Position numbers and translations under genes: made by a program. This document shows positions 1 to 64,000 of a DNA stretch of 64,000 nucleotides, piece after piece. Numbering within the stretch: the first letter of the stretch is position 1; every line of letters begins with the position of its first letter. A model generated the notes under the pieces. It saw only the letters and a program-made list of their open reading frames with translations, searched no databases and was not told where the DNA came from. This stretch comes from Oscillospiraceae bacterium (GTDB lineage Bacteria; Bacillota; Clostridia; Oscillospirales; Ruminococcaceae), in assembly GCA_020054675.1 (NCBI GenBank), contig JAIHAL010000002.1, positions 206,042-270,041 on the forward strand. Reading direction: 5' to 3'.

Positions 1-437
1 AGGCTGCAACCGAGGAAATAATTATGGCGTTGAAGCTTGAAAAGAAGTACAAGGTTGGTGCCGAGTTTCCTTTCTTGCCGCAAATGAGGGAAGTTATTGA
101 GGAGATAACAGGTGAAAAAATCAGTTGCGGAAAACCTGTGGTAGGAGATGGCATTTTTGACGTTGAAGCTGGAATTCACGTTGATGGAATTTCAAAAGAC
201 CCTAAAATATACGAACCGTTCAGCCCGGAAATTGTAGGAGGCAAAAGAAAGCTTGTCATAGGAAAGCATTCGGGAAGGTCTGCGCTTTTGCTTAAAATGA
301 ACGAACTTGGAATAAATCCTAAAGAGGTTGACTTAAAAAAATTGCTTTGCATTGTTCAAAAAGCAAGCATAAAAAAGAATGCAAGCCTTTCCGATGAAGA
401 GTTTAAGAGAATTTGCCATAATATTTGGGGCAAATAA
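1..437 (+). CDS. nifV-omega: Homocitrate synthase, C-terminal subunit (NifV-omega-like), 5' partial
   Basis: The reading frame is open from base 3 leftward, so the start lies outside the window. What remains is the C-terminal part of a homocitrate/isopropylmalate synthase-type enzyme: the segment after the TIM barrel, with a GIHVDGI motif and an IGKHSGRSAL motif typical of the linker/subdomain-II region. No catalytic barrel is present in the visible part. The next gene encodes exactly the missing N-terminal half. This is the arrangement known from Clostridium pasteurianum, where NifV is split into omega (C-terminal) and alpha (N-terminal) genes. The product would help make homocitrate for the FeMo-cofactor of nitrogenase. 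A split leuA- or citramalate-type enzyme is the alternative, but adjacent modABC favours nif. Confidence 0.8.
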   Translation, partial: AATEEIIMALKLEKKYKVGAEFPFLPQMREVIEEITGEKISCGKPVVGDGIFDVEAGIHVDGISKDPKIYEPFSPEIVGGKRKLVIGKHSGRSALLLKMNELGINPKEVDLKKLLCIVQKASIKKNASLSDEEFKRICHNIWGK

Positions 438-456
438 GATTCGGGCGGTGATTTTT

Positions 457-1257
457 GTGAAGCCTTTAAAACATATTGTTGATACGACTTTGAGGGATGG
501 GGAACAAAGCCCGGGATATGCGCTTTCAAAAGAGCAAAAGGTGTTTATAGCCAAATTGCTTGACGATGCGGGAGTGTTTCAAATTGAAGCCGGAATACCT
601 GCGCTTGGCCCGTATGAAAAAGATACGCTTTGCGAAATTGTAGACAGCACAAAAAATGCAAAAATTTCTGTTTGGAACAGGCTTAATGAGAATGATATAA
701 GACATTCATTTGATTGCAGGCCCGATATAATACATATAAGCGCTCCGGTTTCTTATGCGCAAATATATACAAAGCTGCGCAAAAATAAAGCTTGGATAAT
801 CAAGCAGCTTTCTGTTTGCATTGATTTGGCAAAATCCATGGGATATGAGGTTACTGTGGGATTTGAGGATGCTTCAAGAGCTGACATAACATTTCTTTCG
901 GTCCTTGCATCGGCGGTAATGGAAATGGGTGTAAAAAGGGTAAGGCTTGCTGATACGGTTGGAGTGCTTATGCCATCAAGGTGTTTTGGAATGGTAAAAG
1001 ACCTTATAGGCTGCACGGGAATTGAGGTTGAGATGCACGCCCATAACGATTTGGGCATGGCTGTTGCAAATTCAATAGCGGCAGGAAAAGCTGGTGCGGA
1101 TTATATTGATACGACGCTTTTCGGCATAGGTGAACGGTGCGGAAACTGCGATATGAAAAAATTCATTTGCGCTTCTGAAGCTGTTTTTTCGCTGAAAATT
1201 TCACGCCTTGTATCAGAAATGCTGGAAGAAAGCACATCTGATTTGCTTGTAAAATGA
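457..1257 (+). CDS. nifV-alpha: Homocitrate synthase, N-terminal catalytic subunit (NifV-alpha-like)
   Basis: A 266-residue protein with the HMGL-like TIM barrel of the LeuA/NifV family. It opens with the DTTLRDGEQSPG metal- and substrate-binding motif and later has the EMHAHNDLGMA metal-binding histidines and FGIGERCGNCD. It stops right after the barrel, where full-length enzymes continue into the part encoded by the gene before it. A GTG start at 457 is preferred: GGCGGTG lies about 6 nt upstream and the barrel begins at once; an in-frame GTG at 448 is possible. The two subunits together would condense acetyl-CoA with 2-oxoglutarate. It lies 19 nt after nifV-omega and 13 nt before modA, so probably in one operon. 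Confidence 0.85.
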   Translation: MKPLKHIVDTTLRDGEQSPGYALSKEQKVFIAKLLDDAGVFQIEAGIPALGPYEKDTLCEIVDSTKNAKISVWNRLNENDIRHSFDCRPDIIHISAPVSYAQIYTKLRKNKAWIIKQLSVCIDLAKSMGYEVTVGFEDASRADITFLSVLASAVMEMGVKRVRLADTVGVLMPSRCFGMVKDLIGCTGIEVEMHAHNDLGMAVANSIAAGKAGADYIDTTLFGIGERCGNCDMKKFICASEAVFSLKISRLVSEMLEESTSDLLVK

Positions 1258-1270
1258 AAGGACGGTTTTT

Positions 1271-2089
1271 ATGAAAAAGTTTTTTTCAGTTTTTTTGGCA
1301 GGAGTTTTTATGGCAATTGTCTTTGCAGGGTGTTCCGATTCAAATTCGTCTGAGAGTTTAAAAGAAGAAACAACTGCGGCGCAAACAAGCTCTTCTGAAA
1401 AAATTGAGCTGACCGTATCGGCGGCAGCAAGTCTTACCGATGTTTTAAAAGAAATTGGTGCTGAATATGAAAAAACTGCTGATGTAAAAATAAATTTTAA
1501 TTTTGGTGCAAGCGGTTCGCTGCAAGCGCAAATTGAAGAGGGCGCACCTGTGGATTTGTTTGTTTCCGCCACACAAAAGCAGATGAAAGCTTTGGAGAAT
1601 AAAGGCTTAATAATTTCTGAAACCAAAAAAAACCTACTTTCAAATGAAATTGTGCTTATAACTCCGGCCAAAAGCCAAAAAGAAATTTCAAGTTTTGAGG
1701 ATTGTGCTTCTGAGAAAGTGGGAAAAATGGCATTTGGCGACCCTAAAACTACGCCGATAGGGCAATATGCCGAAGAGGTATTTACCAAATTGGGGCTTGC
1801 TGATGAAATATCTTCCAAACTTGTTTACGGCTCTGACGTAAGACAAGTGCTTTCATGGGTTGAGAGCGGTGAAGTAGATTGCGGTCTGGTGTTTAGGACT
1901 GATGCTTTGACTTCTGATAAAGTTAAAATAATTTGTCCGGCGCCGGAAGGGTATCATGAAGAAATTTCTTATCCGGCGGCGGTAATAAAGTCAAGTAAAA
2001 ATCAAGAAGCTGCAAAGGATTTTCTTGCCTACCTTTCTGGGGATGAGGCAAAGACGATATTTGAAAAATACGGATTTATTGTGCTATAA
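1271..2089 (+). CDS. modA: Molybdate ABC transporter, substrate-binding lipoprotein ModA
   Basis: A 272-residue extracytoplasmic molybdate-binding protein. The N-terminus is a lipoprotein signal peptide with lipobox FAGC (Cys about 21), then a Ser/Glu-rich linker. The mature part has ModA family motifs: VSAAASLTDVLKEI near the start, FNFGASGSL, and the C-terminal VIKSSKNQEAAKDFLAYL. It begins 13 nt after nifV-alpha with AAAGGA upstream, so it is likely cotranscribed with the nifV genes and would supply molybdenum to nitrogenase. Tungstate cannot be excluded as substrate. Confidence 0.93.
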   Translation: MKKFFSVFLAGVFMAIVFAGCSDSNSSESLKEETTAAQTSSSEKIELTVSAAASLTDVLKEIGAEYEKTADVKINFNFGASGSLQAQIEEGAPVDLFVSATQKQMKALENKGLIISETKKNLLSNEIVLITPAKSQKEISSFEDCASEKVGKMAFGDPKTTPIGQYAEEVFTKLGLADEISSKLVYGSDVRQVLSWVESGEVDCGLVFRTDALTSDKVKIICPAPEGYHEEISYPAAVIKSSKNQEAAKDFLAYLSGDEAKTIFEKYGFIVL

Positions 2090-2096
2090 TTGACCG

Positions 2097-2156
2097 CTTT
2101 AAGAGGACGCAGGAGTCCGTTTTAAAGTGAGGGTGCAGACGATGGCGTTTGCACCC
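2097..2156 (+). other. Two adjacent RNA hairpins between modA and modB
   Basis: The 103-nt gap between modA and modB holds two inverted repeats. The first (2097-2127) pairs CTTTAA with TTAAAG and GGAC with GTCC. The second (2131-2156) is a 10-bp stem, GGGTGCAGAC against GTTTGCACCC (one G-U pair), around a six-base loop. Neither is followed by a T run, so they look more like mRNA processing or stabilising elements than terminators. Confidence 0.55.
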
Positions 2157-2192
2157 AATTTGATTATGGTTTTGTGAAAGGAGTGGCATGGT

Positions 2193-2993
2193 ATGGATTT
2201 TTCACCATTGTGGATTTCGCTTAAAACTTCATTTATAGCGGTTGCGGCGGTATTTTTTATTGGAATTTTTGCAGCGTGGAGAGTTTCAAAAGCCGGCCGT
2301 TTCAAAGGACTTGCGGATGGAATTTTTACTCTTCCAATGATAATGCCTCCGACTGTTGCCGGATTTTTTCTGCTTTTAATTTTTGGCAAAAACGGAGCGG
2401 TTGGAAAATTTTTATCTTTTTTTGATATATCTGTGGTATTTTCATTTTCTGCAACCGTTATTTCGTCTGCGGTTGCGGCATTTCCGCTGATGTATAGGAC
2501 TTCAAGAGGTACGTTTGAGCAGCTTGACAAAAATTTGATTTATGCTGCCAGAACTCTTGGAATGAGTGAAAGGAAAATATTTTTTAAAATTGTTCTCCCG
2601 AATTCATCGGCGAGTGTTGGTGCGGGAGTTATTTTATCGTTTGCGCGTGCGCTTGGAGAATTCGGTTCAACAATTATGTTTGCCGGAAATATTCCGGGAA
2701 AGACCCAAACAGTTTCGATAGCTGTGTATTCGGCTGTACAATCCGGCGACAGGGAAAGCGCATATAAATGGGTGATGATAATGCTTGCAATTTCCTTTTT
2801 GTCAATAACGCTTATGAATTCTTTTGAAAAGCATGGTATGAAATTTATTAAAAAACCGTTTGGAGGGGATGAAAAATGGGGCTTTACGTTGATATCAAGA
2901 AAAATCTCGGCAATTTTAGCCTTGAAGTTTCATTTGAAGCGGGAAGGGAAACATTTGGAATCCTCGGCGCTTCCGGAAGCGGAAAAAGCATGA
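2193..2993 (+). CDS. modB: Molybdate ABC transporter permease ModB
   Basis: A 266-residue BPD-type inner-membrane permease with several hydrophobic segments and the EAA-loop (AARTLGMSERKIFFKIVLPNS) followed by ARALGEFGST, as in ModB/CysT permeases. The ATG at 2193 has AAAGGAG 9 nt upstream. The last ~39 codons overlap the start of modC in another frame, giving a basic tail that ModB proteins do not normally have; either a genuine long overlap or a frameshift removed the usual stop near 2870. It would form the channel for ModA-delivered molybdate. Confidence 0.9.
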   Translation: MDFSPLWISLKTSFIAVAAVFFIGIFAAWRVSKAGRFKGLADGIFTLPMIMPPTVAGFFLLLIFGKNGAVGKFLSFFDISVVFSFSATVISSAVAAFPLMYRTSRGTFEQLDKNLIYAARTLGMSERKIFFKIVLPNSSASVGAGVILSFARALGEFGSTIMFAGNIPGKTQTVSIAVYSAVQSGDRESAYKWVMIMLAISFLSITLMNSFEKHGMKFIKKPFGGDEKWGFTLISRKISAILALKFHLKREGKHLESSALPEAEKA

Positions 2994-3925
2994 CTTTAAA
3001 GTGCATAGCAGGAATAGAAAAACCTGACAGCGGAGAGATTGTCTTTGACGGAAAAGTATTTTACAGCTCAAAGAAGAAGATTAATTTGCCGTCCAGGGAA
3101 AGGCATACAGGATATTTGTTTCAAAATTACGCGCTTTTTCCTAATATGACGGTTGAGGAAAACATTGCGGCCGGCATTTGCGGAACCAGAAGTGAAAAAG
3201 CAAAACTTGCAGGAGAAAAAATAAAAACTTTCAGACTTGAAGGACTTGAAAAAAAGTATCCGTTCCAGATTTCCGGCGGGCAGCAGCAAAGGGTCGCCCT
3301 TGCCAGAATCTTTGCATCAGAACCTGAAATTTTAATGCTTGACGAACCTTTTTCAGCGCTTGACAGTTATTTGAAATGGACTTTAGAGCAGGAGATTGTT
3401 GAGGTTTTGCAAAGTTTCAAAGGCCCTGCCTTTTTAGTTTCGCACAATCGGGATGAAGCTTATAGATTATGCGGCAGAATGGCTGTGATTTCGGAAGGGA
3501 AAATTGATATGCTTGATGATAAGCATGGGATTTTTGAAAATCCTAAAAAACTTTCTGCGGCACAGCTTACGGGATGCAAAAACATTTCTGCTGCGAAAAA
3601 AATATCCGACAATGAAATTTTTGCCTCAGATTGGGAAATGCCGCTTAAATGTGCGGAAAAAGTCGGGGGAAATATTTCGCACGTAGGCATACGCGGAAAT
3701 TATTTTGAAGTTTGTGCCGATTTGTCAGAGGAAAATGCTTTTGAATATGAAATTTTTCAAAAAATCGAAGATACTTTTTCAGTTATATTGATGATAAAAA
3801 AGAAAGACACTCATCCTGAAAAGCTTATAAGGTGTGAGGTGTGCAATAAAAAATGGAAAGAAATTAAAGAAGGAAAAAAATACTTAAAGATAAGCCCCCA
3901 AAAAATATTTCTTCTTGAAGGTTGA
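2876..3925 (+). CDS. modC: Molybdate ABC transporter ATP-binding protein ModC
   Basis: A 349-residue ABC ATPase. Walker A GASGSGKS is at residues 31-38, the Q-loop is FQNYALF, the signature SGGQQQR is near 132, Walker B LMLDEPFSALD near 155 and the switch His in VSHNRDEAY. About 100 residues follow the ATPase domain and resemble a degenerate MOP/TOBE-type domain. The ATG at 2876 has GGAGGGG 7 nt upstream and lies inside the modB frame (118-nt overlap), suggesting translational coupling. It energises molybdate import with ModA and ModB. Confidence 0.9.
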   Translation: MGLYVDIKKNLGNFSLEVSFEAGRETFGILGASGSGKSMTLKCIAGIEKPDSGEIVFDGKVFYSSKKKINLPSRERHTGYLFQNYALFPNMTVEENIAAGICGTRSEKAKLAGEKIKTFRLEGLEKKYPFQISGGQQQRVALARIFASEPEILMLDEPFSALDSYLKWTLEQEIVEVLQSFKGPAFLVSHNRDEAYRLCGRMAVISEGKIDMLDDKHGIFENPKKLSAAQLTGCKNISAAKKISDNEIFASDWEMPLKCAEKVGGNISHVGIRGNYFEVCADLSEENAFEYEIFQKIEDTFSVILMIKKKDTHPEKLIRCEVCNKKWKEIKEGKKYLKISPQKIFLLEG

Positions 3926-3980
3926 AGCTTTTTGAATAATTTCCAAAAACAAATCCAAAATAATAAAAAGAGGTGATTTA

Positions 3981-4112
3981 ATGAAAGAGGATAATAAAAA
4001 TAGGAATAATAAGGCAGAAAAGAGCGCCGGAAATAACCAGTGGAGCGCAAAGAGCCAAAAACCGGTCAGCCCGGAGCGTCGTGATGGCCCCGGCGGAGAG
4101 AACAGGAAATAA
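3981..4112 (+). CDS. Tiny hydrophilic protein, unknown function
   Basis: A 43-codon ORF behind a good ribosome site (AGAGGTGA, 9 nt before ATG). The product is highly charged and rich in Asn, Lys, Arg, Glu and Gly, starts MKEDNKNRNNK and ends GPGGENRK, with no hydrophobic core, so it is probably disordered. It follows modC by 55 nt on the same strand and precedes another tiny ORF. I do not recognise the family. Confidence 0.55.
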   Translation: MKEDNKNRNNKAEKSAGNNQWSAKSQKPVSPERRDGPGGENRK

Positions 4113-4145
4113 GCAAATTTAAAATCTGATTGCAGAGGCGGTGTT

Positions 4146-4292
4146 ATGAATTCATATTTAAACCCAGATTTAAGGGCATATTTTGAAATGCTTCCCATAG
4201 AGGCAAAAAATTATATCCTGCAGTCCGGAGTGAGCATAAACACTTTGGAGGATTTGCTTAAATGCGTTGATGAAATGCTTGAAGAAAAATAA
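4146..4292 (+). CDS. Small conserved-looking protein, unknown function
   Basis: A 48-codon ORF beginning MNSYLNPDLRAYFEMLPIE and ending in an acidic helix, LEDLLKCVDEMLEEK. AGAGGCGGTG precedes the ATG. The composition is that of a small folded helical protein rather than random translation, and the stop codon abuts the terminator at 4291-4336, which supports a real gene at the end of the mod transcript. No function can be assigned. Confidence 0.6.
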   Translation: MNSYLNPDLRAYFEMLPIEAKNYILQSGVSINTLEDLLKCVDEMLEEK

Positions 4293-4336
4293 AAATAAGC
4301 CCGATACGGTTTGCAAGGCGTATCGGGCTTATTTTT
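4291..4336. terminator. Bidirectional rho-independent terminator
   Basis: An 18-bp perfect inverted repeat (AAAAATAAGCCCGATACG with its complement) around a 10-nt loop, with A run and T run on opposite sides. It sits between the convergent mod-side ORFs and cls and can stop transcription from both. Confidence 0.92.
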
Positions 4337-5861
4337 ACATAAACGGCGAAAAAAGTTTCATAAAAGCTTGTCCGAATTTTTTTATAAAGGGAACATCTTT
4401 GCACATTTCAGGGGTAATTTCTATGCATTGCTTGAAAATCTCAATGCAGTCGGCTTTGACTTGCTCCAAAGCCTTTGATTTGTACATGAAAACACCGTTT
4501 TCAAAATGCAAATAAAAGCTTCGAAAATCAAAATTTGTGGTTCCGACAATTCCAACCTCATCATCGGCAATAATAAACTTTGAATGTATAAATCCGGGTT
4601 TGTATTCGTAAATCCTTATGCCAGCCTTGACAAGGATTTCGTAATTTGACCTTGTAACTGTGTGCACATACCACTTGTCGGGGATGTGAGGGGTTATTAT
4701 TCTTACATCCACTCCGCTTTGGTCGGCAATTTTTAAAGCGGTTATCATTTCATTGTCGATTATGAGATATGGAGTTGCAATGTAGACGTAATTTTTTGCA
4801 TGGTTTATCAAGTTTATATATGAAAGCTTTCCCGTAAGATGACCGCTCATAGGCCCATCGCCAAACGGGATGACATATCCGTCCTGCGGATATGCTTTTG
4901 TGCTTAAATATGGAAGGTAATCAGGTTTATCTTCTTTGGCGGTAAAATTCCATAAATGCAAAAACATTATGCTTAAAGCCGAAACCGCATCGCCTTTTAG
5001 CATAAGAGCGCAATCTTTCCAATATCCGAAACGCTCTATTGCGTTTATGTATTCGTCAGCAAGATTAAGCCCTCCTGTAAAAGCTACATTGCCGTCTATC
5101 ACCGTTATTTTCCTGTGGTCGCGGTAATTCATGAATGCGTCAAGCGATGGCCTGAATGAATTGAAAATGCAGACCTTTATGCCATATTTTCTTAATTTTT
5201 CGTCATATCCCTTTTCGAGCCGATTTATTGTTCCCATATCGTCATACATAACCCTTACCTCAACGCCTGCAAGCGCTTTTGAAATAAGGATTCCAAGGAT
5301 TTCATCCCACATCTGTCCCTTGTTTATTATAAAATATTCAAGGAATATGAATTTTTGGGCATTTTTGAGTTCCTGCTTGTAAACTTCAAAAAATTCCTCA
5401 CCGGTTTTAAAGTATTCAGTTTGAGTATTTTTAAATACGTTTGTTTTGGCGGTATTTTTTATATATACGCACTGACGATAAACGCTGTCATTCAAATCCC
5501 TTATTTCCCTCATAATTTCTTCGTCGTCTTGAAGTATTCCAAGCGAGGACGAGCTGGCCTTTTGGTATCTTTTTTTCATTTTGGATGTGGTTTTTCTTCT
5601 TCCGAGGACAAGATACAGCGTCCATCCGAAAAAAGGCAGGGTGAGCATTGGAATTATCCATGCGATTTTAAAGTTTGGATTTGAATCGTTTCCGGCAATT
5701 TTAACCGCAAGCAGAAAGCTCAGCATTACCATTGCCATGTAAATATAAGTTGAATAAGTGCTTAAATAATAGAATGTAAAAAACAAAATTAAAAGCTGAA
5801 TGAGTATAAAAAAGCTTGTAACAAAAAGACGCCCGGTTAAAAATTTTATAAATTTTTTCAT
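4335..5861 (-). CDS. cls: Cardiolipin synthase (phospholipase D family)
   Basis: A 508-residue membrane enzyme that joins two phosphatidylglycerols into cardiolipin. Two N-terminal transmembrane helices (within ~residues 8-60) are followed by two phospholipase D domains with HKD motifs: HRKITVIDG near 250 and HSKFIIADD near 425, each followed by a GG/GT-N motif. The ATG at 5861 with GAGGG upstream is preferred over a TTG at 5873. It lies 52 nt downstream of the glycosyltransferase gene on the same strand, suggesting a membrane-lipid operon. Confidence 0.93.
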   Translation of the reverse strand: MKKFIKFLTGRLFVTSFFILIQLLILFFTFYYLSTYSTYIYMAMVMLSFLLAVKIAGNDSNPNFKIAWIIPMLTLPFFGWTLYLVLGRRKTTSKMKKRYQKASSSSLGILQDDEEIMREIRDLNDSVYRQCVYIKNTAKTNVFKNTQTEYFKTGEEFFEVYKQELKNAQKFIFLEYFIINKGQMWDEILGILISKALAGVEVRVMYDDMGTINRLEKGYDEKLRKYGIKVCIFNSFRPSLDAFMNYRDHRKITVIDGNVAFTGGLNLADEYINAIERFGYWKDCALMLKGDAVSALSIMFLHLWNFTAKEDKPDYLPYLSTKAYPQDGYVIPFGDGPMSGHLTGKLSYINLINHAKNYVYIATPYLIIDNEMITALKIADQSGVDVRIITPHIPDKWYVHTVTRSNYEILVKAGIRIYEYKPGFIHSKFIIADDEVGIVGTTNFDFRSFYLHFENGVFMYKSKALEQVKADCIEIFKQCIEITPEMCKDVPFIKKFGQAFMKLFSPFM

Positions 5862-5913
5862 CTTATCCCTCAATCCTTTTTATTTTTTGCAGGCAAAAGG
5901 AGAGAAAAGCCTG

Positions 5914-7101
5914 CTATTTTCCGGAAGCGGATTTGCATTTTGCGCTTTGGAGGCTGTTGTATATGTCAAGTACATATTTTGCCAAATCCTCTGCTCCGGA
6001 TTTTTTTACCGAAAGCCTTACATTGTCGGCAAATGCTTTTTTGTCTTCGGGGGAAAGGTCCCTGAGCTTTTTGATGATTTCATACATTTCGTCGGCATTG
6101 TGGAAAGCAAAACCGTTTACCCCTTCTATTGTCTGGCTTTCGTTTGCTTCGTCGTATAAATGAACTATCGGAAGCCCGCTTGCCATTGCTTCAAGCATTG
6201 CAATCGAATAGTTTTCGGAAAGCGATGCGGTTACATATATTTGGCATGCGGCATAGTATGGCGGAAGCGAGTCGTGAGGAATTTTCCCTGTAAAAAATAC
6301 CATGTCCGATATTCCAAGGTCTTTTGCCTGCTGCATAAGTGCTTCCCTGTCAGGCCCGTCGCCAAATATGAAAAGCCGCAGCCTGTCATCTTTTGAAACT
6401 TTTTGTGCCCAGTAATTAAGCAGCACATCCACGCTTTTTTCTTTTCCGAGCCTTCCGCAAAAGCATGCAACGGTAATGTCTTCGGTTAGTCCGTATTCTT
6501 TTTTAATTTCCTCGACTTTCTTTCTGTCTATATTTTCCTCGTTAAAAATATCAAGCTCAACCGCATTGGGAATTATGTGTATAGGCTTTTGCACGCCGCA
6601 TTTTTTAAAATAGTCCTCTATTTTTTTGGATGCGCCGGTAACTGCCGAGGCATTTTTTGCAAGCAAACGTGCATATTTGTGTGAGATGTTTTTTACAAGC
6701 GGAATAAAAGGCTTGTGCGCGATGTAATAAATATAATCGTCGTACATTGTATGAAGTGTATAAACAAGTGGCTTTTTGAGTATTTTTGCTATAAAAACTC
6801 CGGAAAGCCCTATTCCGAATTCGTTTTGTATATGGATTATGTCAGGGTTCCATTTTTTGAGCAGCAAAAGCCTTGAAAGGCTTATCGGCGAGGCTATGCT
6901 GTAATTGTAAAGTTTTTTTGCTCTGATTGCCGGACAGTGCATTACGTTTTTTTCAATATAGTTTCTGCGGGAACTTGCATCGGCTTTTACTATCAAAACT
7001 TCATGCCCAAGTGCTTCAAGTCCATCTTTTAAAGTTTTTATATGAGTCGCAACACCGTTTACGTCTGGAAGATAGGTTTCGCTGAAAATAGCAATTCTCA
7101 T
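5914..7101 (-). CDS. GT4-family glycosyltransferase, probably glycolipid-forming
   Basis: A 395-residue GT-B fold enzyme. The N-terminus MRIAIFSETYLPDVNGVATH is typical of GT4 diacylglycerol glucosyltransferases and phosphatidylinositol mannosyltransferase-like proteins; the C-terminal domain has FCGRLGKEKSVDVLL and the EX7E-type nucleotide-sugar motif in SENYSIAMLEAMASGLPIV. No signal peptide is seen, which fits a peripheral enzyme on the cytoplasmic face. The neighbour cls supports a lipid acceptor. The ATG at 7101 is chosen because the family starts there; an upstream in-frame TTG (7110) is too close to the GGGGTG ribosome site. Confidence 0.8.
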   Translation of the reverse strand: MRIAIFSETYLPDVNGVATHIKTLKDGLEALGHEVLIVKADASSRRNYIEKNVMHCPAIRAKKLYNYSIASPISLSRLLLLKKWNPDIIHIQNEFGIGLSGVFIAKILKKPLVYTLHTMYDDYIYYIAHKPFIPLVKNISHKYARLLAKNASAVTGASKKIEDYFKKCGVQKPIHIIPNAVELDIFNEENIDRKKVEEIKKEYGLTEDITVACFCGRLGKEKSVDVLLNYWAQKVSKDDRLRLFIFGDGPDREALMQQAKDLGISDMVFFTGKIPHDSLPPYYAACQIYVTASLSENYSIAMLEAMASGLPIVHLYDEANESQTIEGVNGFAFHNADEMYEIIKKLRDLSPEDKKAFADNVRLSVKKSGAEDLAKYVLDIYNSLQSAKCKSASGK

Positions 7102-7169
7102 AAAATACAATTACACCCCGTTTTTCTAATCTTTTCCCATATATCCTTATTTTTATTCATAGCAATATT

Positions 7170-7198
7170 ATTCTACACCAAATATTAGTATTTATCAA
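7170..7198 (-). promoter_or_regulatory. Promoter for glycosyltransferase-cls operon
   Basis: On the minus strand TTGATA (7198-7193) and TAGAAT (7175-7170) are separated by 17 nt, about 70 nt upstream of the glycosyltransferase start. Confidence 0.65.
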
Positions 7199-7241
7199 GT
7201 CTGAATTTTGTGGTTGGGGAAAAAGATTGAGCATAATATTG

Positions 7242-7270
7242 TTGAAAAACAAATCAATGTATTGTATAAT
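7242..7270 (+). promoter_or_regulatory. Sigma-A-type promoter for the hprK operon
   Basis: TTGAAA (7242-7247), a 17-nt spacer and a perfect TATAAT (7265-7270), about 50 nt upstream of hprK. It is divergent from the glycosyltransferase promoter, with the two -35 boxes about 45 nt apart. Confidence 0.8.
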
Positions 7271-7323
7271 AATAATTAAAATAGCCGTAATTTTCGGCAG
7301 CTTTTGAGCGGAGGCAAACAAAT

Positions 7324-8289
7324 ATGGTTGAAAAATTTAAGGTTCAGCTTAAAAAAATACTTGATGAGTTTAATTTAGAAAGCATTTTTGTACCGGGCGA
7401 CCCTGCGGAAATTTATATTGAAGAAACCGATGTAAACCGTCCAGGGCTTCAACTTATGGGCTTTTATGAATATTTTAATCCGGAAAGAATTCAAATAATA
7501 GGAAAGATGGAGTTTGCCTACCTTGCTACAATTGATGAGCCGCTTAGGCGCGAAAGGCTTGAAATGCTTTTTGCGCAAAAGCTTCCTGCGCTTATTATAA
7601 CAAGAGAACTGCCTTATTTTCCGGAAATGCTTGAATTTGCAAAAAAGTATGAGGTTCCGCTTTTGAGGAGCAAGGACAGCACATCCAACTTTATGTCGGC
7701 GTTGATTGCATTTTTGAATCTTAACCTTGCGCCGAGAATTACAAGGCATGGGGTTCTTATAGAGGTTTATGGCGAGGGGATGTTCATAACCGGAGAAAGC
7801 GGCGTCGGAAAGAGCGAAACGGCCATAGAACTTGTTAAAAGAGGCCATAGGCTTGTTGCTGATGATGCCGTTGAGATAAGAAAGGTTTCAAATATAAGCC
7901 TTGTGGGAACTTCTCCGGAAAATATAAGGCACTTTCTTGAACTCAGGGGCATAGGGATTATAAATGCCCGCAGACTCTTTGGAATAGGCGCTGTAAAGGT
8001 GACTGAAAAGATTGATATCGTTGTCGAGCTTGAGCCTTGGGACAGTGAAAAAATTTATGACCGTATGGGAGTTGACAATGAATATATTTCAATTTTGGGG
8101 GTAAATGTTCCTCTTGTAACCATTCCTGTAAAACCGGGAAGAAACCTTGCGGTAATCCTTGAAGTTGCCGCAATGAACAACAGGCAAAAGAAAATGGGCT
8201 ATAATGCCGCACAGGAACTTCTTGACAATTTGGGACTTGATATGGACCGCAAGGAAACCATAAAAATAAAAAAATTGGATATTGACTGA
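7324..8289 (+). CDS. hprK: HPr kinase/phosphorylase
   Basis: A 321-residue bifunctional enzyme that phosphorylates or dephosphorylates Ser46 of HPr, the signal for CcpA-dependent catabolite control in Firmicutes. The N-terminal domain is followed by the kinase domain with Walker A GESGVGKSE near residue 156 and the HPrK signature LRGIGIINARRLFG. Length is normal for the family. It heads the cluster hprK-PHP-murB-rapZ-whiA-dnaE. A cre box upstream of the gene at 27996 is a plausible endpoint of this signal. Confidence 0.96.
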   Translation: MVEKFKVQLKKILDEFNLESIFVPGDPAEIYIEETDVNRPGLQLMGFYEYFNPERIQIIGKMEFAYLATIDEPLRRERLEMLFAQKLPALIITRELPYFPEMLEFAKKYEVPLLRSKDSTSNFMSALIAFLNLNLAPRITRHGVLIEVYGEGMFITGESGVGKSETAIELVKRGHRLVADDAVEIRKVSNISLVGTSPENIRHFLELRGIGIINARRLFGIGAVKVTEKIDIVVELEPWDSEKIYDRMGVDNEYISILGVNVPLVTIPVKPGRNLAVILEVAAMNNRQKKMGYNAAQELLDNLGLDMDRKETIKIKKLDID

Positions 8290-8304
8290 TTTGGAGTGAT
8301 ATTA

Positions 8305-9030
8305 TTGTTTATACAGGCAGATACACATACGCATACAATTGCATCAACACACGCATATTCCACGGTTATGGAGATGATAAGCGGAGCGGCAAAAGCAGGG
8401 CTTAAAGGCCTTGCTATAACCGACCACGCGACGGCGATGCCGGATTCTCCGCATATATGGCATTTTCATAACATAAAAAGGTGCGTGCCTAAAAAATACG
8501 ACGGAGTTGAAGTTGTTTGCGGCGTGGAAGCAAATATTATGGACTACGAAGGCAATTTGGATTTTCCGGAAAAAGAATTGAAGCCTCTTGACTGGGTTGT
8601 GGCATCAATGCATATGGACCTTATAAAGCCTTCAACGGTTGAAAACATTACAAATTCTTATTTAAAGCTTTGTGAAAATCCTTATGTTGACGTGATAGGG
8701 CATTGCGCTTCACCAAACTTTATGTTTGACTATGAAAAGGTATTAAAGGCCTTTAAGGAATATGAAAAGCTTGTTGAGATAAATGAAAACTCAATTTTCC
8801 ATAAAAAGAAATTTAGGGAAAATTATGTTGAAATAATAAAAATATGCAAAAAATATGAAATTCCGGTTATAGTTAATTCGGATGCACATATTTGTGTCCA
8901 TGTAGGACAAGTCGGCGAAAGCATAAAATTGCTTGAAGAGCTGAATTTTCCTGAAAAACTTGTAATAAATACCGATTGGGAAAAGGTTAAGGAATTTATT
9001 GTAAAAAAGAGAGGAAATATTTTTGAATAA
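8305..9030 (+). CDS. PHP-domain phosphatase/hydrolase (YcdX-like)
   Basis: A 241-residue PHP (polymerase and histidinol phosphatase) protein. Metal-ligand motifs are visible: DTHTHT near the start, ITDHAT, ASMHMD, IGHCASP and SDAHICVHVG. This layout matches the YcdX group of stand-alone trinuclear-metal phosphatases; the substrate cannot be deduced. The TTG at 8305 is preferred because TTGGAG lies 8 nt upstream; the upstream in-frame GTG at 8296 overlaps that site. It starts 15 nt after hprK and is probably cotranscribed. Confidence 0.82.
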   Translation: MFIQADTHTHTIASTHAYSTVMEMISGAAKAGLKGLAITDHATAMPDSPHIWHFHNIKRCVPKKYDGVEVVCGVEANIMDYEGNLDFPEKELKPLDWVVASMHMDLIKPSTVENITNSYLKLCENPYVDVIGHCASPNFMFDYEKVLKAFKEYEKLVEINENSIFHKKKFRENYVEIIKICKKYEIPVIVNSDAHICVHVGQVGESIKLLEELNFPEKLVINTDWEKVKEFIVKKRGNIFE

Positions 9031-9092
9031 AAATCCTTTGATGGCATAAAAATATACCGTATGGGTGCAAATAAACCTCAAAGGAGGATAAA

Positions 9093-10010
9093 ATGGCGGA
9101 TATATCTGGCCTCTTAAAAAAGGCAGAGGAATTTAGCTGCAAGGTTTGCGAAAACGAAAGCCTTGATAAACATACAAGCTTTAAGGTTGGAGGAAAATGC
9201 AAGGCTTTTATAGATATTAATGACGCAAAAAGCTGCAGGGAACTTGTTTTGTATTGCAAAGAAAACAATATTGATTTTATTGTTATGGGTAAGGGCTCCA
9301 ATTTAATTGTTGACGACAGGGGATATAACGGAGCAGTCCTTCATTTTGGAAGCGATTATTCCGGTATTGAGCTTTTGGAAAACGATACTGTTTTTTGCAA
9401 ATCCGGCACATCCCTTTCGGCGCTGTGCCTTTTTGCGCTTGAAAATTCGCTTTCGGGACTTGAATTTGCATGGGGAATTCCCGGTTCTGTGGGCGGAGCG
9501 GTTTACATGAATGCCGGAGCTTACGGCGGAGAAATTTCCGATGTAATTATTTCGGCGGAGTATATTGATTTAAACGGGGAAATCCATGCCATTGTCAAAG
9601 AGGATATGGATTTTTCTTATAGACATAGCTGCTTTTCGGGAGGGAAAGGCATAATTTTGGGTGCATCATTTAAACTGCAAAAGGGCAAAAAGGAAGAAAT
9701 CCGCGCAAAAATGGATGAGCTTATGCAGAGAAGAAGGGATAAGCAGCCTCTTGAATATCCAAGCGCAGGCAGTACATTCAAGCGCCCGAACGGGAGCTAT
9801 GCTTCGCTTTTGATTGAGCAGTGCGGCCTTAAAGGGCTTTCGGTCGGCGGAGCAAAGGTTTCGGAAAAGCACAGTGGATTTGTGATAAATACAGGAAACG
9901 CAAGTTTTAATGATATTATGGAACTGATTGAAAAGGTAAGGAAAATAGTAAAGGAAAAAACCGGCTATGAACTTGAATGCGAGCCGGAGATAATAAGGTA
10001 TAGGGATTAA
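9093..10010 (+). CDS. murB: UDP-N-acetylenolpyruvoylglucosamine reductase
   Basis: A 305-residue FAD enzyme of peptidoglycan precursor synthesis (reduces UDP-GlcNAc-enolpyruvate to UDP-MurNAc). FAD-binding features include MGKGSNLIV, GIPGSVGGAVYMNAGAYGGE and the C-terminal AGSTFKRP loop, which marks the type II MurB found in Gram-positives. AAAGGAGG precedes the ATG. The 62-nt leader can form a hairpin (TCCTTTGA 9034-9041 with TCAAAGGA 9078-9085) partly covering the ribosome site. murB next to rapZ and whiA is a common Firmicute order. Confidence 0.95.
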   Translation: MADISGLLKKAEEFSCKVCENESLDKHTSFKVGGKCKAFIDINDAKSCRELVLYCKENNIDFIVMGKGSNLIVDDRGYNGAVLHFGSDYSGIELLENDTVFCKSGTSLSALCLFALENSLSGLEFAWGIPGSVGGAVYMNAGAYGGEISDVIISAEYIDLNGEIHAIVKEDMDFSYRHSCFSGGKGIILGASFKLQKGKKEEIRAKMDELMQRRRDKQPLEYPSAGSTFKRPNGSYASLLIEQCGLKGLSVGGAKVSEKHSGFVINTGNASFNDIMELIEKVRKIVKEKTGYELECEPEIIRYRD

Positions 10011-10034
10011 AAGACTTGATGGGGGACGGATTTT

Positions 10035-10895
10035 ATGCAGTTTGTTATAGTTACGGGGCTTTCCGGTTCTGGAAAGTCCGGGGCGGTGAATGTTCTTGAA
10101 GATATAGGCTTTTATTGCATAGACAATATGCCGCCCCAGCTTATTTCAAAATTTGCCGAAATAAGCGCGCAGTCAAACGGAAAAATCGACCGCGTGGCAA
10201 TTGTTACCGATATAAGGGGCGGGGAGCTTTTTTTCAAGCTGTCGGAGAGCCTGAATGCGCTTAAAGAGCAGGGCCTTTCTGTAAAAATACTTTTTCTTGA
10301 CGCAAGCGATGAAGTGATAATGAAAAGGTATAAGGAAACAAGGAGGAAGCATCCGCTTGATGAAAAATACCATGGCAACCTGCAAAAGGCAATTTCGGCC
10401 GAAAGGGAAATGCTGCGTTCCGTAAGGGAGGCTGCGGATTATTACATAGATACTTCGTATTTGTCAACATCCCAGTTTAAGGAACAGATTAACAGCATTT
10501 TCCTTGAAGACATAAATGATTTTATGATAGTAAAGGTAATGTCGTTTGGGTTTAAATACGGTTCCCCAAACGAGGCCGATTTGGTTTTTGACGTAAGATG
10601 CCTTCCTAACCCGTTTTATGTGCCGGAGTTAAAGCAGTTTACGGGCAAGGATTCATGCGTCAGCGAATATGTTTTAAAATTTGAGCAATCCAAAATTCTT
10701 TTGGATAAACTTAAGGATTTGATAGATTTTTTAATACCCCTTTATGTGCATGAGGGCAAGAGCCAGCTTGTAATTGCCTTTGGATGCACGGGCGGGAAAC
10801 ACCGTTCAATTACTTTTGCCGAGGAAATTTACAAACATCTTTCGGAAAAAGGTATAAGGACAAGGATTTCCCATAGGGACATCCATAAAGAATAA
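10035..10895 (+). CDS. rapZ: RNase adapter RapZ / YvcJ-type nucleotide-binding protein
   Basis: A 286-residue P-loop protein with GLSGSGKSG at the N-terminus, a DIRGGELF motif and the C-terminal GCTGGKHRSITFAEEI signature of the RapZ/YvcJ family. In Gram-negatives RapZ binds GlcNAc6P-regulating sRNA; in Bacillus YvcJ hydrolyses nucleotides and affects competence, so the exact role here is open. It ends 11 nt before whiA. The gluconeogenesis factor yvcK, usually found between rapZ and whiA, is absent. Confidence 0.93.
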   Translation: MQFVIVTGLSGSGKSGAVNVLEDIGFYCIDNMPPQLISKFAEISAQSNGKIDRVAIVTDIRGGELFFKLSESLNALKEQGLSVKILFLDASDEVIMKRYKETRRKHPLDEKYHGNLQKAISAEREMLRSVREAADYYIDTSYLSTSQFKEQINSIFLEDINDFMIVKVMSFGFKYGSPNEADLVFDVRCLPNPFYVPELKQFTGKDSCVSEYVLKFEQSKILLDKLKDLIDFLIPLYVHEGKSQLVIAFGCTGGKHRSITFAEEIYKHLSEKGIRTRISHRDIHKE

Positions 10896-10906
10896 GAGGG
10901 TTTTGA

Positions 10907-11824
10907 ATGTCTTTTTCATATAAAGTTAAAGAGGAGCTTTGCGGCTGCATTTTGGGCAAGGAAAAGGAGCATGCCTGCCTTTACGGGATGTTGCTTTTTT
11001 GCAGACAGTTTGATTTTGGTGAGATAACATTTCAGACCGAATGCGAGGCGGCGGCAGAGCTTTTTTGTGTTTTGGCGGATAAAGTGTCCGGAAAAGAGGG
11101 AATTGCTTCAGCGGTTAAGCTTGAAAGAAAAAATTCACCGGTATTTGTTTTGAGCATTGAAAATAAACATAATCGGATTTTCTTTGCATCCATGTATAAA
11201 ATAAAAGATGAAGGCATAGAGCATAGGTTTTCAAGCGGGAATATCCATCATTCCGCTATGGGGGCATTTTTGGCCGGAGCATTTATAGCAAGCGGGAGCA
11301 TCATAGACCCGAATAAGGAATATCATCTTGAATTTGTCACGCCGCATAAGGATTTGGCGGAGGATATTCAAAATATTATCGTAGGGATAGGCATAAATGC
11401 AAAGACAACCGAAAGAAAAAATGCTTATGTGGTTTACATAAAGGACAGCGAGGGAATAGAGGATTTGCTTACTTTTATGGGAGCAACCCAAAGCGCACTT
11501 GAAATAATGAATATAAAAATCCTTAAGGATGTAAGGAATAAAGCAAACAGAATGGCAAACTGCGATTCGGCGAATATAGAAAAGACTGTAAAAGCATCCG
11601 TAAAGCAGATTGAGGATATAGAGCTTATTTCAAAACGCATGGGGCTTGATTCCCTGCCGGAGGAATTGAAAGAAATCGCAAAAATAAGGCTTGAATACCC
11701 TGAACTTTCTTTAAGGGAAATGGGGCAAATGCTTTCAAAACCCATAGGGCGTTCGGGGGTAAACCATAGGATGAAAAGGCTTTCGGCAATAGCAGAAAGC
11801 CTTCGCGGCAAAGAGGCTGATTAA
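10907..11824 (+). CDS. whiA: Sporulation/cell-division regulator WhiA
   Basis: A 305-residue protein of the WhiA/DUF199 family: an N-terminal LAGLIDADG-like region (GAFLAGAFIASGSI, then HLEFVTPHKDLAEDI) and a C-terminal helix-turn-helix with SLREMGQMLSKPIGRSGVNH. WhiA is a DNA-binding protein influencing division and chromosome segregation in Bacillus and sporulation in Streptomyces. It is 11 nt downstream of rapZ and 11 nt upstream of dnaE. Confidence 0.95.
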   Translation: MSFSYKVKEELCGCILGKEKEHACLYGMLLFCRQFDFGEITFQTECEAAAELFCVLADKVSGKEGIASAVKLERKNSPVFVLSIENKHNRIFFASMYKIKDEGIEHRFSSGNIHHSAMGAFLAGAFIASGSIIDPNKEYHLEFVTPHKDLAEDIQNIIVGIGINAKTTERKNAYVVYIKDSEGIEDLLTFMGATQSALEIMNIKILKDVRNKANRMANCDSANIEKTVKASVKQIEDIELISKRMGLDSLPEELKEIAKIRLEYPELSLREMGQMLSKPIGRSGVNHRMKRLSAIAESLRGKEAD

Positions 11825-11835
11825 AGGAGTTGTTT

Positions 11836-14800
11836 ATGGGGGGCTTTGTTCATCTTCATGTCCATAGTGAATACAGCCTGCTTGACGGGGCGTGCAGAAT
11901 AAAGCGCCTTGTAGGCAAGGTTAAGGAGCTTGGCCAGACGGCGGCAGCAATTACAGACCATGGCAGCATGTACGGGGTTATTGATTTTTATAATGAGGCT
12001 TTAAAACAGAAGATAAAGCCCATTATAGGCTGCGAGGTTTATGTTGCGCCGCGTTCAAGGTTTGACAAGGAGCATAAAGCTGACGGGAATCCCTATCATT
12101 TGGTGCTTTTATGCAAGGATAATGAAGGTTACCAAAACCTTATAAAGCTTGTTTCAATAGGGCATATAGAGGGCTTTTATGGCAAACCGAGGGTTGATGT
12201 CGAGGTTTTGAAAAAGTACAGCAAAGGGCTTATTGCGCTTTCGGCATGCCTTGCCGGGGAAATCCCCAAAAAGCTTTCGGATGGGGATTATGAGGGGGCA
12301 AAGCAAGCAGCTTTGCTTTACAATGAAATATTCGGTGATGGGAATTACTATATTGAGGTTCAAAACCATGGCATGGATGAGCAAATAAGGATATTGCCTT
12401 ATTTGTATAGGCTTTCAAGGGAAACCGGAATACCGCTGGCCGCTACAAACGATGCCCATTATATAGACCGCGAGGATGCCAAAATGCAAAGCGTCCTGCT
12501 TGCCATAGGTACAAACACAACGCTTGACGACCCGGATAGAATGAGCTTTTCGACGGATGAATTTTATATAAAAAGCTCTGAGGAAATGGCGGAGCTTTTT
12601 AAGGCTGTTCCTGAAGCGGTTGAAAATACCGTAAAGATAGCTGAAAAATGCAATGTAAGCTTTGAATTTGGAGTAATAAAACTTCCTAAATTTGAAATTA
12701 AGGGAACTTCTGATAATATTTCATTTTTTAAAAGCCTGTGTTTTGAGGGCATGAAAAAGCGTTATGGGGAAAATCCGCCGCAAAATGTGATTGACAGGCT
12801 TGATTATGAGCTTGGAATCATAATAAAAATGGGCTATGTGGATTATTTTCTCATTGTTTGGGATTTTATAAGATACGCAAGGGAGAATAATATTCCCGTA
12901 GGCCCCGGCAGAGGTTCGGGAGCCGGCAGTATAGCGGCATACTGCATAGGCATTACTGGAATAGACCCGATGAAATACAATCTCCTTTTTGAAAGGTTTT
13001 TAAATCCTGAGAGGATAACCATGCCGGACTTTGACATAGACTTTTGCTATGAGGGAAGACAAAGGGTAATTGATTATGTGGTGCAAAAATACGGGAGCGA
13101 TAGAGTCGCCCAAATCATAACATTTGGTACAATGGCGGCAAGGGGTTCCATAAGGGATGTCGGCAGGGCGATGGGAGTGCCTTACCAAACTGTTGACGCA
13201 GTTGCGAAATGCGTGCCGTTTGAGCTTAATATGACCATTGATAGGGCGCTTGAAATAAGCAGCGAACTTAAAGAGATGTACAATACGGACATAAAGATAA
13301 GGGAACTTATCGATATGGCAAAAAAAGTGGAGGGAATGCCGCGCCATGCATCCACCCATGCCGCGGGAGTTGTTATTGCAAGCGCTCCGGTAAGCGAATT
13401 TGTGCCTTTGCAAAAGAATGAAGGTTCAATAGTCACCCAGTATCCTATGACAGTACTTGAAAGCCTTGGACTATTAAAGATGGATTTTTTGGGGCTTAGG
13501 AACCTTACCGTGATAAGGGATTGTGTTGCATCTGTGCGCAAGCGTGAGCCGGATTTTGATATAGAAAAAATACCTTTGGATGACAAGGAAGTATATAAAA
13601 TGCTTTCGGCTGGGGATTCCGATGGCGTGTTCCAGTTTGAAAGCGCAGGGATGCGGCAGGTTTTGTCAAGACTCATGCCGGAAACGATTGAGGATTTGAT
13701 AGCGGTAATATCCCTTTACCGCCCCGGGCCTATGGAAAGCATCCCAAAATATATATCAAACAGGCATAATCCGTCAAAAATAACATATAAAACTCCGCTT
13801 TTAAAGCCGATTCTTGATGTGACTTACGGCTGTATTGTCTATCAAGAGCAGGTAATGCAGATTTTCAGGGACCTTGCAGGATACTCTTACGGCAGGGCGG
13901 ATTTGGTTCGCAGGGCAATGGCAAAGAAAAAAGCCGATGTCATGGAAAGGGAGCGCAGCAGCTTTATTTACGGCGATAAAAATTCCGATGGAACGGTAAA
14001 TTGTGCCGGAGCGGTTGCAAACGGAGTTCCGGCTGAAATTGCAAATGAAATTTTTGATGAAATGTCAAGCTTTGCATCGTATGCGTTTAATAAGTCGCAT
14101 GCCGCCGCATATGCTTATCTTGCTTATCAGACAGCGTATCTTAAATGCCATTATTACAGCGAATATATGGCGGCGCTGATGACTTCAATGCTTGATAATA
14201 CTTCAAAGATAATAGAATATATTTCTTCATGCGAGCAAAACGGAGTAAAAATTTTAAATCCGGATATAAATGAAAGCTTTGAAGGATTTACTTCCACGCC
14301 AAAAGGCATACGCTTCGGGTTGCTTGCAATTAAAAATCTTGGCAGGGGAGTTATTGCGGATATACTTAAAGAAAGGGAAACAGGCGGACCTTTTCTTTCA
14401 CTGCAAGATTTTTGTTCAAGGATGTACGGGAGCGACATAAATAAAAGGGCAATGGAAAGCCTTATAAAATGCGGGGCATTTGATGGATTTAAGCTTAACA
14501 GAAGGCAAATGCTGCAAAGCTTTGAGAGCATTTTTGAAGCTCTTGATGTTTCTTCAAAGAGCAATATTGACGGCCAGATTGATTTTTTTGGCGGAGATAA
14601 GAATAATAATGCTTCGAGCATCAATATACCTTATGCCGAGGAATATCCATTTTCTGAGCTTTTAAAAATGGAAAAGGAAACGATAGGGATTTACGTTTCG
14701 GGGCATCCGCTTTCGCAGTATCTGGCATTTGCAAAGGCAAAGAAATTAAATAATGTTATGGAAATCCTTGAAAAATCGAAAGATGGAATCAAGGGTTTTG

Positions 14801-15303
14801 GCGAGGGTGATAATGTCTGCCTTATTGGCATGCTCCAAGGCAAAAAGCTTTTTACCACGCGTTCCGGTGGACAGATGTGCTTTATTCAGATTGAAGATAT
14901 GACCGGCTCGATGGAGGGGATTGTTTTCCCAAAAGTTTTTGAGGAATGCAGGAGCCTTTTAAAGGATGATGCGGTGCTTGAATTTTTCGGGCATATTTCT
15001 TTTAAAGATGAAGAGGACGCAAAACTCATTGTGGATAAGGTTTCTTTGGCCGATGACTTTGTTGAAAGCTGCAAGCGGATGAATTTATGCATAAGGCTTT
15101 CAAGCAAAAATGAAACGCTTTTGCAAAAGACGCTTGAAATAATTAAATCCGACGGAGGAAAGGGCACCTCAAAGGTTTGCTTTTACTTTGAGGACATAAA
15201 AAAACTTGCCTCGCATAAAAGCTGCCCCGAAATTTTAATAAGCGCTGCCCTTTTGGATAAACTTTTTAAGGCAATCGGCGAAGATAATATAGCTTTTATG
15301 TAA
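11836..15303 (+). CDS. dnaE: DNA polymerase III subunit alpha (DnaE type)
   Basis: A replicative C-family polymerase of 1155 residues. In order: PHP domain (HLHVHSEYSLLDGAC at the start), palm with PDFDIDF catalytic aspartates, fingers, tandem HhH, and an OB fold near the C-terminus. The lack of an inserted exonuclease domain distinguishes it from PolC. The ATG at 11836 has AAAGGAG 6 nt upstream. Having dnaE directly after whiA and before pfkA is a known Firmicute arrangement (dnaE-pfkA). Confidence 0.97.
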   Translation: MGGFVHLHVHSEYSLLDGACRIKRLVGKVKELGQTAAAITDHGSMYGVIDFYNEALKQKIKPIIGCEVYVAPRSRFDKEHKADGNPYHLVLLCKDNEGYQNLIKLVSIGHIEGFYGKPRVDVEVLKKYSKGLIALSACLAGEIPKKLSDGDYEGAKQAALLYNEIFGDGNYYIEVQNHGMDEQIRILPYLYRLSRETGIPLAATNDAHYIDREDAKMQSVLLAIGTNTTLDDPDRMSFSTDEFYIKSSEEMAELFKAVPEAVENTVKIAEKCNVSFEFGVIKLPKFEIKGTSDNISFFKSLCFEGMKKRYGENPPQNVIDRLDYELGIIIKMGYVDYFLIVWDFIRYARENNIPVGPGRGSGAGSIAAYCIGITGIDPMKYNLLFERFLNPERITMPDFDIDFCYEGRQRVIDYVVQKYGSDRVAQIITFGTMAARGSIRDVGRAMGVPYQTVDAVAKCVPFELNMTIDRALEISSELKEMYNTDIKIRELIDMAKKVEGMPRHASTHAAGVVIASAPVSEFVPLQKNEGSIVTQYPMTVLESLGLLKMDFLGLRNLTVIRDCVASVRKREPDFDIEKIPLDDKEVYKMLSAGDSDGVFQFESAGMRQVLSRLMPETIEDLIAVISLYRPGPMESIPKYISNRHNPSKITYKTPLLKPILDVTYGCIVYQEQVMQIFRDLAGYSYGRADLVRRAMAKKKADVMERERSSFIYGDKNSDGTVNCAGAVANGVPAEIANEIFDEMSSFASYAFNKSHAAAYAYLAYQTAYLKCHYYSEYMAALMTSMLDNTSKIIEYISSCEQNGVKILNPDINESFEGFTSTPKGIRFGLLAIKNLGRGVIADILKERETGGPFLSLQDFCSRMYGSDINKRAMESLIKCGAFDGFKLNRRQMLQSFESIFEALDVSSKSNIDGQIDFFGGDKNNNASSINIPYAEEYPFSELLKMEKETIGIYVSGHPLSQYLAFAKAKKLNNVMEILEKSKDGIKGFGEGDNVCLIGMLQGKKLFTTRSGGQMCFIQIEDMTGSMEGIVFPKVFEECRSLLKDDAVLEFFGHISFKDEEDAKLIVDKVSLADDFVESCKRMNLCIRLSSKNETLLQKTLEIIKSDGGKGTSKVCFYFEDIKKLASHKSCPEILISAALLDKLFKAIGEDNIAFM

Positions 15304-15359
15304 TTTATTGAATTTAAAAATATTATGCTTGAAAATGTGGAATTTTAGTTGTTAAGCGC

Positions 15360-15387
15360 TTGACAAATCATATAAATAGTGTAAAAT
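15360..15387 (+). promoter_or_regulatory. Promoter for pfkA
   Basis: TTGACA (15360-15365), a 16-nt spacer and TAAAAT (15382-15387). The leader between it and pfkA carries a short hairpin with GGATGCC pairing to GGCAT near 15410-15432. Confidence 0.75.
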
Positions 15388-15465
15388 AAAAATAGTGTTT
15401 GATTAAATACGGATGCCGTTTTTGGGGCATTGTATTCGTTATCGTATAAAATGGAGGAATAGACA

Positions 15466-16428
15466 ATGAGCAAAACAATAGGAGTTCTCACAAGCGGAGG
15501 AGACGCTCCCGGCATGAACGCTGCCGTAAGGGCGGTTGCAAGGGCGGCAATAAGGAAAGGCTTTAAGGTGCTTGGAATCCGCAGAGGCTACAACGGACTT
15601 ATTAACGGCGATATGATAGAGCTTACCGAGAGAAGCGTTTCAGATATAATACAGCGCGGCGGAACAATTTTGTACACTGCAAGATGCCCGGAATTCAGAT
15701 ATGAAGAGGGCTTGCAGAAGGCTAAAAAGCAGTGCATTGAAGCGGGCCTCAACGGCATTGTGGTAATTGGCGGGGACGGCTCTTTCAGAGGCGCGGCTGA
15801 CCTTTCCGCAAGGGGAATTCCTTGCGTTGGGCTTCCCGGAACTATTGACAATGACATTGCCTGCACGGAATATACAATTGGTTATGATACGGCAATGAAT
15901 ACCGCTATGGAAATGGTTGATAAGCTTCGCGATACCGCACAATCGCACGACAGATGCAGCGTGGTTGAGGTTATGGGAAGAAATGCCGGATATATTGCCG
16001 TAAATACCGGAGTTGCAGTAGGCGCGACATATATAATCACTAAGGAAGTTCCTTACAGCATAGATGAGGTTTGCAATAAGATGCTTCAAACAAGGAAGAC
16101 CGGCAAACAGCATTTTATAATTGTAGTTGCCGAGGGAATCGGAAATTCCGTTGAAATAGCAAAGCAAATCGAGGAAAAGACAGGAATAGAATCAAGGGCG
16201 ACAATTCTTGGCCACGTTCAGCGCGGAGGTTCTCCGACTGTTCGCGACAGAGTGGTTGCAAGCCAGATGGGCTATTATGCCGTTGAGCTTCTTGAAAAGG
16301 GAATAGGCAACCGCGTTGTCGGAATGAAGGATAATAAGATTGTTGATTTTGACATCCAAGAGGCTCTTAAAATGAAAAAGCCTTTTGAAATCGACCTTTA
16401 CAACATAGCTCAGGAGATTTCATTCTAA
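15466..16428 (+). CDS. pfkA: ATP-dependent 6-phosphofructokinase
   Basis: A 320-residue glycolytic kinase converting fructose 6-phosphate to fructose 1,6-bisphosphate. Visible motifs: GGDAPGMNAAVRA at the N-terminus, GGDGSFRGA (ATP site) and PGTIDNDI with the catalytic Asp. The Gly in GGDGS indicates the ATP-type rather than pyrophosphate-type enzyme. Length fits the bacterial PfkA family. AATGGAGGAA precedes the ATG. Confidence 0.97.
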   Translation: MSKTIGVLTSGGDAPGMNAAVRAVARAAIRKGFKVLGIRRGYNGLINGDMIELTERSVSDIIQRGGTILYTARCPEFRYEEGLQKAKKQCIEAGLNGIVVIGGDGSFRGAADLSARGIPCVGLPGTIDNDIACTEYTIGYDTAMNTAMEMVDKLRDTAQSHDRCSVVEVMGRNAGYIAVNTGVAVGATYIITKEVPYSIDEVCNKMLQTRKTGKQHFIIVVAEGIGNSVEIAKQIEEKTGIESRATILGHVQRGGSPTVRDRVVASQMGYYAVELLEKGIGNRVVGMKDNKIVDFDIQEALKMKKPFEIDLYNIAQEISF

Positions 16429-16470
16429 TTTCAGTTCAGGGCTATTATTTATTCCAATAGAATAAATTTA

Positions 16471-16591
16471 GCATACAGAGTAGGAAATTGCGCGTTATAG
16501 TGTCGGACAGACGGGGAGTTGCTGTCCGAACGAAACAGCAGGGGAACAAGACTCTTGCTTGCGGTGCAGTTTCCGCATCCCGCTGGTATGC
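16471..16591 (+). ncRNA. THF (tetrahydrofolate) riboswitch
   Basis: The leader matches the THF riboswitch class: GAGTAGG followed by GCGCGTTATAGTG, a GGACAG...CTGTCC stem, ACGAA, and the closing GCGGTGCAGTTTCCGCATCC segment. P1 is closed by GCATAC (16471-16476) and GTATGC (16586-16591). The downstream gene is a FolT-like folate ECF component, the usual THF riboswitch target. The sequence downstream can form two mutually exclusive hairpins (see 16590-16641). Confidence 0.9.
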
Positions 16592-16641
16592 ATAATAGTG
16601 GCTTTTCTTTATAATTACTCTATTATGCAAAACAGCATAAT
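16590..16641 (+). promoter_or_regulatory. Expression platform of the THF riboswitch
   Basis: GCATAATAG (16590-16598) can pair with CTATTATGC (16620-16628). Alternatively ATTATGC (16622-16628) pairs with GCATAAT (16635-16641), followed by TTTAAAAGGAGG. The two stems share 16622-16628 and the first overlaps the P1 3' strand, so ligand binding could shift the balance. The short AU hairpin before a T run may act as a weak terminator. Confidence 0.5.
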
Positions 16642-16660
16642 TTTAAAAGGAGGAATTATA

Positions 16661-17233
16661 TTGAAAAGCTTTTTAGCAACATTTGAACAATCGGCAAAAG
16701 AATTCACAAAAGTAAGGACACTTGCGGTTACGGGAATATTTATTGCGCTTAACATAGTTTTGGGGTTTTTCTCGATAAGCGTAACATCTTATTTGAAAAT
16801 AGGCTTTTCTTTTCTTGCCCTTGCGGCAATAGGAATGCTTTATGGTCCCGTTGTAGGCTTGGCGGCAGGTGCGCTTTGCGATATTATCGGCTTTATAGTA
16901 AAGCCATCAGGGCCTTTTTTGATAATATTTACCTTGATTGCGATGCTTTCGGGATTTATTTACGGCCTTTTTCTTTATAAAAAGGAAGGCAGAAAGCTTA
17001 CTATATTTGCGATTATTTCCAAAGCCACTGTGACTCTGGTCTGCAATATATTTTTAAATACGCTGGCTCTTGTGCACTATGGATTTATTCCGCCGGATAT
17101 TACTTCAAAGGCTATACTTACGAGGGTTATAAAAAATCTTGTTGAATTGCCGGTTGGCTGCGCAATGCTTATAGCAGTACTGATGTTTGTAAATCAGGCA
17201 TATAAAAGAGTATTTAATAAAAGTACAATTTAA
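16661..17233 (+). CDS. folT: Folate ECF transporter S component (FolT-like)
   Basis: A 190-residue integral membrane protein with about six hydrophobic segments. Features of vitamin ECF S components are visible: an N-terminal short helix, then TGIFIALNIVLGFFSI, LGFSFL-like folding segment and a GPVVGLAAGALCDIIGFIV loop typical of folate/vitamin S units. A TTG start at 16661 has AAAAGGAGG upstream; no earlier start fits the riboswitch layout. The THF riboswitch directly upstream strongly supports folate as substrate. The shared ECF energising module is not in this window. Confidence 0.85.
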   Translation: MKSFLATFEQSAKEFTKVRTLAVTGIFIALNIVLGFFSISVTSYLKIGFSFLALAAIGMLYGPVVGLAAGALCDIIGFIVKPSGPFLIIFTLIAMLSGFIYGLFLYKKEGRKLTIFAIISKATVTLVCNIFLNTLALVHYGFIPPDITSKAILTRVIKNLVELPVGCAMLIAVLMFVNQAYKRVFNKSTI

Positions 17234-17247
17234 TTGGGGTGTTTTAA

Positions 17248-18048
17248 ATGACAAGCATAGGCTTTATCGGCGCCGGGAATATGGGTGCGGCAATTATTAA
17301 AGGCATTTTGGGAAGCAATCTCTCCTCATCCGTGTCTGTTTTTGCTTTTGATACGGATTTTTCCAAAATGGAGCAGCTTGGAAACCTTGGCGTCATAGCC
17401 TGTGCAAGCCCAAATGAAGTTGTAAAAAAATGCAAGTATGTTTTTCTTGCCGTAAAACCACAGGTAATTGAAGGCGTTCTTGAAAGCATTTCCGGGGATG
17501 TTTCAAAGGATACCGTTCTTGTTTCAATTGCCGCGGGAATTACGGATGAATTCATCAAGTCAAAAACTGCCGAATGGGCAAAGGTTGTTCTTGTTATGCC
17601 GAATACTCCGCTGCTTTTGGGGGAGGGGGCATCTGCCCTTTCAAAATCAGAAACAACTTCCGATGAGGAATTTGGCCTTGTATGCGATATTTTTTCGGCA
17701 TGCGGAGATATTGCGGTAATCCCAAAGGATAAAATGAAAGAAATCATTGCCATAAACGGCAGCAGTCCGGCATTCATTTACCTTTTTGCAAAGGGATTTG
17801 TTGAGTATGCGGAATCGGTTGGAATTTCTTCAGAAGTAGCCAAAAAGCTTTTTGCCAAAACCCTTATAGGTTCGGCAAAAATGATAACCGATTCTGGATA
17901 TTCCATAGATGAGCTTATAAAAATGGTTTCATCTCCGGGAGGAACCACGCTTAAAGGTTTGGATGAGCTTTATTCCGGAAATCTGACCGGCATTGTAAAG
18001 AAAGCATGCGAAAGCTGTACTAAAAGAGCTTATGAACTTTCAAAATAA
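17248..18048 (+). CDS. proC: Pyrroline-5-carboxylate reductase
   Basis: A 266-residue NAD(P)H enzyme making proline from pyrroline-5-carboxylate. The Rossmann motif GFIGAGNMGAAI opens the protein; KPQVIEGVLE, MPNTP and the C-terminal SPGGTTLKGLDEL motif, which carries the substrate-site threonines, are present. It follows folT by 14 nt and ends at a terminator, so it may share the THF-riboswitch transcript. Confidence 0.95.
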   Translation: MTSIGFIGAGNMGAAIIKGILGSNLSSSVSVFAFDTDFSKMEQLGNLGVIACASPNEVVKKCKYVFLAVKPQVIEGVLESISGDVSKDTVLVSIAAGITDEFIKSKTAEWAKVVLVMPNTPLLLGEGASALSKSETTSDEEFGLVCDIFSACGDIAVIPKDKMKEIIAINGSSPAFIYLFAKGFVEYAESVGISSEVAKKLFAKTLIGSAKMITDSGYSIDELIKMVSSPGGTTLKGLDELYSGNLTGIVKKACESCTKRAYELSK

Positions 18049-18052
18049 TAAC

Positions 18053-18085
18053 AAAATCGGCATGGCGAAAAGCTATGCCGATTTT
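18053..18085 (+). terminator. Rho-independent terminator after proC
   Basis: AAAATCGGCAT pairs with ATGCCGATTTT (11 bp) around GGCGAAAAGCT, ending in TTTT. Confidence 0.88.
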
Positions 18086-18207
18086 GATATTATGCATGTC
18101 TTAATTATTAAATATTTGTCTTATAAAACCAATTAAATACGCTAAATGTAAAATATAAATCAGTAAGATATTAAATTTTTATTTTTTTGTAAAATTGTTT
18201 AAATTTA

Positions 18208-18236
18208 TTTACTAATATATTCATTTATGGTATAAT
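18208..18236 (+). promoter_or_regulatory. Promoter for the small membrane protein gene
   Basis: TTTACT (18208-18213), 17 nt, TATAAT (18231-18236) preceded by TGG, within AT-rich DNA. Confidence 0.6.
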
Positions 18237-18267
18237 ATAGCTATAAATAAATATAGGGGGAAATACG

Positions 18268-18546
18268 ATGAGCGATTATCAGCAGTACAATCAGGGCGGG
18301 ATGTATCCGGACCCTAGAACAGCACCTATGACAGTGGGGCAGTACATAGTGACTTTTTTGCTGTCGGCAATTCCGATTGCAGGATTTATACTTCTTTTGG
18401 TATGGGCATTCAGCGGAGACACAAACATTAATAAAAGGAATTATTGCAGAGCGGTTTTAATTCTTGCTCTCATAAGCGTAGGAATTTATATTGTTATCGC
18501 ATTAATTGCAGTAAGCCTTGGATTTTCACTTGCTTCAAGGTATTGA
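18268..18546 (+). CDS. Small two-helix membrane protein, unknown function
   Basis: A 92-residue protein with a Tyr/Gln/Gly/Pro-rich soluble N-terminus (~20 residues) and two hydrophobic segments at about 24-46 and 58-88, separated by a polar loop with NINKRNYCRA. It has its own promoter, a GGGGG ribosome site and a terminator, so it is a real single-gene unit. The layout is common among small Firmicute membrane proteins, but no function can be named. Confidence 0.75.
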   Translation: MSDYQQYNQGGMYPDPRTAPMTVGQYIVTFLLSAIPIAGFILLLVWAFSGDTNINKRNYCRAVLILALISVGIYIVIALIAVSLGFSLASRY

Positions 18547-18596
18547 TTTTTTAATTTTAAAGTGTATTATTATAGTGGTGGAATTTTTATATCAAC

Positions 18597-18631
18597 AAAA
18601 ACCGGCATGGCCTTTTGCCATGCCGGTTTTT
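18597..18631. terminator. Bidirectional terminator between small membrane protein and rrf2
   Basis: A 15-bp inverted repeat with core ACCGGCATGGC and GCCATGCCGGT, flanked by A and T runs, between convergent genes. Confidence 0.92.
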
Positions 18632-18640
18632 GCCAACTGT

Positions 18641-19087
18641 TCAAATATAATACATAATGCTTTGAGCTTCCGAGTTTTTAGCGGTTTGAGAAACAAGCTC
18701 TGAAAGTGATATTGCACTTAAAGTTTTTCTAACATTTTCGTCCAAATTATCAAATATAAGCTGGCGAATTGTTTTTTCAATTGAAGGACTTGATTGAGGC
18801 ACAGTTTCTTCTGCGGATTCAAAAAGAGTAGTTTCTATTGAAAAAAGAATATCATAAGCGCTTATGTTTTGTGGAGCTCTTGCAAGCTGGTATCCTCCCT
18901 GCGAGCCTTTTACCGAAACCACAAGTCCGCCTTTTTTAAGCAGTGAAAAAACCTGTTCAAGATATATTTTTGATATTCCGAATTTTTCCGAAATGCTGAT
19001 AAGAGTGATAAATTTGCCGCTTTCATAGTTTTGCGCCATGTAAATCATAGAAATAAGCGCATAGCGTCCTTTTGAGGATATTCTCAT
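18641..19087 (-). CDS. Rrf2-family transcription regulator (CymR-like)
   Basis: A 148-residue Rrf2 protein starting MRISSKGRYALISMIYMA with the winged helix (ISKIYLEQVFSLLKKGGLVVSVKGSQGGYQLAR). It contains no cysteine at all, so it cannot bind an Fe-S cluster in the IscR manner; this is like CymR, the cysteine-metabolism regulator. Divergence from cysK supports that role. The ATG at 19087 with AAAGGTG upstream is chosen. A palindrome covering its own transcription start suggests autoregulation. Confidence 0.85.
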   Translation of the reverse strand: MRISSKGRYALISMIYMAQNYESGKFITLISISEKFGISKIYLEQVFSLLKKGGLVVSVKGSQGGYQLARAPQNISAYDILFSIETTLFESAEETVPQSSPSIEKTIRQLIFDNLDENVRKTLSAISLSELVSQTAKNSEAQSIMYYI

Positions 19088-19108
19088 AAGCACCTTTCTT
19101 TCAAAAAT

Positions 19109-19131
19109 AAACATAGTTTGAATGTATGTTT
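19109..19131. promoter_or_regulatory. Palindromic operator upstream of the Rrf2 gene
   Basis: AAACATA (19109-19115) and TATGTTT (19125-19131) form an inverted repeat with a 9-nt spacer, located just downstream of the rrf2 -10 box, around the expected start of transcription. Probable autoregulatory site. Confidence 0.55.
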
Positions 19132-19133
19132 TT

Positions 19134-19162
19134 ATAATATCCTATAATTTAAGGATTGTCAA
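19134..19162 (-). promoter_or_regulatory. Promoter for the Rrf2 gene
   Basis: On the minus strand TTGACA (19162-19157), 17 nt, TATTAT (19139-19134). Confidence 0.75.
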
Positions 19163-19227
19163 TACCTTCATTGCAGATATGGATTATATAATGATAAAAA
19201 ATAATGTTTATAAAGAGAAAAAACCTA

Positions 19228-19256
19228 TTGACAAAATGGATATTTAGGTATATACT
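19228..19256 (+). promoter_or_regulatory. Promoter for cysK
   Basis: TTGACA (19228-19233), 17 nt, TATACT (19251-19256); divergent from the rrf2 promoter with about 65 nt between the -35 boxes. Confidence 0.8.
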
Positions 19257-19313
19257 GTAATCATAGAAAATAAATATGTTATATATGATAAAACGTAAAC
19301 GGAGGTAATTTGT

Positions 19314-20246
19314 ATGTCTAAAATCAATAAAAGTTTGACTGACTTGATTGGCAGGACACCATTGCTTGAACTTGTAAATTATGAAAAAAAACACGACCTT
19401 AAAGCAACTGTCGTTGCAAAACTCGAATATTTTAATCCGGCTGGAAGCGTTAAGGATAGAATTGCAAAAGCTATGATTGAAGATGCCGAAAAGAAGGGGG
19501 TTTTAAAACAAGGCTCTGTAATAATTGAGCCGACAAGCGGCAATACAGGAATAGGACTTGCGTCTGTGGCGGCGGCGCGCGGATACCGCATTATTTTAAC
19601 AATGCCGGAAACTATGAGTGTTGAAAGAAGGAATCTTTTAAAAGCATATGGAGCGGAGCTTGTTCTTACTGATGGGACAAAAGGCATGAAAGGAGCAATC
19701 GAAAAGGCCGAAGAACTTTCGCATGAAATTGAAAATGCTGTAATTTTAGGGCAGTTTGAAAATCCTGCAAACCCTGCAATCCATAAGGTTACTACAGGCC
19801 CTGAGATTTGGGAAGATACGGATGGAAAAGTTGATATTTTCGTTGCGGGAGTCGGAACAGGGGGGACTATTTCCGGCACAGGCGAGTATTTAAAGGAAAA
19901 AAATCCAAATATAAGAATTGTTGCGGTTGAGCCGAAGGATTCGCCGGTTCTTTCGGGAGGGAATCCGGGGCCTCATAAAATTCAGGGTATAGGTGCAGGA
20001 TTTGTTCCTAAGACGTTGAATACTGAAATTTACGATGAAATAATAAAAATTGCAAATGAAACGGCTTTTGAGGCCGGTAGGGAAGTTTCAAAAACAGACG
20101 GAGTTTTAGTTGGAATTTCTTCCGGCGCTGCGCTTGCTGCTGCAACAGAGCTTGCAAAGCGTCCGGAAAATGCCGGAAAAGTTATTGTAGCAATTTTCCC
20201 CGATACGGGCGAAAGATACCTTTCAACCGCTTTGTTTGCTGAATGA
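19314..20246 (+). CDS. cysK: Cysteine synthase A (O-acetylserine sulfhydrylase)
   Basis: A 310-residue PLP enzyme making cysteine from O-acetylserine and sulfide. The PLP lysine is in NPAGSVKDR (Lys47); the substrate loop [10 protein letters not shown], the phosphate-binding [12 protein letters not shown] and the C-terminal [11 protein letters not shown] are all present. Length is normal. It is divergent from the CymR-like Rrf2 gene, which is the likely regulator. Confidence 0.97.
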
Positions 20247-20330
20247 TTTTAAAATTATATGTTTTAGTGAGCTGCTTGATGAATTATAAAATTCCCATTT
20301 TGTAGTAAAATTTAAGTGCTGACTGAATGC

Positions 20331-20358
20331 TTGAAAATCCTTTGAATAATTATATAAA
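20331..20358 (+). promoter_or_regulatory. Probable promoter for the esterase gene
   Basis: TTGAAA (20331-20336), 16 nt, TATAAA (20353-20358), very close to the ATG at 20374, so the leader would be almost absent. Confidence 0.45.
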
Positions 20359-20373
20359 AATGGGTGGATGTCA

Positions 20374-21315
20374 ATGAAGCAAAAATATAATTACAGCAAA
20401 GAATTGCGCAACCCGTTTAGCTTTGGGGAGATAGACTTTGAAAAGCCGGTTGTCATTAAAACAATGAAATTTGTTTTTTCAGGCATCAGCCGCAGGGTTT
20501 TAAGGTATAGGCCTCCTAAGGGAACCAGGAAAACCGTACTTCAAATTCCAACGGAGGATGGTGCGTCCATACCGTGTTTTTTGATAGAGCCTGAAAATGC
20601 AAATGAAAATTTGCCGGTGATTATTTATTGTCATGGAGGAGGCTTCATAGGACCTGTTCAGGAGCATATGCTTCAAAACGCGGTATATTATTCGCAGAAT
20701 TTAAATTCCAGAGTCTTTTTGCCAGAATACAGACTTGTTCCGGAATATCCTTTTCCGATTCCCTTGAATGATTGTTATGATGTGCTTTTATACATAAACA
20801 ATAATGCAAGGGAATATAGAATTGACATGGATAAGCTTATAGTTTACGGCGATAGCGCAGGAGGATGCCTTGCGGCGGGAATTACACATCTTGCGCGTGA
20901 CAGAAATGGCCCAAGGGCAAAAGGGCAGATGCTTATATATCCGGTAACCGATAATTCAATGAAACAAAAATCCATTGAAGAATATAAAGATTCTGTATGG
21001 TCTAAATCAGCAAACAGGCATATGTGGAATTTATATCTTAAAAACGGGTATCAGGGATTGCGCAAATATGCAGTTCCTTTAAAAAGCGATAATTTCAAGG
21101 ATTTGCCGCCGGCATATGTTGAACCCTGCGAAATGGATACTCTGCGTGACGAAGGAATTGAATATGCCCAAAAACTTATGGAGGCAGGGATACCGACTGA
21201 GCTCAATGTAATAAAAGGCGCGTATCACGGTTTTGATGAAGATTATTCAAGCAATTTGGTTAAAAGTGTTCTATTGCACCGTTGTGAAGTTATTAAAAAG
21301 ATGCTTAATTATTGA
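20374..21315 (+). CDS. Alpha/beta hydrolase, hormone-sensitive-lipase-type esterase
   Basis: A 313-residue cytoplasmic hydrolase. The oxyanion-hole motif HGGGF, nucleophile motif GDSAGG, the acidic residue in the PCEMDTLRDEG region and the C-terminal His in GAYHGFDED define the HSL/acetyl-esterase family (bacterial family IV). No signal peptide is present, so it acts on imported esters, possibly acetylated sugars; the substrate is not deducible. The ATG at 20374 has GGGTGG upstream; an ATG two codons earlier is an alternative. Confidence 0.85.
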   Translation: MKQKYNYSKELRNPFSFGEIDFEKPVVIKTMKFVFSGISRRVLRYRPPKGTRKTVLQIPTEDGASIPCFLIEPENANENLPVIIYCHGGGFIGPVQEHMLQNAVYYSQNLNSRVFLPEYRLVPEYPFPIPLNDCYDVLLYINNNAREYRIDMDKLIVYGDSAGGCLAAGITHLARDRNGPRAKGQMLIYPVTDNSMKQKSIEEYKDSVWSKSANRHMWNLYLKNGYQGLRKYAVPLKSDNFKDLPPAYVEPCEMDTLRDEGIEYAQKLMEAGIPTELNVIKGAYHGFDEDYSSNLVKSVLLHRCEVIKKMLNY

Positions 21316-21337
21316 AAAAAGCAATAAAAACTATTTT

Positions 21338-21394
21338 AAAAGCAGCGCATTGTCAACTTAAAGCAAAAAACAAGGTTGACAATGCGCTGCTTTT
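21338..21394. promoter_or_regulatory. BirA operator embedded in a terminator-like inverted repeat
   Basis: TTGTCAACT (21350-21358), a 15-nt spacer and GGTTGACAA (21374-21382) match the BirA biotin-repressor box. The palindrome is extended by AAAAGCAGCGCA and TGCGCTGCTTTT, giving a stem of about 20 bp ending in TTTT, so it also looks like the terminator of the esterase gene. The right half contains the -35 box of the bioY promoter. Confidence 0.85.
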
Positions 21395-21404
21395 GTGTTA
21401 TATT
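21376..21404 (+). promoter_or_regulatory. Promoter for bioYBDA
   Basis: TTGACA (21376-21381) inside the BirA operator, 17 nt, TATATT (21399-21404). BirA-biotinyl-AMP binding would block polymerase directly. Confidence 0.8.
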
Positions 21405-21452
21405 CAAAGGGATGTAATTTGCCAAAATAAATATTATTTAGGAGGATTATTT

Positions 21453-22046
21453 ATGAAAGGGAAAATTTCTGTAAAAAATATGGCTTTATGCGCTCTGTTT
21501 GCGGCGCTTGTTGCTGTTGGGGCGTATATAAAAATTCCGATACCTGTTGTCCCGTTTACACTTCAATTTTTGTTTACAATGCTGGCAGGGCTCTTGCTTG
21601 GAGGGAAATTGGGAATGCTAAGCGTTTTAATATATATAGTTTTAGGATTAATTGGACTTCCGGTTTTTACAGAAGGCGGAGGATTCTGGTATATATTGAA
21701 ACCTACATTTGGATATATCATAGGTTTTTGCATTGCAAGCTTTGTTACCGGCACGATAGCAAACAAGGTGCCTTTTCCATCGTATAAAAGACTTTTTGCC
21801 GCTAATTTTATTGGACTTGCAATAGTGTATTCATTTGGAATGGCATATTACTACATTATCAGCAATTATGTTATAGGTACGCCGATAGCTTTGTGGCCGC
21901 TGTTTTTGTACTGCTTTATTTTGGCAGTTCCGGAGGACATATGCCTTTGTATCGTAAGCGCTGTTTTGGCAAAATATTTAATTCCTGTTTTAAATAAAAT
22001 TTATGGAGGCTTTTCATATGGCAATGTTGCAAGAAATAAAGAATAA
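21453..22046 (+). CDS. bioY: Biotin ECF transporter S component BioY
   Basis: A 197-residue membrane protein with six predicted helices. BioY family features: IPVVPFTLQFLFTMLAGLLLG near residue 30-50, GLIGLPVFTEGGGFWYILKPTFGYIIGF, and a C-terminal P-E-D segment. The ATG at 21453 follows TTTAGGAGG. It begins the biotin operon and overlaps the start of bioB by 29 nt. The BirA box upstream confirms biotin control. Confidence 0.95.
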   Translation: MKGKISVKNMALCALFAALVAVGAYIKIPIPVVPFTLQFLFTMLAGLLLGGKLGMLSVLIYIVLGLIGLPVFTEGGGFWYILKPTFGYIIGFCIASFVTGTIANKVPFPSYKRLFAANFIGLAIVYSFGMAYYYIISNYVIGTPIALWPLFLYCFILAVPEDICLCIVSAVLAKYLIPVLNKIYGGFSYGNVARNKE

Positions 22047-22977
22047 TGTTTTAGCGGGAAAACTTATCGGAAAAGAAGAGGCGCTTGCTTTGGCGGATGC
22101 TCCTTTGGAAGATTTGTGCAGAGCGGCAGATGAAATAAGAAAATTTTTTTGCGGGGATAATTTTGACCTTTGTACTATAATAAACGGAAAAAGCGGAAAA
22201 TGTTCGGAAGATTGCAAATATTGCGCCCAATCGGTTTTTTCGCATAGTAAGATTAATGAATATCCTTTGCTTGATGCCGAAAAAATTGTTTCAATGGCGA
22301 AATATAACAATGAGCGCGGGGTGCCGAGGTATTCAATTGTAACTTCCGGAAAATCTGTTAATGACAGAGAACTTGATGTGATTTGTGAAAGCGTAAAAAG
22401 GATTAAAAATGAAATAGGAATGTCGGTTTGTGTTTCGCTTGGTTTGTTAAGCGGAGAGCAGTTTGAAAAGCTTAAATCCGCAGGAGTTGATAGAATACAT
22501 AATAACCTTGAAACTTCACGAAATTATTTTCCTGAAATATGCACTACCCATAGTTATGATGATAAAATTTCCGCAATAAAAAATGCGCAAAAAGCTGGGT
22601 TTTTCGTATGCAGCGGAGGGCTTGTGGGACTTGGCGAAAGCATGGGGGATAGGATAGATATGGCTTTGGAATTGCGCAATCTGGGGATTCGTTCAGTACC
22701 GGTCAATATGCTTGATCCTATTCCTGGAACTGCTTGCGAAAATAGTAGGATTTTAAATGAAGATGAAATGCGTAGGATAGTTGCAATATTTAGGTTTATA
22801 TTGCCGGATGCATTTATAAGGCTTGCCGGAGGCAGAAGACTTCTTGACGACAATGGCAGAGAATGCTTTGTTTCCGGGGCAAATGCAGTGATTTCGGGGG
22901 ATATGCTTACAACTTCGGGAATTTCGATACAAAGCGATATGAAAATGATAAAAGAACTTGGATATGAGGTTTTTTAA
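22018..22977 (+). CDS. bioB: Biotin synthase
   Basis: A 319-residue radical SAM enzyme inserting sulfur into dethiobiotin. The CxxxCxxC cluster motif is Cys62, Cys66, Cys69 (KCSEDCKYCAQS). Later motifs YNHNLE-equivalent (RIHNNLETS) and the C-terminal RLAGGRR are present. The ATG at 22018 has TGGAGG upstream, within the 3' end of bioY, which suggests translational coupling. Confidence 0.96.
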   Translation: MAMLQEIKNNVLAGKLIGKEEALALADAPLEDLCRAADEIRKFFCGDNFDLCTIINGKSGKCSEDCKYCAQSVFSHSKINEYPLLDAEKIVSMAKYNNERGVPRYSIVTSGKSVNDRELDVICESVKRIKNEIGMSVCVSLGLLSGEQFEKLKSAGVDRIHNNLETSRNYFPEICTTHSYDDKISAIKNAQKAGFFVCSGGLVGLGESMGDRIDMALELRNLGIRSVPVNMLDPIPGTACENSRILNEDEMRRIVAIFRFILPDAFIRLAGGRRLLDDNGRECFVSGANAVISGDMLTTSGISIQSDMKMIKELGYEVF

Positions 22978-22979
22978 AA

Positions 22980-23672
22980 ATGGGCAAGGGTGTTTTGGTT
23001 ACAGCTACCGGAACTGATATCGGCAAAACCTATGTAACGGCTTTAATTATAAAAAAACTTTGTGAAGCTGGATATAAAGCGGGATATTATAAAGCGGCGC
23101 TGAGCGGTGCAGAAACAATTGGAAATGAATTGGTTCCCGGAGATGCGGATTATGTAAAAACAATAGCAAAGCTTAGCTGTGATTGCGCAGAAATGGTTTC
23201 TTATGTTTACAAAACAGCGGTTTCACCTCATTTGGCGGCAAAGTTAGAAGGAAATCCCGTAAAGCTTGAAAAAATAATAAATGATTATAAAATGCAATGT
23301 GCTAAATATGACTATATTGTTGTTGAAGGCAGCGGCGGAATTATTTGTCCTATACGTTATGATGAGGAAGCTGAAATTTTCCTTGAAGATATTATTAAAG
23401 CTTTAGGTCTTGATGTGATAATAGTTGCGGATGCGGGACTTGGCACAATAAATTCGACTTTGCTTACCGTAAAATATTTGAAAAGCAAAAACATTGCAAT
23501 CAAAGGGATAATGCTTAACCGATATCATGGAGGAATTATGGAAGATGACAACGTAAAAATGATTGAAAAACTTTCTGGTATTCCTGTTATTGCGCTTGTT
23601 GCAGAAGGAGCTTCTGATGTTGATATTGATGCCGATACATTAAAAAGAATTTTTGAAAAGGATGAAAAGTGA
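22980..23672 (+). CDS. bioD: Dethiobiotin synthetase
   Basis: A 230-residue ATP-dependent carboxylase forming the ureido ring of dethiobiotin. P-loop GTDIGKT is at residues 11-17, with VEGSGGIICPI as the second nucleotide/Mg site. It begins 2 nt after the bioB stop and overlaps the next gene by 4 nt. Confidence 0.95.
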   Translation: MGKGVLVTATGTDIGKTYVTALIIKKLCEAGYKAGYYKAALSGAETIGNELVPGDADYVKTIAKLSCDCAEMVSYVYKTAVSPHLAAKLEGNPVKLEKIINDYKMQCAKYDYIVVEGSGGIICPIRYDEEAEIFLEDIIKALGLDVIIVADAGLGTINSTLLTVKYLKSKNIAIKGIMLNRYHGGIMEDDNVKMIEKLSGIPVIALVAEGASDVDIDADTLKRIFEKDEK

Positions 23673-25018
23673 AAGTGGATTGGGTTCAGAAGGATTTAAA
23701 ATATATTTGGCATCCTTGTTCTCAAATGAAGGATTATGAAGAATTGCAGCCGATTATAATAGAACGTGGAAAAGGCATATATCTTTATGATAAAAACGGC
23801 AAGGAATATATTGATATTATTAGTTCGTGGTGGTGCAATCTTTTAGGCCATTGCAATCCAAAAATAAATGAAGCAGTTAAATCCCAGCTTGACAGGCTTG
23901 AGCATGTAATATTTGCCAACTTTTCTCATGAACCTGCAATTAGGCTTTGCGAAAAATTAAGCCGTATTTTGCCGAGCGGTCTTGCTAAATTTAATTTTTC
24001 CGACAATGGTTCCGCATCTGTTGAGTGTGCATTAAAGATGAGTTTTCAATATCAATATCAAACCGGAAAGCCACAAAAAACAAGATTTATGTGTTTAAGC
24101 GACGGGTATCACGGAGAAACGATAGGTGCGCTGTCGGTTGGCGGACTTGATTTGTATTCAAAAATTTATAAGCCCATGTTGATGGATGTCATAAGAATAA
24201 AAGCTCCGGACTGCTATCGTTGCCCTTATGGGGAAAATAGGGATAATTGCAATGCCGAATGTTTTGAATATGCCCAGAAAGCATTTGAAGAGTATGCCGA
24301 GCAAACTTGTGCAATAATAATTGAACCGCTTTTGCAGGGAAGTGCCGGAATGAGAATTTACCCTGCTGTTTATTTAAGAAAATTAAGGAAGCTTTGTGAT
24401 GAGTATGGGGTATTGCTTATTGCCGATGAAATTGCTACCGGATTTGGACGGACAGGCAAAATGTTTGCTTTTGAGCACGCAAATGTCAGTCCGGATATAA
24501 TGTGCCTTTCCAAAGGTCTTACCGGAGGCTATATGCCGATGGCGATAACCGTTGCCACAGATGAAATTTATAACGCATTTTATGCTGATTATAACGAAGG
24601 CAAAGCTTTTATGCATTCACACACTTATAGCGGCAATCCGTTAGGTTGTTCGGCGGCGCTTGCTGTTTTGGATGTGCTTGAAAATGATGCTGTTTTAGAA
24701 AATGCTTCAAGGCGTGCAAAATATTTAAACAATAAACTTAATGAAGCTTTTGCCGGACATAAAAATGTAGGAGAAATACGATGCATAGGTTTAATCAATG
24801 CGATAGAACTTGTAAAAGATAAGGAAAACAAACAGGGCTTTGATTCCAAATTAAGGATTGGCTATCAAATTTATAAGAAAGCTTTAGAAATGGGATTGAT
24901 ATTAAGGCCTCTTGGAAATGTCATTTATTTCAATCCGCCTTTAATTATAAATGAGGAGGAAATAGACAAGGCTGTTGATATTTGCAAAAAAGCATTTTTT
25001 AGCATTCTTGGCAAATAA
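23669..25018 (+). CDS. bioA: Adenosylmethionine-8-amino-7-oxononanoate aminotransferase
   Basis: A 449-residue class III PLP aminotransferase making 7,8-diaminopelargonate. It starts at a GTG overlapping the bioD stop (GTGA). WHPCSQMKDY near the N-terminus, DEIATGFGRTG and the PLP lysine in LSKGLTGG (near 281) are characteristic. The operon contains bioY, B, D and A but no bioF, bioW or bioC/H, so KAPA must be made elsewhere or taken up. Confidence 0.95.
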   Translation: MKVDWVQKDLKYIWHPCSQMKDYEELQPIIIERGKGIYLYDKNGKEYIDIISSWWCNLLGHCNPKINEAVKSQLDRLEHVIFANFSHEPAIRLCEKLSRILPSGLAKFNFSDNGSASVECALKMSFQYQYQTGKPQKTRFMCLSDGYHGETIGALSVGGLDLYSKIYKPMLMDVIRIKAPDCYRCPYGENRDNCNAECFEYAQKAFEEYAEQTCAIIIEPLLQGSAGMRIYPAVYLRKLRKLCDEYGVLLIADEIATGFGRTGKMFAFEHANVSPDIMCLSKGLTGGYMPMAITVATDEIYNAFYADYNEGKAFMHSHTYSGNPLGCSAALAVLDVLENDAVLENASRRAKYLNNKLNEAFAGHKNVGEIRCIGLINAIELVKDKENKQGFDSKLRIGYQIYKKALEMGLILRPLGNVIYFNPPLIINEEEIDKAVDICKKAFFSILGK

Positions 25019-25060
25019 AAATTTCCGTTTGGAGCAATTTTGTCCAAACGGAAATTTTTT
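25017..25060. terminator. Bidirectional terminator between bioA and kduI
   Basis: AAAAATTTCCGTTTGGA pairs with TCCAAACGGAAATTTTT around a 9-nt loop; A and T runs on both sides, convergent genes. Confidence 0.93.
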
Positions 25061-25892
25061 ATCTTAAATTTTCAGTCGGGATGCCGTCCATATCTGTAAA
25101 GGTTTGGTTTTCTCCGCACATTCCCCAAATAAAGGTGTAATTTGTTGTTCCGACGCCGGAATGTATCGACCAGCTTGGGGAGATTACCGCTTGTTCGTTT
25201 GCTACAACGATATGCCTTGTTTCGGTGCCTTCACCCATAAAGTGGAAAACTCTTTGGTTTTCGGGAAGATTAAAGTAGAGATAAACTTCCATTCTTCTTG
25301 CATGGGTGTGGCATGGCATTGTATTCCAAGCGCTTCCGGGGGCAAGTATCGTCATACCCATAACGAGCTGGCAGCTTTTACATACCGCGGGATGAACATA
25401 CTGATAAATTGTTCTTTCGTTAAGTGTGGCGGATTCGCCGCAGTGTACGGGATTTGCGTCTTTTATGTTTATTTTTACAATGTCATAAGCTTTGTGTGCA
25501 GGGCAGGAATTGAGATAAAATTTTGCCGGATTTTTTTTGTCGGCCGAAGCAAATTTAACTTCTTTTATGCCCATGGGTACATACATTCCATCCTGTGTTT
25601 CAAGCTCGTAATTTTTTCCGTCAAGAGTGACAATGCCTTTTCCGCCGATGTTTATGATGCCCATTTCGCGCCTTTCAAGGAAATAGTCCACTCCAAGTTC
25701 CTTTTGGTCGGCCAAAAGCTCAAGAGTTTTTTCAACCGGCATAGCTCCGCCGAAAATAATTCTGTCGTTGTGGCTGTATGTAAGCGGAATTTCGTCGGGG
25801 ACAAAGATTTTTTCCTGCAAATAATGCTTCCTTAAAGTTTCGGTATCATAGTGCTTTGAATCGTTCGGATGAGTCGAATATCTTATTTCCAT
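25059..25892 (-). CDS. kduI: 5-keto-4-deoxyuronate isomerase (5-dehydro-4-deoxy-D-glucuronate isomerase)
   Basis: A 277-residue cupin-type isomerase of pectin/uronate catabolism converting 5-keto-4-deoxyuronate to 2,5-diketo-3-deoxygluconate. The family N-terminus (METRYSTHPND-like, here MEIRYSTHPNDSKHYDTE) and metal-ligand histidines in MPCHTHARRMEVYLYF are visible. It is 15 nt downstream of kduD, forming a two-gene operon for the consecutive steps. Confidence 0.95.
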   Translation of the reverse strand: MEIRYSTHPNDSKHYDTETLRKHYLQEKIFVPDEIPLTYSHNDRIIFGGAMPVEKTLELLADQKELGVDYFLERREMGIINIGGKGIVTLDGKNYELETQDGMYVPMGIKEVKFASADKKNPAKFYLNSCPAHKAYDIVKINIKDANPVHCGESATLNERTIYQYVHPAVCKSCQLVMGMTILAPGSAWNTMPCHTHARRMEVYLYFNLPENQRVFHFMGEGTETRHIVVANEQAVISPSWSIHSGVGTTNYTFIWGMCGENQTFTDMDGIPTENLR

Positions 25893-25907
25893 ATTAAAAT
25901 CCTCCCG

Positions 25908-26663
25908 TTATCTTGCAAGCCATCCGCCGTCAACGGCAAGCGTGAAGCCGTTGACATAATCGCTCGCTTCACTTGCAAGGAAAACTGCTGCCCCGGCAAC
26001 GTCATCCGGAGTTCCCCATCTTCCTGCGGGAATTCTTGCAAGAATTTCATTGCTTCTGTTTTCGTCGGCACGCAGGTTGGCAGTATTGTCTGTTGCCATG
26101 TATCCCGGCGCTATGGCGTTTACGTTTATGTTGTATTTTGCCCATTCGTTTGCCATAAGCATTGTAATTCCTTTAATTCCGCTCTTGCTTGCAGTGTAGG
26201 AGGGAACCCTGATTCCGCCTTGGAAAGAGAGCATGGAGGCAATGTTTATTATTTTCCCCTTGCCTTGCTTTATAAATTCCTTTGCAACCCTTTGGCAGAG
26301 GAAAAATACGGTTTTTAAATTTATGTTGATTACGTCATCCCAGTCTTTTTCGGAAAAGTTTATGGAATCCTCACGCCTTATAATTCCTGCATTGTTTACA
26401 AGAATATCTATGTGACCCATTTCTTCAAGACAAGTATTTACTATTTCGTCAATTTTATCTTGTTGTATAAGATTTGCTTTTATGGATGAAAATTTTCTTC
26501 CGGCCTTTTCGACTTCAGCTTTTACCGCCGACATATCGCCGATGCCGACGCCGAAAATATCTGCGCCTGCTTGAGCAAGGCCTATTGCCATTCCCATGCC
26601 GAGTCCTTGTTCGCAGCCGGTAACCATTGCAACTTTACCTTCGAGGGAAAATTTGTTAAGCAT
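25908..26663 (-). CDS. kduD: 2-dehydro-3-deoxy-D-gluconate 5-dehydrogenase
   Basis: A 251-residue classical short-chain dehydrogenase: TGCEQGLGMGMAIGL cofactor motif, NNAG, and YTASKSG catalytic Tyr/Lys. The whole sequence has the KduD pattern (GKVAMVTG...GLGMGMA). It reduces 2,5-diketo-3-deoxygluconate to KDG next to its partner KduI. GGAGG precedes the ATG. A palindrome lies in its promoter region. Confidence 0.92.
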   Translation of the reverse strand: MLNKFSLEGKVAMVTGCEQGLGMGMAIGLAQAGADIFGVGIGDMSAVKAEVEKAGRKFSSIKANLIQQDKIDEIVNTCLEEMGHIDILVNNAGIIRREDSINFSEKDWDDVININLKTVFFLCQRVAKEFIKQGKGKIINIASMLSFQGGIRVPSYTASKSGIKGITMLMANEWAKYNINVNAIAPGYMATDNTANLRADENRSNEILARIPAGRWGTPDDVAGAAVFLASEASDYVNGFTLAVDGGWLAR

Positions 26664-26681
26664 ATTTAAAACCTCCTGAAT

Positions 26682-26699
26682 TGTTATTTTACAATAACA
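26682..26699. promoter_or_regulatory. Palindromic operator before kduD
   Basis: TGTTATTTTACAATAACA has 7-bp arms around 4 nt. On the minus strand a TATAAT -10 box overlaps its upstream edge (around 26704-26699), so a bound regulator would block initiation. No clear -35 box was found and the regulator is unknown. Confidence 0.5.
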
Positions 26700-26786
26700 T
26701 TATACCATTTAACAAATGCAAAATCTTTGCTTTTTTTAGCAAGAATATAGAAAATATTAAACAGAATTTTCAGGAGGCTTTTTTCT

Positions 26787-27260
26787 TTATAAGTATTTCA
26801 ATATGATTTTTTCAAGAAACTCCGGGGTGACATTTGGAGCATACCTTTCAACCACATTGCCCTTGCGGTCAATAAGGAATTTGGTAAAATTCCATTTTAT
26901 TTGAGGACCGAAAAGGCCGCTTTTTTGAGATTTAAGGTAAGTAAAGAGAGGGGATTCATTTTCGCCGTTTACATCAATTTTAGCAAATTGCTTAAAGCTT
27001 ACATTATATTTAAGCTGGCAAAATTCATGTATTTCTGATTCTGTCCCTGGAGCTTGGTTTCCAAATTGGTTGCAGGGGAAATCAAGAATTTCAAAACCTT
27101 TGCCGCGGTATTTTTCATAAAGTTCTTCAAGGCCCCTGTATTGAGGGGTAAATCCGCAGCCTGTGGCGGTGTTTACGATTAAAAGCACCTTTCCGGCATA
27201 TTCGCTTAATGAAACTTGCCTGCCTTCCATGTCTTTTACGGTGATATCATATAAACTCAT
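26787..27260 (-). CDS. Glutathione peroxidase family thiol peroxidase (BsaA-like)
   Basis: A 157-residue thioredoxin-fold peroxidase. The peroxidatic residue is cysteine, not selenocysteine (TGCGFTPQY, Cys35); the Gln in FPCNQFGNQ and the Trp-Asn in IKWNFTKFL complete the catalytic tetrad. In Clostridia such proteins usually take electrons from thioredoxin. It is divergent from an OhrR-like regulator with OhrR boxes directly upstream, indicating induction by organic peroxides. Confidence 0.93.
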   Translation of the reverse strand: MSLYDITVKDMEGRQVSLSEYAGKVLLIVNTATGCGFTPQYRGLEELYEKYRGKGFEILDFPCNQFGNQAPGTESEIHEFCQLKYNVSFKQFAKIDVNGENESPLFTYLKSQKSGLFGPQIKWNFTKFLIDRKGNVVERYAPNVTPEFLEKIILKYL

Positions 27261-27287
27261 TTTGATGCGCTCCTTTTAAAGATTTTT

Positions 27288-27317
27288 TACAATTAAATTG
27301 TACACAATTAAATTGTA
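27288..27317. promoter_or_regulatory. Tandem OhrR-type operators upstream of gpx
   Basis: TACAATTAAATTGTA (27288-27302) is a perfect OhrR box, immediately followed by CACAATTAAATTGTA (27303-27317) with one mismatch. A weaker copy (TAAAATTAAATTGAG, 27373-27387) lies next to the regulator gene's ribosome site. Confidence 0.82.
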
Positions 27318-27334
27318 AAAGTCAAGAGGGGAAA

Positions 27335-27363
27335 TTGACTTTTTGAAAATTATTTTGTAAAAT
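27335..27363 (+). promoter_or_regulatory. Promoter for the OhrR-like regulator
   Basis: TTGACT (27335-27340), 17 nt, TAAAAT (27358-27363), between the gpx-proximal and regulator-proximal operator copies. Confidence 0.6.
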
Positions 27364-27396
27364 ATAATTGTATAAAATTAAATTGAGGTGCTTGCT

Positions 27397-27864
27397 ATGG
27401 AAAACAATCAGCTCTTAAAACTTGACAATCAGCTTTGCTTTGCACTTTATGTTTGTTCAAAGGAAGTAATAAAAAAATATAAGCCTCTGCTTGAGCCTTT
27501 GGGACTTACTTATACCGGATATATAGCCTTGCTTGCGCTTTGGGAAAATGATAATGTAACTGTAAAAGAACTTGGGGAAAGACTTTATCTTGATTCCGGC
27601 ACGCTTACTCCTGTGCTTAAAAAGCTTGAATCTGCCGGATATATTGAGCGCCGCAGAGGAGAAAAAGACGAGAGGACGGTGCGGATAATTTTGACAAAAG
27701 AGGGAAAGGCATTAAAAGAAAAGGCAATTTGCGTGCCGTCAAGTTTAATTTCTTCAATTTCAGGAGGAGATTTCAGCCAAAATGAAGCATTTGAACTTTT
27801 AAGCATGCTTAAAAAACTTGCTGCTATGCTTGAAAATGATACATCATGCGATTTTGGCAAATAA
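27397..27864 (+). CDS. MarR/OhrR-family organic peroxide sensor
   Basis: A 155-residue MarR-type winged-helix repressor. The N-terminal LDNQLCFALY carries the reactive cysteine (Cys14) at the position of the OhrR sensing Cys, and LDSGTLTPVLKKLESAGYIERRR is the recognition helix region of OhrR. No second conserved Cys pair is obvious apart from Cys20, so it may be the one-Cys type. The ATG at 27397 has GAGGTG upstream. It should regulate itself and the divergent gpx. Confidence 0.9.
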   Translation: MENNQLLKLDNQLCFALYVCSKEVIKKYKPLLEPLGLTYTGYIALLALWENDNVTVKELGERLYLDSGTLTPVLKKLESAGYIERRRGEKDERTVRIILTKEGKALKEKAICVPSSLISSISGGDFSQNEAFELLSMLKKLAAMLENDTSCDFGK

Positions 27865-27904
27865 ATAAAAATGCACACTTTTAACGGGTGTGCGCAATGA
27901 AAAT

Positions 27905-27918
27905 TGCAAACGTTTTCA
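27905..27918. promoter_or_regulatory. cre box (CcpA catabolite-response element)
   Basis: TGCAAACGTTTTCA; its complement TGAAAACGTTTGCA fits the cre consensus TGWAARCGYTWNCW at every position. It lies 8 nt upstream of the -35 box of the GH26-like gene. Confidence 0.7.
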
Positions 27919-27926
27919 AAAAAATC

Positions 27927-27955
27927 TTGACATGGAATGGCAGACGTTATATAAT
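27927..27955 (+). promoter_or_regulatory. Promoter for the GH26-like gene
   Basis: TTGACA (27927-27932), 17 nt, TATAAT (27950-27955): a consensus sigma-A promoter. Confidence 0.85.
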
Positions 27956-27995
27956 TAAATCACATTTAGAAAACGATTACTTTTGGGAGGCAAAT

Positions 27996-29441
27996 ATGGA
28001 CGAATATCAAGGAAAAGTGCTTTCGGCACATATGGGAAAAGCAAAATGCTCCGTTGATTTGGGAGATGGCAGCGAAAGGGGAGAGTATGTAAATCAGGAT
28101 TATATTCTCCACAAAATGGGAAGGCCGCATCGTGCAATAAATTTAATGTATTGCTATTATCCTTTGGATAATGGATGGCCGGGAAGGGCAAGCGTTGTTC
28201 ATGCAAGCCCGGATGTATCTTTTGCATGGGATTATCCTTATGACGATTATTTTACATATGGCGGAGGAATAGGCGGAAATACTGAGGGCGAACCCTTTAC
28301 CTGCATGCGCGATGTAAGACGCCACGGACAGGATGTTATACTTACCCTTACAATTGACCCTCATGTTTCCGATGAGCATTTGATTCAAATAGCAAAGGAT
28401 TTGCGCCCGTTTGGAAGACTTATGCTCAGAATAAACCATGAGGCTACCGGAAACTGGTTCTCATTCAATAAAAGATGCACATATCAGGAAGTTGCGGATT
28501 TCTTTGTCCGTGCCCATAAAATCATAAAGGAGCATGCGCCTAATGTTTCAACAATTATATGCATAGGCGGAATAGAAGATTTAAGCAAGGAAGAAATGGA
28601 CAGGGAAGCCGAATTTGCTCAAACGGTAAGAGTTGCCGATATATGGAGCGTTGACAAGTATATGGCACTCCATTGGGGATGGCCTTATGACGTCGCAGAG
28701 CATGGAGGTAATACCCATAAATGCGATGGAGTGGAAAAAACTTATGAAATGACAAGAAGAAGCTTTGAGCGTTTTAAATTTTTAAACGGCGGACAGGCAA
28801 AGCCAATGGTGATATCGGAATTCAATGCTGACGGCGATGTTACAGGACCATATGAACAGGTTGAAATGATAAAAGGCTTTTGCAATAAAATAAAGGAAGA
28901 AAATGCTCTTTGGTTCAGCGGATTTACTTTTTATCAGTTTAGGGATAGGGGAAGACTTGGACTTGAAATTGAGGACCCCAATAATCCTGATGTTGGAGTT
29001 GAACAGCCCGCGCTTGCTGCGTATAAGGAAATTATACATGACGAGTGGTTTATGCCTGAAATAAAAACAGGCGAAGAGGCAATTCTTCCCGCAACTTTAA
29101 GATGGGGCGGTTCGGAGGATGCCGACGGAGTTGCGCTTCCGCTTCATTTTGAGAAGAATCCCGTATTTTGCGAACTTTACTTTGAAGATGACAGCAATCT
29201 TATGATTGAACTTAACGGAAAGTGGTTTTATAAATCCCCCAAAGCAAAATTTGTCGACCTTATGCCGGCTTTCTTTGAGAAACCTCTTGATGGTGAAAAA
29301 GATATGACGCTTAAAATCTTTGCTCCTCCGGCAACAGGTGAAAATGATCCTGTACAGGGCGGTGATTGGGATGTAAATTATTATTACAAACTTGAAAAAT
29401 TGCCCAAAATACGCATAAGGTATGAAGCTGTGGAACTTTAA
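27996..29441 (+). CDS. Cytoplasmic GH26-like glycoside hydrolase homologue
   Basis: A 481-residue protein without signal peptide. The central barrel region has RINHEATGNWFSFNKR, resembling the GH26 acid/base segment (R..HE..G.WF), and a later VISEFNADG strand with a candidate nucleophile Glu. About 120 residues after the barrel form a beta-rich C-terminal part of unknown type. The ATG at 27996 follows GGGAGG by 5 nt; the frame is open upstream but lacks a ribosome site. It has its own consensus promoter, a cre box and a terminator. A mannan/xylan-type oligosaccharide hydrolase acting inside the cell is an inference; the family assignment is tentative. Confidence 0.6.
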   Translation: MDEYQGKVLSAHMGKAKCSVDLGDGSERGEYVNQDYILHKMGRPHRAINLMYCYYPLDNGWPGRASVVHASPDVSFAWDYPYDDYFTYGGGIGGNTEGEPFTCMRDVRRHGQDVILTLTIDPHVSDEHLIQIAKDLRPFGRLMLRINHEATGNWFSFNKRCTYQEVADFFVRAHKIIKEHAPNVSTIICIGGIEDLSKEEMDREAEFAQTVRVADIWSVDKYMALHWGWPYDVAEHGGNTHKCDGVEKTYEMTRRSFERFKFLNGGQAKPMVISEFNADGDVTGPYEQVEMIKGFCNKIKEENALWFSGFTFYQFRDRGRLGLEIEDPNNPDVGVEQPALAAYKEIIHDEWFMPEIKTGEEAILPATLRWGGSEDADGVALPLHFEKNPVFCELYFEDDSNLMIELNGKWFYKSPKAKFVDLMPAFFEKPLDGEKDMTLKIFAPPATGENDPVQGGDWDVNYYYKLEKLPKIRIRYEAVEL

Positions 29442-29456
29442 TATTTAATTTAACGC

Positions 29457-29487
29457 AAAAAAGCCTGCCATTTGGCGGGCATTTTTT
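29457..29487 (+). terminator. Rho-independent terminator after the GH26-like gene
   Basis: GCCTGCCA pairs with TGGCGGGC, preceded by six A and followed by six T. Confidence 0.88.
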
Positions 29488-29498
29488 GTGTTAAAAAC

Positions 29499-29528
29499 TT
29501 GACAAACTGTGTATATCGGTATTATAAT
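29499..29528 (+). promoter_or_regulatory. Promoter for rex
   Basis: TTGACA (29499-29504), 18 nt, TATAAT (29523-29528). Confidence 0.72.
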
Positions 29529-29550
29529 ATCGATAACGGGATACTGATAT
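29513..29550. repeat. Three near-palindromic decamers at 14-bp spacing around the rex promoter
   Basis: ATATCGGTAT (29513), ATATCGATAA (29527) and ATACTGATAT (29541) begin exactly 14 nt apart; the third is an inverted version of ATATCAGTAT. They straddle and follow the -10 box. This differs from the usual Rex box (TTGTTAA-N4-TTAACAA). Confidence 0.55.
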
Positions 29551-29566
29551 ATTGTCGGGATGGTAA

Positions 29567-30217
29567 ATGTTTGTGGAAAATGAAAAGCATATAACTATAC
29601 AAGCTTTGCATCGCATGCCGTATTATTTGCAAAAGCTAAGAGAGCTTAAAAATGAAGGCGTGGAAGTGATTTCTGCGCCTAAAATAGCCCAAATGCTTAA
29701 TTTGAATGAGGTTCAGGTAAGAAAGGATTTTGCCGCGGTCAGCGACTCAAAAGGCAAGCCGAAGGCTGGATTTTCTGTTTTGGAGCTGATAAGCCAAATG
29801 GAGGAGCTTTTGGGATTTAACAATACCGACGATGCGGTTCTTGTTGGCGTTGGTTCGCTTGGCCATGCCTTTTTGGCATATAAAGGCTTTGAAGAGTACG
29901 GACTTAATATTGTTGCCGCCTTTGATTTGAATCCTGAATTTATAGGCAGAGAAATAAGCGGAAAAATTATTCTGCCGGCGGACAAAATAAGCGAAATGTG
30001 CTTTAGAATGGGGATACATATAGGTATAATAACCGTTCCGGAGGAGCAGGCTCAAAAAGTATGCGACCAGCTTGTTGCCGGCGGGGTTCTTGCGATATGG
30101 AATTTTGCCCCTGTGCATTTATCAGTGCCTGAAAATGTTTTGGTAAAAAATGAAAATCTTGCTGCATCACTTGCAGTGCTTTCCAAACATTTAAAAGAGA
30201 AAATGAAAAATCTTTGA
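29567..30217 (+). CDS. rex: Redox-sensing transcriptional repressor Rex
   Basis: A 216-residue NADH-sensing repressor. The N-terminal winged helix includes ISAPKIAQMLNLNEVQVRKDFAAV, the family's DNA-binding segment, and the Rossmann domain has VGVGSLGHAFL. The C-terminal domain-swap helix (ENLAASLAVLSKHLKEK) is present. It stands 63 nt upstream of an iron alcohol dehydrogenase, a typical Rex-controlled fermentation gene. Confidence 0.94.
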   Translation: MFVENEKHITIQALHRMPYYLQKLRELKNEGVEVISAPKIAQMLNLNEVQVRKDFAAVSDSKGKPKAGFSVLELISQMEELLGFNNTDDAVLVGVGSLGHAFLAYKGFEEYGLNIVAAFDLNPEFIGREISGKIILPADKISEMCFRMGIHIGIITVPEEQAQKVCDQLVAGGVLAIWNFAPVHLSVPENVLVKNENLAASLAVLSKHLKEKMKNL

Positions 30218-30280
30218 TTGCTGATACCTGGCCGTGAAAAACGACCGTATTATATAAAATAAACATTGGAGGTTTTAAAC

Positions 30281-31456
30281 ATGGCAAGATTTACAGTACC
30301 AAGGGATTTGTACCACGGAAAAGGGGCTATTGATGCGCTTAAAACGCTTAAAGGCAAAAGGGCAATCGTAGTTGTCGGGGGCGGAAGCATGAAGCGTTTT
30401 GGTTTTCTTGACAGGGTTGTTGCAAATCTTAAAGAAGCCGGAATGGAAGTAAGGCTTTTTGAAGGAGTTGAGCCGGACCCTTCGGTAGAAACAGTTATGA
30501 AAGGCGCGCAAGCAATGCGCGAGTTTGAACCTGACTGGATTGTTTCAATAGGTGGAGGTTCTCCGATTGATGCGGCAAAAGCAATGTGGGCTTTTTATGA
30601 ATATCCTGAAACCACTTTTGAACAGCTTTGCATTCCTTTTAATTTCCCAACGCTTAGAACAAAGGCAAAATTCTGTGCAATTCCGTCAACCTCTGGAACT
30701 GCCACCGAGGTTACCGCATTTTCGGTAATTACAGATTATAAAAAAGGAATAAAATATCCGCTTGCGGATTTTAATATTACCCCTGATGTTGCAATAGTTG
30801 ACCCGGACCTTGCGGAAACAATGCCTAAAAAGCTTACCGCACACACGGGAATGGATGCAATGACGCATGCGATAGAAGCGTATGTTTCAACACTTAATTG
30901 CGATTATACCGATCCGCTTGCGCTTCATGCAATTAAAATGATAAGTCTCTACCTTGTTCCGTCATACAATGAGGATATGGATGCACGTGCAAAAATGCAC
31001 AATGCCCAGTGCCTTGCCGGAATGGCATTTTCAAATGCCTTGCTTGGAATAGTGCATTCAATGGCGCATAAAACAGGTGCAGCTTATTCAGGCGGGCATA
31101 TCGTTCACGGCTGTGCAAATGCCATGTATTTGCCGAAAGTTATAAAATATAATTCAAAAAATGAAACAGCCGCAAAAAGATATGCTGAAATTGCAGATTT
31201 TATAGGCCTTGAGCCAAGTGTCGACGCTTTGATTGAACATATAAATAAAATGAATAAGGCTCTTGATATTCCTTCATGCATAAAAGATTATGAGGGCGGA
31301 ATAATTGACGAAAAAGAATTTCTTGAAAAGCTTCCGGAAGTTGCCGCAAATGCAGTTTCGGATGCCTGCACAGGTTCAAATCCGAGAAGCATAACGCCTA
31401 AGGAAATGGAAAAGCTGCTTTTGTGCTGCTTTTATGATACCGAAGTGGATTTTTAA
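30281..31456 (+). CDS. Iron-containing alcohol dehydrogenase
   Basis: A 391-residue group III alcohol dehydrogenase. GGGSPIDAAKAMW binds NAD(P); HTGMDAMTHAIEAYVS and HSMAHKTGAAYSGGHIVHG supply the metal-ligand histidines. The protein resembles the NADPH/NADH butanol-dehydrogenase-like subfamily; aldehyde specificity is unknown. The ATG at 30281 has TTGGAGG upstream. It likely regenerates NAD+ in fermentation under Rex. Confidence 0.92.
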   Translation: MARFTVPRDLYHGKGAIDALKTLKGKRAIVVVGGGSMKRFGFLDRVVANLKEAGMEVRLFEGVEPDPSVETVMKGAQAMREFEPDWIVSIGGGSPIDAAKAMWAFYEYPETTFEQLCIPFNFPTLRTKAKFCAIPSTSGTATEVTAFSVITDYKKGIKYPLADFNITPDVAIVDPDLAETMPKKLTAHTGMDAMTHAIEAYVSTLNCDYTDPLALHAIKMISLYLVPSYNEDMDARAKMHNAQCLAGMAFSNALLGIVHSMAHKTGAAYSGGHIVHGCANAMYLPKVIKYNSKNETAAKRYAEIADFIGLEPSVDALIEHINKMNKALDIPSCIKDYEGGIIDEKEFLEKLPEVAANAVSDACTGSNPRSITPKEMEKLLLCCFYDTEVDF

Positions 31457-31476
31457 TCAAATATAGCTAAATCTTT

Positions 31477-31508
31477 ATCGCTTGCCGTTTTATGGCAAGC
31501 GATTTTTT
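31477..31508 (+). terminator. Terminator after the iron alcohol dehydrogenase
   Basis: ATCGCTTGCC pairs with GGCAAGCGAT around a 7-nt loop, followed by TTTTT. Confidence 0.9.
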
Positions 31509-31545
31509 ATAATAAATTTTTTGATTTTTTTTGGGTTCATATCAT

Positions 31546-31867
31546 TTTAGAGTCTGTTAACATTATTGAATTAAAGGATAAAATATGGTATGATGATTGT
31601 ATGGAAATAACAAAAGAACAATTCGATCGAATTGCCTCATATCTTCCGCGGCAGCGTGGAAATGTGCGCATGAGCAATCTTCAATTTATAAATGCGATAT
31701 TGTATTATAAATGCGATATTGTATGTCATGGAAAACGGCTTCAAATGGAGGGCGTTGCCGAAATCCTAGAATTTTTACGCGTTATGATAAACTTGATATT
31801 ATGTTCTGTGGTTTCATCTATTTCGCTATGATTATAGATGCAATTTTTTGTGTTAACAAACTCTAAA
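31546..31867 (+). mobile_element. Internally deleted IS5-type element remnant with terminal inverted repeats
   Basis: TTTAGAGTCTGTTAACA (31546-31562) and TGTTAACAAACTCTAAA (31851-31867) are inverted copies with one mismatch in 17. Between them is only a start fragment of a transposase (31601). The unit is 322 bp, so it is a MITE-sized deletion derivative. No clear target duplication was identified. The 537-nt stretch between the alcohol dehydrogenase and the Crp-like gene holds this element, one terminator and the Crp leader. Confidence 0.75.
31601..31831 (+). pseudogene. IS5-family transposase N-terminal fragment, frameshifted
   Basis: The first ~35 residues (MEITKEQFDRIASYLPRQRG then NVRMSNLQFINAILY) are the N-terminus of an IS5-family transposase. 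A 19-bp tandem duplication (31686-31704 and 31705-31723) then shifts the frame; removing one copy restores ILYVMENGFKWRALPKS, the expected continuation. The catalytic DDE region is missing. Confidence 0.8.
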
Positions 31868-31993
31868 TAGTGGAAGCTGGATAGGGCTGCGTAGGGTGAA
31901 AAATGGCGCAAATCTTTGATATATGGGTTCACTATGTTTTACTTATATATTAAAGATTAACTTCATGAGTTTTCAGGAGGAGGTATCAGGATA

Positions 31994-32578
31994 ATGACAC
32001 ATTTTATACAATTATCAGAAGTTCTGAGAAATTATTATGACATTCCGGAACAAGAATTGGCCAAAATTAATAATGTGTTCTTTCCATATAATTTGAAAAA
32101 AGGCGAATTCTTCGTAAGAAGCGGTTTTATGGCAGATTCAATTGGGTTTATCGTGACCGGATTGCTGCGATATTATTATATTGACAAAGAAGGAGTAGAG
32201 TATACCAAAGCTTTTGCGGCAGAGAATGATTTTGCGGTATCATATGCAAGTATGCTTCTAAAGAAACCTTCGGCTTTTTCAATTGAAGCATTGGAAAATT
32301 CCGAATTACTTTGCATTAATTATTCTGATTGGGAGAAACTACTGGACAGTGCGCCTTGTTGGAATATTGTTGCGCGAAAGATTGTAGAAAACGTGTATAT
32401 AATGAAGCAGATTCGTGAAGCAGAATTGCTTCTTGAGGATGCTCAAAGTCGGTATATTCATTTTATGGATCAGTACCCTAAGTTACATAAAAGATTAAAG
32501 CAGCATTATATTGCTTCGTATTTAGGTATTTCACCAGTTTCCTTGAGTCGGATTCGCAGAAAACTGAGTAATCATTAA
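31994..32578 (+). CDS. Crp/Fnr-family transcription regulator
   Basis: A 194-residue regulator with an N-terminal cyclic-nucleotide-binding-like beta roll (KKGEFFVRSGFMADSIGFIVTGLLRYYY) and a short C-terminal HTH (YIASYLGISPVSLSRIRRKL). The layout is that of the many Crp-like single-domain-sensor regulators of Firmicutes and Bacteroidetes; no iron-sulfur cysteines of FNR type are evident. It is followed by a perfect 18-bp palindrome and an SDR gene, likely its target. Confidence 0.85.
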   Translation: MTHFIQLSEVLRNYYDIPEQELAKINNVFFPYNLKKGEFFVRSGFMADSIGFIVTGLLRYYYIDKEGVEYTKAFAAENDFAVSYASMLLKKPSAFSIEALENSELLCINYSDWEKLLDSAPCWNIVARKIVENVYIMKQIREAELLLEDAQSRYIHFMDQYPKLHKRLKQHYIASYLGISPVSLSRIRRKLSNH

Positions 32579-32590
32579 CATATGTTAATG
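32573..32590. promoter_or_regulatory. Perfect 18-bp palindrome upstream of the SDR gene
   Basis: CATTAACATATGTTAATG overlaps the stop codon of the Crp-like gene and lies about 55 nt before the SDR start. It is a likely operator for the Crp-like regulator. Confidence 0.55.
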
Positions 32591-32643
32591 ACATTAAAAC
32601 CTTCTGACTATATACTTAAGCTTATATAGAGGAGGTAGATACA

Positions 32644-33381
32644 ATGAATACAAAAAATAATGTTGTTCTTATTACTGGTGGGAGTTCTGGAATAGGTCTT
32701 GCATTTGCAAAAAAATTTTTAAGCGAAGAGAATAAAGTAATCATAGTAGGCAGATCAGTACAGAAACTGGCAGCTGTAAAGATGGAGTTTCCCAAAGTTA
32801 TAATTGAAGCTGCCGATATAACGGATGAAAAAAGTATAGATATGTTGGCAGAAAAGTATAATGATGTGAATATTCTTATTAATAATGCAGGTGTGCATAA
32901 TGAGTGTAGTTTTAAAAATGGAATTGAGGATTTTCCCAAGCTAAGAAACGAGATTGAAACTAATTTTATAGCTCCTGTTATGATGGCGGAAAGGTTTATT
33001 CCTCATCTTATTGGCCATGAAAGAGCAGCAATTATCAATATTACATCCTATTTTGCTATCAGCCCAAAGCCCAGTGCTCCAATATATTCTGCGACAAAGG
33101 CTGCAATGCGTTCTTTTACAAAATCGCTGAGGATGCAGCTTATGGATACGCATATAAAGGTGTTTGATGTAGCTCCTCCTATCATTGATACACCTTTAAC
33201 GGCTAAAATAAGTCCAAATGTTAAGAAAATGAAACCGGAAGAGCTGATTGAAATTGTTTGGAAAGACTTAAAAAATGACAAGTATGACATATATCCCGGT
33301 CTCTCAAAGTTATTTTATATTTTAAGCCGTGTAAATCCTCAGTATTTAGAGAGAAAAGTAATGGCAATAACCTTAAAGTAG
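32644..33381 (+). CDS. Short-chain dehydrogenase (DltE-like)
   Basis: A 245-residue SDR: TGGSSGIGLAFA cofactor motif, NNAG, catalytic Ser in NITSYFAISP and YSATKAAMRSF Tyr/Lys. The sequence pattern with a tail of VAPPIIDTPLT resembles the DltE/oxidoreductase subgroup found beside lipid or cell-envelope genes. GAGGAGG precedes the ATG. Substrate unknown. Confidence 0.85.
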   Translation: MNTKNNVVLITGGSSGIGLAFAKKFLSEENKVIIVGRSVQKLAAVKMEFPKVIIEAADITDEKSIDMLAEKYNDVNILINNAGVHNECSFKNGIEDFPKLRNEIETNFIAPVMMAERFIPHLIGHERAAIINITSYFAISPKPSAPIYSATKAAMRSFTKSLRMQLMDTHIKVFDVAPPIIDTPLTAKISPNVKKMKPEELIEIVWKDLKNDKYDIYPGLSKLFYILSRVNPQYLERKVMAITLK

Positions 33382-33451
33382 AATACTGAAGTACGTTTCA
33401 ATTACAGTCCGTGTCATAAATACGCTTGTTAATTAAAAGGAGGTGTTATTA

Positions 33452-34159
33452 TTGAAAATTATTAATATTGGAAATAGGATTGTAAACAATTATCTTATAC
33501 TTACTCCAAAAGGATGGCTTGCTATTGATACCGGTTATGCTGGAGGTTTTAAAAGATTTGTCAATGGACTTGCGTCTCATTCAATTGATATTTTTAACAT
33601 AAAATTTATTTTTTTAACTCACGCTCATGATGATCATGCAGGTTTTCTCGGAGAATTGATGAATGCAACGCAAGCACAATTAATTGTACATGATCATGCA
33701 GTAAAAAGATTGTTGAGCGGTCATAATCAGCGGATAGGGGGATGTTCCGGAACACTTGCTAAAATTTTTGTAAATAGCATGGTCCTATTTGGTAAAGGTA
33801 AACATGAGTTTCCTCCTATAGATGTATCTAAAAAGGCTATTATTTGGGATGGTACAAATCAACCATTAATAGAACGGGGCATACCATTAAAAATATTGTC
33901 GCTTCCGGGACATACATCGGATTCCATAGGCCTTTTATCAAAAGATGGCGAGTTGTTCTGTGGTGATGCAGCAATGAATGGTTTTCCAAGTGTAAAACGT
34001 AATATAATATGGATTGAAAATCTGGAGGATTATCGTAATTCATGGGATACAATGATTAAAGCCAATGCAAAGACGATTTTTCCTTCTCATGGGAAATCCT
34101 TTCCTTCTACTGATTTGGAAAAATATTACCCATATTTGCAGGAAATAGTTTTGCGCTAA
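33452..34159 (+). CDS. Metallo-beta-lactamase-fold hydrolase
   Basis: A 235-residue MBL-fold protein with the metal motif THAHDDHAG, a later LPGHTSDSIG and FCGDAAM, and a final PSHG. It lacks a signal peptide. TTG at 33452 is preferred because AAAGGAGG lies 8 nt upstream; the GTG at 33443 overlaps that site. The family covers glyoxalase II-like and lactonase-like enzymes, and the substrate is unknown. It follows the SDR by 70 nt and probably belongs with it. Confidence 0.82.
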   Translation: MKIINIGNRIVNNYLILTPKGWLAIDTGYAGGFKRFVNGLASHSIDIFNIKFIFLTHAHDDHAGFLGELMNATQAQLIVHDHAVKRLLSGHNQRIGGCSGTLAKIFVNSMVLFGKGKHEFPPIDVSKKAIIWDGTNQPLIERGIPLKILSLPGHTSDSIGLLSKDGELFCGDAAMNGFPSVKRNIIWIENLEDYRNSWDTMIKANAKTIFPSHGKSFPSTDLEKYYPYLQEIVLR

Positions 34160-34215
34160 AGGGTATTGTATATTTAGCAATAAGGTATGCTGCAAAAAAA
34201 TACTGATATCATAAC

Positions 34216-34245
34216 TTGACAAAAGTGCATAACATATAATATAAT
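34216..34245 (+). promoter_or_regulatory. Promoter for the NiCo riboswitch leader
   Basis: TTGACA (34216-34221), 18 nt, TATAAT (34240-34245); a second overlapping TATAAT lies at 34235. Confidence 0.7.
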
Positions 34246-34303
34246 TTAATATATCTCTTTGCACTGCATTACATTCCTATAAAACGGAATGCGAGATCAA
34301 CAG

Positions 34304-34399
34304 TACAAACTGAGCAGGCGATGCCCAAAAGGGCGTGGGGCCGGGCCACCAAGAAAGTGGCAGCAGATTGCAATTTCGCACATCTGTGGGACAGTAGTA
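34304..34399 (+). ncRNA. NiCo (czcD-type) transition-metal riboswitch
   Basis: The leader carries the conserved NiCo riboswitch core: ACTGAGCAGG, a GCCC/GGGC stem, GCCGGGCC, GGCAGCAGAT and CATCTGTGGGACAGT, arranged as a four-helix junction closed by ACTG/CAGT. It precedes a metal-type P-type ATPase. The class was described as Ni/Co-sensing and later shown to respond to Fe(II) in some species. The 350-nt stretch before the ATPase holds only this promoter, the aptamer and its expression platform. Confidence 0.9.
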
Positions 34400-34400
34400 T

Positions 34401-34457
34401 GTTCCTCAGGTGTGTTATTTTTTACTCATTTGAGGAACAGCCGACCTCAAATGGAGT
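34401..34457 (+). promoter_or_regulatory. Expression platform with two exclusive hairpins
   Basis: GTTCCTCA (34401-34408) can pair with TGAGGAAC (34431-34438), or ACTCATTTGAGG (34424-34435) can pair with CCTCAAATGGAGT (34445-34457). They share 34431-34435. A small CCGCC-ACC-GGCGG hairpin (34479-34491) precedes the GGAGG ribosome site. No T-rich tail follows, so translation or RNA decay control is possible. Confidence 0.5.
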
Positions 34458-34509
34458 GCCATAAGAGAAATCAAGACACCGCCACCGGCGGGAAACGGAG
34501 GATTCTTTT

Positions 34510-37035
34510 ATGACAAATGCCCCTAAACACATTGGCCTTTCATCAGAGGAGGCCAAACGCAGACAGCAGCAATATGGTAAAAACGAATTGACGCCGCAGA
34601 AAAAGGAGAGCTTTTTGAAAAAAGTTTTTCATATTCTTTGTGAGCCTATGTTCCTTTTGCTCATCATTGCCGCTGTTATTTATTTTATTCTGGGCGAACC
34701 CAGAGATGGTGCTACCATGCTGATTTTTGTTGTCGGCATTATTAGCATTGATGTTATTCAAGAATGGAAAACTGATAAGACTTTAAACGCACTTAAAGAT
34801 TTGTCCGCCCCCCACATCACTGTTTTGCGGGATGGAAAAGAACAGCAGATTGCCAGTGCCGACTTGGTGCCGGGTGACTTGATGATGATTTACGAGGGTA
34901 TTAAGATCCCAGCAGATGGCATTATTGTTCGTTGCTCTGATTTGTGCGTGGATGAATCTTCTCTTACTGGCGAAGCGGAAGGCGTTTGGAAAATCGCCGC
35001 TGAAAATGCACCGTCTGCTGATGATTACTGGCGCAAGGATTATTGTTATGCCGGCACATTGGTAACGCAAGGTACAGCCATGGTTGAGGTAGATAAAATA
35101 GGAGCAAAAACTGAATATGGCAAAATCGGTCTTGGTGTTGCTGCCGCGCCGCATGAGGATACCCCTCTGCAAAAGCAGATTGGAAAACTTGTAAAAACCT
35201 GTGCTGTCATTGCAGGCGTTTTATTCCTGTTGGTGGGAGTGTTTACATGGTTCAACATTCCGGACCATAGCTTTGGTGACCGAATTATTGAGAGTATTCT
35301 TTCAGGTGTAACTCTCTCTATGGCTATGATTCCTGAGGAATTTCCGGTAGTTCTTACTGTGTTCCTTTCAATGGGCGCATGGCGTTTGGCAAGGAAAAAT
35401 TCTCTTGTACGCAAACTTCCCAGTGTGGAAACACTTGGCGCAGTATCTGTTCTTTGTGTGGATAAGACCGGTACGATTACTATGAATCAGATGACAGTTC
35501 AGAAGACATGGGTAGCTAACGGTACAGAGCAGGCCATGATTGAAATTATGGGGCTTGGCTGTGAAACGGATGCCTATGACCCAATGGAAAAAGCCATGCT
35601 TCAATATTGCGAGGAGCATGGCATTCAGAAGGAAAGCCTGTTCAGCAATGAGTTAGTGACTGAATATGCTTTTACCAACGAACTTAAAATGATGGGCCAT
35701 GTTTGGCGTAAAAACGGCCAGCTGGTTATTGCCGCCAAAGGCAGTCCGGAACGGATTCTTACCATTTGTGCTTTGACGGAAGAAGAACGTGCCGTTGCTG
35801 AAAAGCAAATCAATGCGCTGTCATCGGAAGGATTGCGTGTTATTGCCATTGCAACTGCCAATCCCGAAAATGATGCATCCATTCCAGCATCCATTACTGA
35901 TTGTCAGTTGACGCTGCTGGGTCTGGTAGGCTTGGCGGATCCTCCGCGTGAGAGCGTAAAGAATGACATTGCCATATGCAATCGCGCTGGAATTAGAGTT
36001 GTAATGATTACAGGAGATAATGGGGTTACTGCATCAGCTATTGCTGAAAAAATCGGTATTCCCAACAGAGAAAACATCATTACTGGGGATATGTTGGAGA
36101 CAATGTCCGATGAGGAATTGCGTGAGGCAGTTAAGAATGTATCTATATTCTCCCGTGTTATTCCGGAACATAAAATGCGAATTGTTAAGGCGTTTAAGGA
36201 AAACGGCGAGATTGTGGCCATGACAGGCGATGGTGTAAATGATGCCCCCGCCCTCAAATATGCTGACATTGGAATTGCCATGGGCAAGCGAGGCAGCGAG
36301 GTTTCAAGAGAAGCTGCCGACCTAATTTTGATGGATGACAACTTTACCACCATAGTGGAAACTGTTCGTGATGGCAGGCGTATTTATGACAACATCCGCA
36401 AGGCTGTGGGTTATGTATTTACCATTCATATTCCTATTGCCTTTGCATCACTGCTGGCTCCGTTTTTGGGTATTGAACCTTCGGCGCTGTTGTTGTTGCC
36501 GTTCCATGTGGTACTGCTGGAAGTGCTTATTGACCCAATTTGTTCCATTGTGCTGGAGCGTCAGCCCGCCGAAACGGACATCATGGACCGCAACCCGCGC
36601 AGCCCAAAAGAAAAACTGCTGACCGGCAGACTTCTTGGAAAAAGCATTATGCAGGGATTGGCTGTTTTTGCGGCATCATTTGGCATCTATTTCATTACTC
36701 TTGCCGGCAATCCTGACAATGCCGCCGTTGCTCGTGCCATGGGTCTTGCCGTTATCATGTTGGCAAATCTCTTTTTAGTTCAAGTCAACAGCTCCGACCA
36801 TGACTTTGCTTTCCGTACCATACTGCGTCTTGCCCGTGATAAAGTTATGTGGGCGGTCCTTTTTGGAACATTAGCACTGTTAGGCGTTATTCTTTATACG
36901 CCGATTTCCGGTTATCTTAAACTGGCCCCGCTTTCTGGCAAGCAATTTCTTGTGGTACTGGGTTTAGCGATTGCATCGGTACTGTGGTATGAGTTAGTAA
37001 AACTTGTAAAAAAACTTGTATCTGCAAAACATTGA
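34510..37035 (+). CDS. P-type cation-transporting ATPase (IPEEFP group)
   Basis: An 841-residue P-type ATPase with N-terminal cation-ATPase domain (GLSSEEAKRRQQQYGKNEL), actuator motif LTGEAEG, phosphorylation motif DKTGTIT, hinge TGDGVNDAP and C-terminal helices. The fourth helix has IPEEFPVV, not the IPEGLP of calcium pumps or CPC of copper pumps, so the ion is unclear. The NiCo riboswitch upstream suggests efflux of Fe2+, Co2+ or Ni2+. By eye its codon usage (more CTG, GCC, ATT-rich less) differs from neighbours, suggesting transfer. Confidence 0.88.
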   Translation: MTNAPKHIGLSSEEAKRRQQQYGKNELTPQKKESFLKKVFHILCEPMFLLLIIAAVIYFILGEPRDGATMLIFVVGIISIDVIQEWKTDKTLNALKDLSAPHITVLRDGKEQQIASADLVPGDLMMIYEGIKIPADGIIVRCSDLCVDESSLTGEAEGVWKIAAENAPSADDYWRKDYCYAGTLVTQGTAMVEVDKIGAKTEYGKIGLGVAAAPHEDTPLQKQIGKLVKTCAVIAGVLFLLVGVFTWFNIPDHSFGDRIIESILSGVTLSMAMIPEEFPVVLTVFLSMGAWRLARKNSLVRKLPSVETLGAVSVLCVDKTGTITMNQMTVQKTWVANGTEQAMIEIMGLGCETDAYDPMEKAMLQYCEEHGIQKESLFSNELVTEYAFTNELKMMGHVWRKNGQLVIAAKGSPERILTICALTEEERAVAEKQINALSSEGLRVIAIATANPENDASIPASITDCQLTLLGLVGLADPPRESVKNDIAICNRAGIRVVMITGDNGVTASAIAEKIGIPNRENIITGDMLETMSDEELREAVKNVSIFSRVIPEHKMRIVKAFKENGEIVAMTGDGVNDAPALKYADIGIAMGKRGSEVSREAADLILMDDNFTTIVETVRDGRRIYDNIRKAVGYVFTIHIPIAFASLLAPFLGIEPSALLLLPFHVVLLEVLIDPICSIVLERQPAETDIMDRNPRSPKEKLLTGRLLGKSIMQGLAVFAASFGIYFITLAGNPDNAAVARAMGLAVIMLANLFLVQVNSSDHDFAFRTILRLARDKVMWAVLFGTLALLGVILYTPISGYLKLAPLSGKQFLVVLGLAIASVLWYELVKLVKKLVSAKH

Positions 37036-37198
37036 GGAACTGCTAATATACAATAATGTATTTGATAATCACAAAATTACTGACTGCAAATAAAAGGGAC
37101 TGGATGCTATAAAATAAAGAGTTTTCCAATCAGTCGGTATCCATCCTCTTATATAGAAACAATAAAAATGCGACGCGTTGCAGCTTTGTTCTGCGCGT

Positions 37199-37240
37199 AA
37201 TAAATGCCTCACTGTAATTTAAAAGTGAGGCATTTATTAT
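37199..37240. terminator. Strong terminator downstream of the P-type ATPase
   Basis: AATAAATGCCTCACT pairs with AGTGAGGCATTTATT (15 bp) around 10 nt, followed by T-rich sequence. Confidence 0.9.
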
Positions 37241-37353
37241 ATACATGAATATTATAAATTCAAATTTACAATGGACAAAAGGTTCAAATTTTAATCAGTG
37301 TTACCCATCATTAATAATTAAATAAAACTTTTTGCTTTTTCTTTTCTCATTAC

Positions 37354-37382
37354 TTGCGTAAAAAAGTATTTTGTTGTATAAT
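37354..37382 (+). promoter_or_regulatory. Promoter for gatCAB-aspS
   Basis: TTGCGT (37354-37359), 17 nt, TATAAT (37377-37382). Confidence 0.65.
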
Positions 37383-37439
37383 TTATAAGTATATGTGAAA
37401 GATGTCGTTTGAGAAATTTTATTGAACGGAGGAAATGGC

Positions 37440-37718
37440 ATGGATTTGGATATGATATCCTATCTTGCGAAGCTCAGCAAGCTCAATTTTACCGAAGAAG
37501 AGCTTAAAAAAGCTGCGGCCGATATGACAAGCATTATTGATATAATGGACACTATAAAGGAAGTGGACGTTGTTTACAATCCCCTTGCCGATAATAAAAA
37601 TATGTATTTGAAGGATTTGAGGGAAGATATTGCAAAAGATTCAATGGAAACTGAAAAAATCCTTCAAAATGCAAAGCATAGCGATAACTGCTTTGTTGTG
37701 CCGAAGGTAGTAGAATAA
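37440..37718 (+). CDS. gatC: Aspartyl/glutamyl-tRNA amidotransferase subunit C
   Basis: A 92-residue GatC that wraps around GatA and GatB. The family pattern is visible: YLAKLSKLNFTEEELKKAAADMTSIIDIMDTIKEVDV, then a PL segment and LREDIAKDSM. ATG at 37440 has GGAGG 7 nt upstream; an upstream in-frame start at 37422 lacks a ribosome site. First gene of gatCAB-aspS. Confidence 0.92.
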   Translation: MDLDMISYLAKLSKLNFTEEELKKAAADMTSIIDIMDTIKEVDVVYNPLADNKNMYLKDLREDIAKDSMETEKILQNAKHSDNCFVVPKVVE

Positions 37719-37736
37719 TTTTTAGGGAGTGTAAAA

Positions 37737-39191
37737 ATGGACGTTTCACAGCTTAAAATAAGACAACTCCGTGAAATGCTTGATAAGAAGCAAATTTCGG
37801 CTGCGGAGCTTGCGGATGAATATATAAAAAGAATAAAGAAATATGATGAAAAACTTGAAAGCTATATTACGGTAACGGAGGAAATTGCAAAGGAACAGGC
37901 AAAAACAGCTCAGGAGAGGATAAATGCCGGTTCTGCATCAGCGCTTACCGGAATTCCGATTGCCGTTAAGGATAATATATGCACCGAGGGCGTTAAAACT
38001 ACCTGCGCTTCGAGGATGCTTGAAAATTTTGTTCCGCCGTATAATGCTACGGTGATGGAAAAGCTTAATTCCGAGAATATTGTAATGCTTGGAAAAACTT
38101 CAATGGATGAATTTGCAATGGGAGGTTCCACCCAAACATCCGCTTTTGCCAAAACCAAAAATCCTTATGATTTAAATAGAGTCCCCGGCGGTTCGTCGGG
38201 AGGTTCGGCGGCTTGCGTGTCTGCCGGACTTGCGCCTGCGGCGCTTGGTTCGGATACTGGAGGCTCCATAAGACAACCTGCGGCTTTTTGCGGAGTTACA
38301 GGGCTTAAACCAACTTACGGCAGGGTTTCAAGATACGGGCTTGTTGCGTTTGCTTCATCGCTTGACCAGATAGGGCCTATTGCAAGGGATGCTCATGATT
38401 GCGCACTTGTGTTGAATGCCATTGCCGGATGCGACAGCCGCGACGGAACATCTTCAAGGGTTGCGGTTGAAGATTTTACTGCTAAAATAGGCATGCCGGT
38501 AAAGGGTATGAAAATTGCCGTGCCAAAGGAATTTTATGCAGAGGGAATTGATTCGGTTGTAAGGGACAGCGTGCTTTCGGCGGCTCAAAAATATAAGGAC
38601 ATGGGAGCGGAAATTGTTGAATGCTCCATGCCGAGCCTTAAATATGCGGTGGCGGCATATTATCTTATTTCTTCGGCGGAAGCCTCTTCAAACCTTTCAA
38701 GATATGACGGCATAAAATACGGACACCGTTCCTCCAAAGGCGACAGCTACGGCGAACTTGTCTGCAATTCAAGGAGCGAAGGCTTTGGCGAAGAAGTAAA
38801 AAGAAGGATTCTCCTTGGGAATTATGCCCTTTCGAGCGGATATTATGACGCTTATTATGGGAAAGCAATGGCGCTTAAACAAAAAATAAGGGCTGAATAT
38901 GAGGAAATCTTTAAAATTTGCGATGTGATACTTACGCCTACTGCTCCGTCTGTTGCATACGGCATTAACGAAAATATAACCGACCCTGTTAAGATGTATC
39001 AAGCGGATATATGCACTGTTACGGTCAATATAGCTTCTCTTCCCGCTATTTCAACCACCTGCGGATATGATGCAAAAGGCATGCCGATAGGCATGTCCAT
39101 CATAGGAAAGCATTTTGACGAAGCAACCATAATTCAGGTGGCGGACGCTTTTGAAAAGAATTTTGAAGCAGTTCCGCCAAAGATGGTTTAA
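37737..39191 (+). CDS. gatA: Aspartyl/glutamyl-tRNA amidotransferase subunit A
   Basis: A 484-residue amidase-signature enzyme generating ammonia from glutamine. The catalytic Lys is in IPIAVKDNI, and the cis-Ser/nucleophile Ser in PGGSSGGSAACV, with GSDTGGSIRQPA after it. Length is normal. It works with GatB and GatC to amidate misacylated tRNA. Confidence 0.96.
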   Translation: MDVSQLKIRQLREMLDKKQISAAELADEYIKRIKKYDEKLESYITVTEEIAKEQAKTAQERINAGSASALTGIPIAVKDNICTEGVKTTCASRMLENFVPPYNATVMEKLNSENIVMLGKTSMDEFAMGGSTQTSAFAKTKNPYDLNRVPGGSSGGSAACVSAGLAPAALGSDTGGSIRQPAAFCGVTGLKPTYGRVSRYGLVAFASSLDQIGPIARDAHDCALVLNAIAGCDSRDGTSSRVAVEDFTAKIGMPVKGMKIAVPKEFYAEGIDSVVRDSVLSAAQKYKDMGAEIVECSMPSLKYAVAAYYLISSAEASSNLSRYDGIKYGHRSSKGDSYGELVCNSRSEGFGEEVKRRILLGNYALSSGYYDAYYGKAMALKQKIRAEYEEIFKICDVILTPTAPSVAYGINENITDPVKMYQADICTVTVNIASLPAISTTCGYDAKGMPIGMSIIGKHFDEATIIQVADAFEKNFEAVPPKMV

Positions 39192-39214
39192 TGCGGAATG
39201 GAGGGTTAAAGACA

Positions 39215-40660
39215 ATGTATATTCCTGTTATAGGACTTGAAATACATGCGGAGCTTTTGACAAAATCAAAGGTATTCTGCAATTGCAGCGCTGAATTCGG
39301 CGGCGACCAGAACAGCAGATGCTGTCCGGTTTGCACGGGCATGCCGGGAACATTGCCTGTAATAAATCAAACTGCGGTGGAATATGCGGTTAAGGCAGGT
39401 TTTGCGCTTAATTGCGAAATCAATAAATTTTCGGTTTTTGACAGAAAAAATTATTTTTATCCCGATTTGCCTAAGGCATATCAAATTTCCCAGCTCAATT
39501 ATCCGCTTTGCATAAACGGAAATGTTCCGATTGAAGTTGAAGTCAATGGAGAAAAAATTCAAAAGAACATAAGGATAAACCGCATACATCTTGAAGAAGA
39601 TGCCGGAAAGCTGATTCATGATGATTATAACGGGGTTTCGCTTGCAGATTATAACCGTTGCGGGATTCCGCTCATAGAAATAGTTACAGAGCCTGATATA
39701 AGGTCTGCCGAGGAGGCAAGGGCATTTGTTGAAAAAGTAAGCCTTCTTTTGCAGTATGCGGGAGTATGCGACTGCAAAATGGAGCAGGGTTCGCTTCGCT
39801 GTGATGTAAATATTTCAATTATGAAGCCGACGGATTCTCAGTTTGGGACAAGGGCGGAAATAAAGAACTTGAATTCCTTGAAATCCATTGTGCGCGCGAT
39901 AGAATATGAAATAAAGCGCCAGTCGAAAATCCTTGACGGCGGCGGAAAGGTTATTCAGGAAACAAGGCGCTTCAATGATAATCATGGCGACACAAAGTCA
40001 ATGAGGAGCAAAGAGGACGCGCATGATTACCGCTATTTCCCCGAACCTGATATAGTGCAGGTGAACTTTACCGATGAGGATTTGGCGGAAATAAGGGCAA
40101 AGCTTCCCGAACTTCCGGAAAAAAGATTTGAAAGATATACAAAGGAATATGGACTTAGCGAGGCTGATGCAAAAATCCTTATTTCGCAAAAGACCATTTC
40201 GGACTTTTTCAACGGGGCATTGGAGGTTTACAATAATCCTAAGAGCATATCAAGCTTTATTATTGTTGAGCTTTTGAGGAGAGTAAACCTTGGCGAGGTT
40301 TCCATGGATAATTTGCCGTTTTCATCAAAGGATTTTGCTGTTTTGGTGCAAATGGCGGATGAAGAAAAGGTTTCAAAAAACGATGCGAAAACGATACTGC
40401 GCTTTATGGTTGAAACCGGGAAAAAACCTGAAGAAATTGCAAAAGAAAACGGATTTTTAATTACAAACGATACCGGCAAGGTTGAGGAAGTCATTGAAAA
40501 TGTCCTTTCGGCAAATAAGGCTATCGTTGAGCAGTGGCTTTCCGGTGAGCAAAAGGTGTTTGGTTTCCTTATGGGCCAGTGCACGAAAGAGCTTAAAGGC
40601 GTATGTACGCCAAAGGTTGTAAAAGATAGCCTTGAAGCCAAACTTAATTCCATGAAGTAA
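39215..40660 (+). CDS. gatB: Aspartyl/glutamyl-tRNA amidotransferase subunit B
   Basis: A 481-residue kinase/transamidase subunit. The N-terminus MYIPVIGLEIHAELLTKSKVF, the zinc-type cysteines CNCSAEFGG...CCPVCTGMPG, and the C-terminal YqeY-like tail are typical. ATG 39215 has GGAGGG upstream. It phosphorylates tRNA-bound Asp or Glu for amidation. Confidence 0.96.
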   Translation: MYIPVIGLEIHAELLTKSKVFCNCSAEFGGDQNSRCCPVCTGMPGTLPVINQTAVEYAVKAGFALNCEINKFSVFDRKNYFYPDLPKAYQISQLNYPLCINGNVPIEVEVNGEKIQKNIRINRIHLEEDAGKLIHDDYNGVSLADYNRCGIPLIEIVTEPDIRSAEEARAFVEKVSLLLQYAGVCDCKMEQGSLRCDVNISIMKPTDSQFGTRAEIKNLNSLKSIVRAIEYEIKRQSKILDGGGKVIQETRRFNDNHGDTKSMRSKEDAHDYRYFPEPDIVQVNFTDEDLAEIRAKLPELPEKRFERYTKEYGLSEADAKILISQKTISDFFNGALEVYNNPKSISSFIIVELLRRVNLGEVSMDNLPFSSKDFAVLVQMADEEKVSKNDAKTILRFMVETGKKPEEIAKENGFLITNDTGKVEEVIENVLSANKAIVEQWLSGEQKVFGFLMGQCTKELKGVCTPKVVKDSLEAKLNSMK

Positions 40661-40687
40661 ACTTAAATATGAAATGGTGGTATATGA

Positions 40688-42001
40688 ATGCATCAGATAA
40701 AAGGAACCGACCTCTTGAAAGAATTTGACATCAAAGAGGCAAAAGAAAATATAGGCAAAGAAATTGAACTTAGCGCCTGCGTGCATAAAGTAAGGCAGAT
40801 GAGCAGTTTTGCTTTTGTGGTTTTGCGTACGGGAAGATATATTTTGCAGTCCATACATGATGAAAAAAATTGCCATGACAGTATTGAAGGAATAAAGGAA
40901 GGCTGTTTTGTAAAAGTTAAAGGTGTGGTTGAAGAATGTGAAAAGGCTCCCGGCGGAGTAGAAATGAAGCTTTCTTCAATAGAGCTTATTTCAAAGCCGG
41001 AATATGACTATCCTTTGCATGTTTCAAACAGACGCCTCGGCTGTTCGCTGGACATAAACCTTGATTTGCGCTCAGTTGCGTTGAGGAATCCTTACGAAAG
41101 AGCGGTTTTCAAGCTTCAAGAGGGTATTGTAAGCGCATTTAGGGAGTTTATGCTTAAAAACAACTTTACCGAGATACATTCGCCTAAAATTGTTGCCCAA
41201 GGGGCGGAGGGCGGAGCAAATATTTTTAGGTTGGATTATTTTGATAAGGAAGCTTTTCTTAACCAGTCCCCGCAGTTTTATAAGCAAACCGCAGTTGCGT
41301 TTTTTGACAGGGTTTTTGAAATTGCTCCGGTTTACAGGGCTGAACGCCATGCGACTTCACGCCATTTGAATGAATATATAGGCCTTGACTTTGAAATGGG
41401 TTATATAGACAGCATGTATGACGTTATGAATATGGAAACTGCAATGCTGAGCTACATGATGGATTTTTTAAAGGAAAATTACGCTCATGAGATTTCAATT
41501 CTTGATGCCAAGCTTCCGGAAGTAAAAGAAATCCCATCTGTAACTTTTGCAGAGGCAATGGAAATTTTAAAGGGGAAGGGCAGAAATAAATTCGACTTGG
41601 ACCCGGAGGATGAGGTTTACCTTTGCGAATATGCCCAAAAGGAATACGGCAGCGAATTTATTTTCGTAACGCATTTTCCGGCTGCAAAGCGTCCTTTTTA
41701 TGCCATGAACGACAGGGAGGACCCAAGGGTCGCACTTTCTTTCGACCTTTTGTTCAGAGGGCTTGAAATAACTACGGGAGGCCAGAGGATTCATAATTAT
41801 ACCGAACAAATAGAAAAAATGAAATCCCTCGGCATGGATATAGAGGATTTTTCAAGCTATCTTGACATACACAAATATGGCATGCCTCCTCATGGCGGGC
41901 TTGGCATAGGCCTTGAAAGACTTCTTATGAAGCTGCTCAATCAGCAGAATATAAGACAGGCAAGCATGTTCCCAAGGGACATAAACAGGCTTTTGCCGTA
42001 A
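40688..42001 (+). CDS. aspS: Archaeal-type (non-discriminating) aspartyl-tRNA synthetase
   Basis: A 437-residue class II synthetase: N-terminal OB anticodon-binding fold, then catalytic core with AQGAEGGANIFRLDYF, QSPQFYKQ (motif 2 region), YRAERHATSRHLNEY and motif 3 GLGIGLERLL, ending in FPRDINRLLP. It lacks the GAD insertion of bacterial AspRS, so it is of the archaeal/AspS2 type that can charge both tRNA-Asp and tRNA-Asn. Lying 27 nt after gatB, it probably makes Asp-tRNA-Asn for GatCAB. An AsnRS is the alternative but the motifs fit AspRS. Confidence 0.9.
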   Translation: MHQIKGTDLLKEFDIKEAKENIGKEIELSACVHKVRQMSSFAFVVLRTGRYILQSIHDEKNCHDSIEGIKEGCFVKVKGVVEECEKAPGGVEMKLSSIELISKPEYDYPLHVSNRRLGCSLDINLDLRSVALRNPYERAVFKLQEGIVSAFREFMLKNNFTEIHSPKIVAQGAEGGANIFRLDYFDKEAFLNQSPQFYKQTAVAFFDRVFEIAPVYRAERHATSRHLNEYIGLDFEMGYIDSMYDVMNMETAMLSYMMDFLKENYAHEISILDAKLPEVKEIPSVTFAEAMEILKGKGRNKFDLDPEDEVYLCEYAQKEYGSEFIFVTHFPAAKRPFYAMNDREDPRVALSFDLLFRGLEITTGGQRIHNYTEQIEKMKSLGMDIEDFSSYLDIHKYGMPPHGGLGIGLERLLMKLLNQQNIRQASMFPRDINRLLP

Positions 42002-42064
42002 TTATTAGTTAAAATACACATGAAATATGAAAATTGCAGCTATAAATTTGTTTTATAAAGATAG

Positions 42065-42093
42065 TTGACAAAAGCTACTTTAAATAGTATTAT
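42065..42093 (+). promoter_or_regulatory. Promoter for glnN
   Basis: TTGACA (42065-42070), 17 nt, TATTAT (42088-42093). Confidence 0.75.
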
Positions 42094-42123
42094 ATAAGTG
42101 TGATTTAAATATTTCTTAAGAAA

Positions 42124-42176
42124 CAAAGGCGTTTCATGTGTACAACTATGTTTGTACAAGTGGAACGCTTTAATTT
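42124..42176 (+). promoter_or_regulatory. Terminator-like hairpin in the glnN leader
   Basis: AAAGGCGTTTCATGTGTACA pairs imperfectly with TGTACAAGTGGAACGCTTT, followed by AATTTTTT. It lies between the promoter and the glnN start, so it may be an attenuator rather than the terminator of an upstream gene. Confidence 0.6.
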
Positions 42177-42202
42177 TTTAAAAAACAGGGAGGATTTATT
42201 CA

Positions 42203-44305
42203 ATGTCAGAGCAAATTAAGAGTCAGGGTGTTGCTGATTACTTCGGCTGCAACGTTTTCAACGATACTGTAATGAAAGAAAGATTGCCGAAAAATGTTTA
42301 TAAGTCTTTGAAGAGAACAAGGGAATTAGGTACTGAACTTGACAGGGAAATTGCGGATATTGTTGCAAACGCAATGAAGGATTGGGCAATTGAAAAAGGA
42401 GCAACCCACTACACACATTGGTTCCAGCCTATGACAAATATCACCGCTGAAAAGCATGATTCATTCATTTCTCCTACATCCGACGGCAAGGTTATTATGG
42501 AATTCAGCGGCAAGGAACTTATTAAGGGCGAACCTGACGCATCTTCTTTCCCTTCCGGAGGACTCAGGTCAACTTTTGAGGCAAGAGGATATACCGCTTG
42601 GGATCCGACATCATGTGCTTTTGTAAAGGATAATACACTTTACATTCCTACCGCTTTCTGCTCTTATAGCGGCGAAGTGCTTGACAAGAAAACTCCCCTT
42701 CTCCGTTCAATGGAAGTTTTGAGCGAACAGGCGCTGAGAATTTTAAGACTTTTTGGAAATACCACAGCAACAAGAGTAGTTACTACTGTTGGCCCGGAAC
42801 AAGAGTATTTCCTTGTTGACAAGAAGCTTTATGAAAAGCGCAAAGATTTGATTTTCAGCGGCAGAACCCTTTTTGGCGCAAAGCCTCCTAAGGGACAGGA
42901 AATGGAAGACCATTATTTTGGCTCCTTGAAGCAAAGGGTTGCCGATTATATGAAGGAGCTTGATGAAGAGCTTTGGAAGCTTGGAGTATGTGCAAAGACA
43001 AAGCATAACGAAGTTGCTCCGGCACAGCATGAGCTTGCTCCTATATTCTCAACATCAAACATTGCGGCTGACCATAACCAGCTCACAATGGAAATGATGA
43101 AGAAAATTGCTTTGAAGCATGGCCTTGTCTGCCTCCTTCATGAAAAGCCTTTTGCAGGAGTTAACGGCTCCGGCAAGCATAACAACTGGTCCATGTCCAC
43201 AAATGACGGCCAGAACCTTCTTGACCCCGGTGATTCACCGATGGAGAACGTTCAGTTCCTTACATTCCTTTGCGCTGTAATCAAGGGCGTTCATGAATAT
43301 TCCGATTTGCTCAGGCTTTCCGTTGCAAGCGCTGGCAATGACCACCGTCTTGGCGCAAACGAAGCGCCTCCGGCAATCATTTCAATCTTCCTCGGCGATG
43401 AGCTTACACAGGTTGTTGAATCTCTTGAAAGCGGAGAAATGATTAAATCAAACGAAAAGAAAGAATTTGTTATAAACGTTAAGGCAATCCCGAATTTCCC
43501 GAAAGACAATACTGACAGAAACAGAACCTCCCCGTTTGCATTTACCGGAAATAAATTTGAATTCAGAATGCTTGGTTCAAGTGATTCAATCTCTTGCGCA
43601 AACTTCATTTTGAATACAATTATAGCTGAAGAACTTTGCCAGTTTGCCGACAGGCTTGAAAAAGCTGATGATTTTACAGCCGAACTCAATAAGATTTTCC
43701 GTGAAACCATTAAGGAACATAAGCAAATTATTTTCAACGGCAACAACTATTCTTCCGAATGGGTTGTAGAGGCTGCAAAGCGCGGACTTCCCAATTACAC
43801 TTCTACTGTTGATGTTCTTCCGCAGTATATTGTTGAAAAGAATGTTAAGCTGTTTGAAAAGTTCAAAATATTTACTGAGGCTGAAATTCATTCAAGGTAT
43901 GAGATCCTTCTTGACAATTATTCAAAGACAATCAATATTGAGGCTTTGACCATGATTGAAATGGCAAGGAAGGAAATTTTGCCCGCAGTGCTTGAATACA
44001 CCAAGTTCATATGCGATACCATGGCTTCAAAGAAAGCTGCCGGAGTTGCGACTACAGTGGAAGAAAAGCTTGCAAATAAGCTCTCTGCTTTGACTGTAAG
44101 CCTTGAAGATGCTATTTGCGTGCTTGAAAGCAAGGTTATTGAGGTTAAGAATATTTCTGATGCCCTTGAAATGGCAAAATTCTACCGCAACGAAGTATTT
44201 GCGGCTATGCAGTCGCTTAGAGGCGTTGCTGATGAGTTGGAAACAATGGTTTCTGAAAAATTCTGGCCGTTCCCGACTTATTCAGAACTTCTCTTCAACG
44301 TTTAA
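42203..44305 (+). CDS. glnN: Glutamine synthetase type III
   Basis: A 700-residue GSIII, far longer than GSI. GSIII-specific segments are visible: [39 protein letters not shown], and catalytic-core motifs [21 protein letters not shown] and [10 protein letters not shown]. It forms glutamine from glutamate and ammonia in the cytoplasm. It is transcribed alone behind a hairpin leader. Type III is frequent in Bacteroidetes and Clostridia. Confidence 0.97.
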
Positions 44306-44344
44306 TAAGTTTTTTGACGCATATTCGATATACTCATTTTACTG

Positions 44345-44418
44345 GGTGTGCGGATTGTCCCTGAATCTGCACACCATCTCCCTTTGGGCAGGTTTCGCAC
44401 CTGCCTTTATTTTTTTAT
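44345..44418 (+). terminator. Two consecutive hairpins ending glnN transcription
   Basis: First stem GGTGTGCGGATT with AATCTGCACACC (44345-44375); second stem GGCAGGT with ACCTGCC (44387-44405), followed by TTTATTTTTTT. The second is a standard terminator; the first may stabilise the mRNA end. Confidence 0.85.
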
Positions 44419-44477
44419 AAAAAATCTGTGTTGGGGACTTTTTTAGTTAAAGGGAAGTAAAATTTGCTGATTTTCTA

Positions 44478-44506
44478 TTGCATATTTAACTAAAATGTTG
44501 TATAAT
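44478..44506 (+). promoter_or_regulatory. Promoter for the GH44 gene
   Basis: TTGCAT (44478-44483), 17 nt, TATAAT (44501-44506). Confidence 0.65.
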
Positions 44507-44572
44507 AAATTTTAATAAAAGTGAAATTATTTTAATTTTGATTGCCATTTTTTTGAAAGAGAGGCTTATATA

Positions 44573-46516
44573 ATGATAGGCAGAGCGGTTAAAATTTTTT
44601 TAGCGGCTTTAATTTTTGGAAGCCTGTCATTTTCACCTTGTATTTTAGAGGCAAATGCGGAGAATTCAAAAACTGTAAATGTAAAAATAGATGCGCTTTC
44701 GGAAAAAAAGCTGATAAGCCCTTATATTTATGGCATAAATTATGATGCCGACATTTCAGGATTGACTTTTTTTTCTGTAAAACAAGGCGGAGATAGATTT
44801 TCGTCTTATAATTGGGAGAATAATTTTTCAAATTCCGGAACCAAATGGTTTAATACAAGCGATAATGCTTTGGTGTCAAATTTTAGCTTGGCTGAGCAAA
44901 AACAGCCTGCAATGGCAATAAGAAATCTTTATAATATTTTTACGTCAACGGGAGTTTCTTTTCAGGTTACCACATTGCCAATGTGCGGGTATGTTGCCGC
45001 AGACGGCAATGGGCCGATTCTTGATACGCAAATTGCTCCATCTTCAAGATGGAAAGAGCTTAAAATAAAGAAAAATCAACCGCTTTCGCTGGAGCCTGAT
45101 TTATCCGATGAAAGCGTTTATTTGGATGAATACATAAATTATATAATTTCTCAATACGGCAAATCCACAAGTCCTTCGGGAATAAAAGGCTATGCCCTTG
45201 ACAATGAGCCGGATTTGTGGTCAAGCTCCCATCCGGCAATGCATCCGGAGCTTTCCTCGCCGGAGGAACTTATAGCAAAATCCGTTGAACTTGCCGAAAC
45301 CATAAAGGCGCTTGATAAAAATGCTTTGGTTTTTGGTGGAGAATTTTCAGGAATTGATGCTTTTGTTTCATATAATAATCATGATAACTGGATGAAAATC
45401 AAAGGCGATTTCAGCTGGTTTGTTGATTATTATCTTTCTGAAATGAAAAATGCCTCATCTTTGAAAAAACAAAGGCTTTTGGATGTTTTGGATTTGCATT
45501 ATTATTCGGCGGCGGGGGACGGCACATCGACCGTTTGCGGGAACAGCGATTATTCAGATGCCCAAATGAATGCGATAAGAATCCAATCGCCGCGGACTTT
45601 GTGGGATGGCACTTATACCGAACCCGGCAGGGTAGGGGAATCGTTTTTGCAGTATCTGCCGTTGCTTCCAACGCTCCAAGCTTCAATAAATAAATACTAT
45701 CCGGGGACTAAAATAGGTTTTTCCGAATATAATTTTGGAGGGGGAGGGCATATTTCCGGCGGAATAGCCGAAGCTGATGCCCTTGGCATTTTCGGCAGGG
45801 AAGGTGTATACTTTGCCTGTTTAAGACCTAATGCAGGCGATATATCGTACCAAAAGGCTGCAATAAATCTTTTTACAAACTATGACGGCAACGGCTCGGC
45901 TTTTGGCAACACATCCATAAAAGCGGAAACTTCAGATGCGGAGAACAGCAGCGTATATGCTTCCATCAATGACGGTTCTGAAGATGTGCTGAAAATAATC
46001 TTAATAAATAAAAATCAAACTTCAAAGCTGATTGCGAATATTGAAATAAATTCAGGACAGGAATATAAAAGCGGAATTGCTTATGGCTTTAACAGCCAAA
46101 GCAGCAAAATCTCAAAATTTCAGAATGTAAAGAATATTTCCAAAAATTCTTTTAAGTATGAAATCCCGCCGCTTGCCGTGGTTGAATTGATTTTAACAGG
46201 GAACAATTCAGTTTCTGAAACGGTGCTTCCGGATTCTTCTGAAAATGCGGCAGGAAGCAGTACTTCTTTTTCTGAATTTATTTCGTCAAATTCAGTCGAA
46301 TTATCTGCAACAGAAATTTCAAGCTTTTCTTTGACGACGGATATTTCTTTATCAACGCAAACTGAAAAGACAAATATTGAATCGACAAGCGCACTTAAAA
46401 ATCCTTCTTTGAGCAAGCATAGCGTTCCGCTTGCAATAAAAGTAATTGTAATGGGATTTGTATTTGCCTTTTTTGCTGCAACCGTTTACTTATTTGCTGA
46501 CGGCGCAAAAAAGTAA
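44573..46516 (+). CDS. GH44 family endoglucanase/xyloglucanase, membrane-anchored
   Basis: A 647-residue secreted enzyme: signal peptide (~1-28), GH44 catalytic domain starting ISPYIYGINYD with GGDRFSSYNWENNFSN, acid/base Glu in LDNEPDLWSSSHP and nucleophile in IGFSEYNFGGGG, a beta-sandwich part, then a Ser/Thr-rich spacer (~560-615) and a C-terminal transmembrane helix (~622-642). No dockerin or LPXTG motif is visible, so it would be held at the cell surface by the helix. It acts on beta-1,4-glucan or xyloglucan. Confidence 0.88.
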   Translation: MIGRAVKIFLAALIFGSLSFSPCILEANAENSKTVNVKIDALSEKKLISPYIYGINYDADISGLTFFSVKQGGDRFSSYNWENNFSNSGTKWFNTSDNALVSNFSLAEQKQPAMAIRNLYNIFTSTGVSFQVTTLPMCGYVAADGNGPILDTQIAPSSRWKELKIKKNQPLSLEPDLSDESVYLDEYINYIISQYGKSTSPSGIKGYALDNEPDLWSSSHPAMHPELSSPEELIAKSVELAETIKALDKNALVFGGEFSGIDAFVSYNNHDNWMKIKGDFSWFVDYYLSEMKNASSLKKQRLLDVLDLHYYSAAGDGTSTVCGNSDYSDAQMNAIRIQSPRTLWDGTYTEPGRVGESFLQYLPLLPTLQASINKYYPGTKIGFSEYNFGGGGHISGGIAEADALGIFGREGVYFACLRPNAGDISYQKAAINLFTNYDGNGSAFGNTSIKAETSDAENSSVYASINDGSEDVLKIILINKNQTSKLIANIEINSGQEYKSGIAYGFNSQSSKISKFQNVKNISKNSFKYEIPPLAVVELILTGNNSVSETVLPDSSENAAGSSTSFSEFISSNSVELSATEISSFSLTTDISLSTQTEKTNIESTSALKNPSLSKHSVPLAIKVIVMGFVFAFFAATVYLFADGAKK

Positions 46517-46548
46517 AGAAATTTTTGATTTATTGGGGGTATAGCGCG

Positions 46549-48570
46549 TTGAGAGCAAAGACAAAGCTTTTTGTTGCTATAATTTTTTTTGCAACTATAC
46601 CTTTACTCATATTAAATATTTTTCTTTCGTTAAGAATTTCTAAGGAAAATGAAGATATTTTCCGGTCGGTTATATCACAAAATACTAAAATTCGGGCTCA
46701 AAACCTCTCGGTGTTATTTGATGAGGATTTAAACAGGGCTAAGGAAATTGCTTCTATTGATTATGTAAAGAAACTTGTTGAGGAATCAAACAAGCTTTCG
46801 TGGGCGGAGTTTTCTTCTTCCGGTTTTCAAATGGCGGAATTGGTTAAAAAGGATTTGGAAGATGTCCAAAGATTCAATTCCAACGTGGAAAAGGCAATGC
46901 TGATTAATAATGAGGGTAAAATTATTGTTTCTTCCGCGGATGATGAGGGTGAAATTTTAAAGAACAAGGACTTTTTATTTTCAATAGCAGATAAATACAA
47001 TGGAATTGCTTTTGATGTTTTGAATTCAAACGCTTCTGAAAACCCTATTTATTATGTTGCAAAATTTGTTTATTCGGATGAAAATGAACTGCAAGGAATT
47101 TTTGTCCAGATATGCAATACAAAAGCGATTCAAAATATACTGAATTTTTCAAAGACATCGTCATCGTATTTTTTGATTTTGGATTTTAAAGGGAATATTT
47201 TTGAGTACCCGTATACATCTTTGGTGAATTTTTCTGAACAGCCTTCTTATGAGGAATTAAAGGATTTTTTTAAAAATTCATTGACTTTGGGCGGACAACA
47301 GGCTGCCGGAAGTTTTAAAAAGTTCAGGAACCATAATAATTTCAGCTATACTGCTTATAATTGTTCAATTGCCAATGCAAATATGACGCTTGTTTCAATA
47401 ACTTCCGGCAGTTCTTCATATTATGATGTTTTGGAGCCGATGCTTGTCGGGTTCAGGATTTTAAGTGCGGTTTTGGTTGCAATTTTATTTGCAGCGGTGT
47501 TTTTATTTTCAGATAAATTTACAAAACCGATTGATAATATGGTAGACGTTTTGATTAAAAAATATCATGGCGACTCTTCGGTAAAATTTTCTGTATTTTC
47601 AAATGATGAATTTGGAAAAATCGCTACGGCTTTTAATTCTATTTTTGAAAGCTTGTCTGAAACTGACCAGAGGTACAGGACAATAGTTGAAATGACGGAC
47701 AATATTGTATTTGAAATTAATTTTAGGAAAAATACTGTTTTCATGTCTGAAAATTTCAATCAAAAATTCAGTTTCAGGCCTCAAAGCGACGCTCTGCAAG
47801 ACAGCTTTTTTTATAGAGGGCGCATACATAAAGATGATAGGGAACGTTTCCTTGCTGATTTTGAAAAAATACTTAATAGCTGTTCGGAAATGCAGGGAGA
47901 ATATAGATTTAAAAACATTTACGGCGATTTTGCATGGATGCTGATACGCTGCAAAAAAATTTTTGACAGTAAAAATTCGCCGGTAAAAATTATCGGGGTA
48001 ATTGTTGATATCGACCGCGAAAAACGAAACCAAATGAATTTGCTGCAAAAGGCAAGCTATGATGCCATGACTCAGCTTTATAACAGAGAAACTTTTATGA
48101 AAACCCTTGCAAATGAATTTGAGCTTTCGCTGATGAGGAAAACATTGCTTGCTTTGATGTTCATAGATTTGGATGACTTTAAGCATTTTAATGACGATTA
48201 TGGCCATGCCTGCGGGGATGAGGTATTAAAATACGTTGCCGAAAGCATAAGGGAAATTGTTTCAGACCAAGGTTTTGCCGGGAGATACGGTGGGGATGAG
48301 TTTGTTGTTTGCCTTAATAATATAAAATATTTTGACGATGCAGGAAAAATTGCCGAAAAAATTATTTCCGTGCTTTCCAAAGGCTTTGTGTCGGAGCTTC
48401 TTGACCAAAAATTCAGCGTTCATTGCAGCATAGGCATAGCATTTTTCAACGAAAACGGGAAAAACTGCGAAGAAGTTATATATGCTGCGGATGAGGCAAT
48501 GTACAGTGTAAAAAAGCATGGAAAATCCAATTATGCTTATGCTGTAATAAACAAGAATCAGATGGATTAA
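46549..48570 (+). CDS. Membrane sensor diguanylate cyclase (dCACHE-HAMP-PAS-GGDEF)
   Basis: A 673-residue signalling protein. TM1 at ~8-28, an extracellular sensor region of Cache type (~30-300), TM2 at ~305-330, HAMP-like region, PAS/PAC domain (~390-500) and a GGDEF domain with intact GGDEF near 581-585 (RYGGDEFVVC). It should make cyclic di-GMP. A TTG start at 46549 has GGGGGT 8 nt upstream. It follows the GH44 gene by 32 nt, so both may be cotranscribed. Confidence 0.85.
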   Translation: MRAKTKLFVAIIFFATIPLLILNIFLSLRISKENEDIFRSVISQNTKIRAQNLSVLFDEDLNRAKEIASIDYVKKLVEESNKLSWAEFSSSGFQMAELVKKDLEDVQRFNSNVEKAMLINNEGKIIVSSADDEGEILKNKDFLFSIADKYNGIAFDVLNSNASENPIYYVAKFVYSDENELQGIFVQICNTKAIQNILNFSKTSSSYFLILDFKGNIFEYPYTSLVNFSEQPSYEELKDFFKNSLTLGGQQAAGSFKKFRNHNNFSYTAYNCSIANANMTLVSITSGSSSYYDVLEPMLVGFRILSAVLVAILFAAVFLFSDKFTKPIDNMVDVLIKKYHGDSSVKFSVFSNDEFGKIATAFNSIFESLSETDQRYRTIVEMTDNIVFEINFRKNTVFMSENFNQKFSFRPQSDALQDSFFYRGRIHKDDRERFLADFEKILNSCSEMQGEYRFKNIYGDFAWMLIRCKKIFDSKNSPVKIIGVIVDIDREKRNQMNLLQKASYDAMTQLYNRETFMKTLANEFELSLMRKTLLALMFIDLDDFKHFNDDYGHACGDEVLKYVAESIREIVSDQGFAGRYGGDEFVVCLNNIKYFDDAGKIAEKIISVLSKGFVSELLDQKFSVHCSIGIAFFNENGKNCEEVIYAADEAMYSVKKHGKSNYAYAVINKNQMD

Positions 48571-48576
48571 AACAAC

Positions 48577-48623
48577 AAAAACAGCTGCAAAAGCATTTGA
48601 ACTTTTTTTGCAGCTGTTTTTTT
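48577..48623 (+). terminator. Terminator after the diguanylate cyclase gene
   Basis: AAAAACAGCTGCAAAA pairs with TTTTGCAGCTGTTTTT, followed by T. Confidence 0.92.
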
Positions 48624-48678
48624 ATGTGTTGCTTTTGTGCTTGTGCACGCTGAAAAAAATAAAACTTTAAAAAATCCC

Positions 48679-48707
48679 TTGACAAATTAGGGATATTAGG
48701 CTATTAT
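48679..48707 (+). promoter_or_regulatory. Promoter for the xylose operon
   Basis: TTGACA (48679-48684), 17 nt, TATTAT (48702-48707). Confidence 0.7.
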
Positions 48708-48721
48708 ATAATTAATTCAAT

Positions 48722-48739
48722 AATGTGCACGGGCACATT
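48722..48739. promoter_or_regulatory. Palindromic operator before the LacI-type regulator
   Basis: AATGTGC (48722-48728), 4 nt, GCACATT (48733-48739). It lies downstream of the -10 box, consistent with autoregulation by the LacI-family regulator. Confidence 0.6.
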
Positions 48740-48756
48740 TTGAACGGAGGCTTTAA

Positions 48757-49779
48757 ATGGCTGTTACAATTAAGCAGATTTCTGAAATATGCGGTGTTTC
48801 AAGAGGAACGGTTGACAGGGTGCTCAATAACCGCGGCAAAGTAAAACCTGAAACTGAAGAACTTGTAAGACGAGTGGCAGAACAGCTTGGGTATGTTCCG
48901 AATTTAGCGGCTAAAACCCTTGCGGCAAAGAAAAAATCCCTTTCGATAGGGATTATAACGGTATCCGAGGGCAATGCTTTTTTTGATGAGGTTTTCAGAG
49001 GCATAAAACAGGCGGAGAGCGAAATATCCCCTTATGGCGCAAGACTTGTAAAGAGGACAATGAAAGGCTATGATACAAGGATACAGCTTGACCTTATGCG
49101 TGAAATTAAAGATGAAATAGATATACTTATTTTAAATCCGATAAGCGACCCTCTTGTTGCAAAAGAAATTGACAATTTTGCCGATTGCGGGATACCGGTT
49201 ATTACTATGAATAATGACATAGAAAACAGCAAACGGCTCTGTTATGTGGGAAGCGATTATATTAAAGGCGGGGAAACAGCATGCGGAATGCTTGGAATAA
49301 TAACCGGCGGGAAGGCAAATATAGCTGTATTAACCGGTTCAATAAAAGTTTTGGGCCATGCGCAGAGAATCCTTGGATTCAAGAATGTAATGCACAAAAA
49401 ATATCCGAATTTTAATGTGGTGACAATAGAGGAAACCAATGACGATGAAATACAGGCATACGATGCTGCACGCAGAATTTTGGAAACCAATAAAGAGATA
49501 AATGCCATATTTGTTGTAGCAGGCGGAGTTTATGGAGTATGCCGGGCTGTAATGTCGCTTGGACTTGAAGAAAAAATAAGCATTGTTTGTTTTGATGCTG
49601 TTCCCACAACGGTTGAAATGATGGAAAAAGGCATAATAAAAGCTACAATCTGCCAGCAACCTTATACCCAAGGATATAAGTCGGTGAAGATAGCTTTTGA
49701 TTTTTTGGTAAGCGGCAAAGCTCCCGAAAAAGAACGTTATATTGTCAAAAATGAAATTAAAATACAAGAAAATTTATAA
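48757..49779 (+). CDS. LacI-family sugar-responsive regulator of the xylose operon
   Basis: A 340-residue regulator: N-terminal LacI HTH ([26 protein letters not shown]) and a type I periplasmic-binding-like sugar domain. The binding part resembles ribose-type substrate-binding proteins ([30 protein letters not shown]). Its position 14 nt before xylA suggests D-xylose or a related pentose as inducer. It is a LacI, not ROK-type XylR. Confidence 0.88.
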
Positions 49780-49793
49780 TGGAGGAAATTTAT

Positions 49794-51107
49794 ATGAGCA
49801 ACTATTTTGCAAATGTACCCGTGGTAAAGTATGAGGGCCCCAAGTCTAAAAATCCCTTTGCATTTAAGTTTTATGATGCTGAAAAGGTGATTGTCGGCAA
49901 AAAGATGAAAGATCACCTTAAATTTGCACTTTCATGGTGGCATACAATGTGCGGTGCCGGCTCAGACCCGTTTGGAGTAGGAACAATGGACCGTTCTTAC
50001 GGCAAAAGCGACCCGATGGAAATTGCCAAGGCAAAGGTTGACGCGGCATTTGAATTTATGCAAAAGCTTGGAATCGAATATTTCTGCTTCCACGATGCGG
50101 ATATAGCTCCGGCGGGAAATGATTTTGCGGAAACAAAGAAGAATCTTGCAGAAATTGTTGATTACATTTCCGGAAAAATGAAGGAAACAGGCATAAAGAA
50201 CCTTTGGGGAACAACAAACGCTTTCGGACATCCGCGCTTTATGCATGGCGCAGGAACTTCATGCTCGGCTGACAGCTTTGCTTATGCCGCTGCACAAATT
50301 AAAAATGCCATTGACGCAACCATTAAGCTCGGCGGCACAGGATATGTTTTCTGGGGCGGACGCGAGGGCTATGAAACTCTCCTTAACACCGATATGGGCC
50401 TTGAGCTTGACAATATGGCAAGACTTATGAAAATGGCTGTTGAGTATGCACGTTCAAAAGGCTTCAAGGGCGACTTCTATATTGAACCTAAGCCAAAGGA
50501 GCCCACAAAGCACCAGTATGATTTCGATACCGCAACCGTGCTTGGATTCCTTAGAAAATATGGCCTTGACAAGGATTTCAAAATGAATATTGAAGCAAAC
50601 CATGCCACACTTGCGGGACATACTTTCCAGCATGAACTTAGAGTGGCAAGGATTAATGGAGTATTTGGCTCAATAGATGCAAATCAGGGCGACCCGAATC
50701 TTGGATGGGATACCGACCAGTTCCCGACAAATGTTTACGAAGCAACACTTTGCATGTATGAAGTTATCAAGGCCGGAGGATTTACAAACGGCGGACTTAA
50801 CTTTGATGCAAAGGTTCGCAGAGCTTCATTTACTTTTGATGACATTGCTCACGCTTATATCAGCGGAATGGATGCTTTTGCTCTTGGACTTATCAAGGCT
50901 TATGAAATAATCGAGGATGGCAGAATAGATAAATTCCTTGATGAAAGATATGCTTCTTATAAGAGCGGAATAGGCAAGGATATCGTTGAGGGCAAGGCAG
51001 ACCTTGAAAAGCTTGAAGCTTATACGCTTGCAAACGGCGAGCCGAAGCTTGAAAGCGGCAGACAGGAAATGCTTGAAGGCATTCTTAACAGCATTATTTT
51101 CGGATAA
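49794..51107 (+). CDS. xylA: Xylose isomerase
   Basis: A 437-residue class II xylose isomerase converting xylose to xylulose. The N-terminal insert typical of class II, the catalytic [22 protein letters not shown] and the metal-binding [16 protein letters not shown] and [16 protein letters not shown] motifs are present. The ATG at 49794 follows TGGAGGAA. Confidence 0.97.
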
Positions 51108-51118
51108 AAATATAAATT

Positions 51119-51143
51119 CCAAAAGGGCGGCCTGCCCTTTTGG
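51119..51143 (+). promoter_or_regulatory. Hairpin between xylA and xylB
   Basis: CCAAAAGGGC pairs with GCCCTTTTGG (10 bp) around GGCCT, followed by CGTTTTC. It may tune xylB expression relative to xylA by partial termination or mRNA processing. Confidence 0.6.
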
Positions 51144-51164
51144 CGTTTTCAAGGAGTGGTTGAA

Positions 51165-52688
51165 ATGAATTACCTGATTGGAATAGACCTTGGAACATCC
51201 GCAACAAAAACGGTTCTTTTTGACGAGGAAGGCAATGTTGTTGCCTCTTCTTCAAAGGAATATCCGCTTTATCATCCTCAAAACGGCTGGGCTGAGCAAA
51301 AGCCGGAAGATTGGTACGACGCGGCAATTTATACTTTAAAGGAAGTTGTTTCAAAATCCGGAGTTGATAATGCCGACATAAAAGGAATAGGACTTTCCGG
51401 ACAAATGCACGGCCTTGTGATGCTTGACAAGGACAACAATGTAATCCGTCCCTCCATAATATGGTGCGACCAGCGTACTGCAAAGGAATGCGAGGAGATT
51501 ACAGAAAAAGTAGGCGCAAAAAGGCTTATAGAAATTACTGCAAATCCAGCGCTTACCGGATTTACTGCTTCCAAAATACTTTGGGTAAAGAACAATGAGC
51601 CTGAGAATTATGCAAAATGCCGCCATATACTTTTGCCAAAGGACTACATACGTTTTAAACTTACCGGAGAGTATGCAACAGAGGTTTCGGATGCAAGTGG
51701 AATGCAGCTTCTTGATGTTCCAAACCGCTGCTGGTCGGATGAGGTGCTTGAAAAGCTTGGAATAGATAAGTCGCTTCTTGGCAAGGTATATGAAAGCCCG
51801 GACGTTACCGGAACGGTAACAAAGGAAATTGCCGAGCTTACCGGACTTAAAGAAGGCACGATTGTTGTCGGCGGAGCAGGGGATAATGCCGCTGCCGCAG
51901 TCGGCACAGGTGTTGTTGAGGATGGAAAGGCATTTACTACAATAGGCTCATCCGGAGTTGTATTTGCACATAGCTCAAATATCAGCATAGACCCGAAAGG
52001 CAGGGTTCATACATTTTGCTGTGCTGTTCCGGGAGCATGGCATGTCATGGGCGTTACCCAAGGCGCAGGACTTTCGCTTAAATGGTTCAGGGACAATTTC
52101 TGTCAGGACTATATGCAAAAGGCCTCCGAACAGGGTGTTGACCCGTATTATCTCATGGATAGGGATGCTGAAACTGTTCCATGCGGCAGCAACAAACTGA
52201 TTTATCTGCCTTATTTGATGGGTGAAAGGACACCTCACCTTGACCCGGATTGCCGCGGGGTGTTTTTCGGACTTTCTGCAATCCATACCAAAAAGGATAT
52301 GATAAGGGCGGTTATGGAAGGAGTATCCTATTCTCTTAAAGACTGCAATGATATTCTTTGCGAAATGGGTGTAAAGGTTGACGAAATGATGGCATGCGGC
52401 GGAGGAGGAACAAGCAAGCTTTGGAGGCAAATGCTTGCCGATATGTATGAATGTGAAGTAAAAACCGTTGCTTCAAAGGAAGGCCCGGCGCTTGGAGCAG
52501 CAATACTTGCTGGCGTTGGCGCAGGAATTTACAAGAGCGTTCCGGAGGCTTGCGCAAAGATTGTAAAAAAGGATAAAACATGTTCTCCCATACCTCAAAA
52601 CAGCGAGGTTTATAAAAAGTATCATCAAATATATAAAGACCTTTATACATCGCTTAAAGCAAGATATAAAGAACTTGCAAATATTTAA
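51165..52688 (+). CDS. xylB: Xylulokinase
   Basis: A 507-residue FGGY-family kinase phosphorylating D-xylulose. GIDLGTSATKTVLFD begins the ATP/sugar fold, with QMHGLVMLD, CDQRTAKEC and the C-terminal ACGGGGTSKLWRQMLAD. The ATG at 51165 has AAGGAG upstream. Third gene of the xylose operon. Confidence 0.96.
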   Translation: MNYLIGIDLGTSATKTVLFDEEGNVVASSSKEYPLYHPQNGWAEQKPEDWYDAAIYTLKEVVSKSGVDNADIKGIGLSGQMHGLVMLDKDNNVIRPSIIWCDQRTAKECEEITEKVGAKRLIEITANPALTGFTASKILWVKNNEPENYAKCRHILLPKDYIRFKLTGEYATEVSDASGMQLLDVPNRCWSDEVLEKLGIDKSLLGKVYESPDVTGTVTKEIAELTGLKEGTIVVGGAGDNAAAAVGTGVVEDGKAFTTIGSSGVVFAHSSNISIDPKGRVHTFCCAVPGAWHVMGVTQGAGLSLKWFRDNFCQDYMQKASEQGVDPYYLMDRDAETVPCGSNKLIYLPYLMGERTPHLDPDCRGVFFGLSAIHTKKDMIRAVMEGVSYSLKDCNDILCEMGVKVDEMMACGGGGTSKLWRQMLADMYECEVKTVASKEGPALGAAILAGVGAGIYKSVPEACAKIVKKDKTCSPIPQNSEVYKKYHQIYKDLYTSLKARYKELANI

Positions 52689-52695
52689 AAAAATG

Positions 52696-52728
52696 CCCTG
52701 CATTGCAACAATGCAGGGTTGATTTTTT
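52696..52728 (+). terminator. Terminator after xylB
   Basis: CCCTGCATT pairs with AATGCAGGG around GCAAC, followed by TTGATTTTTT. Convergent with leuA. Confidence 0.85.
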
Positions 52729-52754
52729 AATGGAAAGGCTGTATGATGGGTTTG

Positions 52755-54413
52755 TTATTGCATTATTTTGTTTATGGCGCTTATTAAAGCGTAAACAGAA
52801 GCGAGAATTATATCGTTGTCAACTCCGGCGCCCCATGTGATTTTTCCGTTTGCATCGGCTATTCCAACATATGCGACCGCTTTTGATTGCGAGCCTTGTT
52901 CAAGGGCATGCTCCGAATAGCTTGCTATGGTGTAGTTAAGCCCAAGGCTTTCTTTCAAGGCGTTTGAAACCGCATCAAGACGGCCGTTTCCGGAACGGGT
53001 TATGACTTTGTTTACTCCGTTTACTTCAATGGTTACAGTAGCTTCGATTCCGTTTGTCTGTTTATAATGCGCCTCAATAAATTTTACTTTGTCTTGGATA
53101 TTAACGTAATTTTCAACGAAAATTTTATAAATTTCATCCGGCAAAAGTTCTTTGTGCAGATGGTCGGATACACTTTTTACGGCATATCCGAAATTTTCCC
53201 TCATTTTCGGCGGAAGATTGTATCCGTATTTTTGTTCAAGCACATAACCTATTCCGCCCTTGCCGGATTGGCTGTTGATTCTTATTACGTCGCTTTCATA
53301 TTCCCTGCCGATATCTTTCGGGTCTATTGGGAGGTATGGTACTGTCCAGTGGGAGCAATCATTTTCCTCACGCCATTTCATGCCCTTGGCGATAGCGTCC
53401 TGATGGGAGCCTGAAAATGCCGCAAATACAAGCTGACCGCTGTAAGGCTGCCTTTCGTACACTCTCATCCTTGTGACTTCTTCATATACGGATGTAATTT
53501 CAGGGAGATTGCTGAAATCCAGTTCAGGATTTACCCCATGCGAGTACATATTCAAGGCAAGGGTGATTATGTCGACGTTTCCTGTTCGTTCGCCGTTCCC
53601 GAAAAGCGTTCCTTCTATTCTGTCGGCGCCGGCAAGCAGTCCCATTTCGCTGTCGGCAACAGCGCATCCCCTGTCATTATGAGGATGGAGCGAGATAATC
53701 AAACTGTCGCGCCTGTTGAGGTTTTCGCACATATATTCAACTTGTGAAGCGTAAACATGAGGCATGGAATGTTCCACCGTAACCGGCAGATTTATTATTG
53801 CCTTGTTGTCCGGAGTGGGCTGCCATATGTCAATTACTGCATTGCATATGTCGCGGGCAAACTCCATTTCTGTTCCTGTAAAGCTTTCGGGGGAGTATTC
53901 AAATTTGAAATTTCCTTCTGTGGAAGCGGCAAATTCTTTAAGGAGCTTTGCTCCGCTTACAGCAATATCAATGATTTCTTCCTTTGACTTTTTGAATACT
54001 TGTTCGCGCTGTGCCACCGAGGTTGAGTTGTAGAGGTGCACAACAGCGCTTTTAGCGCCCTTTAAAGCCTCAAAGGTCTTTTTTATGATGTGTTCCCTTG
54101 ATTGGGTGAGAACTTGTATTGTCACATCGTCGGGGATTAAATTTTGTTCAATCAAAGTGCGCAGGAAAGTGTATTCAGTTTCGGAAGCGGCTGGGAAGCC
54201 GACTTCAATTTCTTTAAATCCGACTTTTACAAGGAGCTTGAAGAATGTGATTTTTTCTTCAAGGCTCATTGGAACGACAAGTGCTTGATTTCCGTCGCGC
54301 AAATCTACGCTGCACCAAATCGGAGCCTTGTCGATATACTCTTTTTCGGTCCATTTCAGGCATTTCACAGGTGGCATAAAGTATGCCCTTTTGTACTTTT
54401 CATAATTTTTCAT
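52755..54413 (-). CDS. leuA: 2-isopropylmalate synthase, type 2
   Basis: A 552-residue LeuA of the longer type 2 group. The barrel has SVDLRDGNQALV, GFPAASETEYTF, HPHNDRGCAVADSEMGLLAGADRIEGTLFGNGERTGN, and the C-terminal regulatory LeuA allosteric domain begins near residue 420. It condenses acetyl-CoA with 2-oxoisovalerate. The ATG at 54413 has AAAGGGA upstream; an in-frame extension to 54467 would run into the T-box terminator and is not used. A leucine T-box controls it. Confidence 0.94.
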   Translation of the reverse strand: MKNYEKYKRAYFMPPVKCLKWTEKEYIDKAPIWCSVDLRDGNQALVVPMSLEEKITFFKLLVKVGFKEIEVGFPAASETEYTFLRTLIEQNLIPDDVTIQVLTQSREHIIKKTFEALKGAKSAVVHLYNSTSVAQREQVFKKSKEEIIDIAVSGAKLLKEFAASTEGNFKFEYSPESFTGTEMEFARDICNAVIDIWQPTPDNKAIINLPVTVEHSMPHVYASQVEYMCENLNRRDSLIISLHPHNDRGCAVADSEMGLLAGADRIEGTLFGNGERTGNVDIITLALNMYSHGVNPELDFSNLPEITSVYEEVTRMRVYERQPYSGQLVFAAFSGSHQDAIAKGMKWREENDCSHWTVPYLPIDPKDIGREYESDVIRINSQSGKGGIGYVLEQKYGYNLPPKMRENFGYAVKSVSDHLHKELLPDEIYKIFVENYVNIQDKVKFIEAHYKQTNGIEATVTIEVNGVNKVITRSGNGRLDAVSNALKESLGLNYTIASYSEHALEQGSQSKAVAYVGIADANGKITWGAGVDNDIILASVYALISAINKIMQ

Positions 54414-54430
54414 AGCCAAAATCCCTTTCT

Positions 54431-54732
54431 TTGGGGCATAAAAAAACCTCCGTTTCTTTATGCCCAATTTTTTTAAGCATAAAGAGACGAAGGTGAAAAA
54501 TTCACATCCGCGGTACCACTCTTATTGCCGGAATAATCCGACCGCTCTTTCGCATCTGACAATGCATATCCCTGTAACGGGGGAAACCGTTCGAACCTAC
54601 AAGCCAAAAGCCTTCGGCAGACTGCTCAGGGGCGAGTTATGATTTATTCGCAATACCGTTTCGCACCAACCCAACGGCTCTCTGTAAAAACGGATAAACT
54701 TTTTTCCCCGTCATCGCATTTTAAAATTTAAG
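54431..54732 (-). ncRNA. T-box leader, leucine-type, for leuA
   Basis: On the minus strand the leader carries the T-box sequence GGTACCGCGG (54517-54508), a stem I with a likely CTC (Leu) specifier at 54636-54634 in the CATAACTCGCCCC context, and a terminator: GCATAAAG-type stem (54447-54463 with 54478-54494) followed by TTTTTTT. Uncharged tRNA-Leu would stabilise the antiterminator and turn on leuA. The 389-nt stretch between leuA and the next gene contains only this leader and its promoter. Confidence 0.92.
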
Positions 54733-54739
54733 TGTTTTA

Positions 54740-54768
54740 ATGATATCAGTTTTTTTTGAAAATGTCAA
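54740..54768 (-). promoter_or_regulatory. Promoter for the leuA T-box transcript
   Basis: Minus strand: TTGACA (54768-54763), 17 nt, TATCAT (54745-54740). Confidence 0.75.
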
Positions 54769-54802
54769 TACAGGAAATACGATTTAACATTTTTTTTACT
54801 TT

Positions 54803-55501
54803 TTATTTTTCGAAATTCTTTTTTATAAAATCCATTATTTTTTGGTGCATAAAAATTCCCGTAAGCCCGATTGCAGCGGCCCCGATGAATATTGCCGCGG
54901 CCCAAAACCAGTCGCCCTTTCCGAGATTTCCTCCGACAACCGTTGAACCTATTACCGAAGGCATTCTTGCAAAGGTTGCTATAATAAAAAACCTTAGCGG
55001 CGGGATTTTTGTCAGCGGGACCATATATGTCAGCACATCTTTTGGCGTTCCGGGGATTAAAAAAAGTATAAAAACCAAGGCTTCGAGCTTTGTTTCGTCA
55101 TTAAGTATTTTAAATTTTTTAAATTTATCTTCCGATACAAATACATTTACCAAAGGTTTCCCAATAAACTTTACAAGATAAAAAACGCAGACCGTGCCGA
55201 GCAAAATACCAAAAAGGCATAAAAAGAATCCGCCTGCGGCGCCGAAAAGTATCCCGCCGGCAATTTCAAAAGGCTCTCCGGGGATAAAAGCTACAATTAT
55301 TTGCAGAGCCTGCATTAAAAGGAACAAAAAACCGCCCCAAATTCCAAGCAAATTTACTTTTTCCTGTATTGCAAGTCTGCCCTCGGCGCTGGAAAGGCTT
55401 TTTACGAATGGGATGGAAAATATGGTCACTGCTATTGCAAAAGCAATGAAAATTATAACTGCAGTAAGCCTTATAACGGTTTCCTTATTTATTTTTTTCA
55501 T
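54803..55501 (-). CDS. TVP38/TMEM64-family (SNARE-associated) membrane protein
   Basis: A 232-residue integral membrane protein with about six hydrophobic segments and the family signature IPGEPFEIAGGILFGAAGGFFLCLFGILLG, followed by FLIPGTPKDVLTYMVPLT. The family (DedA superfamily, VTT domain) is thought to be involved in membrane lipid scrambling or transport, but the specific role is unknown. Last gene of a four-gene minus-strand operon with DUF5685, DnaJ-like and another membrane protein. Confidence 0.85.
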   Translation of the reverse strand: MKKINKETVIRLTAVIIFIAFAIAVTIFSIPFVKSLSSAEGRLAIQEKVNLLGIWGGFLFLLMQALQIIVAFIPGEPFEIAGGILFGAAGGFFLCLFGILLGTVCVFYLVKFIGKPLVNVFVSEDKFKKFKILNDETKLEALVFILFLIPGTPKDVLTYMVPLTKIPPLRFFIIATFARMPSVIGSTVVGGNLGKGDWFWAAAIFIGAAAIGLTGIFMHQKIMDFIKKNFEK

Positions 55502-55512
55502 TAAAAACCTCT

Positions 55513-56055
55513 TTATTTAAGCTTTCTTATCAATATCGGCCTTAATTTGTTTATGTAAGTAATGGCAATATTTGAAATTGTAAGGTCATACATTACAAAT
55601 ACAGCATTTGCGGCAAGGATGAAGATGTAAATTCCGTATTTGCCCCATTCGCCCAGTCCGTTAAGAATTTGTCCTATTCCAAATACGTTCATTAAAATCC
55701 AATATGCTGAAATTACGGAAACATTAAAAACGGCAAATTTGCATGCCCATTCCAAGGCTCTGAATTTGATTTTTTCCAAAATCGACTTGAGTATGGGATA
55801 ATAGCCAAAGAAAGCTATAAAAAGCATGGCGGCTTCCTTGTCCGGGGTTATGAAAGCTGATAGCAAGGCTATTGCGCAATAAGTTGCAAAAGCCCATTTT
55901 TTTGAAATTTCAATAACAACCGCCACTAAAAGAATCCCAGCAGTCATGGGGCAAAGATATGTTAAAAACGGTCCAAGTCCAGTAAAGAACATTATAAGCA
56001 AAGCAAGCGCGGCAATTATTCCGCCGAGGGCAACTTTGTAGCTTAATTTTTTCAT
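55513..56055 (-). CDS. Multi-pass membrane protein, ECF-S-like, unknown
   Basis: A 180-residue protein with five or six hydrophobic segments. The opening, KVALGGIIAALALLIMFF, and the size resemble ECF S components, and MYDLTISNIAITYINK near the C-terminus resembles known uncharacterised clostridial membrane proteins. No substrate-binding motif is recognised. It is 11 nt from the TVP38 gene and 15 nt from the DnaJ-like gene. Confidence 0.7.
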   Translation of the reverse strand: MKKLSYKVALGGIIAALALLIMFFTGLGPFLTYLCPMTAGILLVAVVIEISKKWAFATYCAIALLSAFITPDKEAAMLFIAFFGYYPILKSILEKIKFRALEWACKFAVFNVSVISAYWILMNVFGIGQILNGLGEWGKYGIYIFILAANAVFVMYDLTISNIAITYINKLRPILIRKLK

Positions 56056-56070
56056 GGCATAAAATCCTTT

Positions 56071-56703
56071 TTAGCAGCATTCAATCAAATCGCCGCCAAA
56101 GCATTCGCAGCAGCAGTCGGCGCATATAAGTCCTTGGCACATATCGCAGGTGCTGCATCCGCCCGGCGAGCCGTAATAGCGGTAAGGCGAACCGTTCATG
56201 TTCCCGTTTCTTGCTTGCATCATTTGATTGTAGGCCGCTCTGTATTCGGCATTTCCGGGGTCTTGATTAACGGCATTTGTAAAATGCGTAAAAGCTTCGT
56301 TGAGCCATCCTCTGGCATAGCATACACTGCCTTTAAGGAATGACCATTCAGCGTTTCGAGGAACGGAAGGGTTGTCCAGCATGCTGTCTGCAACGGTATA
56401 GTTTCCGTTTTGGATTTGTCTGCGTATTTCGGCAAAATCTCCGTAATACTGGCTTTGAGAATACCCGCCTTGGTTGTACTGGTTGTAGGAATATCCGCCG
56501 GAGTTTTGTCCTCCGCGGCGCATATTCATTATTTCATCGTATGCGGCATTGATTTCTTTCATTTTTTCTTCCGCAAGGTCGGCAAGAGGGCTTTGGCTGT
56601 GCAGGTCCGGGTGATATTTTTTTGAAAGCTCACGGTACGCATCGCGAATCTGTTCATCCGTGGCATTAGGTGAAACTCCTAAAACTCTGTAAGGGTCGTT
56701 CAT
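56071..56703 (-). CDS. DnaJ-domain protein with Cys-rich C-terminus
   Basis: A 210-residue protein. J domain at 1-60 with intact HPD (31-33); Gly/Tyr/Gln-rich linker (62-90); a TPR-like helical segment (115-165); and a C-terminal cluster of ten cysteines (183-210), including CSTCDMC, CADCCCEC and a terminal CC. The tail could bind zinc, iron or form disulfides. J domains recruit DnaK to a specific target, so this is probably a dedicated co-chaperone for the operon. It overlaps the DUF5685-like gene stop by 4 nt. Confidence 0.82.
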   Translation of the reverse strand: MNDPYRVLGVSPNATDEQIRDAYRELSKKYHPDLHSQSPLADLAEEKMKEINAAYDEIMNMRRGGQNSGGYSYNQYNQGGYSQSQYYGDFAEIRRQIQNGNYTVADSMLDNPSVPRNAEWSFLKGSVCYARGWLNEAFTHFTNAVNQDPGNAEYRAAYNQMMQARNGNMNGSPYRYYGSPGGCSTCDMCQGLICADCCCECFGGDLIECC

Positions 56704-57557
56704 TTTGAAAGCTCCTTTTCATTTAAAACTGACATAAAGGTATTTTGAAGTCCGAGGTAAATTATATTGTCAAGTATTGGTTTAAATCTTTCCAAATCAA
56801 GCAGCGAATAAGCGTTGGCAAGTTCCCCAAGCGTAAAATTAATGCTGTCCAAAGCTTCGGCCCTTATTTTTTCCATATCAAAACCATATTCCCTTAAAAG
56901 GAATGGGTTGTAATTTTTCTTTTTATAATCGTCTTTTGCGTCATTTAAAGCATCGATAATGTAAACATATCGTCCAAGCAGATAGCCCATGCGCTTTAAA
57001 ATTCTCTTTTGCTTTTCATCATCCGAAATTTTTTCTGCGACTGCGGATATAATTTCCGCGGTAGGTTCTGCGGCAAGGTCTATGCTTTTGCAGTTTTGCT
57101 TTTCAAGTTCGGATTGTTTTTTCATACTTTTTTCAATAAGCGCTGCAATTTCCGGATAATTCCTTTTTGCTTTTTTATATGCCGGATAAATCAGCGGAAG
57201 AAGCAAAATTGCTCTTGTTTTGCTTAAAAAACCCCTATCGGAAATATCGTCTTTCAATTTGTGGTAAACCAGCATTGTTGCAGCCGCAGCGGTGAAATGC
57301 AGACTTCCCGTGCAGGCAAGGCAAGGCGTTTTTTTAAGGGGATGCGCAACGCACCTTTGAGGTGTTATTTCAGTACCGTCTTTGCCAAGCGCCAAGGAAA
57401 TAAGTCCCACAAACGCAAAATCATAGCTCAAGGTAAACCTTAAAAGAAATCCGAAGCTTTTTCCGGTTTCCTTGCAAAGTCCGCAGTAAACTGCTTTGTA
57501 TGCGTCATATTCGCAAAATTTCATTTGCGGTTTGAAAGGGCGGATATATCCGAACAA
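56700..57557 (-). CDS. DUF5685-like protein with prenyl-synthase-like Asp motifs
   Basis: A 285-residue alpha-helical protein I place with DUF5685. It starts FGYIRPFKPQMKFCEYDAYK and has cysteines 15, 25, 28, 69, 79 and 82 in two groups (CGLC and CLAC). Two aspartate-rich motifs are visible, DDISD (103-107) and DALNDAKDD (202-210), spaced as in all-alpha isoprenoid synthases such as phytoene synthase-like enzymes. That similarity is an inference. TTG 57557 has GGGAGTG 7 nt upstream; the frame extends further but lacks a ribosome site. First gene of the operon. Confidence 0.7.
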   Translation of the reverse strand: MFGYIRPFKPQMKFCEYDAYKAVYCGLCKETGKSFGFLLRFTLSYDFAFVGLISLALGKDGTEITPQRCVAHPLKKTPCLACTGSLHFTAAAATMLVYHKLKDDISDRGFLSKTRAILLLPLIYPAYKKAKRNYPEIAALIEKSMKKQSELEKQNCKSIDLAAEPTAEIISAVAEKISDDEKQKRILKRMGYLLGRYVYIIDALNDAKDDYKKKNYNPFLLREYGFDMEKIRAEALDSINFTLGELANAYSLLDLERFKPILDNIIYLGLQNTFMSVLNEKELSK

Positions 57558-57580
57558 TAAAAAACACTCCCAATTTTTTA

Positions 57581-57598
57581 GTATAACCATAGTTATAC
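57581..57598. promoter_or_regulatory. Palindromic operator before the DUF5685 operon
   Basis: GTATAAC-CATA-GTTATAC, 7-bp perfect arms, located just downstream of the -10 box (57610-57605) around the transcription start. The regulator is unknown. Confidence 0.6.
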
Positions 57599-57604
57599 CT
57601 AATA

Positions 57605-57633
57605 ATTATATCAGTTGCGGCAGTAAAAGTCAA
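57605..57633 (-). promoter_or_regulatory. Promoter for the DUF5685 operon
   Basis: Minus strand TTGACT (57633-57628), 17 nt, TATAAT (57610-57605). Confidence 0.78.
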
Positions 57634-57673
57634 ATATTCGGGAAAAATCAAGTTACATATTTTGCAAGTTCGG

Positions 57674-57702
57674 TTGACTTTCAAAAAAATAAAAGTTATA
57701 AT
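57674..57702 (+). promoter_or_regulatory. Promoter for tepA and following genes
   Basis: TTGACT (57674-57679), 17 nt, TATAAT (57697-57702); divergent from the DUF5685 operon promoter. Confidence 0.75.
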
Positions 57703-57791
57703 TATATATAAAACAAAATTTTACCGCCGGCTGAATAATGTTCTCATGAAAGCCTAAAATATTAAAAAAGCTTTTGTTGGGGAGAACTGCT

Positions 57792-58526
57792 ATGAGAAAC
57801 GGCGATTTTGAAGAAAATGAAGAAAATCCTAAGGGCGAGGAACTTGAAAAGGCGCAGGTTATTGAAAAAATCGGTCAGGTTGTGCCTCATAATGCAAAGC
57901 ACCTGATACATTGCCTTACTATAATAGGTCAGGTGGAGGGGCATTATATACTTCCCCCGCAAAATAAGACTACAAAATACGAGCATATCATGCCTGCGCT
58001 TGTTGCGATAGAACAGGACAGGAGCATAGAGGGGCTTGTGATTATCCTTAATACAGTTGGCGGGGATGTGGAGGCAGGACTTGCGATTGCCGAGCTTATT
58101 GCCGGGATGAAAACACCTACGGTTTCGATAGTAGTTGGCGGAGGACATTCGATAGGTGTTCCTCTTGCGGTCAGCGCAAAACGCTCTTTTATTGTTCCGT
58201 CGGCAACAATGACGATACATCCGGTAAGGATGAACGGCCTTGTGCTTGGAGTCCCGCAAACACTTTCTTATTTTGAGAAAATGCAGGACAGGATAGTAAA
58301 TTTTGTCACAAGGAACAGCCATATAAGCGAGGAACGATTTAGGGAACTTTTGCTGCGCACAGGCGAGCTTGTAATGGATGTCGGCACGGTTCTTGACGGG
58401 GAAGAGGCAGTGCGCGAGGGGCTTATAGACCGCCTTGGCGGACTCAGCGAGGCAATAGAATGCCTTTATGAGCTTATTGAGGGTGCCGATGAGAAATATC
58501 CCGATAAAGGAAATCAAAAGAGGTAA
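57792..58526 (+). CDS. tepA: ClpP-class serine protease TepA-like
   Basis: A 244-residue ClpP/crotonase-fold protein. Family motifs: [19 protein letters not shown], the nucleophile Ser in [19 protein letters not shown] and the catalytic His in TMTIHPVRM. It corresponds to Bacillus TepA (YmfB), a cytoplasmic protease affecting protein translocation and sporulation. The ATG at 57792 has GGGGAG upstream. ylzJ and ftsK follow as in Bacillus. Confidence 0.88.
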
Positions 58527-58530
58527 AATA

Positions 58531-58731
58531 ATGGTTTTGCATACGATTGTAAGTGAATATGATGTTATGTGCAATCAGGCTGAAAACTGCGCATCCAAAT
58601 TTAAGAGTGTCGGAGGCGGGATAGTCGAATATTCAGAAACGGAACAAGGAAATAGGATTTTGCGCCTTTTTTCAACTGACCCGTATATGTATCTGGATGA
58701 AAAGTACAGCCCGTTTTCGCAAATAAATTAA
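58531..58731 (+). CDS. ylzJ: YlzJ-like small protein
   Basis: A 66-residue protein starting MVLHTIVSEYDVMC and ending in a Pro/Tyr-rich FSTDPYMYLDEKYSPFSQ, matching the YlzJ pattern. It lies between tepA and the ftsK side as in Bacillus. GAGG precedes the ATG at 58531; the upstream part of the frame overlaps tepA and is not used. Function unknown. Confidence 0.8.
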   Translation: MVLHTIVSEYDVMCNQAENCASKFKSVGGGIVEYSETEQGNRILRLFSTDPYMYLDEKYSPFSQIN

Positions 58732-58745
58732 CGGAGGAATTTGTT

Positions 58746-59606
58746 TTGACTGTTTTTGAAGGTTTTTTCCAAGGTTTAATACAGGGATTTACGGAGTTTT
58801 TGCCGGTTTCAAGCTCCGGACATCTTTCAATTTTTCAGCATTTTTTTGGAATCAACGGCGAAGGCGCCTTGCTTTCGTCGCTGGTTTTCCATTTGGGAAC
58901 GCTCCTCGCCGTTTTTATTGCGTTTTGGGGCAGGATATCGAGGCTTATCGTTGAATTTTTCTGCCTTGTAAAGGATGTGTTTACGGGAAAATTCAAATGG
59001 TGCAGCATGAATCCCGACAGGAGGATGATAATTATGATTATAATTTCAATCCTCCCGTTGTTTGGATTTTACATATTCAAGGATTTTTTTGCATCCCTTT
59101 CGGAGGATTCAAGCATAGTTGCAGAGGGAATAGGATTTCTGTATACTTCGGCAATTCTTTTTTTGAGCGACCGCTGGGCAAAGGGCAATAAGACTTCCGG
59201 TCAGACGACCGTCAAGGATGCCCTCACGATAGGAGTTTTTCAGTGTATTGCCCTTGTGCCGGGAATTTCACGTTCCGGTTCCACTATTTGCGCGGGACTT
59301 TTTTGCGGGCTTAAAAGGGAGGCCGCAGTTGAATATTCGTTTATTTTGGGCATACCGGTAATACTTGCCGGCGCACTTTCGGAAATTAAGGATGCTTCTG
59401 CACAGGATTTGAATATAGGCATGCTTCCGCTTGCAGTTGGATTTTTAACAGCGGCTGTATCGGGATTTCTGGCAATAAAGCTTATAAAATGGCTTATAAA
59501 GACGGATAAGTTTAAAATTTTTGCTTTTTATACGCTTGCTTTGGGAATTTTGGTTCTTGCGGCGGGAATTTACGAAACGGTTTCCGGAAACAGAATTGGA
59601 TTTTAA
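58746..59606 (+). CDS. uppP: Undecaprenyl-diphosphatase
   Basis: A 286-residue multi-pass membrane enzyme recycling undecaprenyl pyrophosphate for cell wall synthesis. Signature motifs QGFTEFLPVSSSGHL and LVPGISRSGSTI are present. It starts with TTG 58746 after CGGAGGA. Insertion between ylzJ and ftsK is a local variation from the Bacillus order. Confidence 0.95.
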   Translation: MTVFEGFFQGLIQGFTEFLPVSSSGHLSIFQHFFGINGEGALLSSLVFHLGTLLAVFIAFWGRISRLIVEFFCLVKDVFTGKFKWCSMNPDRRMIIMIIISILPLFGFYIFKDFFASLSEDSSIVAEGIGFLYTSAILFLSDRWAKGNKTSGQTTVKDALTIGVFQCIALVPGISRSGSTICAGLFCGLKREAAVEYSFILGIPVILAGALSEIKDASAQDLNIGMLPLAVGFLTAAVSGFLAIKLIKWLIKTDKFKIFAFYTLALGILVLAAGIYETVSGNRIGF

Positions 59607-59636
59607 GTTTTATTGAGGGGTAAAGGTGACTTTAAG

Positions 59637-62045
59637 GTGGCGCGGAAAAAAAGCTCAAAACCTGCAAAAAAGCAGTCTGGCAATCAGGCATGGTCAATAA
59701 TTTTGTTTGCGTGCGGAATACTTTTGTTTTTGCTTGCTCTTGTAGAAGGCGAATCTGCATGGTTTTTCATCCATAATTTGCTTTTTGGGCTTTTTGGGGC
59801 ATCGGCTTTTATATTGCCGGCGGTGGTGATATACGCCGCCTTTATGGTTGCGCTGGACAAGTCCGGCAAAGCTGTTGCCGGAAAGGTCATAGAGGGCTTT
59901 GTGCTCGTGCTGCTTGCAAGCGCCGTTGTTCAGATAATTTTTGTAGGCAACGTTGACGGGAAGAATTTTTTGGACAAGCTGATAAAGCTTTATAAGGATG
60001 GCTCGGAACTCAATGGCGGGGGACTTTTCAGTGCGCTTTTGGGCTGGCCTCTGCTTGCTCTTTTCCAAAAGACGGGAGCGACAATAATCGTTCTTTTGCT
60101 TTCGTTTGTGGTAATTATGTTGCTTGCAAATATAAGCCTTATAGATTTTGTGGGATTTTTTTATAAGCCAATCCGCGGGATAAAAGATGCCGTAAAACAG
60201 GCACATGAGGAGGATTTTAAGCCATCTCCCGGAGCAAAGCGTTTTGAAAATGAAAAGACCGCCAAAAAAGAGGAATCAATTTTAAATAAACGCAAGAAAT
60301 TTGATATAGATATTCCAATTCCCGTAGATAAGAAAAAAGAAGAAAATAAAGAGGAAGAGGCTCAAAACAGCGAACCTTTGCCGATTCATCCGGTAATTTC
60401 GCCTAAGATAACAAAGGATAAGCTTGAAGAAAAGGTAAAAAGCGCAAATGCCGATTTGGAAGAAATCATAAAAAAAGCAGTTGTTACTTCCGAAAATTCG
60501 CCTGAACCTGTTATAGTTGAACCGGACGGACAGACAAGGCTTTATGAGCAGAACAATGAAGTCAATGTGTACAAATATCCTCCGGTTTCGTTGCTGCATG
60601 CTCCAAAAGCCGCTTTGGTTGGAGAAAATGCTCAAGCCGAGCTTAAACTCAATGCGGATACTTTGGTGGATACTTTAAAAAGCTTTGGCGTTCAGACAAG
60701 AATAGTGGATATACACAGGGGCCCTACTGTTACAAGGTATGAATTGCAGCCGTCGGCAGGGGTTAAAATTTCAAAGATAACCGGCCTTGCTGATGATATA
60801 GCTTTAAATCTTGCCGCCGCGGGAGTAAGGATTGAAGCGCCTATTCCCGGAAAAGCTGCGGTGGGGATAGAAGTCCCAAATAAGGTTGTTGATATAGTTA
60901 CCATAAGGGAACTTATTGAAACAAAGGAATTTGAGGAAACAAAGAGCAAGATTTCATTTGCGCTTGGAAAAGATATAGCCGGCAATGCAGTAATAGCCGA
61001 TATTGCAAAAATGCCTCATGTGCTTATAGCAGGCTCTACCGGTTCGGGAAAATCGGTCTGCATAAATTCGATTATCATGAGCCTTTTGTACAAGGCTTCC
61101 CCCGATGAGGTAAGGATTTTAATGATAGATCCGAAGGTTGTTGAACTTGGCATTTACAACGGCATACCGCATCTTTTGATTCCGGTTGTAACAGATCCGC
61201 GCAAGGCCGCCGGAGCACTTTCGTGGGCAGTAAATGAAATGCTTAAAAGGTATAAGCTTTTTGCCGACAACAATGTAAGGGATTTAAAGGGCTTTAACGA
61301 GCTTGCAAAAAATACTCCGGGCATGGACCCTCTGCCGCAGATTGTGATAATCATAGACGAGCTTGCCGACCTTATGATGGCAGCTCCAAGCGAGGTTGAG
61401 GATTCCATATGCCGCCTTGCCCAGATGGCAAGGGCGGCGGGCATGCACCTTGTAATAGCCACACAGCGCCCGTCGGTTGATATAATTACGGGAGTTATTA
61501 AGGCGAACATCCCCAGCAGGATAGCTTTTGCCGTTTCATCGCAGGTGGACAGCAGAACGATACTTGACGGGGCGGGAGCAGAAAAACTCCTTGGCAGGGG
61601 GGATATGCTTTTCTATCCGTCAGGAACGCCAAAACCCGTTCGTGTTCAGGGATGTTTTGTTACCGATAAAGAGGTTGAAGCGGTAGTTTCATATATCAAG
61701 GATTCCATTAAAGCCGATTATGATGAAAATATAATGGAAGAAATTGAGAAGAATTCGCCTGCTGAAAAGGAAGCGCTTAATTCCGAGGGCGGCGGCATTG
61801 AACCTAATGACGAAATGCTTGAAAAGGCAATAGAATGTGTAATTGAGGCAGGACAGGCATCCACATCCTACCTTCAAAGGAGATTGAAGCTTGGCTACGC
61901 AAGGGCGGCAAGGATTGTTGACGAACTTGAACAGCTTGGCATTGTCGGGCCTTTTGAGGGAGCAAAGCCGCGCGCCGTGCTTATGACAAAGGAACAGTGG
62001 TATGAACGCAAACTGCGTTCACAAATGCCGTCCGGCAAAACTTAA
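59637..62045 (+). CDS. ftsK: DNA translocase FtsK/SpoIIIE
   Basis: An 802-residue DNA pump: four to five N-terminal transmembrane helices (~25-170), a charged linker (190-330), then the RecA-like motor with GSTGSGKSV Walker A and IIIDELADLMM Walker B, and a C-terminal gamma winged helix (GQASTSYLQRRLKLGYARAARIVDELE). GTG at 59637 has AAAGGTGA upstream. It clears chromosomes from the septum and may serve sporulation as SpoIIIE. Confidence 0.95.
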   Translation: MARKKSSKPAKKQSGNQAWSIILFACGILLFLLALVEGESAWFFIHNLLFGLFGASAFILPAVVIYAAFMVALDKSGKAVAGKVIEGFVLVLLASAVVQIIFVGNVDGKNFLDKLIKLYKDGSELNGGGLFSALLGWPLLALFQKTGATIIVLLLSFVVIMLLANISLIDFVGFFYKPIRGIKDAVKQAHEEDFKPSPGAKRFENEKTAKKEESILNKRKKFDIDIPIPVDKKKEENKEEEAQNSEPLPIHPVISPKITKDKLEEKVKSANADLEEIIKKAVVTSENSPEPVIVEPDGQTRLYEQNNEVNVYKYPPVSLLHAPKAALVGENAQAELKLNADTLVDTLKSFGVQTRIVDIHRGPTVTRYELQPSAGVKISKITGLADDIALNLAAAGVRIEAPIPGKAAVGIEVPNKVVDIVTIRELIETKEFEETKSKISFALGKDIAGNAVIADIAKMPHVLIAGSTGSGKSVCINSIIMSLLYKASPDEVRILMIDPKVVELGIYNGIPHLLIPVVTDPRKAAGALSWAVNEMLKRYKLFADNNVRDLKGFNELAKNTPGMDPLPQIVIIIDELADLMMAAPSEVEDSICRLAQMARAAGMHLVIATQRPSVDIITGVIKANIPSRIAFAVSSQVDSRTILDGAGAEKLLGRGDMLFYPSGTPKPVRVQGCFVTDKEVEAVVSYIKDSIKADYDENIMEEIEKNSPAEKEALNSEGGGIEPNDEMLEKAIECVIEAGQASTSYLQRRLKLGYARAARIVDELEQLGIVGPFEGAKPRAVLMTKEQWYERKLRSQMPSGKT

Positions 62046-62066
62046 ATTGATGGGAAGAAGTTTTTG

Positions 62067-63941
62067 ATGAACAAATTTTTGCCTGTTTCAAGAGAGGACA
62101 TGCTTGAAAGAGGAATAGAACAGCTTGATTTTATATTAGTTACAGGGGATTCTTATGTTGACCACCCCAGCTTTGGCATAGCCATTATTTCCAGAGTGCT
62201 TGAAGCGGAGGGATTTTCGGTAGGAATTATTGCCCAGCCGGATTGGCGCACGAATAAGGATTTTGAAAAGCTTGGAAGGCCACGGCTTGCATTTCTTGTT
62301 TCGTCAGGGAATATAGATTCAATGGTTGCGCATTATACGGCGGCAAAGAAAAAACGCTCCGATGATGCTTATACCGCCGGAGGAAAGGCAGGCAAGCGGC
62401 CTGACAGGGCGGTAATTGTTTATTGCAAAAAGATAAGGGAGATTTATGGGAATATTCCAATTTCCATAGGCGGCTTGGAAGCTTCACTCAGGAGATTTGC
62501 CCATTATGATTATTGGGATGATGCGGTAAGGCCGTCGATTCTTGTGGACAGTGGGGCAGATATTCTGCTTTATGGAATGTCGGAACATCAAATAACAGAA
62601 CTTGCCCACAGACTGAATGCGGGTGAGGATATACGCTCCATTACGGATATAAGGGGGACTTGCTACCTTACGGAGCCTAAAAATACCCCTTTGGGCGCGG
62701 CGGAATGCCCAAGCTTTGCGCAGGTTTGTGAAAATAAAGAAGCTTATGCAAGGGCGTGCAGGATACAATATGACCAGCAGGATGAAGTTTACGGGAAAAC
62801 GGTTATACAAAGGCACGGGGATAAAATGCTTGTGCAAAATCCGCCTGCAAAAAGCCTTACAACCGAAGAACTTGACAGGGTTTATTCCTTGCCTTATGCA
62901 AGGACATACCACCCTATGTATGAAAAAGACGGGGGCGTTCCGGGGATAGAGGAAGTTGAATTTTCCATAACCCATAACAGGGGATGCTTTGGGAACTGCA
63001 ATTTTTGCTCCATTGCCTTGCATCAGGGGAGAAAGATTTCCTGCCGCAGCGAGGAATCAATACTGGAAGAAGCAAAGCTTTTGACTGCATTGCCAAATTT
63101 CAAGGGTTATATACATGACGTGGGAGGCCCAACTGCAAATTTTAGAATGCCCTCATGCAAAAAGCAGCTTGAACAAGGACTCTGCAAGGGCAAAAAATGC
63201 CTTGCGCCCACTCCTTGCCCAAATCTTGACGTTGACCATTCGCAGTATCTTGATATATTGAGGAAAATCAGAAAAATCAAGGGGATAAAAAAGGTTTTCA
63301 TACGTTCGGGGATAAGATATGATTATTTGATAGAGGATAAAAACGAAGAATTTATGCGCGAGCTTATAGAGCATCATGTCAGCGGACAGCTTAAAGTTGC
63401 GCCGGAGCATTGTTCTGCGGTTGTGCTTGATATGATGGGCAAACCGCATATAGAGGCATATAAAAAGTTTTCCGAGAAGTTTTATAGGATGACGAAATCG
63501 GTGGGGAAAGAGCAGTACCTTGTGCCGTACCTTATGTCGTCGCATCCGGGCTCAACACTTAAAGAAGCTGTGGAGCTTGCGCTTTTTCTCAAAGAGAACA
63601 ACATAAGGCCGGAACAGGTTCAGGATTTTTATCCCACTCCCGGAACAATATCCACATGCATGTTTTATACGGGGCTTGACCCTTATACCATGAAGCCGGT
63701 GTATGTTCCGCGTTCTGCCGAGGAAAAGGCAATGCAAAGGGTGCTTTTGCAGTATTTCAAGCCGCAAAATAAGGAGATTGTAATAAAGGCTTTGATAAAG
63801 GCGGGAAGAAGGGATTTGATAGGACAAGGCAAAAATTGCCTTGTAGAACCGGATATAAAGGAAAAACAAATTACAAAACAGGGAAAGGATAATAGAAAAT
63901 GGCGAAAAGACGGACAAAATTCCGGCCGCAGAAAGCGATAA
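62067..63941 (+). CDS. YgiQ-family radical SAM protein
   Basis: A 624-residue radical SAM enzyme with an N-terminal B12-binding-like region ([31 protein letters not shown]), the cluster motif [12 protein letters not shown], and the YgiQ C-terminal domain with [20 protein letters not shown]. The substrate is unknown. It starts at ATG 62067 (an in-frame TTG immediately upstream is less likely). The last 43 nt overlap the next gene. Confidence 0.9.
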
Positions 63942-64000
63942 AATCACTTCCGGCGCTTGCGGCAATTATGCTGCTTGCTTTGGGGATATTCTTTTCTGTT
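63899..64000 (+). CDS. Start of an unidentified membrane-anchored protein (3' partial)
   Basis: The first 34 codons are visible: a basic N-terminus ([17 protein letters not shown]) followed by a hydrophobic segment ([17 protein letters not shown]), i.e. a signal anchor. GGGAAAGGAT is upstream of the ATG. It overlaps the end of the radical SAM gene by 43 nt, suggesting coupling. Too little is present to name it. Confidence 0.6.

Follow-up and report, generated by a model that had tools for sequence, protein, structure and literature searches.

The window analysed here is a stretch of 64,000 nucleotides from the genome of an Oscillospiraceae bacterium, a gut-type organism. All four genes of the unit described below are located on its minus strand. 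The features are listed in window coordinates; residue numbers and alignment rows refer to the DUF5685 protein and its 123-row alignment (fragment L151 was left out of this alignment and of the tree).

57605-57633, minus strand: sigma-70-type promoter TTGACT-17-TATAAT with extended -10 (11 of 12 consensus matches)
57581-57598, no strand: perfect 7-4-7 palindrome GTATAAC-N4-GTTATAC at the expected transcription start, a possible operator
56700-57557, minus strand: DUF5685 (PF18937) protein, 285 aa, TTG start (profile E 1.5e-82; fold from AlphaFold model)
57474-57485, minus strand: C25xxC28 of DUF5685 (each Cys in 122/123 rows)
57351-57353, minus strand: C69 of DUF5685, beside beta strand 64-68 (122/123 rows; secondary structure of the model)
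57237-57251, minus strand: first Asp motif D103-x3-D107, where helix 87-106 ends (D103 in 123/123 rows, D107 in 122/123)
56928-56954, minus strand: second Asp motif D202-x3-D206-x3-D210, where helix 181-205 ends and shortly after (each Asp in 123/123 rows)
56071-56703, minus strand: partner protein, 210 aa, with J domain (HPD intact), TPR-like region and Cys-rich tail (PF00226 E 8.2e-17; TPR_2 E 0.02, below cut-off)
56074-56148, minus strand: 25-residue Cys-rich C-terminal tail of the partner, ending in -CC (from alignment; strict motif found beside DUF5685)
55513-56055, minus strand: third gene, membrane protein with a probable ECF S-component fold, a distant DUF2232 relative (model pLDDT 89; Z 9.8)
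54803-55501, minus strand: fourth gene, VTT/TVP38 membrane protein, an optional member (PF09335 E 7.3e-18; 12/80 loci)

The J gene, starting at 56703, overlaps the end of the DUF5685 gene (56700) by 4 nt; 15 nt separate it from the third gene, and 11 nt lie between the third gene and the VTT gene. The tight spacing described in an earlier note made from the sequence (gaps of 11-15 nt plus the 4-nt overlap) is present in full, as is the promoter with a perfect palindrome at the start site ahead of DUF5685. The VTT gene is a member of the unit in the window, and its product, previously called TVP38-type, scored 65.7 bits against PF09335 (cut-off 33.9). An undecaprenyl-PP phosphatase gene close to the unit (58746-59606) was rejected as a system member: UppP was found in 0 of 80 related loci, so we regard it as a chance neighbour.

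The region contains 11 promoter-like sites, no enrichment over the 9.0 expected from shuffling, so the 11/12 match proves little by itself. The palindrome at the expected DUF5685 transcription start is a possible operator. Identical arms recur only in L064, a 90%-identical relative; the other 79 loci with upstream sequence lack them. A palindrome regulon was rejected as a general feature, since sites with up to two mismatches numbered 5 genome-wide, against 20 when the reversed pattern served as control. When any palindrome with 7-nt arms is counted, 19 of 81 loci (window included) have one upstream, compared with 8.35 in shuffles. An ATG at 57590 falls within the palindrome. Translation likely starts at the TTG at 57557, judging from the preceding GGGAGTG and from the family-conserved start xFGY that this codon would yield.

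The window protein belongs to PF18937, with a profile score of 277.5 bits against a gathering cut-off of 26.7. D103, E152, Y199, D202, D206 and D210 are invariant in all 123 rows. The two Asp-rich motifs pointed out earlier are both in the sequence and both conserved (at least 122/123 rows). Two CxxC pairs had also been claimed; both can be read in the sequence and C25/C28 is conserved, whereas in the second pair (C79/C82) the site after C79 varies. C25, C28 and C69 are referred to below as the Cys3 site.

The AlphaFold model of DUF5685 (pLDDT 93.8) has an all-alpha isoprenoid-synthase fold. The best VIA-align match reached Z 18.5 (3.3 Å over 240 residues) and rank 50 still scored Z 15.6; where a clear match is lacking, helical models typically reach a best value of 14, and 6 (up to 13) at rank 50. 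Altogether 574 of 998 chains scored Z 8 or higher. Among the best 50 of the 998 rows, 49 were titled isoprenoid or prenyl synthases, geranyl(trans)transferases or prenyltransferases such as MoeN5, and the remaining title, ACP-HEPS2, was non-informative. Squalene/phytoene synthases were absent among these 50 rows, which has no bearing on superfamily membership. The best Foldseek match, and the sole one below 0.001, was an octaprenyl-PP synthase (E 4.4e-4). Neither PF00348 (polyprenyl synthetase) nor PF00494 (SQS_PSY) was listed up to E 1 for the window protein. In a profile scan of 32 DUF5685 members, SQS_PSY appeared in 1/32 at E 0.22 and PF00348 was not among the 16 families listed; profiles A4 and A1 run against PDB chains returned mainly designed helical proteins and low-scoring helical chains, with zero isoprenoid synthases. 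Sequence profiles alone therefore miss the relationship. Two features of the superfamily were found in DUF5685, namely the fold (in the predicted model) and two Asp-rich motifs at helix ends. The isoprenoid-synthase-like fold suggested in the earlier note is supported by the predicted all-alpha model and by the conservation of both Asp motifs.

The last 30 residues of the window partner include 10 Cys, the same number as first counted, and its tail contains no Trp. HPD is intact, as in 49 of 56 partners. It is not a canonical DnaJ by the NCBIfam equivalog cut-off (57.4 versus 377.2 bits). The last 30 residues of the 56 partners hold 4-12 Cys, and Cys number and spacing vary strongly among clades. 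The J domain was missing or lacked HPD in 16 of 114 scored partners, and the best tree shows at least four changes in J/HPD status, with Cys-rich tails retained; Hsp70 recruitment is therefore not part of the core function. For the tree, three loci were labelled J by hand (L086 and L116, in which HPD lies further in, and L168, following the same-genome partner row L042). Among the 122 tree rows, 8 were without a gene for a Cys-tailed partner.

In the phylum draw the strict tail motif was found in 13 of 299 genomes: 13 of the 33 with DUF5685 and 0 of the 266 without (Fisher 3e-14, uncorrected for relatedness), each of the 13 genes being 332-588 bp from DUF5685. In the genomes sampled, the motif occurred beside DUF5685 only, with the exception of one contig-edge case. 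The strict profile was unmatched in 20/33 DUF5685 genomes of the phylum draw and 32/64 of the family draw.

We examined which genes stay together. DUF5685 and a Cys-tailed TPR partner (J domain usual) were adjacent in 79 of the 80 nearest named loci and in 54 of 59 loci from wider draws (1.5 kb flanks). The earlier note had named separation of the genes in other genomes as the finding that would speak against it; these counts show the opposite for DUF5685 and its J-type partner. Its proposal of a four-gene system did not hold up: the unit consists of DUF5685 and the Cys-tailed TPR protein. TVP38 was detected in 12 of 80 related loci (70 of which have more than 4 kb of downstream sequence). The third gene followed in 78/80 nearest loci but only in 30/59 wider loci (10/30 in the phylum draw), which weakens it as a fixed member, and it was also found in 10 of 16 genomes of the family draw that lack DUF5685. 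Besides DUF5685, the partner and the third gene, no neighbour family was present in more than 13 of the 80 loci.

A polyprenyl-synthetase profile match lay within 3.5 kb of DUF5685 in four divergent loci (L144, L145, L146 and L148), and PF00348 was confirmed for the nearby gene of L144 and L145. Such a neighbour was found in 4 of 12 loci without a match to the J-partner profile versus 0 of 111 with one (flank up to 6 kb), and L145 and L148 share one family; we rejected it as a general partner on these grounds. L145 and L148 also have an Hsp70 gene nearby (HSP70 confirmed for L145). Hsp70 genes were near 6 of 123 loci overall, too weak a signal to count by itself; among the 111 loci whose partner is J-type they were near 4, a rate that is probably near background.

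The third protein had been described as ECF-S-like. Its model (pLDDT 89) gave a best VIA match at Z 9.8 over 151 of 180 residues, where Z below about 13 can reflect a common helical arrangement, and a best Foldseek E of 0.058. The first 13 VIA rows were ECF S-components or ECF transporters (RibU, ThiT and 4huq among them); the next was a designed protein at Z 6.1 and others were at 4.3 or below. DUF2232 matched 3 of 47 third-gene members (best E 2.5e-4). The predicted fold gives the ECF-S description moderate support.

Our best explanation, offered tentatively, is that DUF5685 may be an unrecognised all-alpha isoprenoid-synthase family paired with a dedicated Cys-tailed TPR adaptor or co-chaperone in which a J domain is usual. 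The two Asp motifs would bind Mg2+ and bring about the ionisation of an allylic isoprenyl diphosphate, and the Cys3 site would bind a metal. The TPR region and tail of the partner would dock onto DUF5685; the partner may keep the enzyme folded, with the help of DnaK if its J domain is intact, and may carry the enzyme to the membrane. There the ECF-S-like protein, in some cases together with a VTT protein, would deal with the lipid side. The points counted for this explanation were the fold, the invariant residues, the near-constant neighbourhood, the strict tail beside DUF5685, the prenyl-synthetase and Hsp70 neighbours and the ORANGE parallel; those counted against it were J loss, rare Hsp70 neighbours, the profile misses, the 8/122 partnerless rows and the unmatched strict tails.

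The tail could instead be a substrate. DUF5685 would then be a ComQ/PalQ-like peptide prenyltransferase for Cys that S-prenylates the partner tail, producing a membrane-anchored TPR/J protein as a bacterial cysteine-string counterpart. The predicted isoprenoid-synthase fold with conserved Asp motifs, the adjoining genes, the strict motif found beside the enzyme gene only (one contig-edge case apart) and a tail that outlasts the J domain are consistent with this. ComQ, ChrPC-P and PalQ are indeed trans-IDS-like peptide prenyltransferases, but the characterised ones all act on Trp, according to a review. The -CC end also fits, since XXCC is listed in a review (PMC13290415) as one of the C-terminal motifs on which eukaryotic GGTase II acts. 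It was common among the 56 distinct partners of two alignments of chosen members (47/56; 23 rows of A2 and 35 of A6), but a wider tally, which counts some loci twice and includes the L041 tail cut by a contig end, gave 88/167, which weakens -CC as a universal ending and makes S-prenylation slightly less likely. Tails without an ECMGGD-type motif end in -CC in just 12 of 82 cases of that tally. Hydrophobic residues per 26 averaged 7.7 and 8.6 in tails, not above the 8.9 of DUF5685 C-termini, and a hydrophobic tail was rejected as a general membrane anchor (12-14 of 26 residues were hydrophobic in 15 of the 82 non-ECMGGD rows, duplicates included). Also against S-prenylation, DUF5685 of L145-L148 has no tailed partner yet keeps all motifs including the Cys3 site, the L144 tail is fused onto DUF5685 itself, and a single tail gene was found in the window genome. 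We consider cysteine prenylation unlikely.

Quite unlikely, in our judgement, is a pair made of a metal-dependent enzyme and a metallochaperone, the tail being a Zn or Fe-S site or a metal donor for the Cys3 site. C25, C28 and C69 in 122/123 rows and the 4-12 Cys of the partner tails would agree with it, but the clade-dependent Cys number and spacing are unlike a fixed metal site, and the Cys3 site persists in loci without a tailed partner. Least probable is a regulatory role without catalysis, with DUF5685 as a subunit of a polyprenyl synthase in the manner of the small subunits of plant GGPPS: Foldseek rows 38-39 were rice GGPPS with its recruiting protein (E ~0.07-0.08) and four divergent loci have a polyprenyl-synthetase gene nearby, but none of the 111 loci with a J-type partner does (flank up to 6 kb) and all five Asp of both motifs are kept in at least 122/123 rows, which is unexpected in a dead subunit.

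Among genomes drawn from the window's family 64 of 80 carry DUF5685, and among those drawn from its phylum 33 of 299 do. It was found in 1 of 14 control genomes, Thermotoga maritima. Around two divergent genomes it was found in 2/12 genomes of the order and 2/5 of the class, all already-known carriers. In 5.39 million open-access papers, DUF5685 was found in one, where a single passage lists the name, and PF18937 in none. The gene pair is widespread yet unstudied. Placing DUF5685 in the superfamily, with a Cys-tailed partner dedicated to it, makes a hitherto nameless operon accessible to experiment as a pair of enzyme and adaptor. If the tail were the acceptor, this would be a bacterial cysteine prenylation system, whereas the characterised trans-IDS-like prenyltransferases all target Trp, according to a review.

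Among known systems, trans-isoprenyl diphosphate synthases (PF00348) and MoeN5-type prenyltransferases share with DUF5685 the predicted fold and Asp motifs near helix ends. DUF5685 differs in having no sequence-profile match and in its extra beta strands with C69, its Cys3 site and its D-x3-D-x3-D second motif, which is closer to those of class I terpene synthases and squalene/phytoene synthases than to DDxxD. The third protein resembles ECF S-components and DUF2232 in its probable fold and in the few weak DUF2232 matches, and differs in that Pfam gave no match for the window copy. Eukaryotic cysteine-string proteins (DNAJC5) combine a J domain with a cysteine string palmitoylated by DHHC enzymes; the partner here has in addition a TPR region and a neighbouring prenyl-type enzyme gene. 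ComQ-ComX and PalQ are similar in superfamily, in the adjacent partner gene and in the C-terminus of the partner, which is conserved in many clades. According to a review, the members of that group described so far act on Trp and have in common a Gln immediately ahead of the second Asp motif, whereas no Gln precedes D202 in 32 DUF5685 rows and the window tail offers Cys and no Trp, so the features of that group were not found in these rows and this tail. Plant ORANGE has no J domain but retains a zinc finger of the DnaJ type, and it stabilises phytoene synthase (PMC12063368). It is plastidial and has that zinc finger instead of a window-type tail; the resemblance, taken as an analogy, lies in an isoprenoid enzyme with a DnaJ-related, Cys-rich partner that can lose its J domain.

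The genes under study and their surroundings in the window are as follows:

54803-57557, minus strand: four genes (ORF reading), starting at 57557 and ending at 54803
54480-54723, minus strand: T-box leader (Rfam RF00230, 105.6 bits), immediately downstream of the DUF5685 operon and upstream of a 2-isopropylmalate-synthase-like gene (52755-54467)
48757-52688, plus strand: LacI-type regulator (48757-49779), then xylose-isomerase-like and xylulokinase-like genes, named from reading translations
57774-63941, plus strand: divergent cluster with ClpP/TepA-like protease, UppP-like undecaprenyl-PP phosphatase, FtsK/SpoIIIE-like ATPase and YgiQ-like radical-SAM protein, named by reading

Gene 1 belongs to PF18937 (DUF5685; 277.5 bits against a Pfam cut-off of 26.7). 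Its most probable start codon is the TTG at 57557, preceded by GGGAGTG; the ATG at 57590, the start in the ORF list, falls within a perfect palindrome (GTATAAC-N4-GTTATAC). The palindrome is retained in the 90%-identical relative L064; neither a regulon nor conservation beyond L064 was borne out. The promoter upstream of gene 1 matches the consensus at 11 of 12 positions, and promoter-like sites are about as frequent in shuffled sequences. Gene 2, the partner, combines a J domain (PF00226, 8.2e-17) with a TPR match that is weak and under the cut-off, and has 10 cysteines in its last 30 residues. The Pfam search gave no match for gene 3, and gene 4 encodes a VTT/TVP38 protein.

Profile searches found PF18937 in 33 of 299 phylum-draw genomes, 64 of 80 family-draw genomes and one of 14 control genomes (Thermotoga maritima); a larger draw gave 45/398, one of the 45 being below the cut-off. 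DUF5685 relatives also occur on two plasmid-collection records, NZ_AP023421.1 and OY725846.1, each >380 kb, and on four unannotated scaffolds of faecal origin in a phage collection (MT835652.1, MT836096.1, MT835749.1 and MT835850.1, deposited as phage; the single record examined bears the mark UNVERIFIED). One plasmid record labels the pair "DUF5685 family protein" and "J domain-containing protein". In Pusillibacter, the pair is located amid housekeeping genes.

Among at least 570 DUF5685-encoding stretches in named genome contigs, the nearest 80 (titled mostly Oscillospiraceae, Ruminococcus or Clostridia bacteria) were kept for neighbourhood counts. A J/TPR gene follows DUF5685 in 79 of them; the gene-3 family is present in 78 and a same-strand VTT gene in 12. 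When all neighbours were clustered, no further family appeared in more than 13 loci, and UppP was not a recurrent neighbour. In the phylum and family draws (59 loci including the window's, 1.5 kb flanks) 54 loci have the partner and 30 have gene 3. We concluded from these counts that the conserved unit is DUF5685 plus the partner, with gene 3 added in relatives of the window. The earlier note had described a four-gene operon: its DUF5685-partner pairing holds, whereas gene 3 is not a constant member in the wider draws, nor is VTT even among near relatives.

Genes 3 and 4 appear to make up a membrane pair that can be separated from the rest, since gene 3 stands directly ahead of a VTT-like gene (by eye, not Pfam) at L200, L204 and L206, loci of genomes in which DUF5685 was not found. 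Gene 3 occurs in 70/80 family genomes: near DUF5685 in 52, elsewhere in a DUF5685 genome in 8, and in 10 where DUF5685 was not found. Its predicted structure (pLDDT 89) resembles ECF S-components. The top five Foldseek rows were S-components (E 0.058-0.54, none significant). With VIA-align the top match reached Z 9.8 across 151 residues; judged by title or known identity, rows 1 to 13 are S-components or ECF transporters, the next was a design at 6.1 and the others reached at most 4.3. Weak DUF2232 matches were seen in 3/47 gene-3 members.

The suggestion that the first protein has an isoprenoid-synthase-like fold gained support from an AlphaFold2 model built from 81 sequences (mean pLDDT 93.8, pTM 0.91). 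Foldseek against PDB gave octaprenyl-diphosphate synthase as the best match and the only one below 0.001 (E 4.4e-4). In a second look with VIA-align, 574 of 998 chains reached Z ≥8; among the best 50 of the 998, 49 are titled isoprenoid/prenyl synthases or prenyltransferases, the title ACP-HEPS2 being uninformative. The top match had Z 18.5 (240 residues, 3.3 Å) and rank 50 had Z 15.6, to be read against helical models without a clear match, which reach a best Z of ~14 and a rank-50 Z of 6 (up to 13). Sequence profiles detected no isoprenoid-synthase relative. In an alignment of 123 rows (the window together with 122 loci, which contribute 121 distinct sequences), D103, E152, Y199, D202, D206 and D210 are invariant, and D107, C25, C28 and C69 are each kept in 122 rows. 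The Asp motifs are located at helix ends or just beyond in the model. DDxxD is a poorer parallel for the second, D-x3-D-x3-D, than are the motifs of class I terpene synthases and of squalene/phytoene synthases. DUF5685 is predicted to adopt an isoprenoid-synthase fold, and its active-site motifs are conserved. L174, a divergent second DUF5685 copy in genome G306, keeps the Asp motifs and lacks CxxC and C69 in the alignment.

Four of the 123 loci (L144, L145, L146 and L148) have no separate tailed-partner gene, and a nearby gene matches the polyprenyl-synthetase profile (Pfam 2.9e-49 at L144, 2e-42 at L145). A DUF2232 membrane protein is encoded at L145 (5.4e-9) and, under the cut-off, at L146, and an Hsp70 gene at L145 and L148; at L145, L146 and L148 these neighbours lie on the strand opposite DUF5685. 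At L144 (5001-6128) a tail rich in His and Cys is fused to DUF5685 itself, with 14 Cys in the last 50 residues. This context favours isoprenoid chemistry but extends to just 4 of the 123 loci.

The partner is near-constant and dedicated to DUF5685. A strict tail, matching a profile of 24 Cys-rich partner C-termini, was found in 13/299 phylum genomes, all 13 carrying DUF5685 at 332-588 bp (Fisher 3e-14, ignoring relatedness of genomes). The 266 phylum genomes without DUF5685 gave no match to this profile, which derives from DUF5685-adjacent tails, so differing tails elsewhere could escape it; it also leaves 20 of the 33 genomes with DUF5685 unmatched. Within the family draw 33/80 genomes have a strict tail, 32 with DUF5685 551-780 bp away; in the exception, G324, the partner gene is cut by the contig start. 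The window's genome has a single copy of the strict tail.

Among 56 distinct partner sequences (hand-chosen rows of two alignments), 49 have the HPD motif and 47 terminate in -CC; between 4 and 12 Cys lie within the final 30 residues. A frequent tail sequence in the alignment is CDxCxxLxCADCCCECMGGDLIxCC. A wider tally took in 167 tails, with some loci counted twice: an ECMGGD-type motif is present in 85, 76 of them with a -CC ending, which 12 of the remaining 82 share. Mean Cys content of the last 26 residues is 8.8 (ECMGGD-type), 7.3 (other tails) and 0.31 (DUF5685 C-termini). Certain divergent tails combine strong hydrophobicity with 3 to 6 Cys; average tail hydrophobicity does not exceed that of DUF5685 C-termini. 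Behind DUF5685 at L142 (6898-7882) is a tandem pair of Cys-rich TPR-type genes, the first of which lacks a J domain.

The J domain does not form the core of the system. Script scoring of 123 loci found HPD in 95 partners and no HPD in 19, the other 9 loci having no partner; after hand checks the tree input was 98, 16 and 8, one fragment being omitted. On a quick tree the J state changed 4 times; with HPD-less rows set against every other row, 5 changes were counted, 3 of them forced by well-supported branches. Six loci (L149, L150, L152, L153, L155 and L217) lack the J domain and retain the tail, which favours a tail-centred function, compatible both with an adaptor and with a tail that DUF5685 S-prenylates. 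Such an acceptor tail, the main alternative, would find an analogy in ComQ/PalQ (PMC13290415), and would fit tail retention after J-domain loss. DUF5685 with all motifs persists in loci without a tail, however, which argues against the tail as sole substrate, and the lower -CC frequency in the wider tally led us to reduce our estimate slightly; we consider S-prenylation unlikely.

In open-access full texts we found no description of DUF5685/PF18937 or of a DnaJ/J-domain-Cys-prenyltransferase pairing; a passage of PMC9403866 names DUF5685 in a list. We favour the partner as an adaptor or co-chaperone that would position and stabilise the putative DUF5685 enzyme at the membrane, a logic comparable to that of plant ORANGE and phytoene synthase (PMC12063368).
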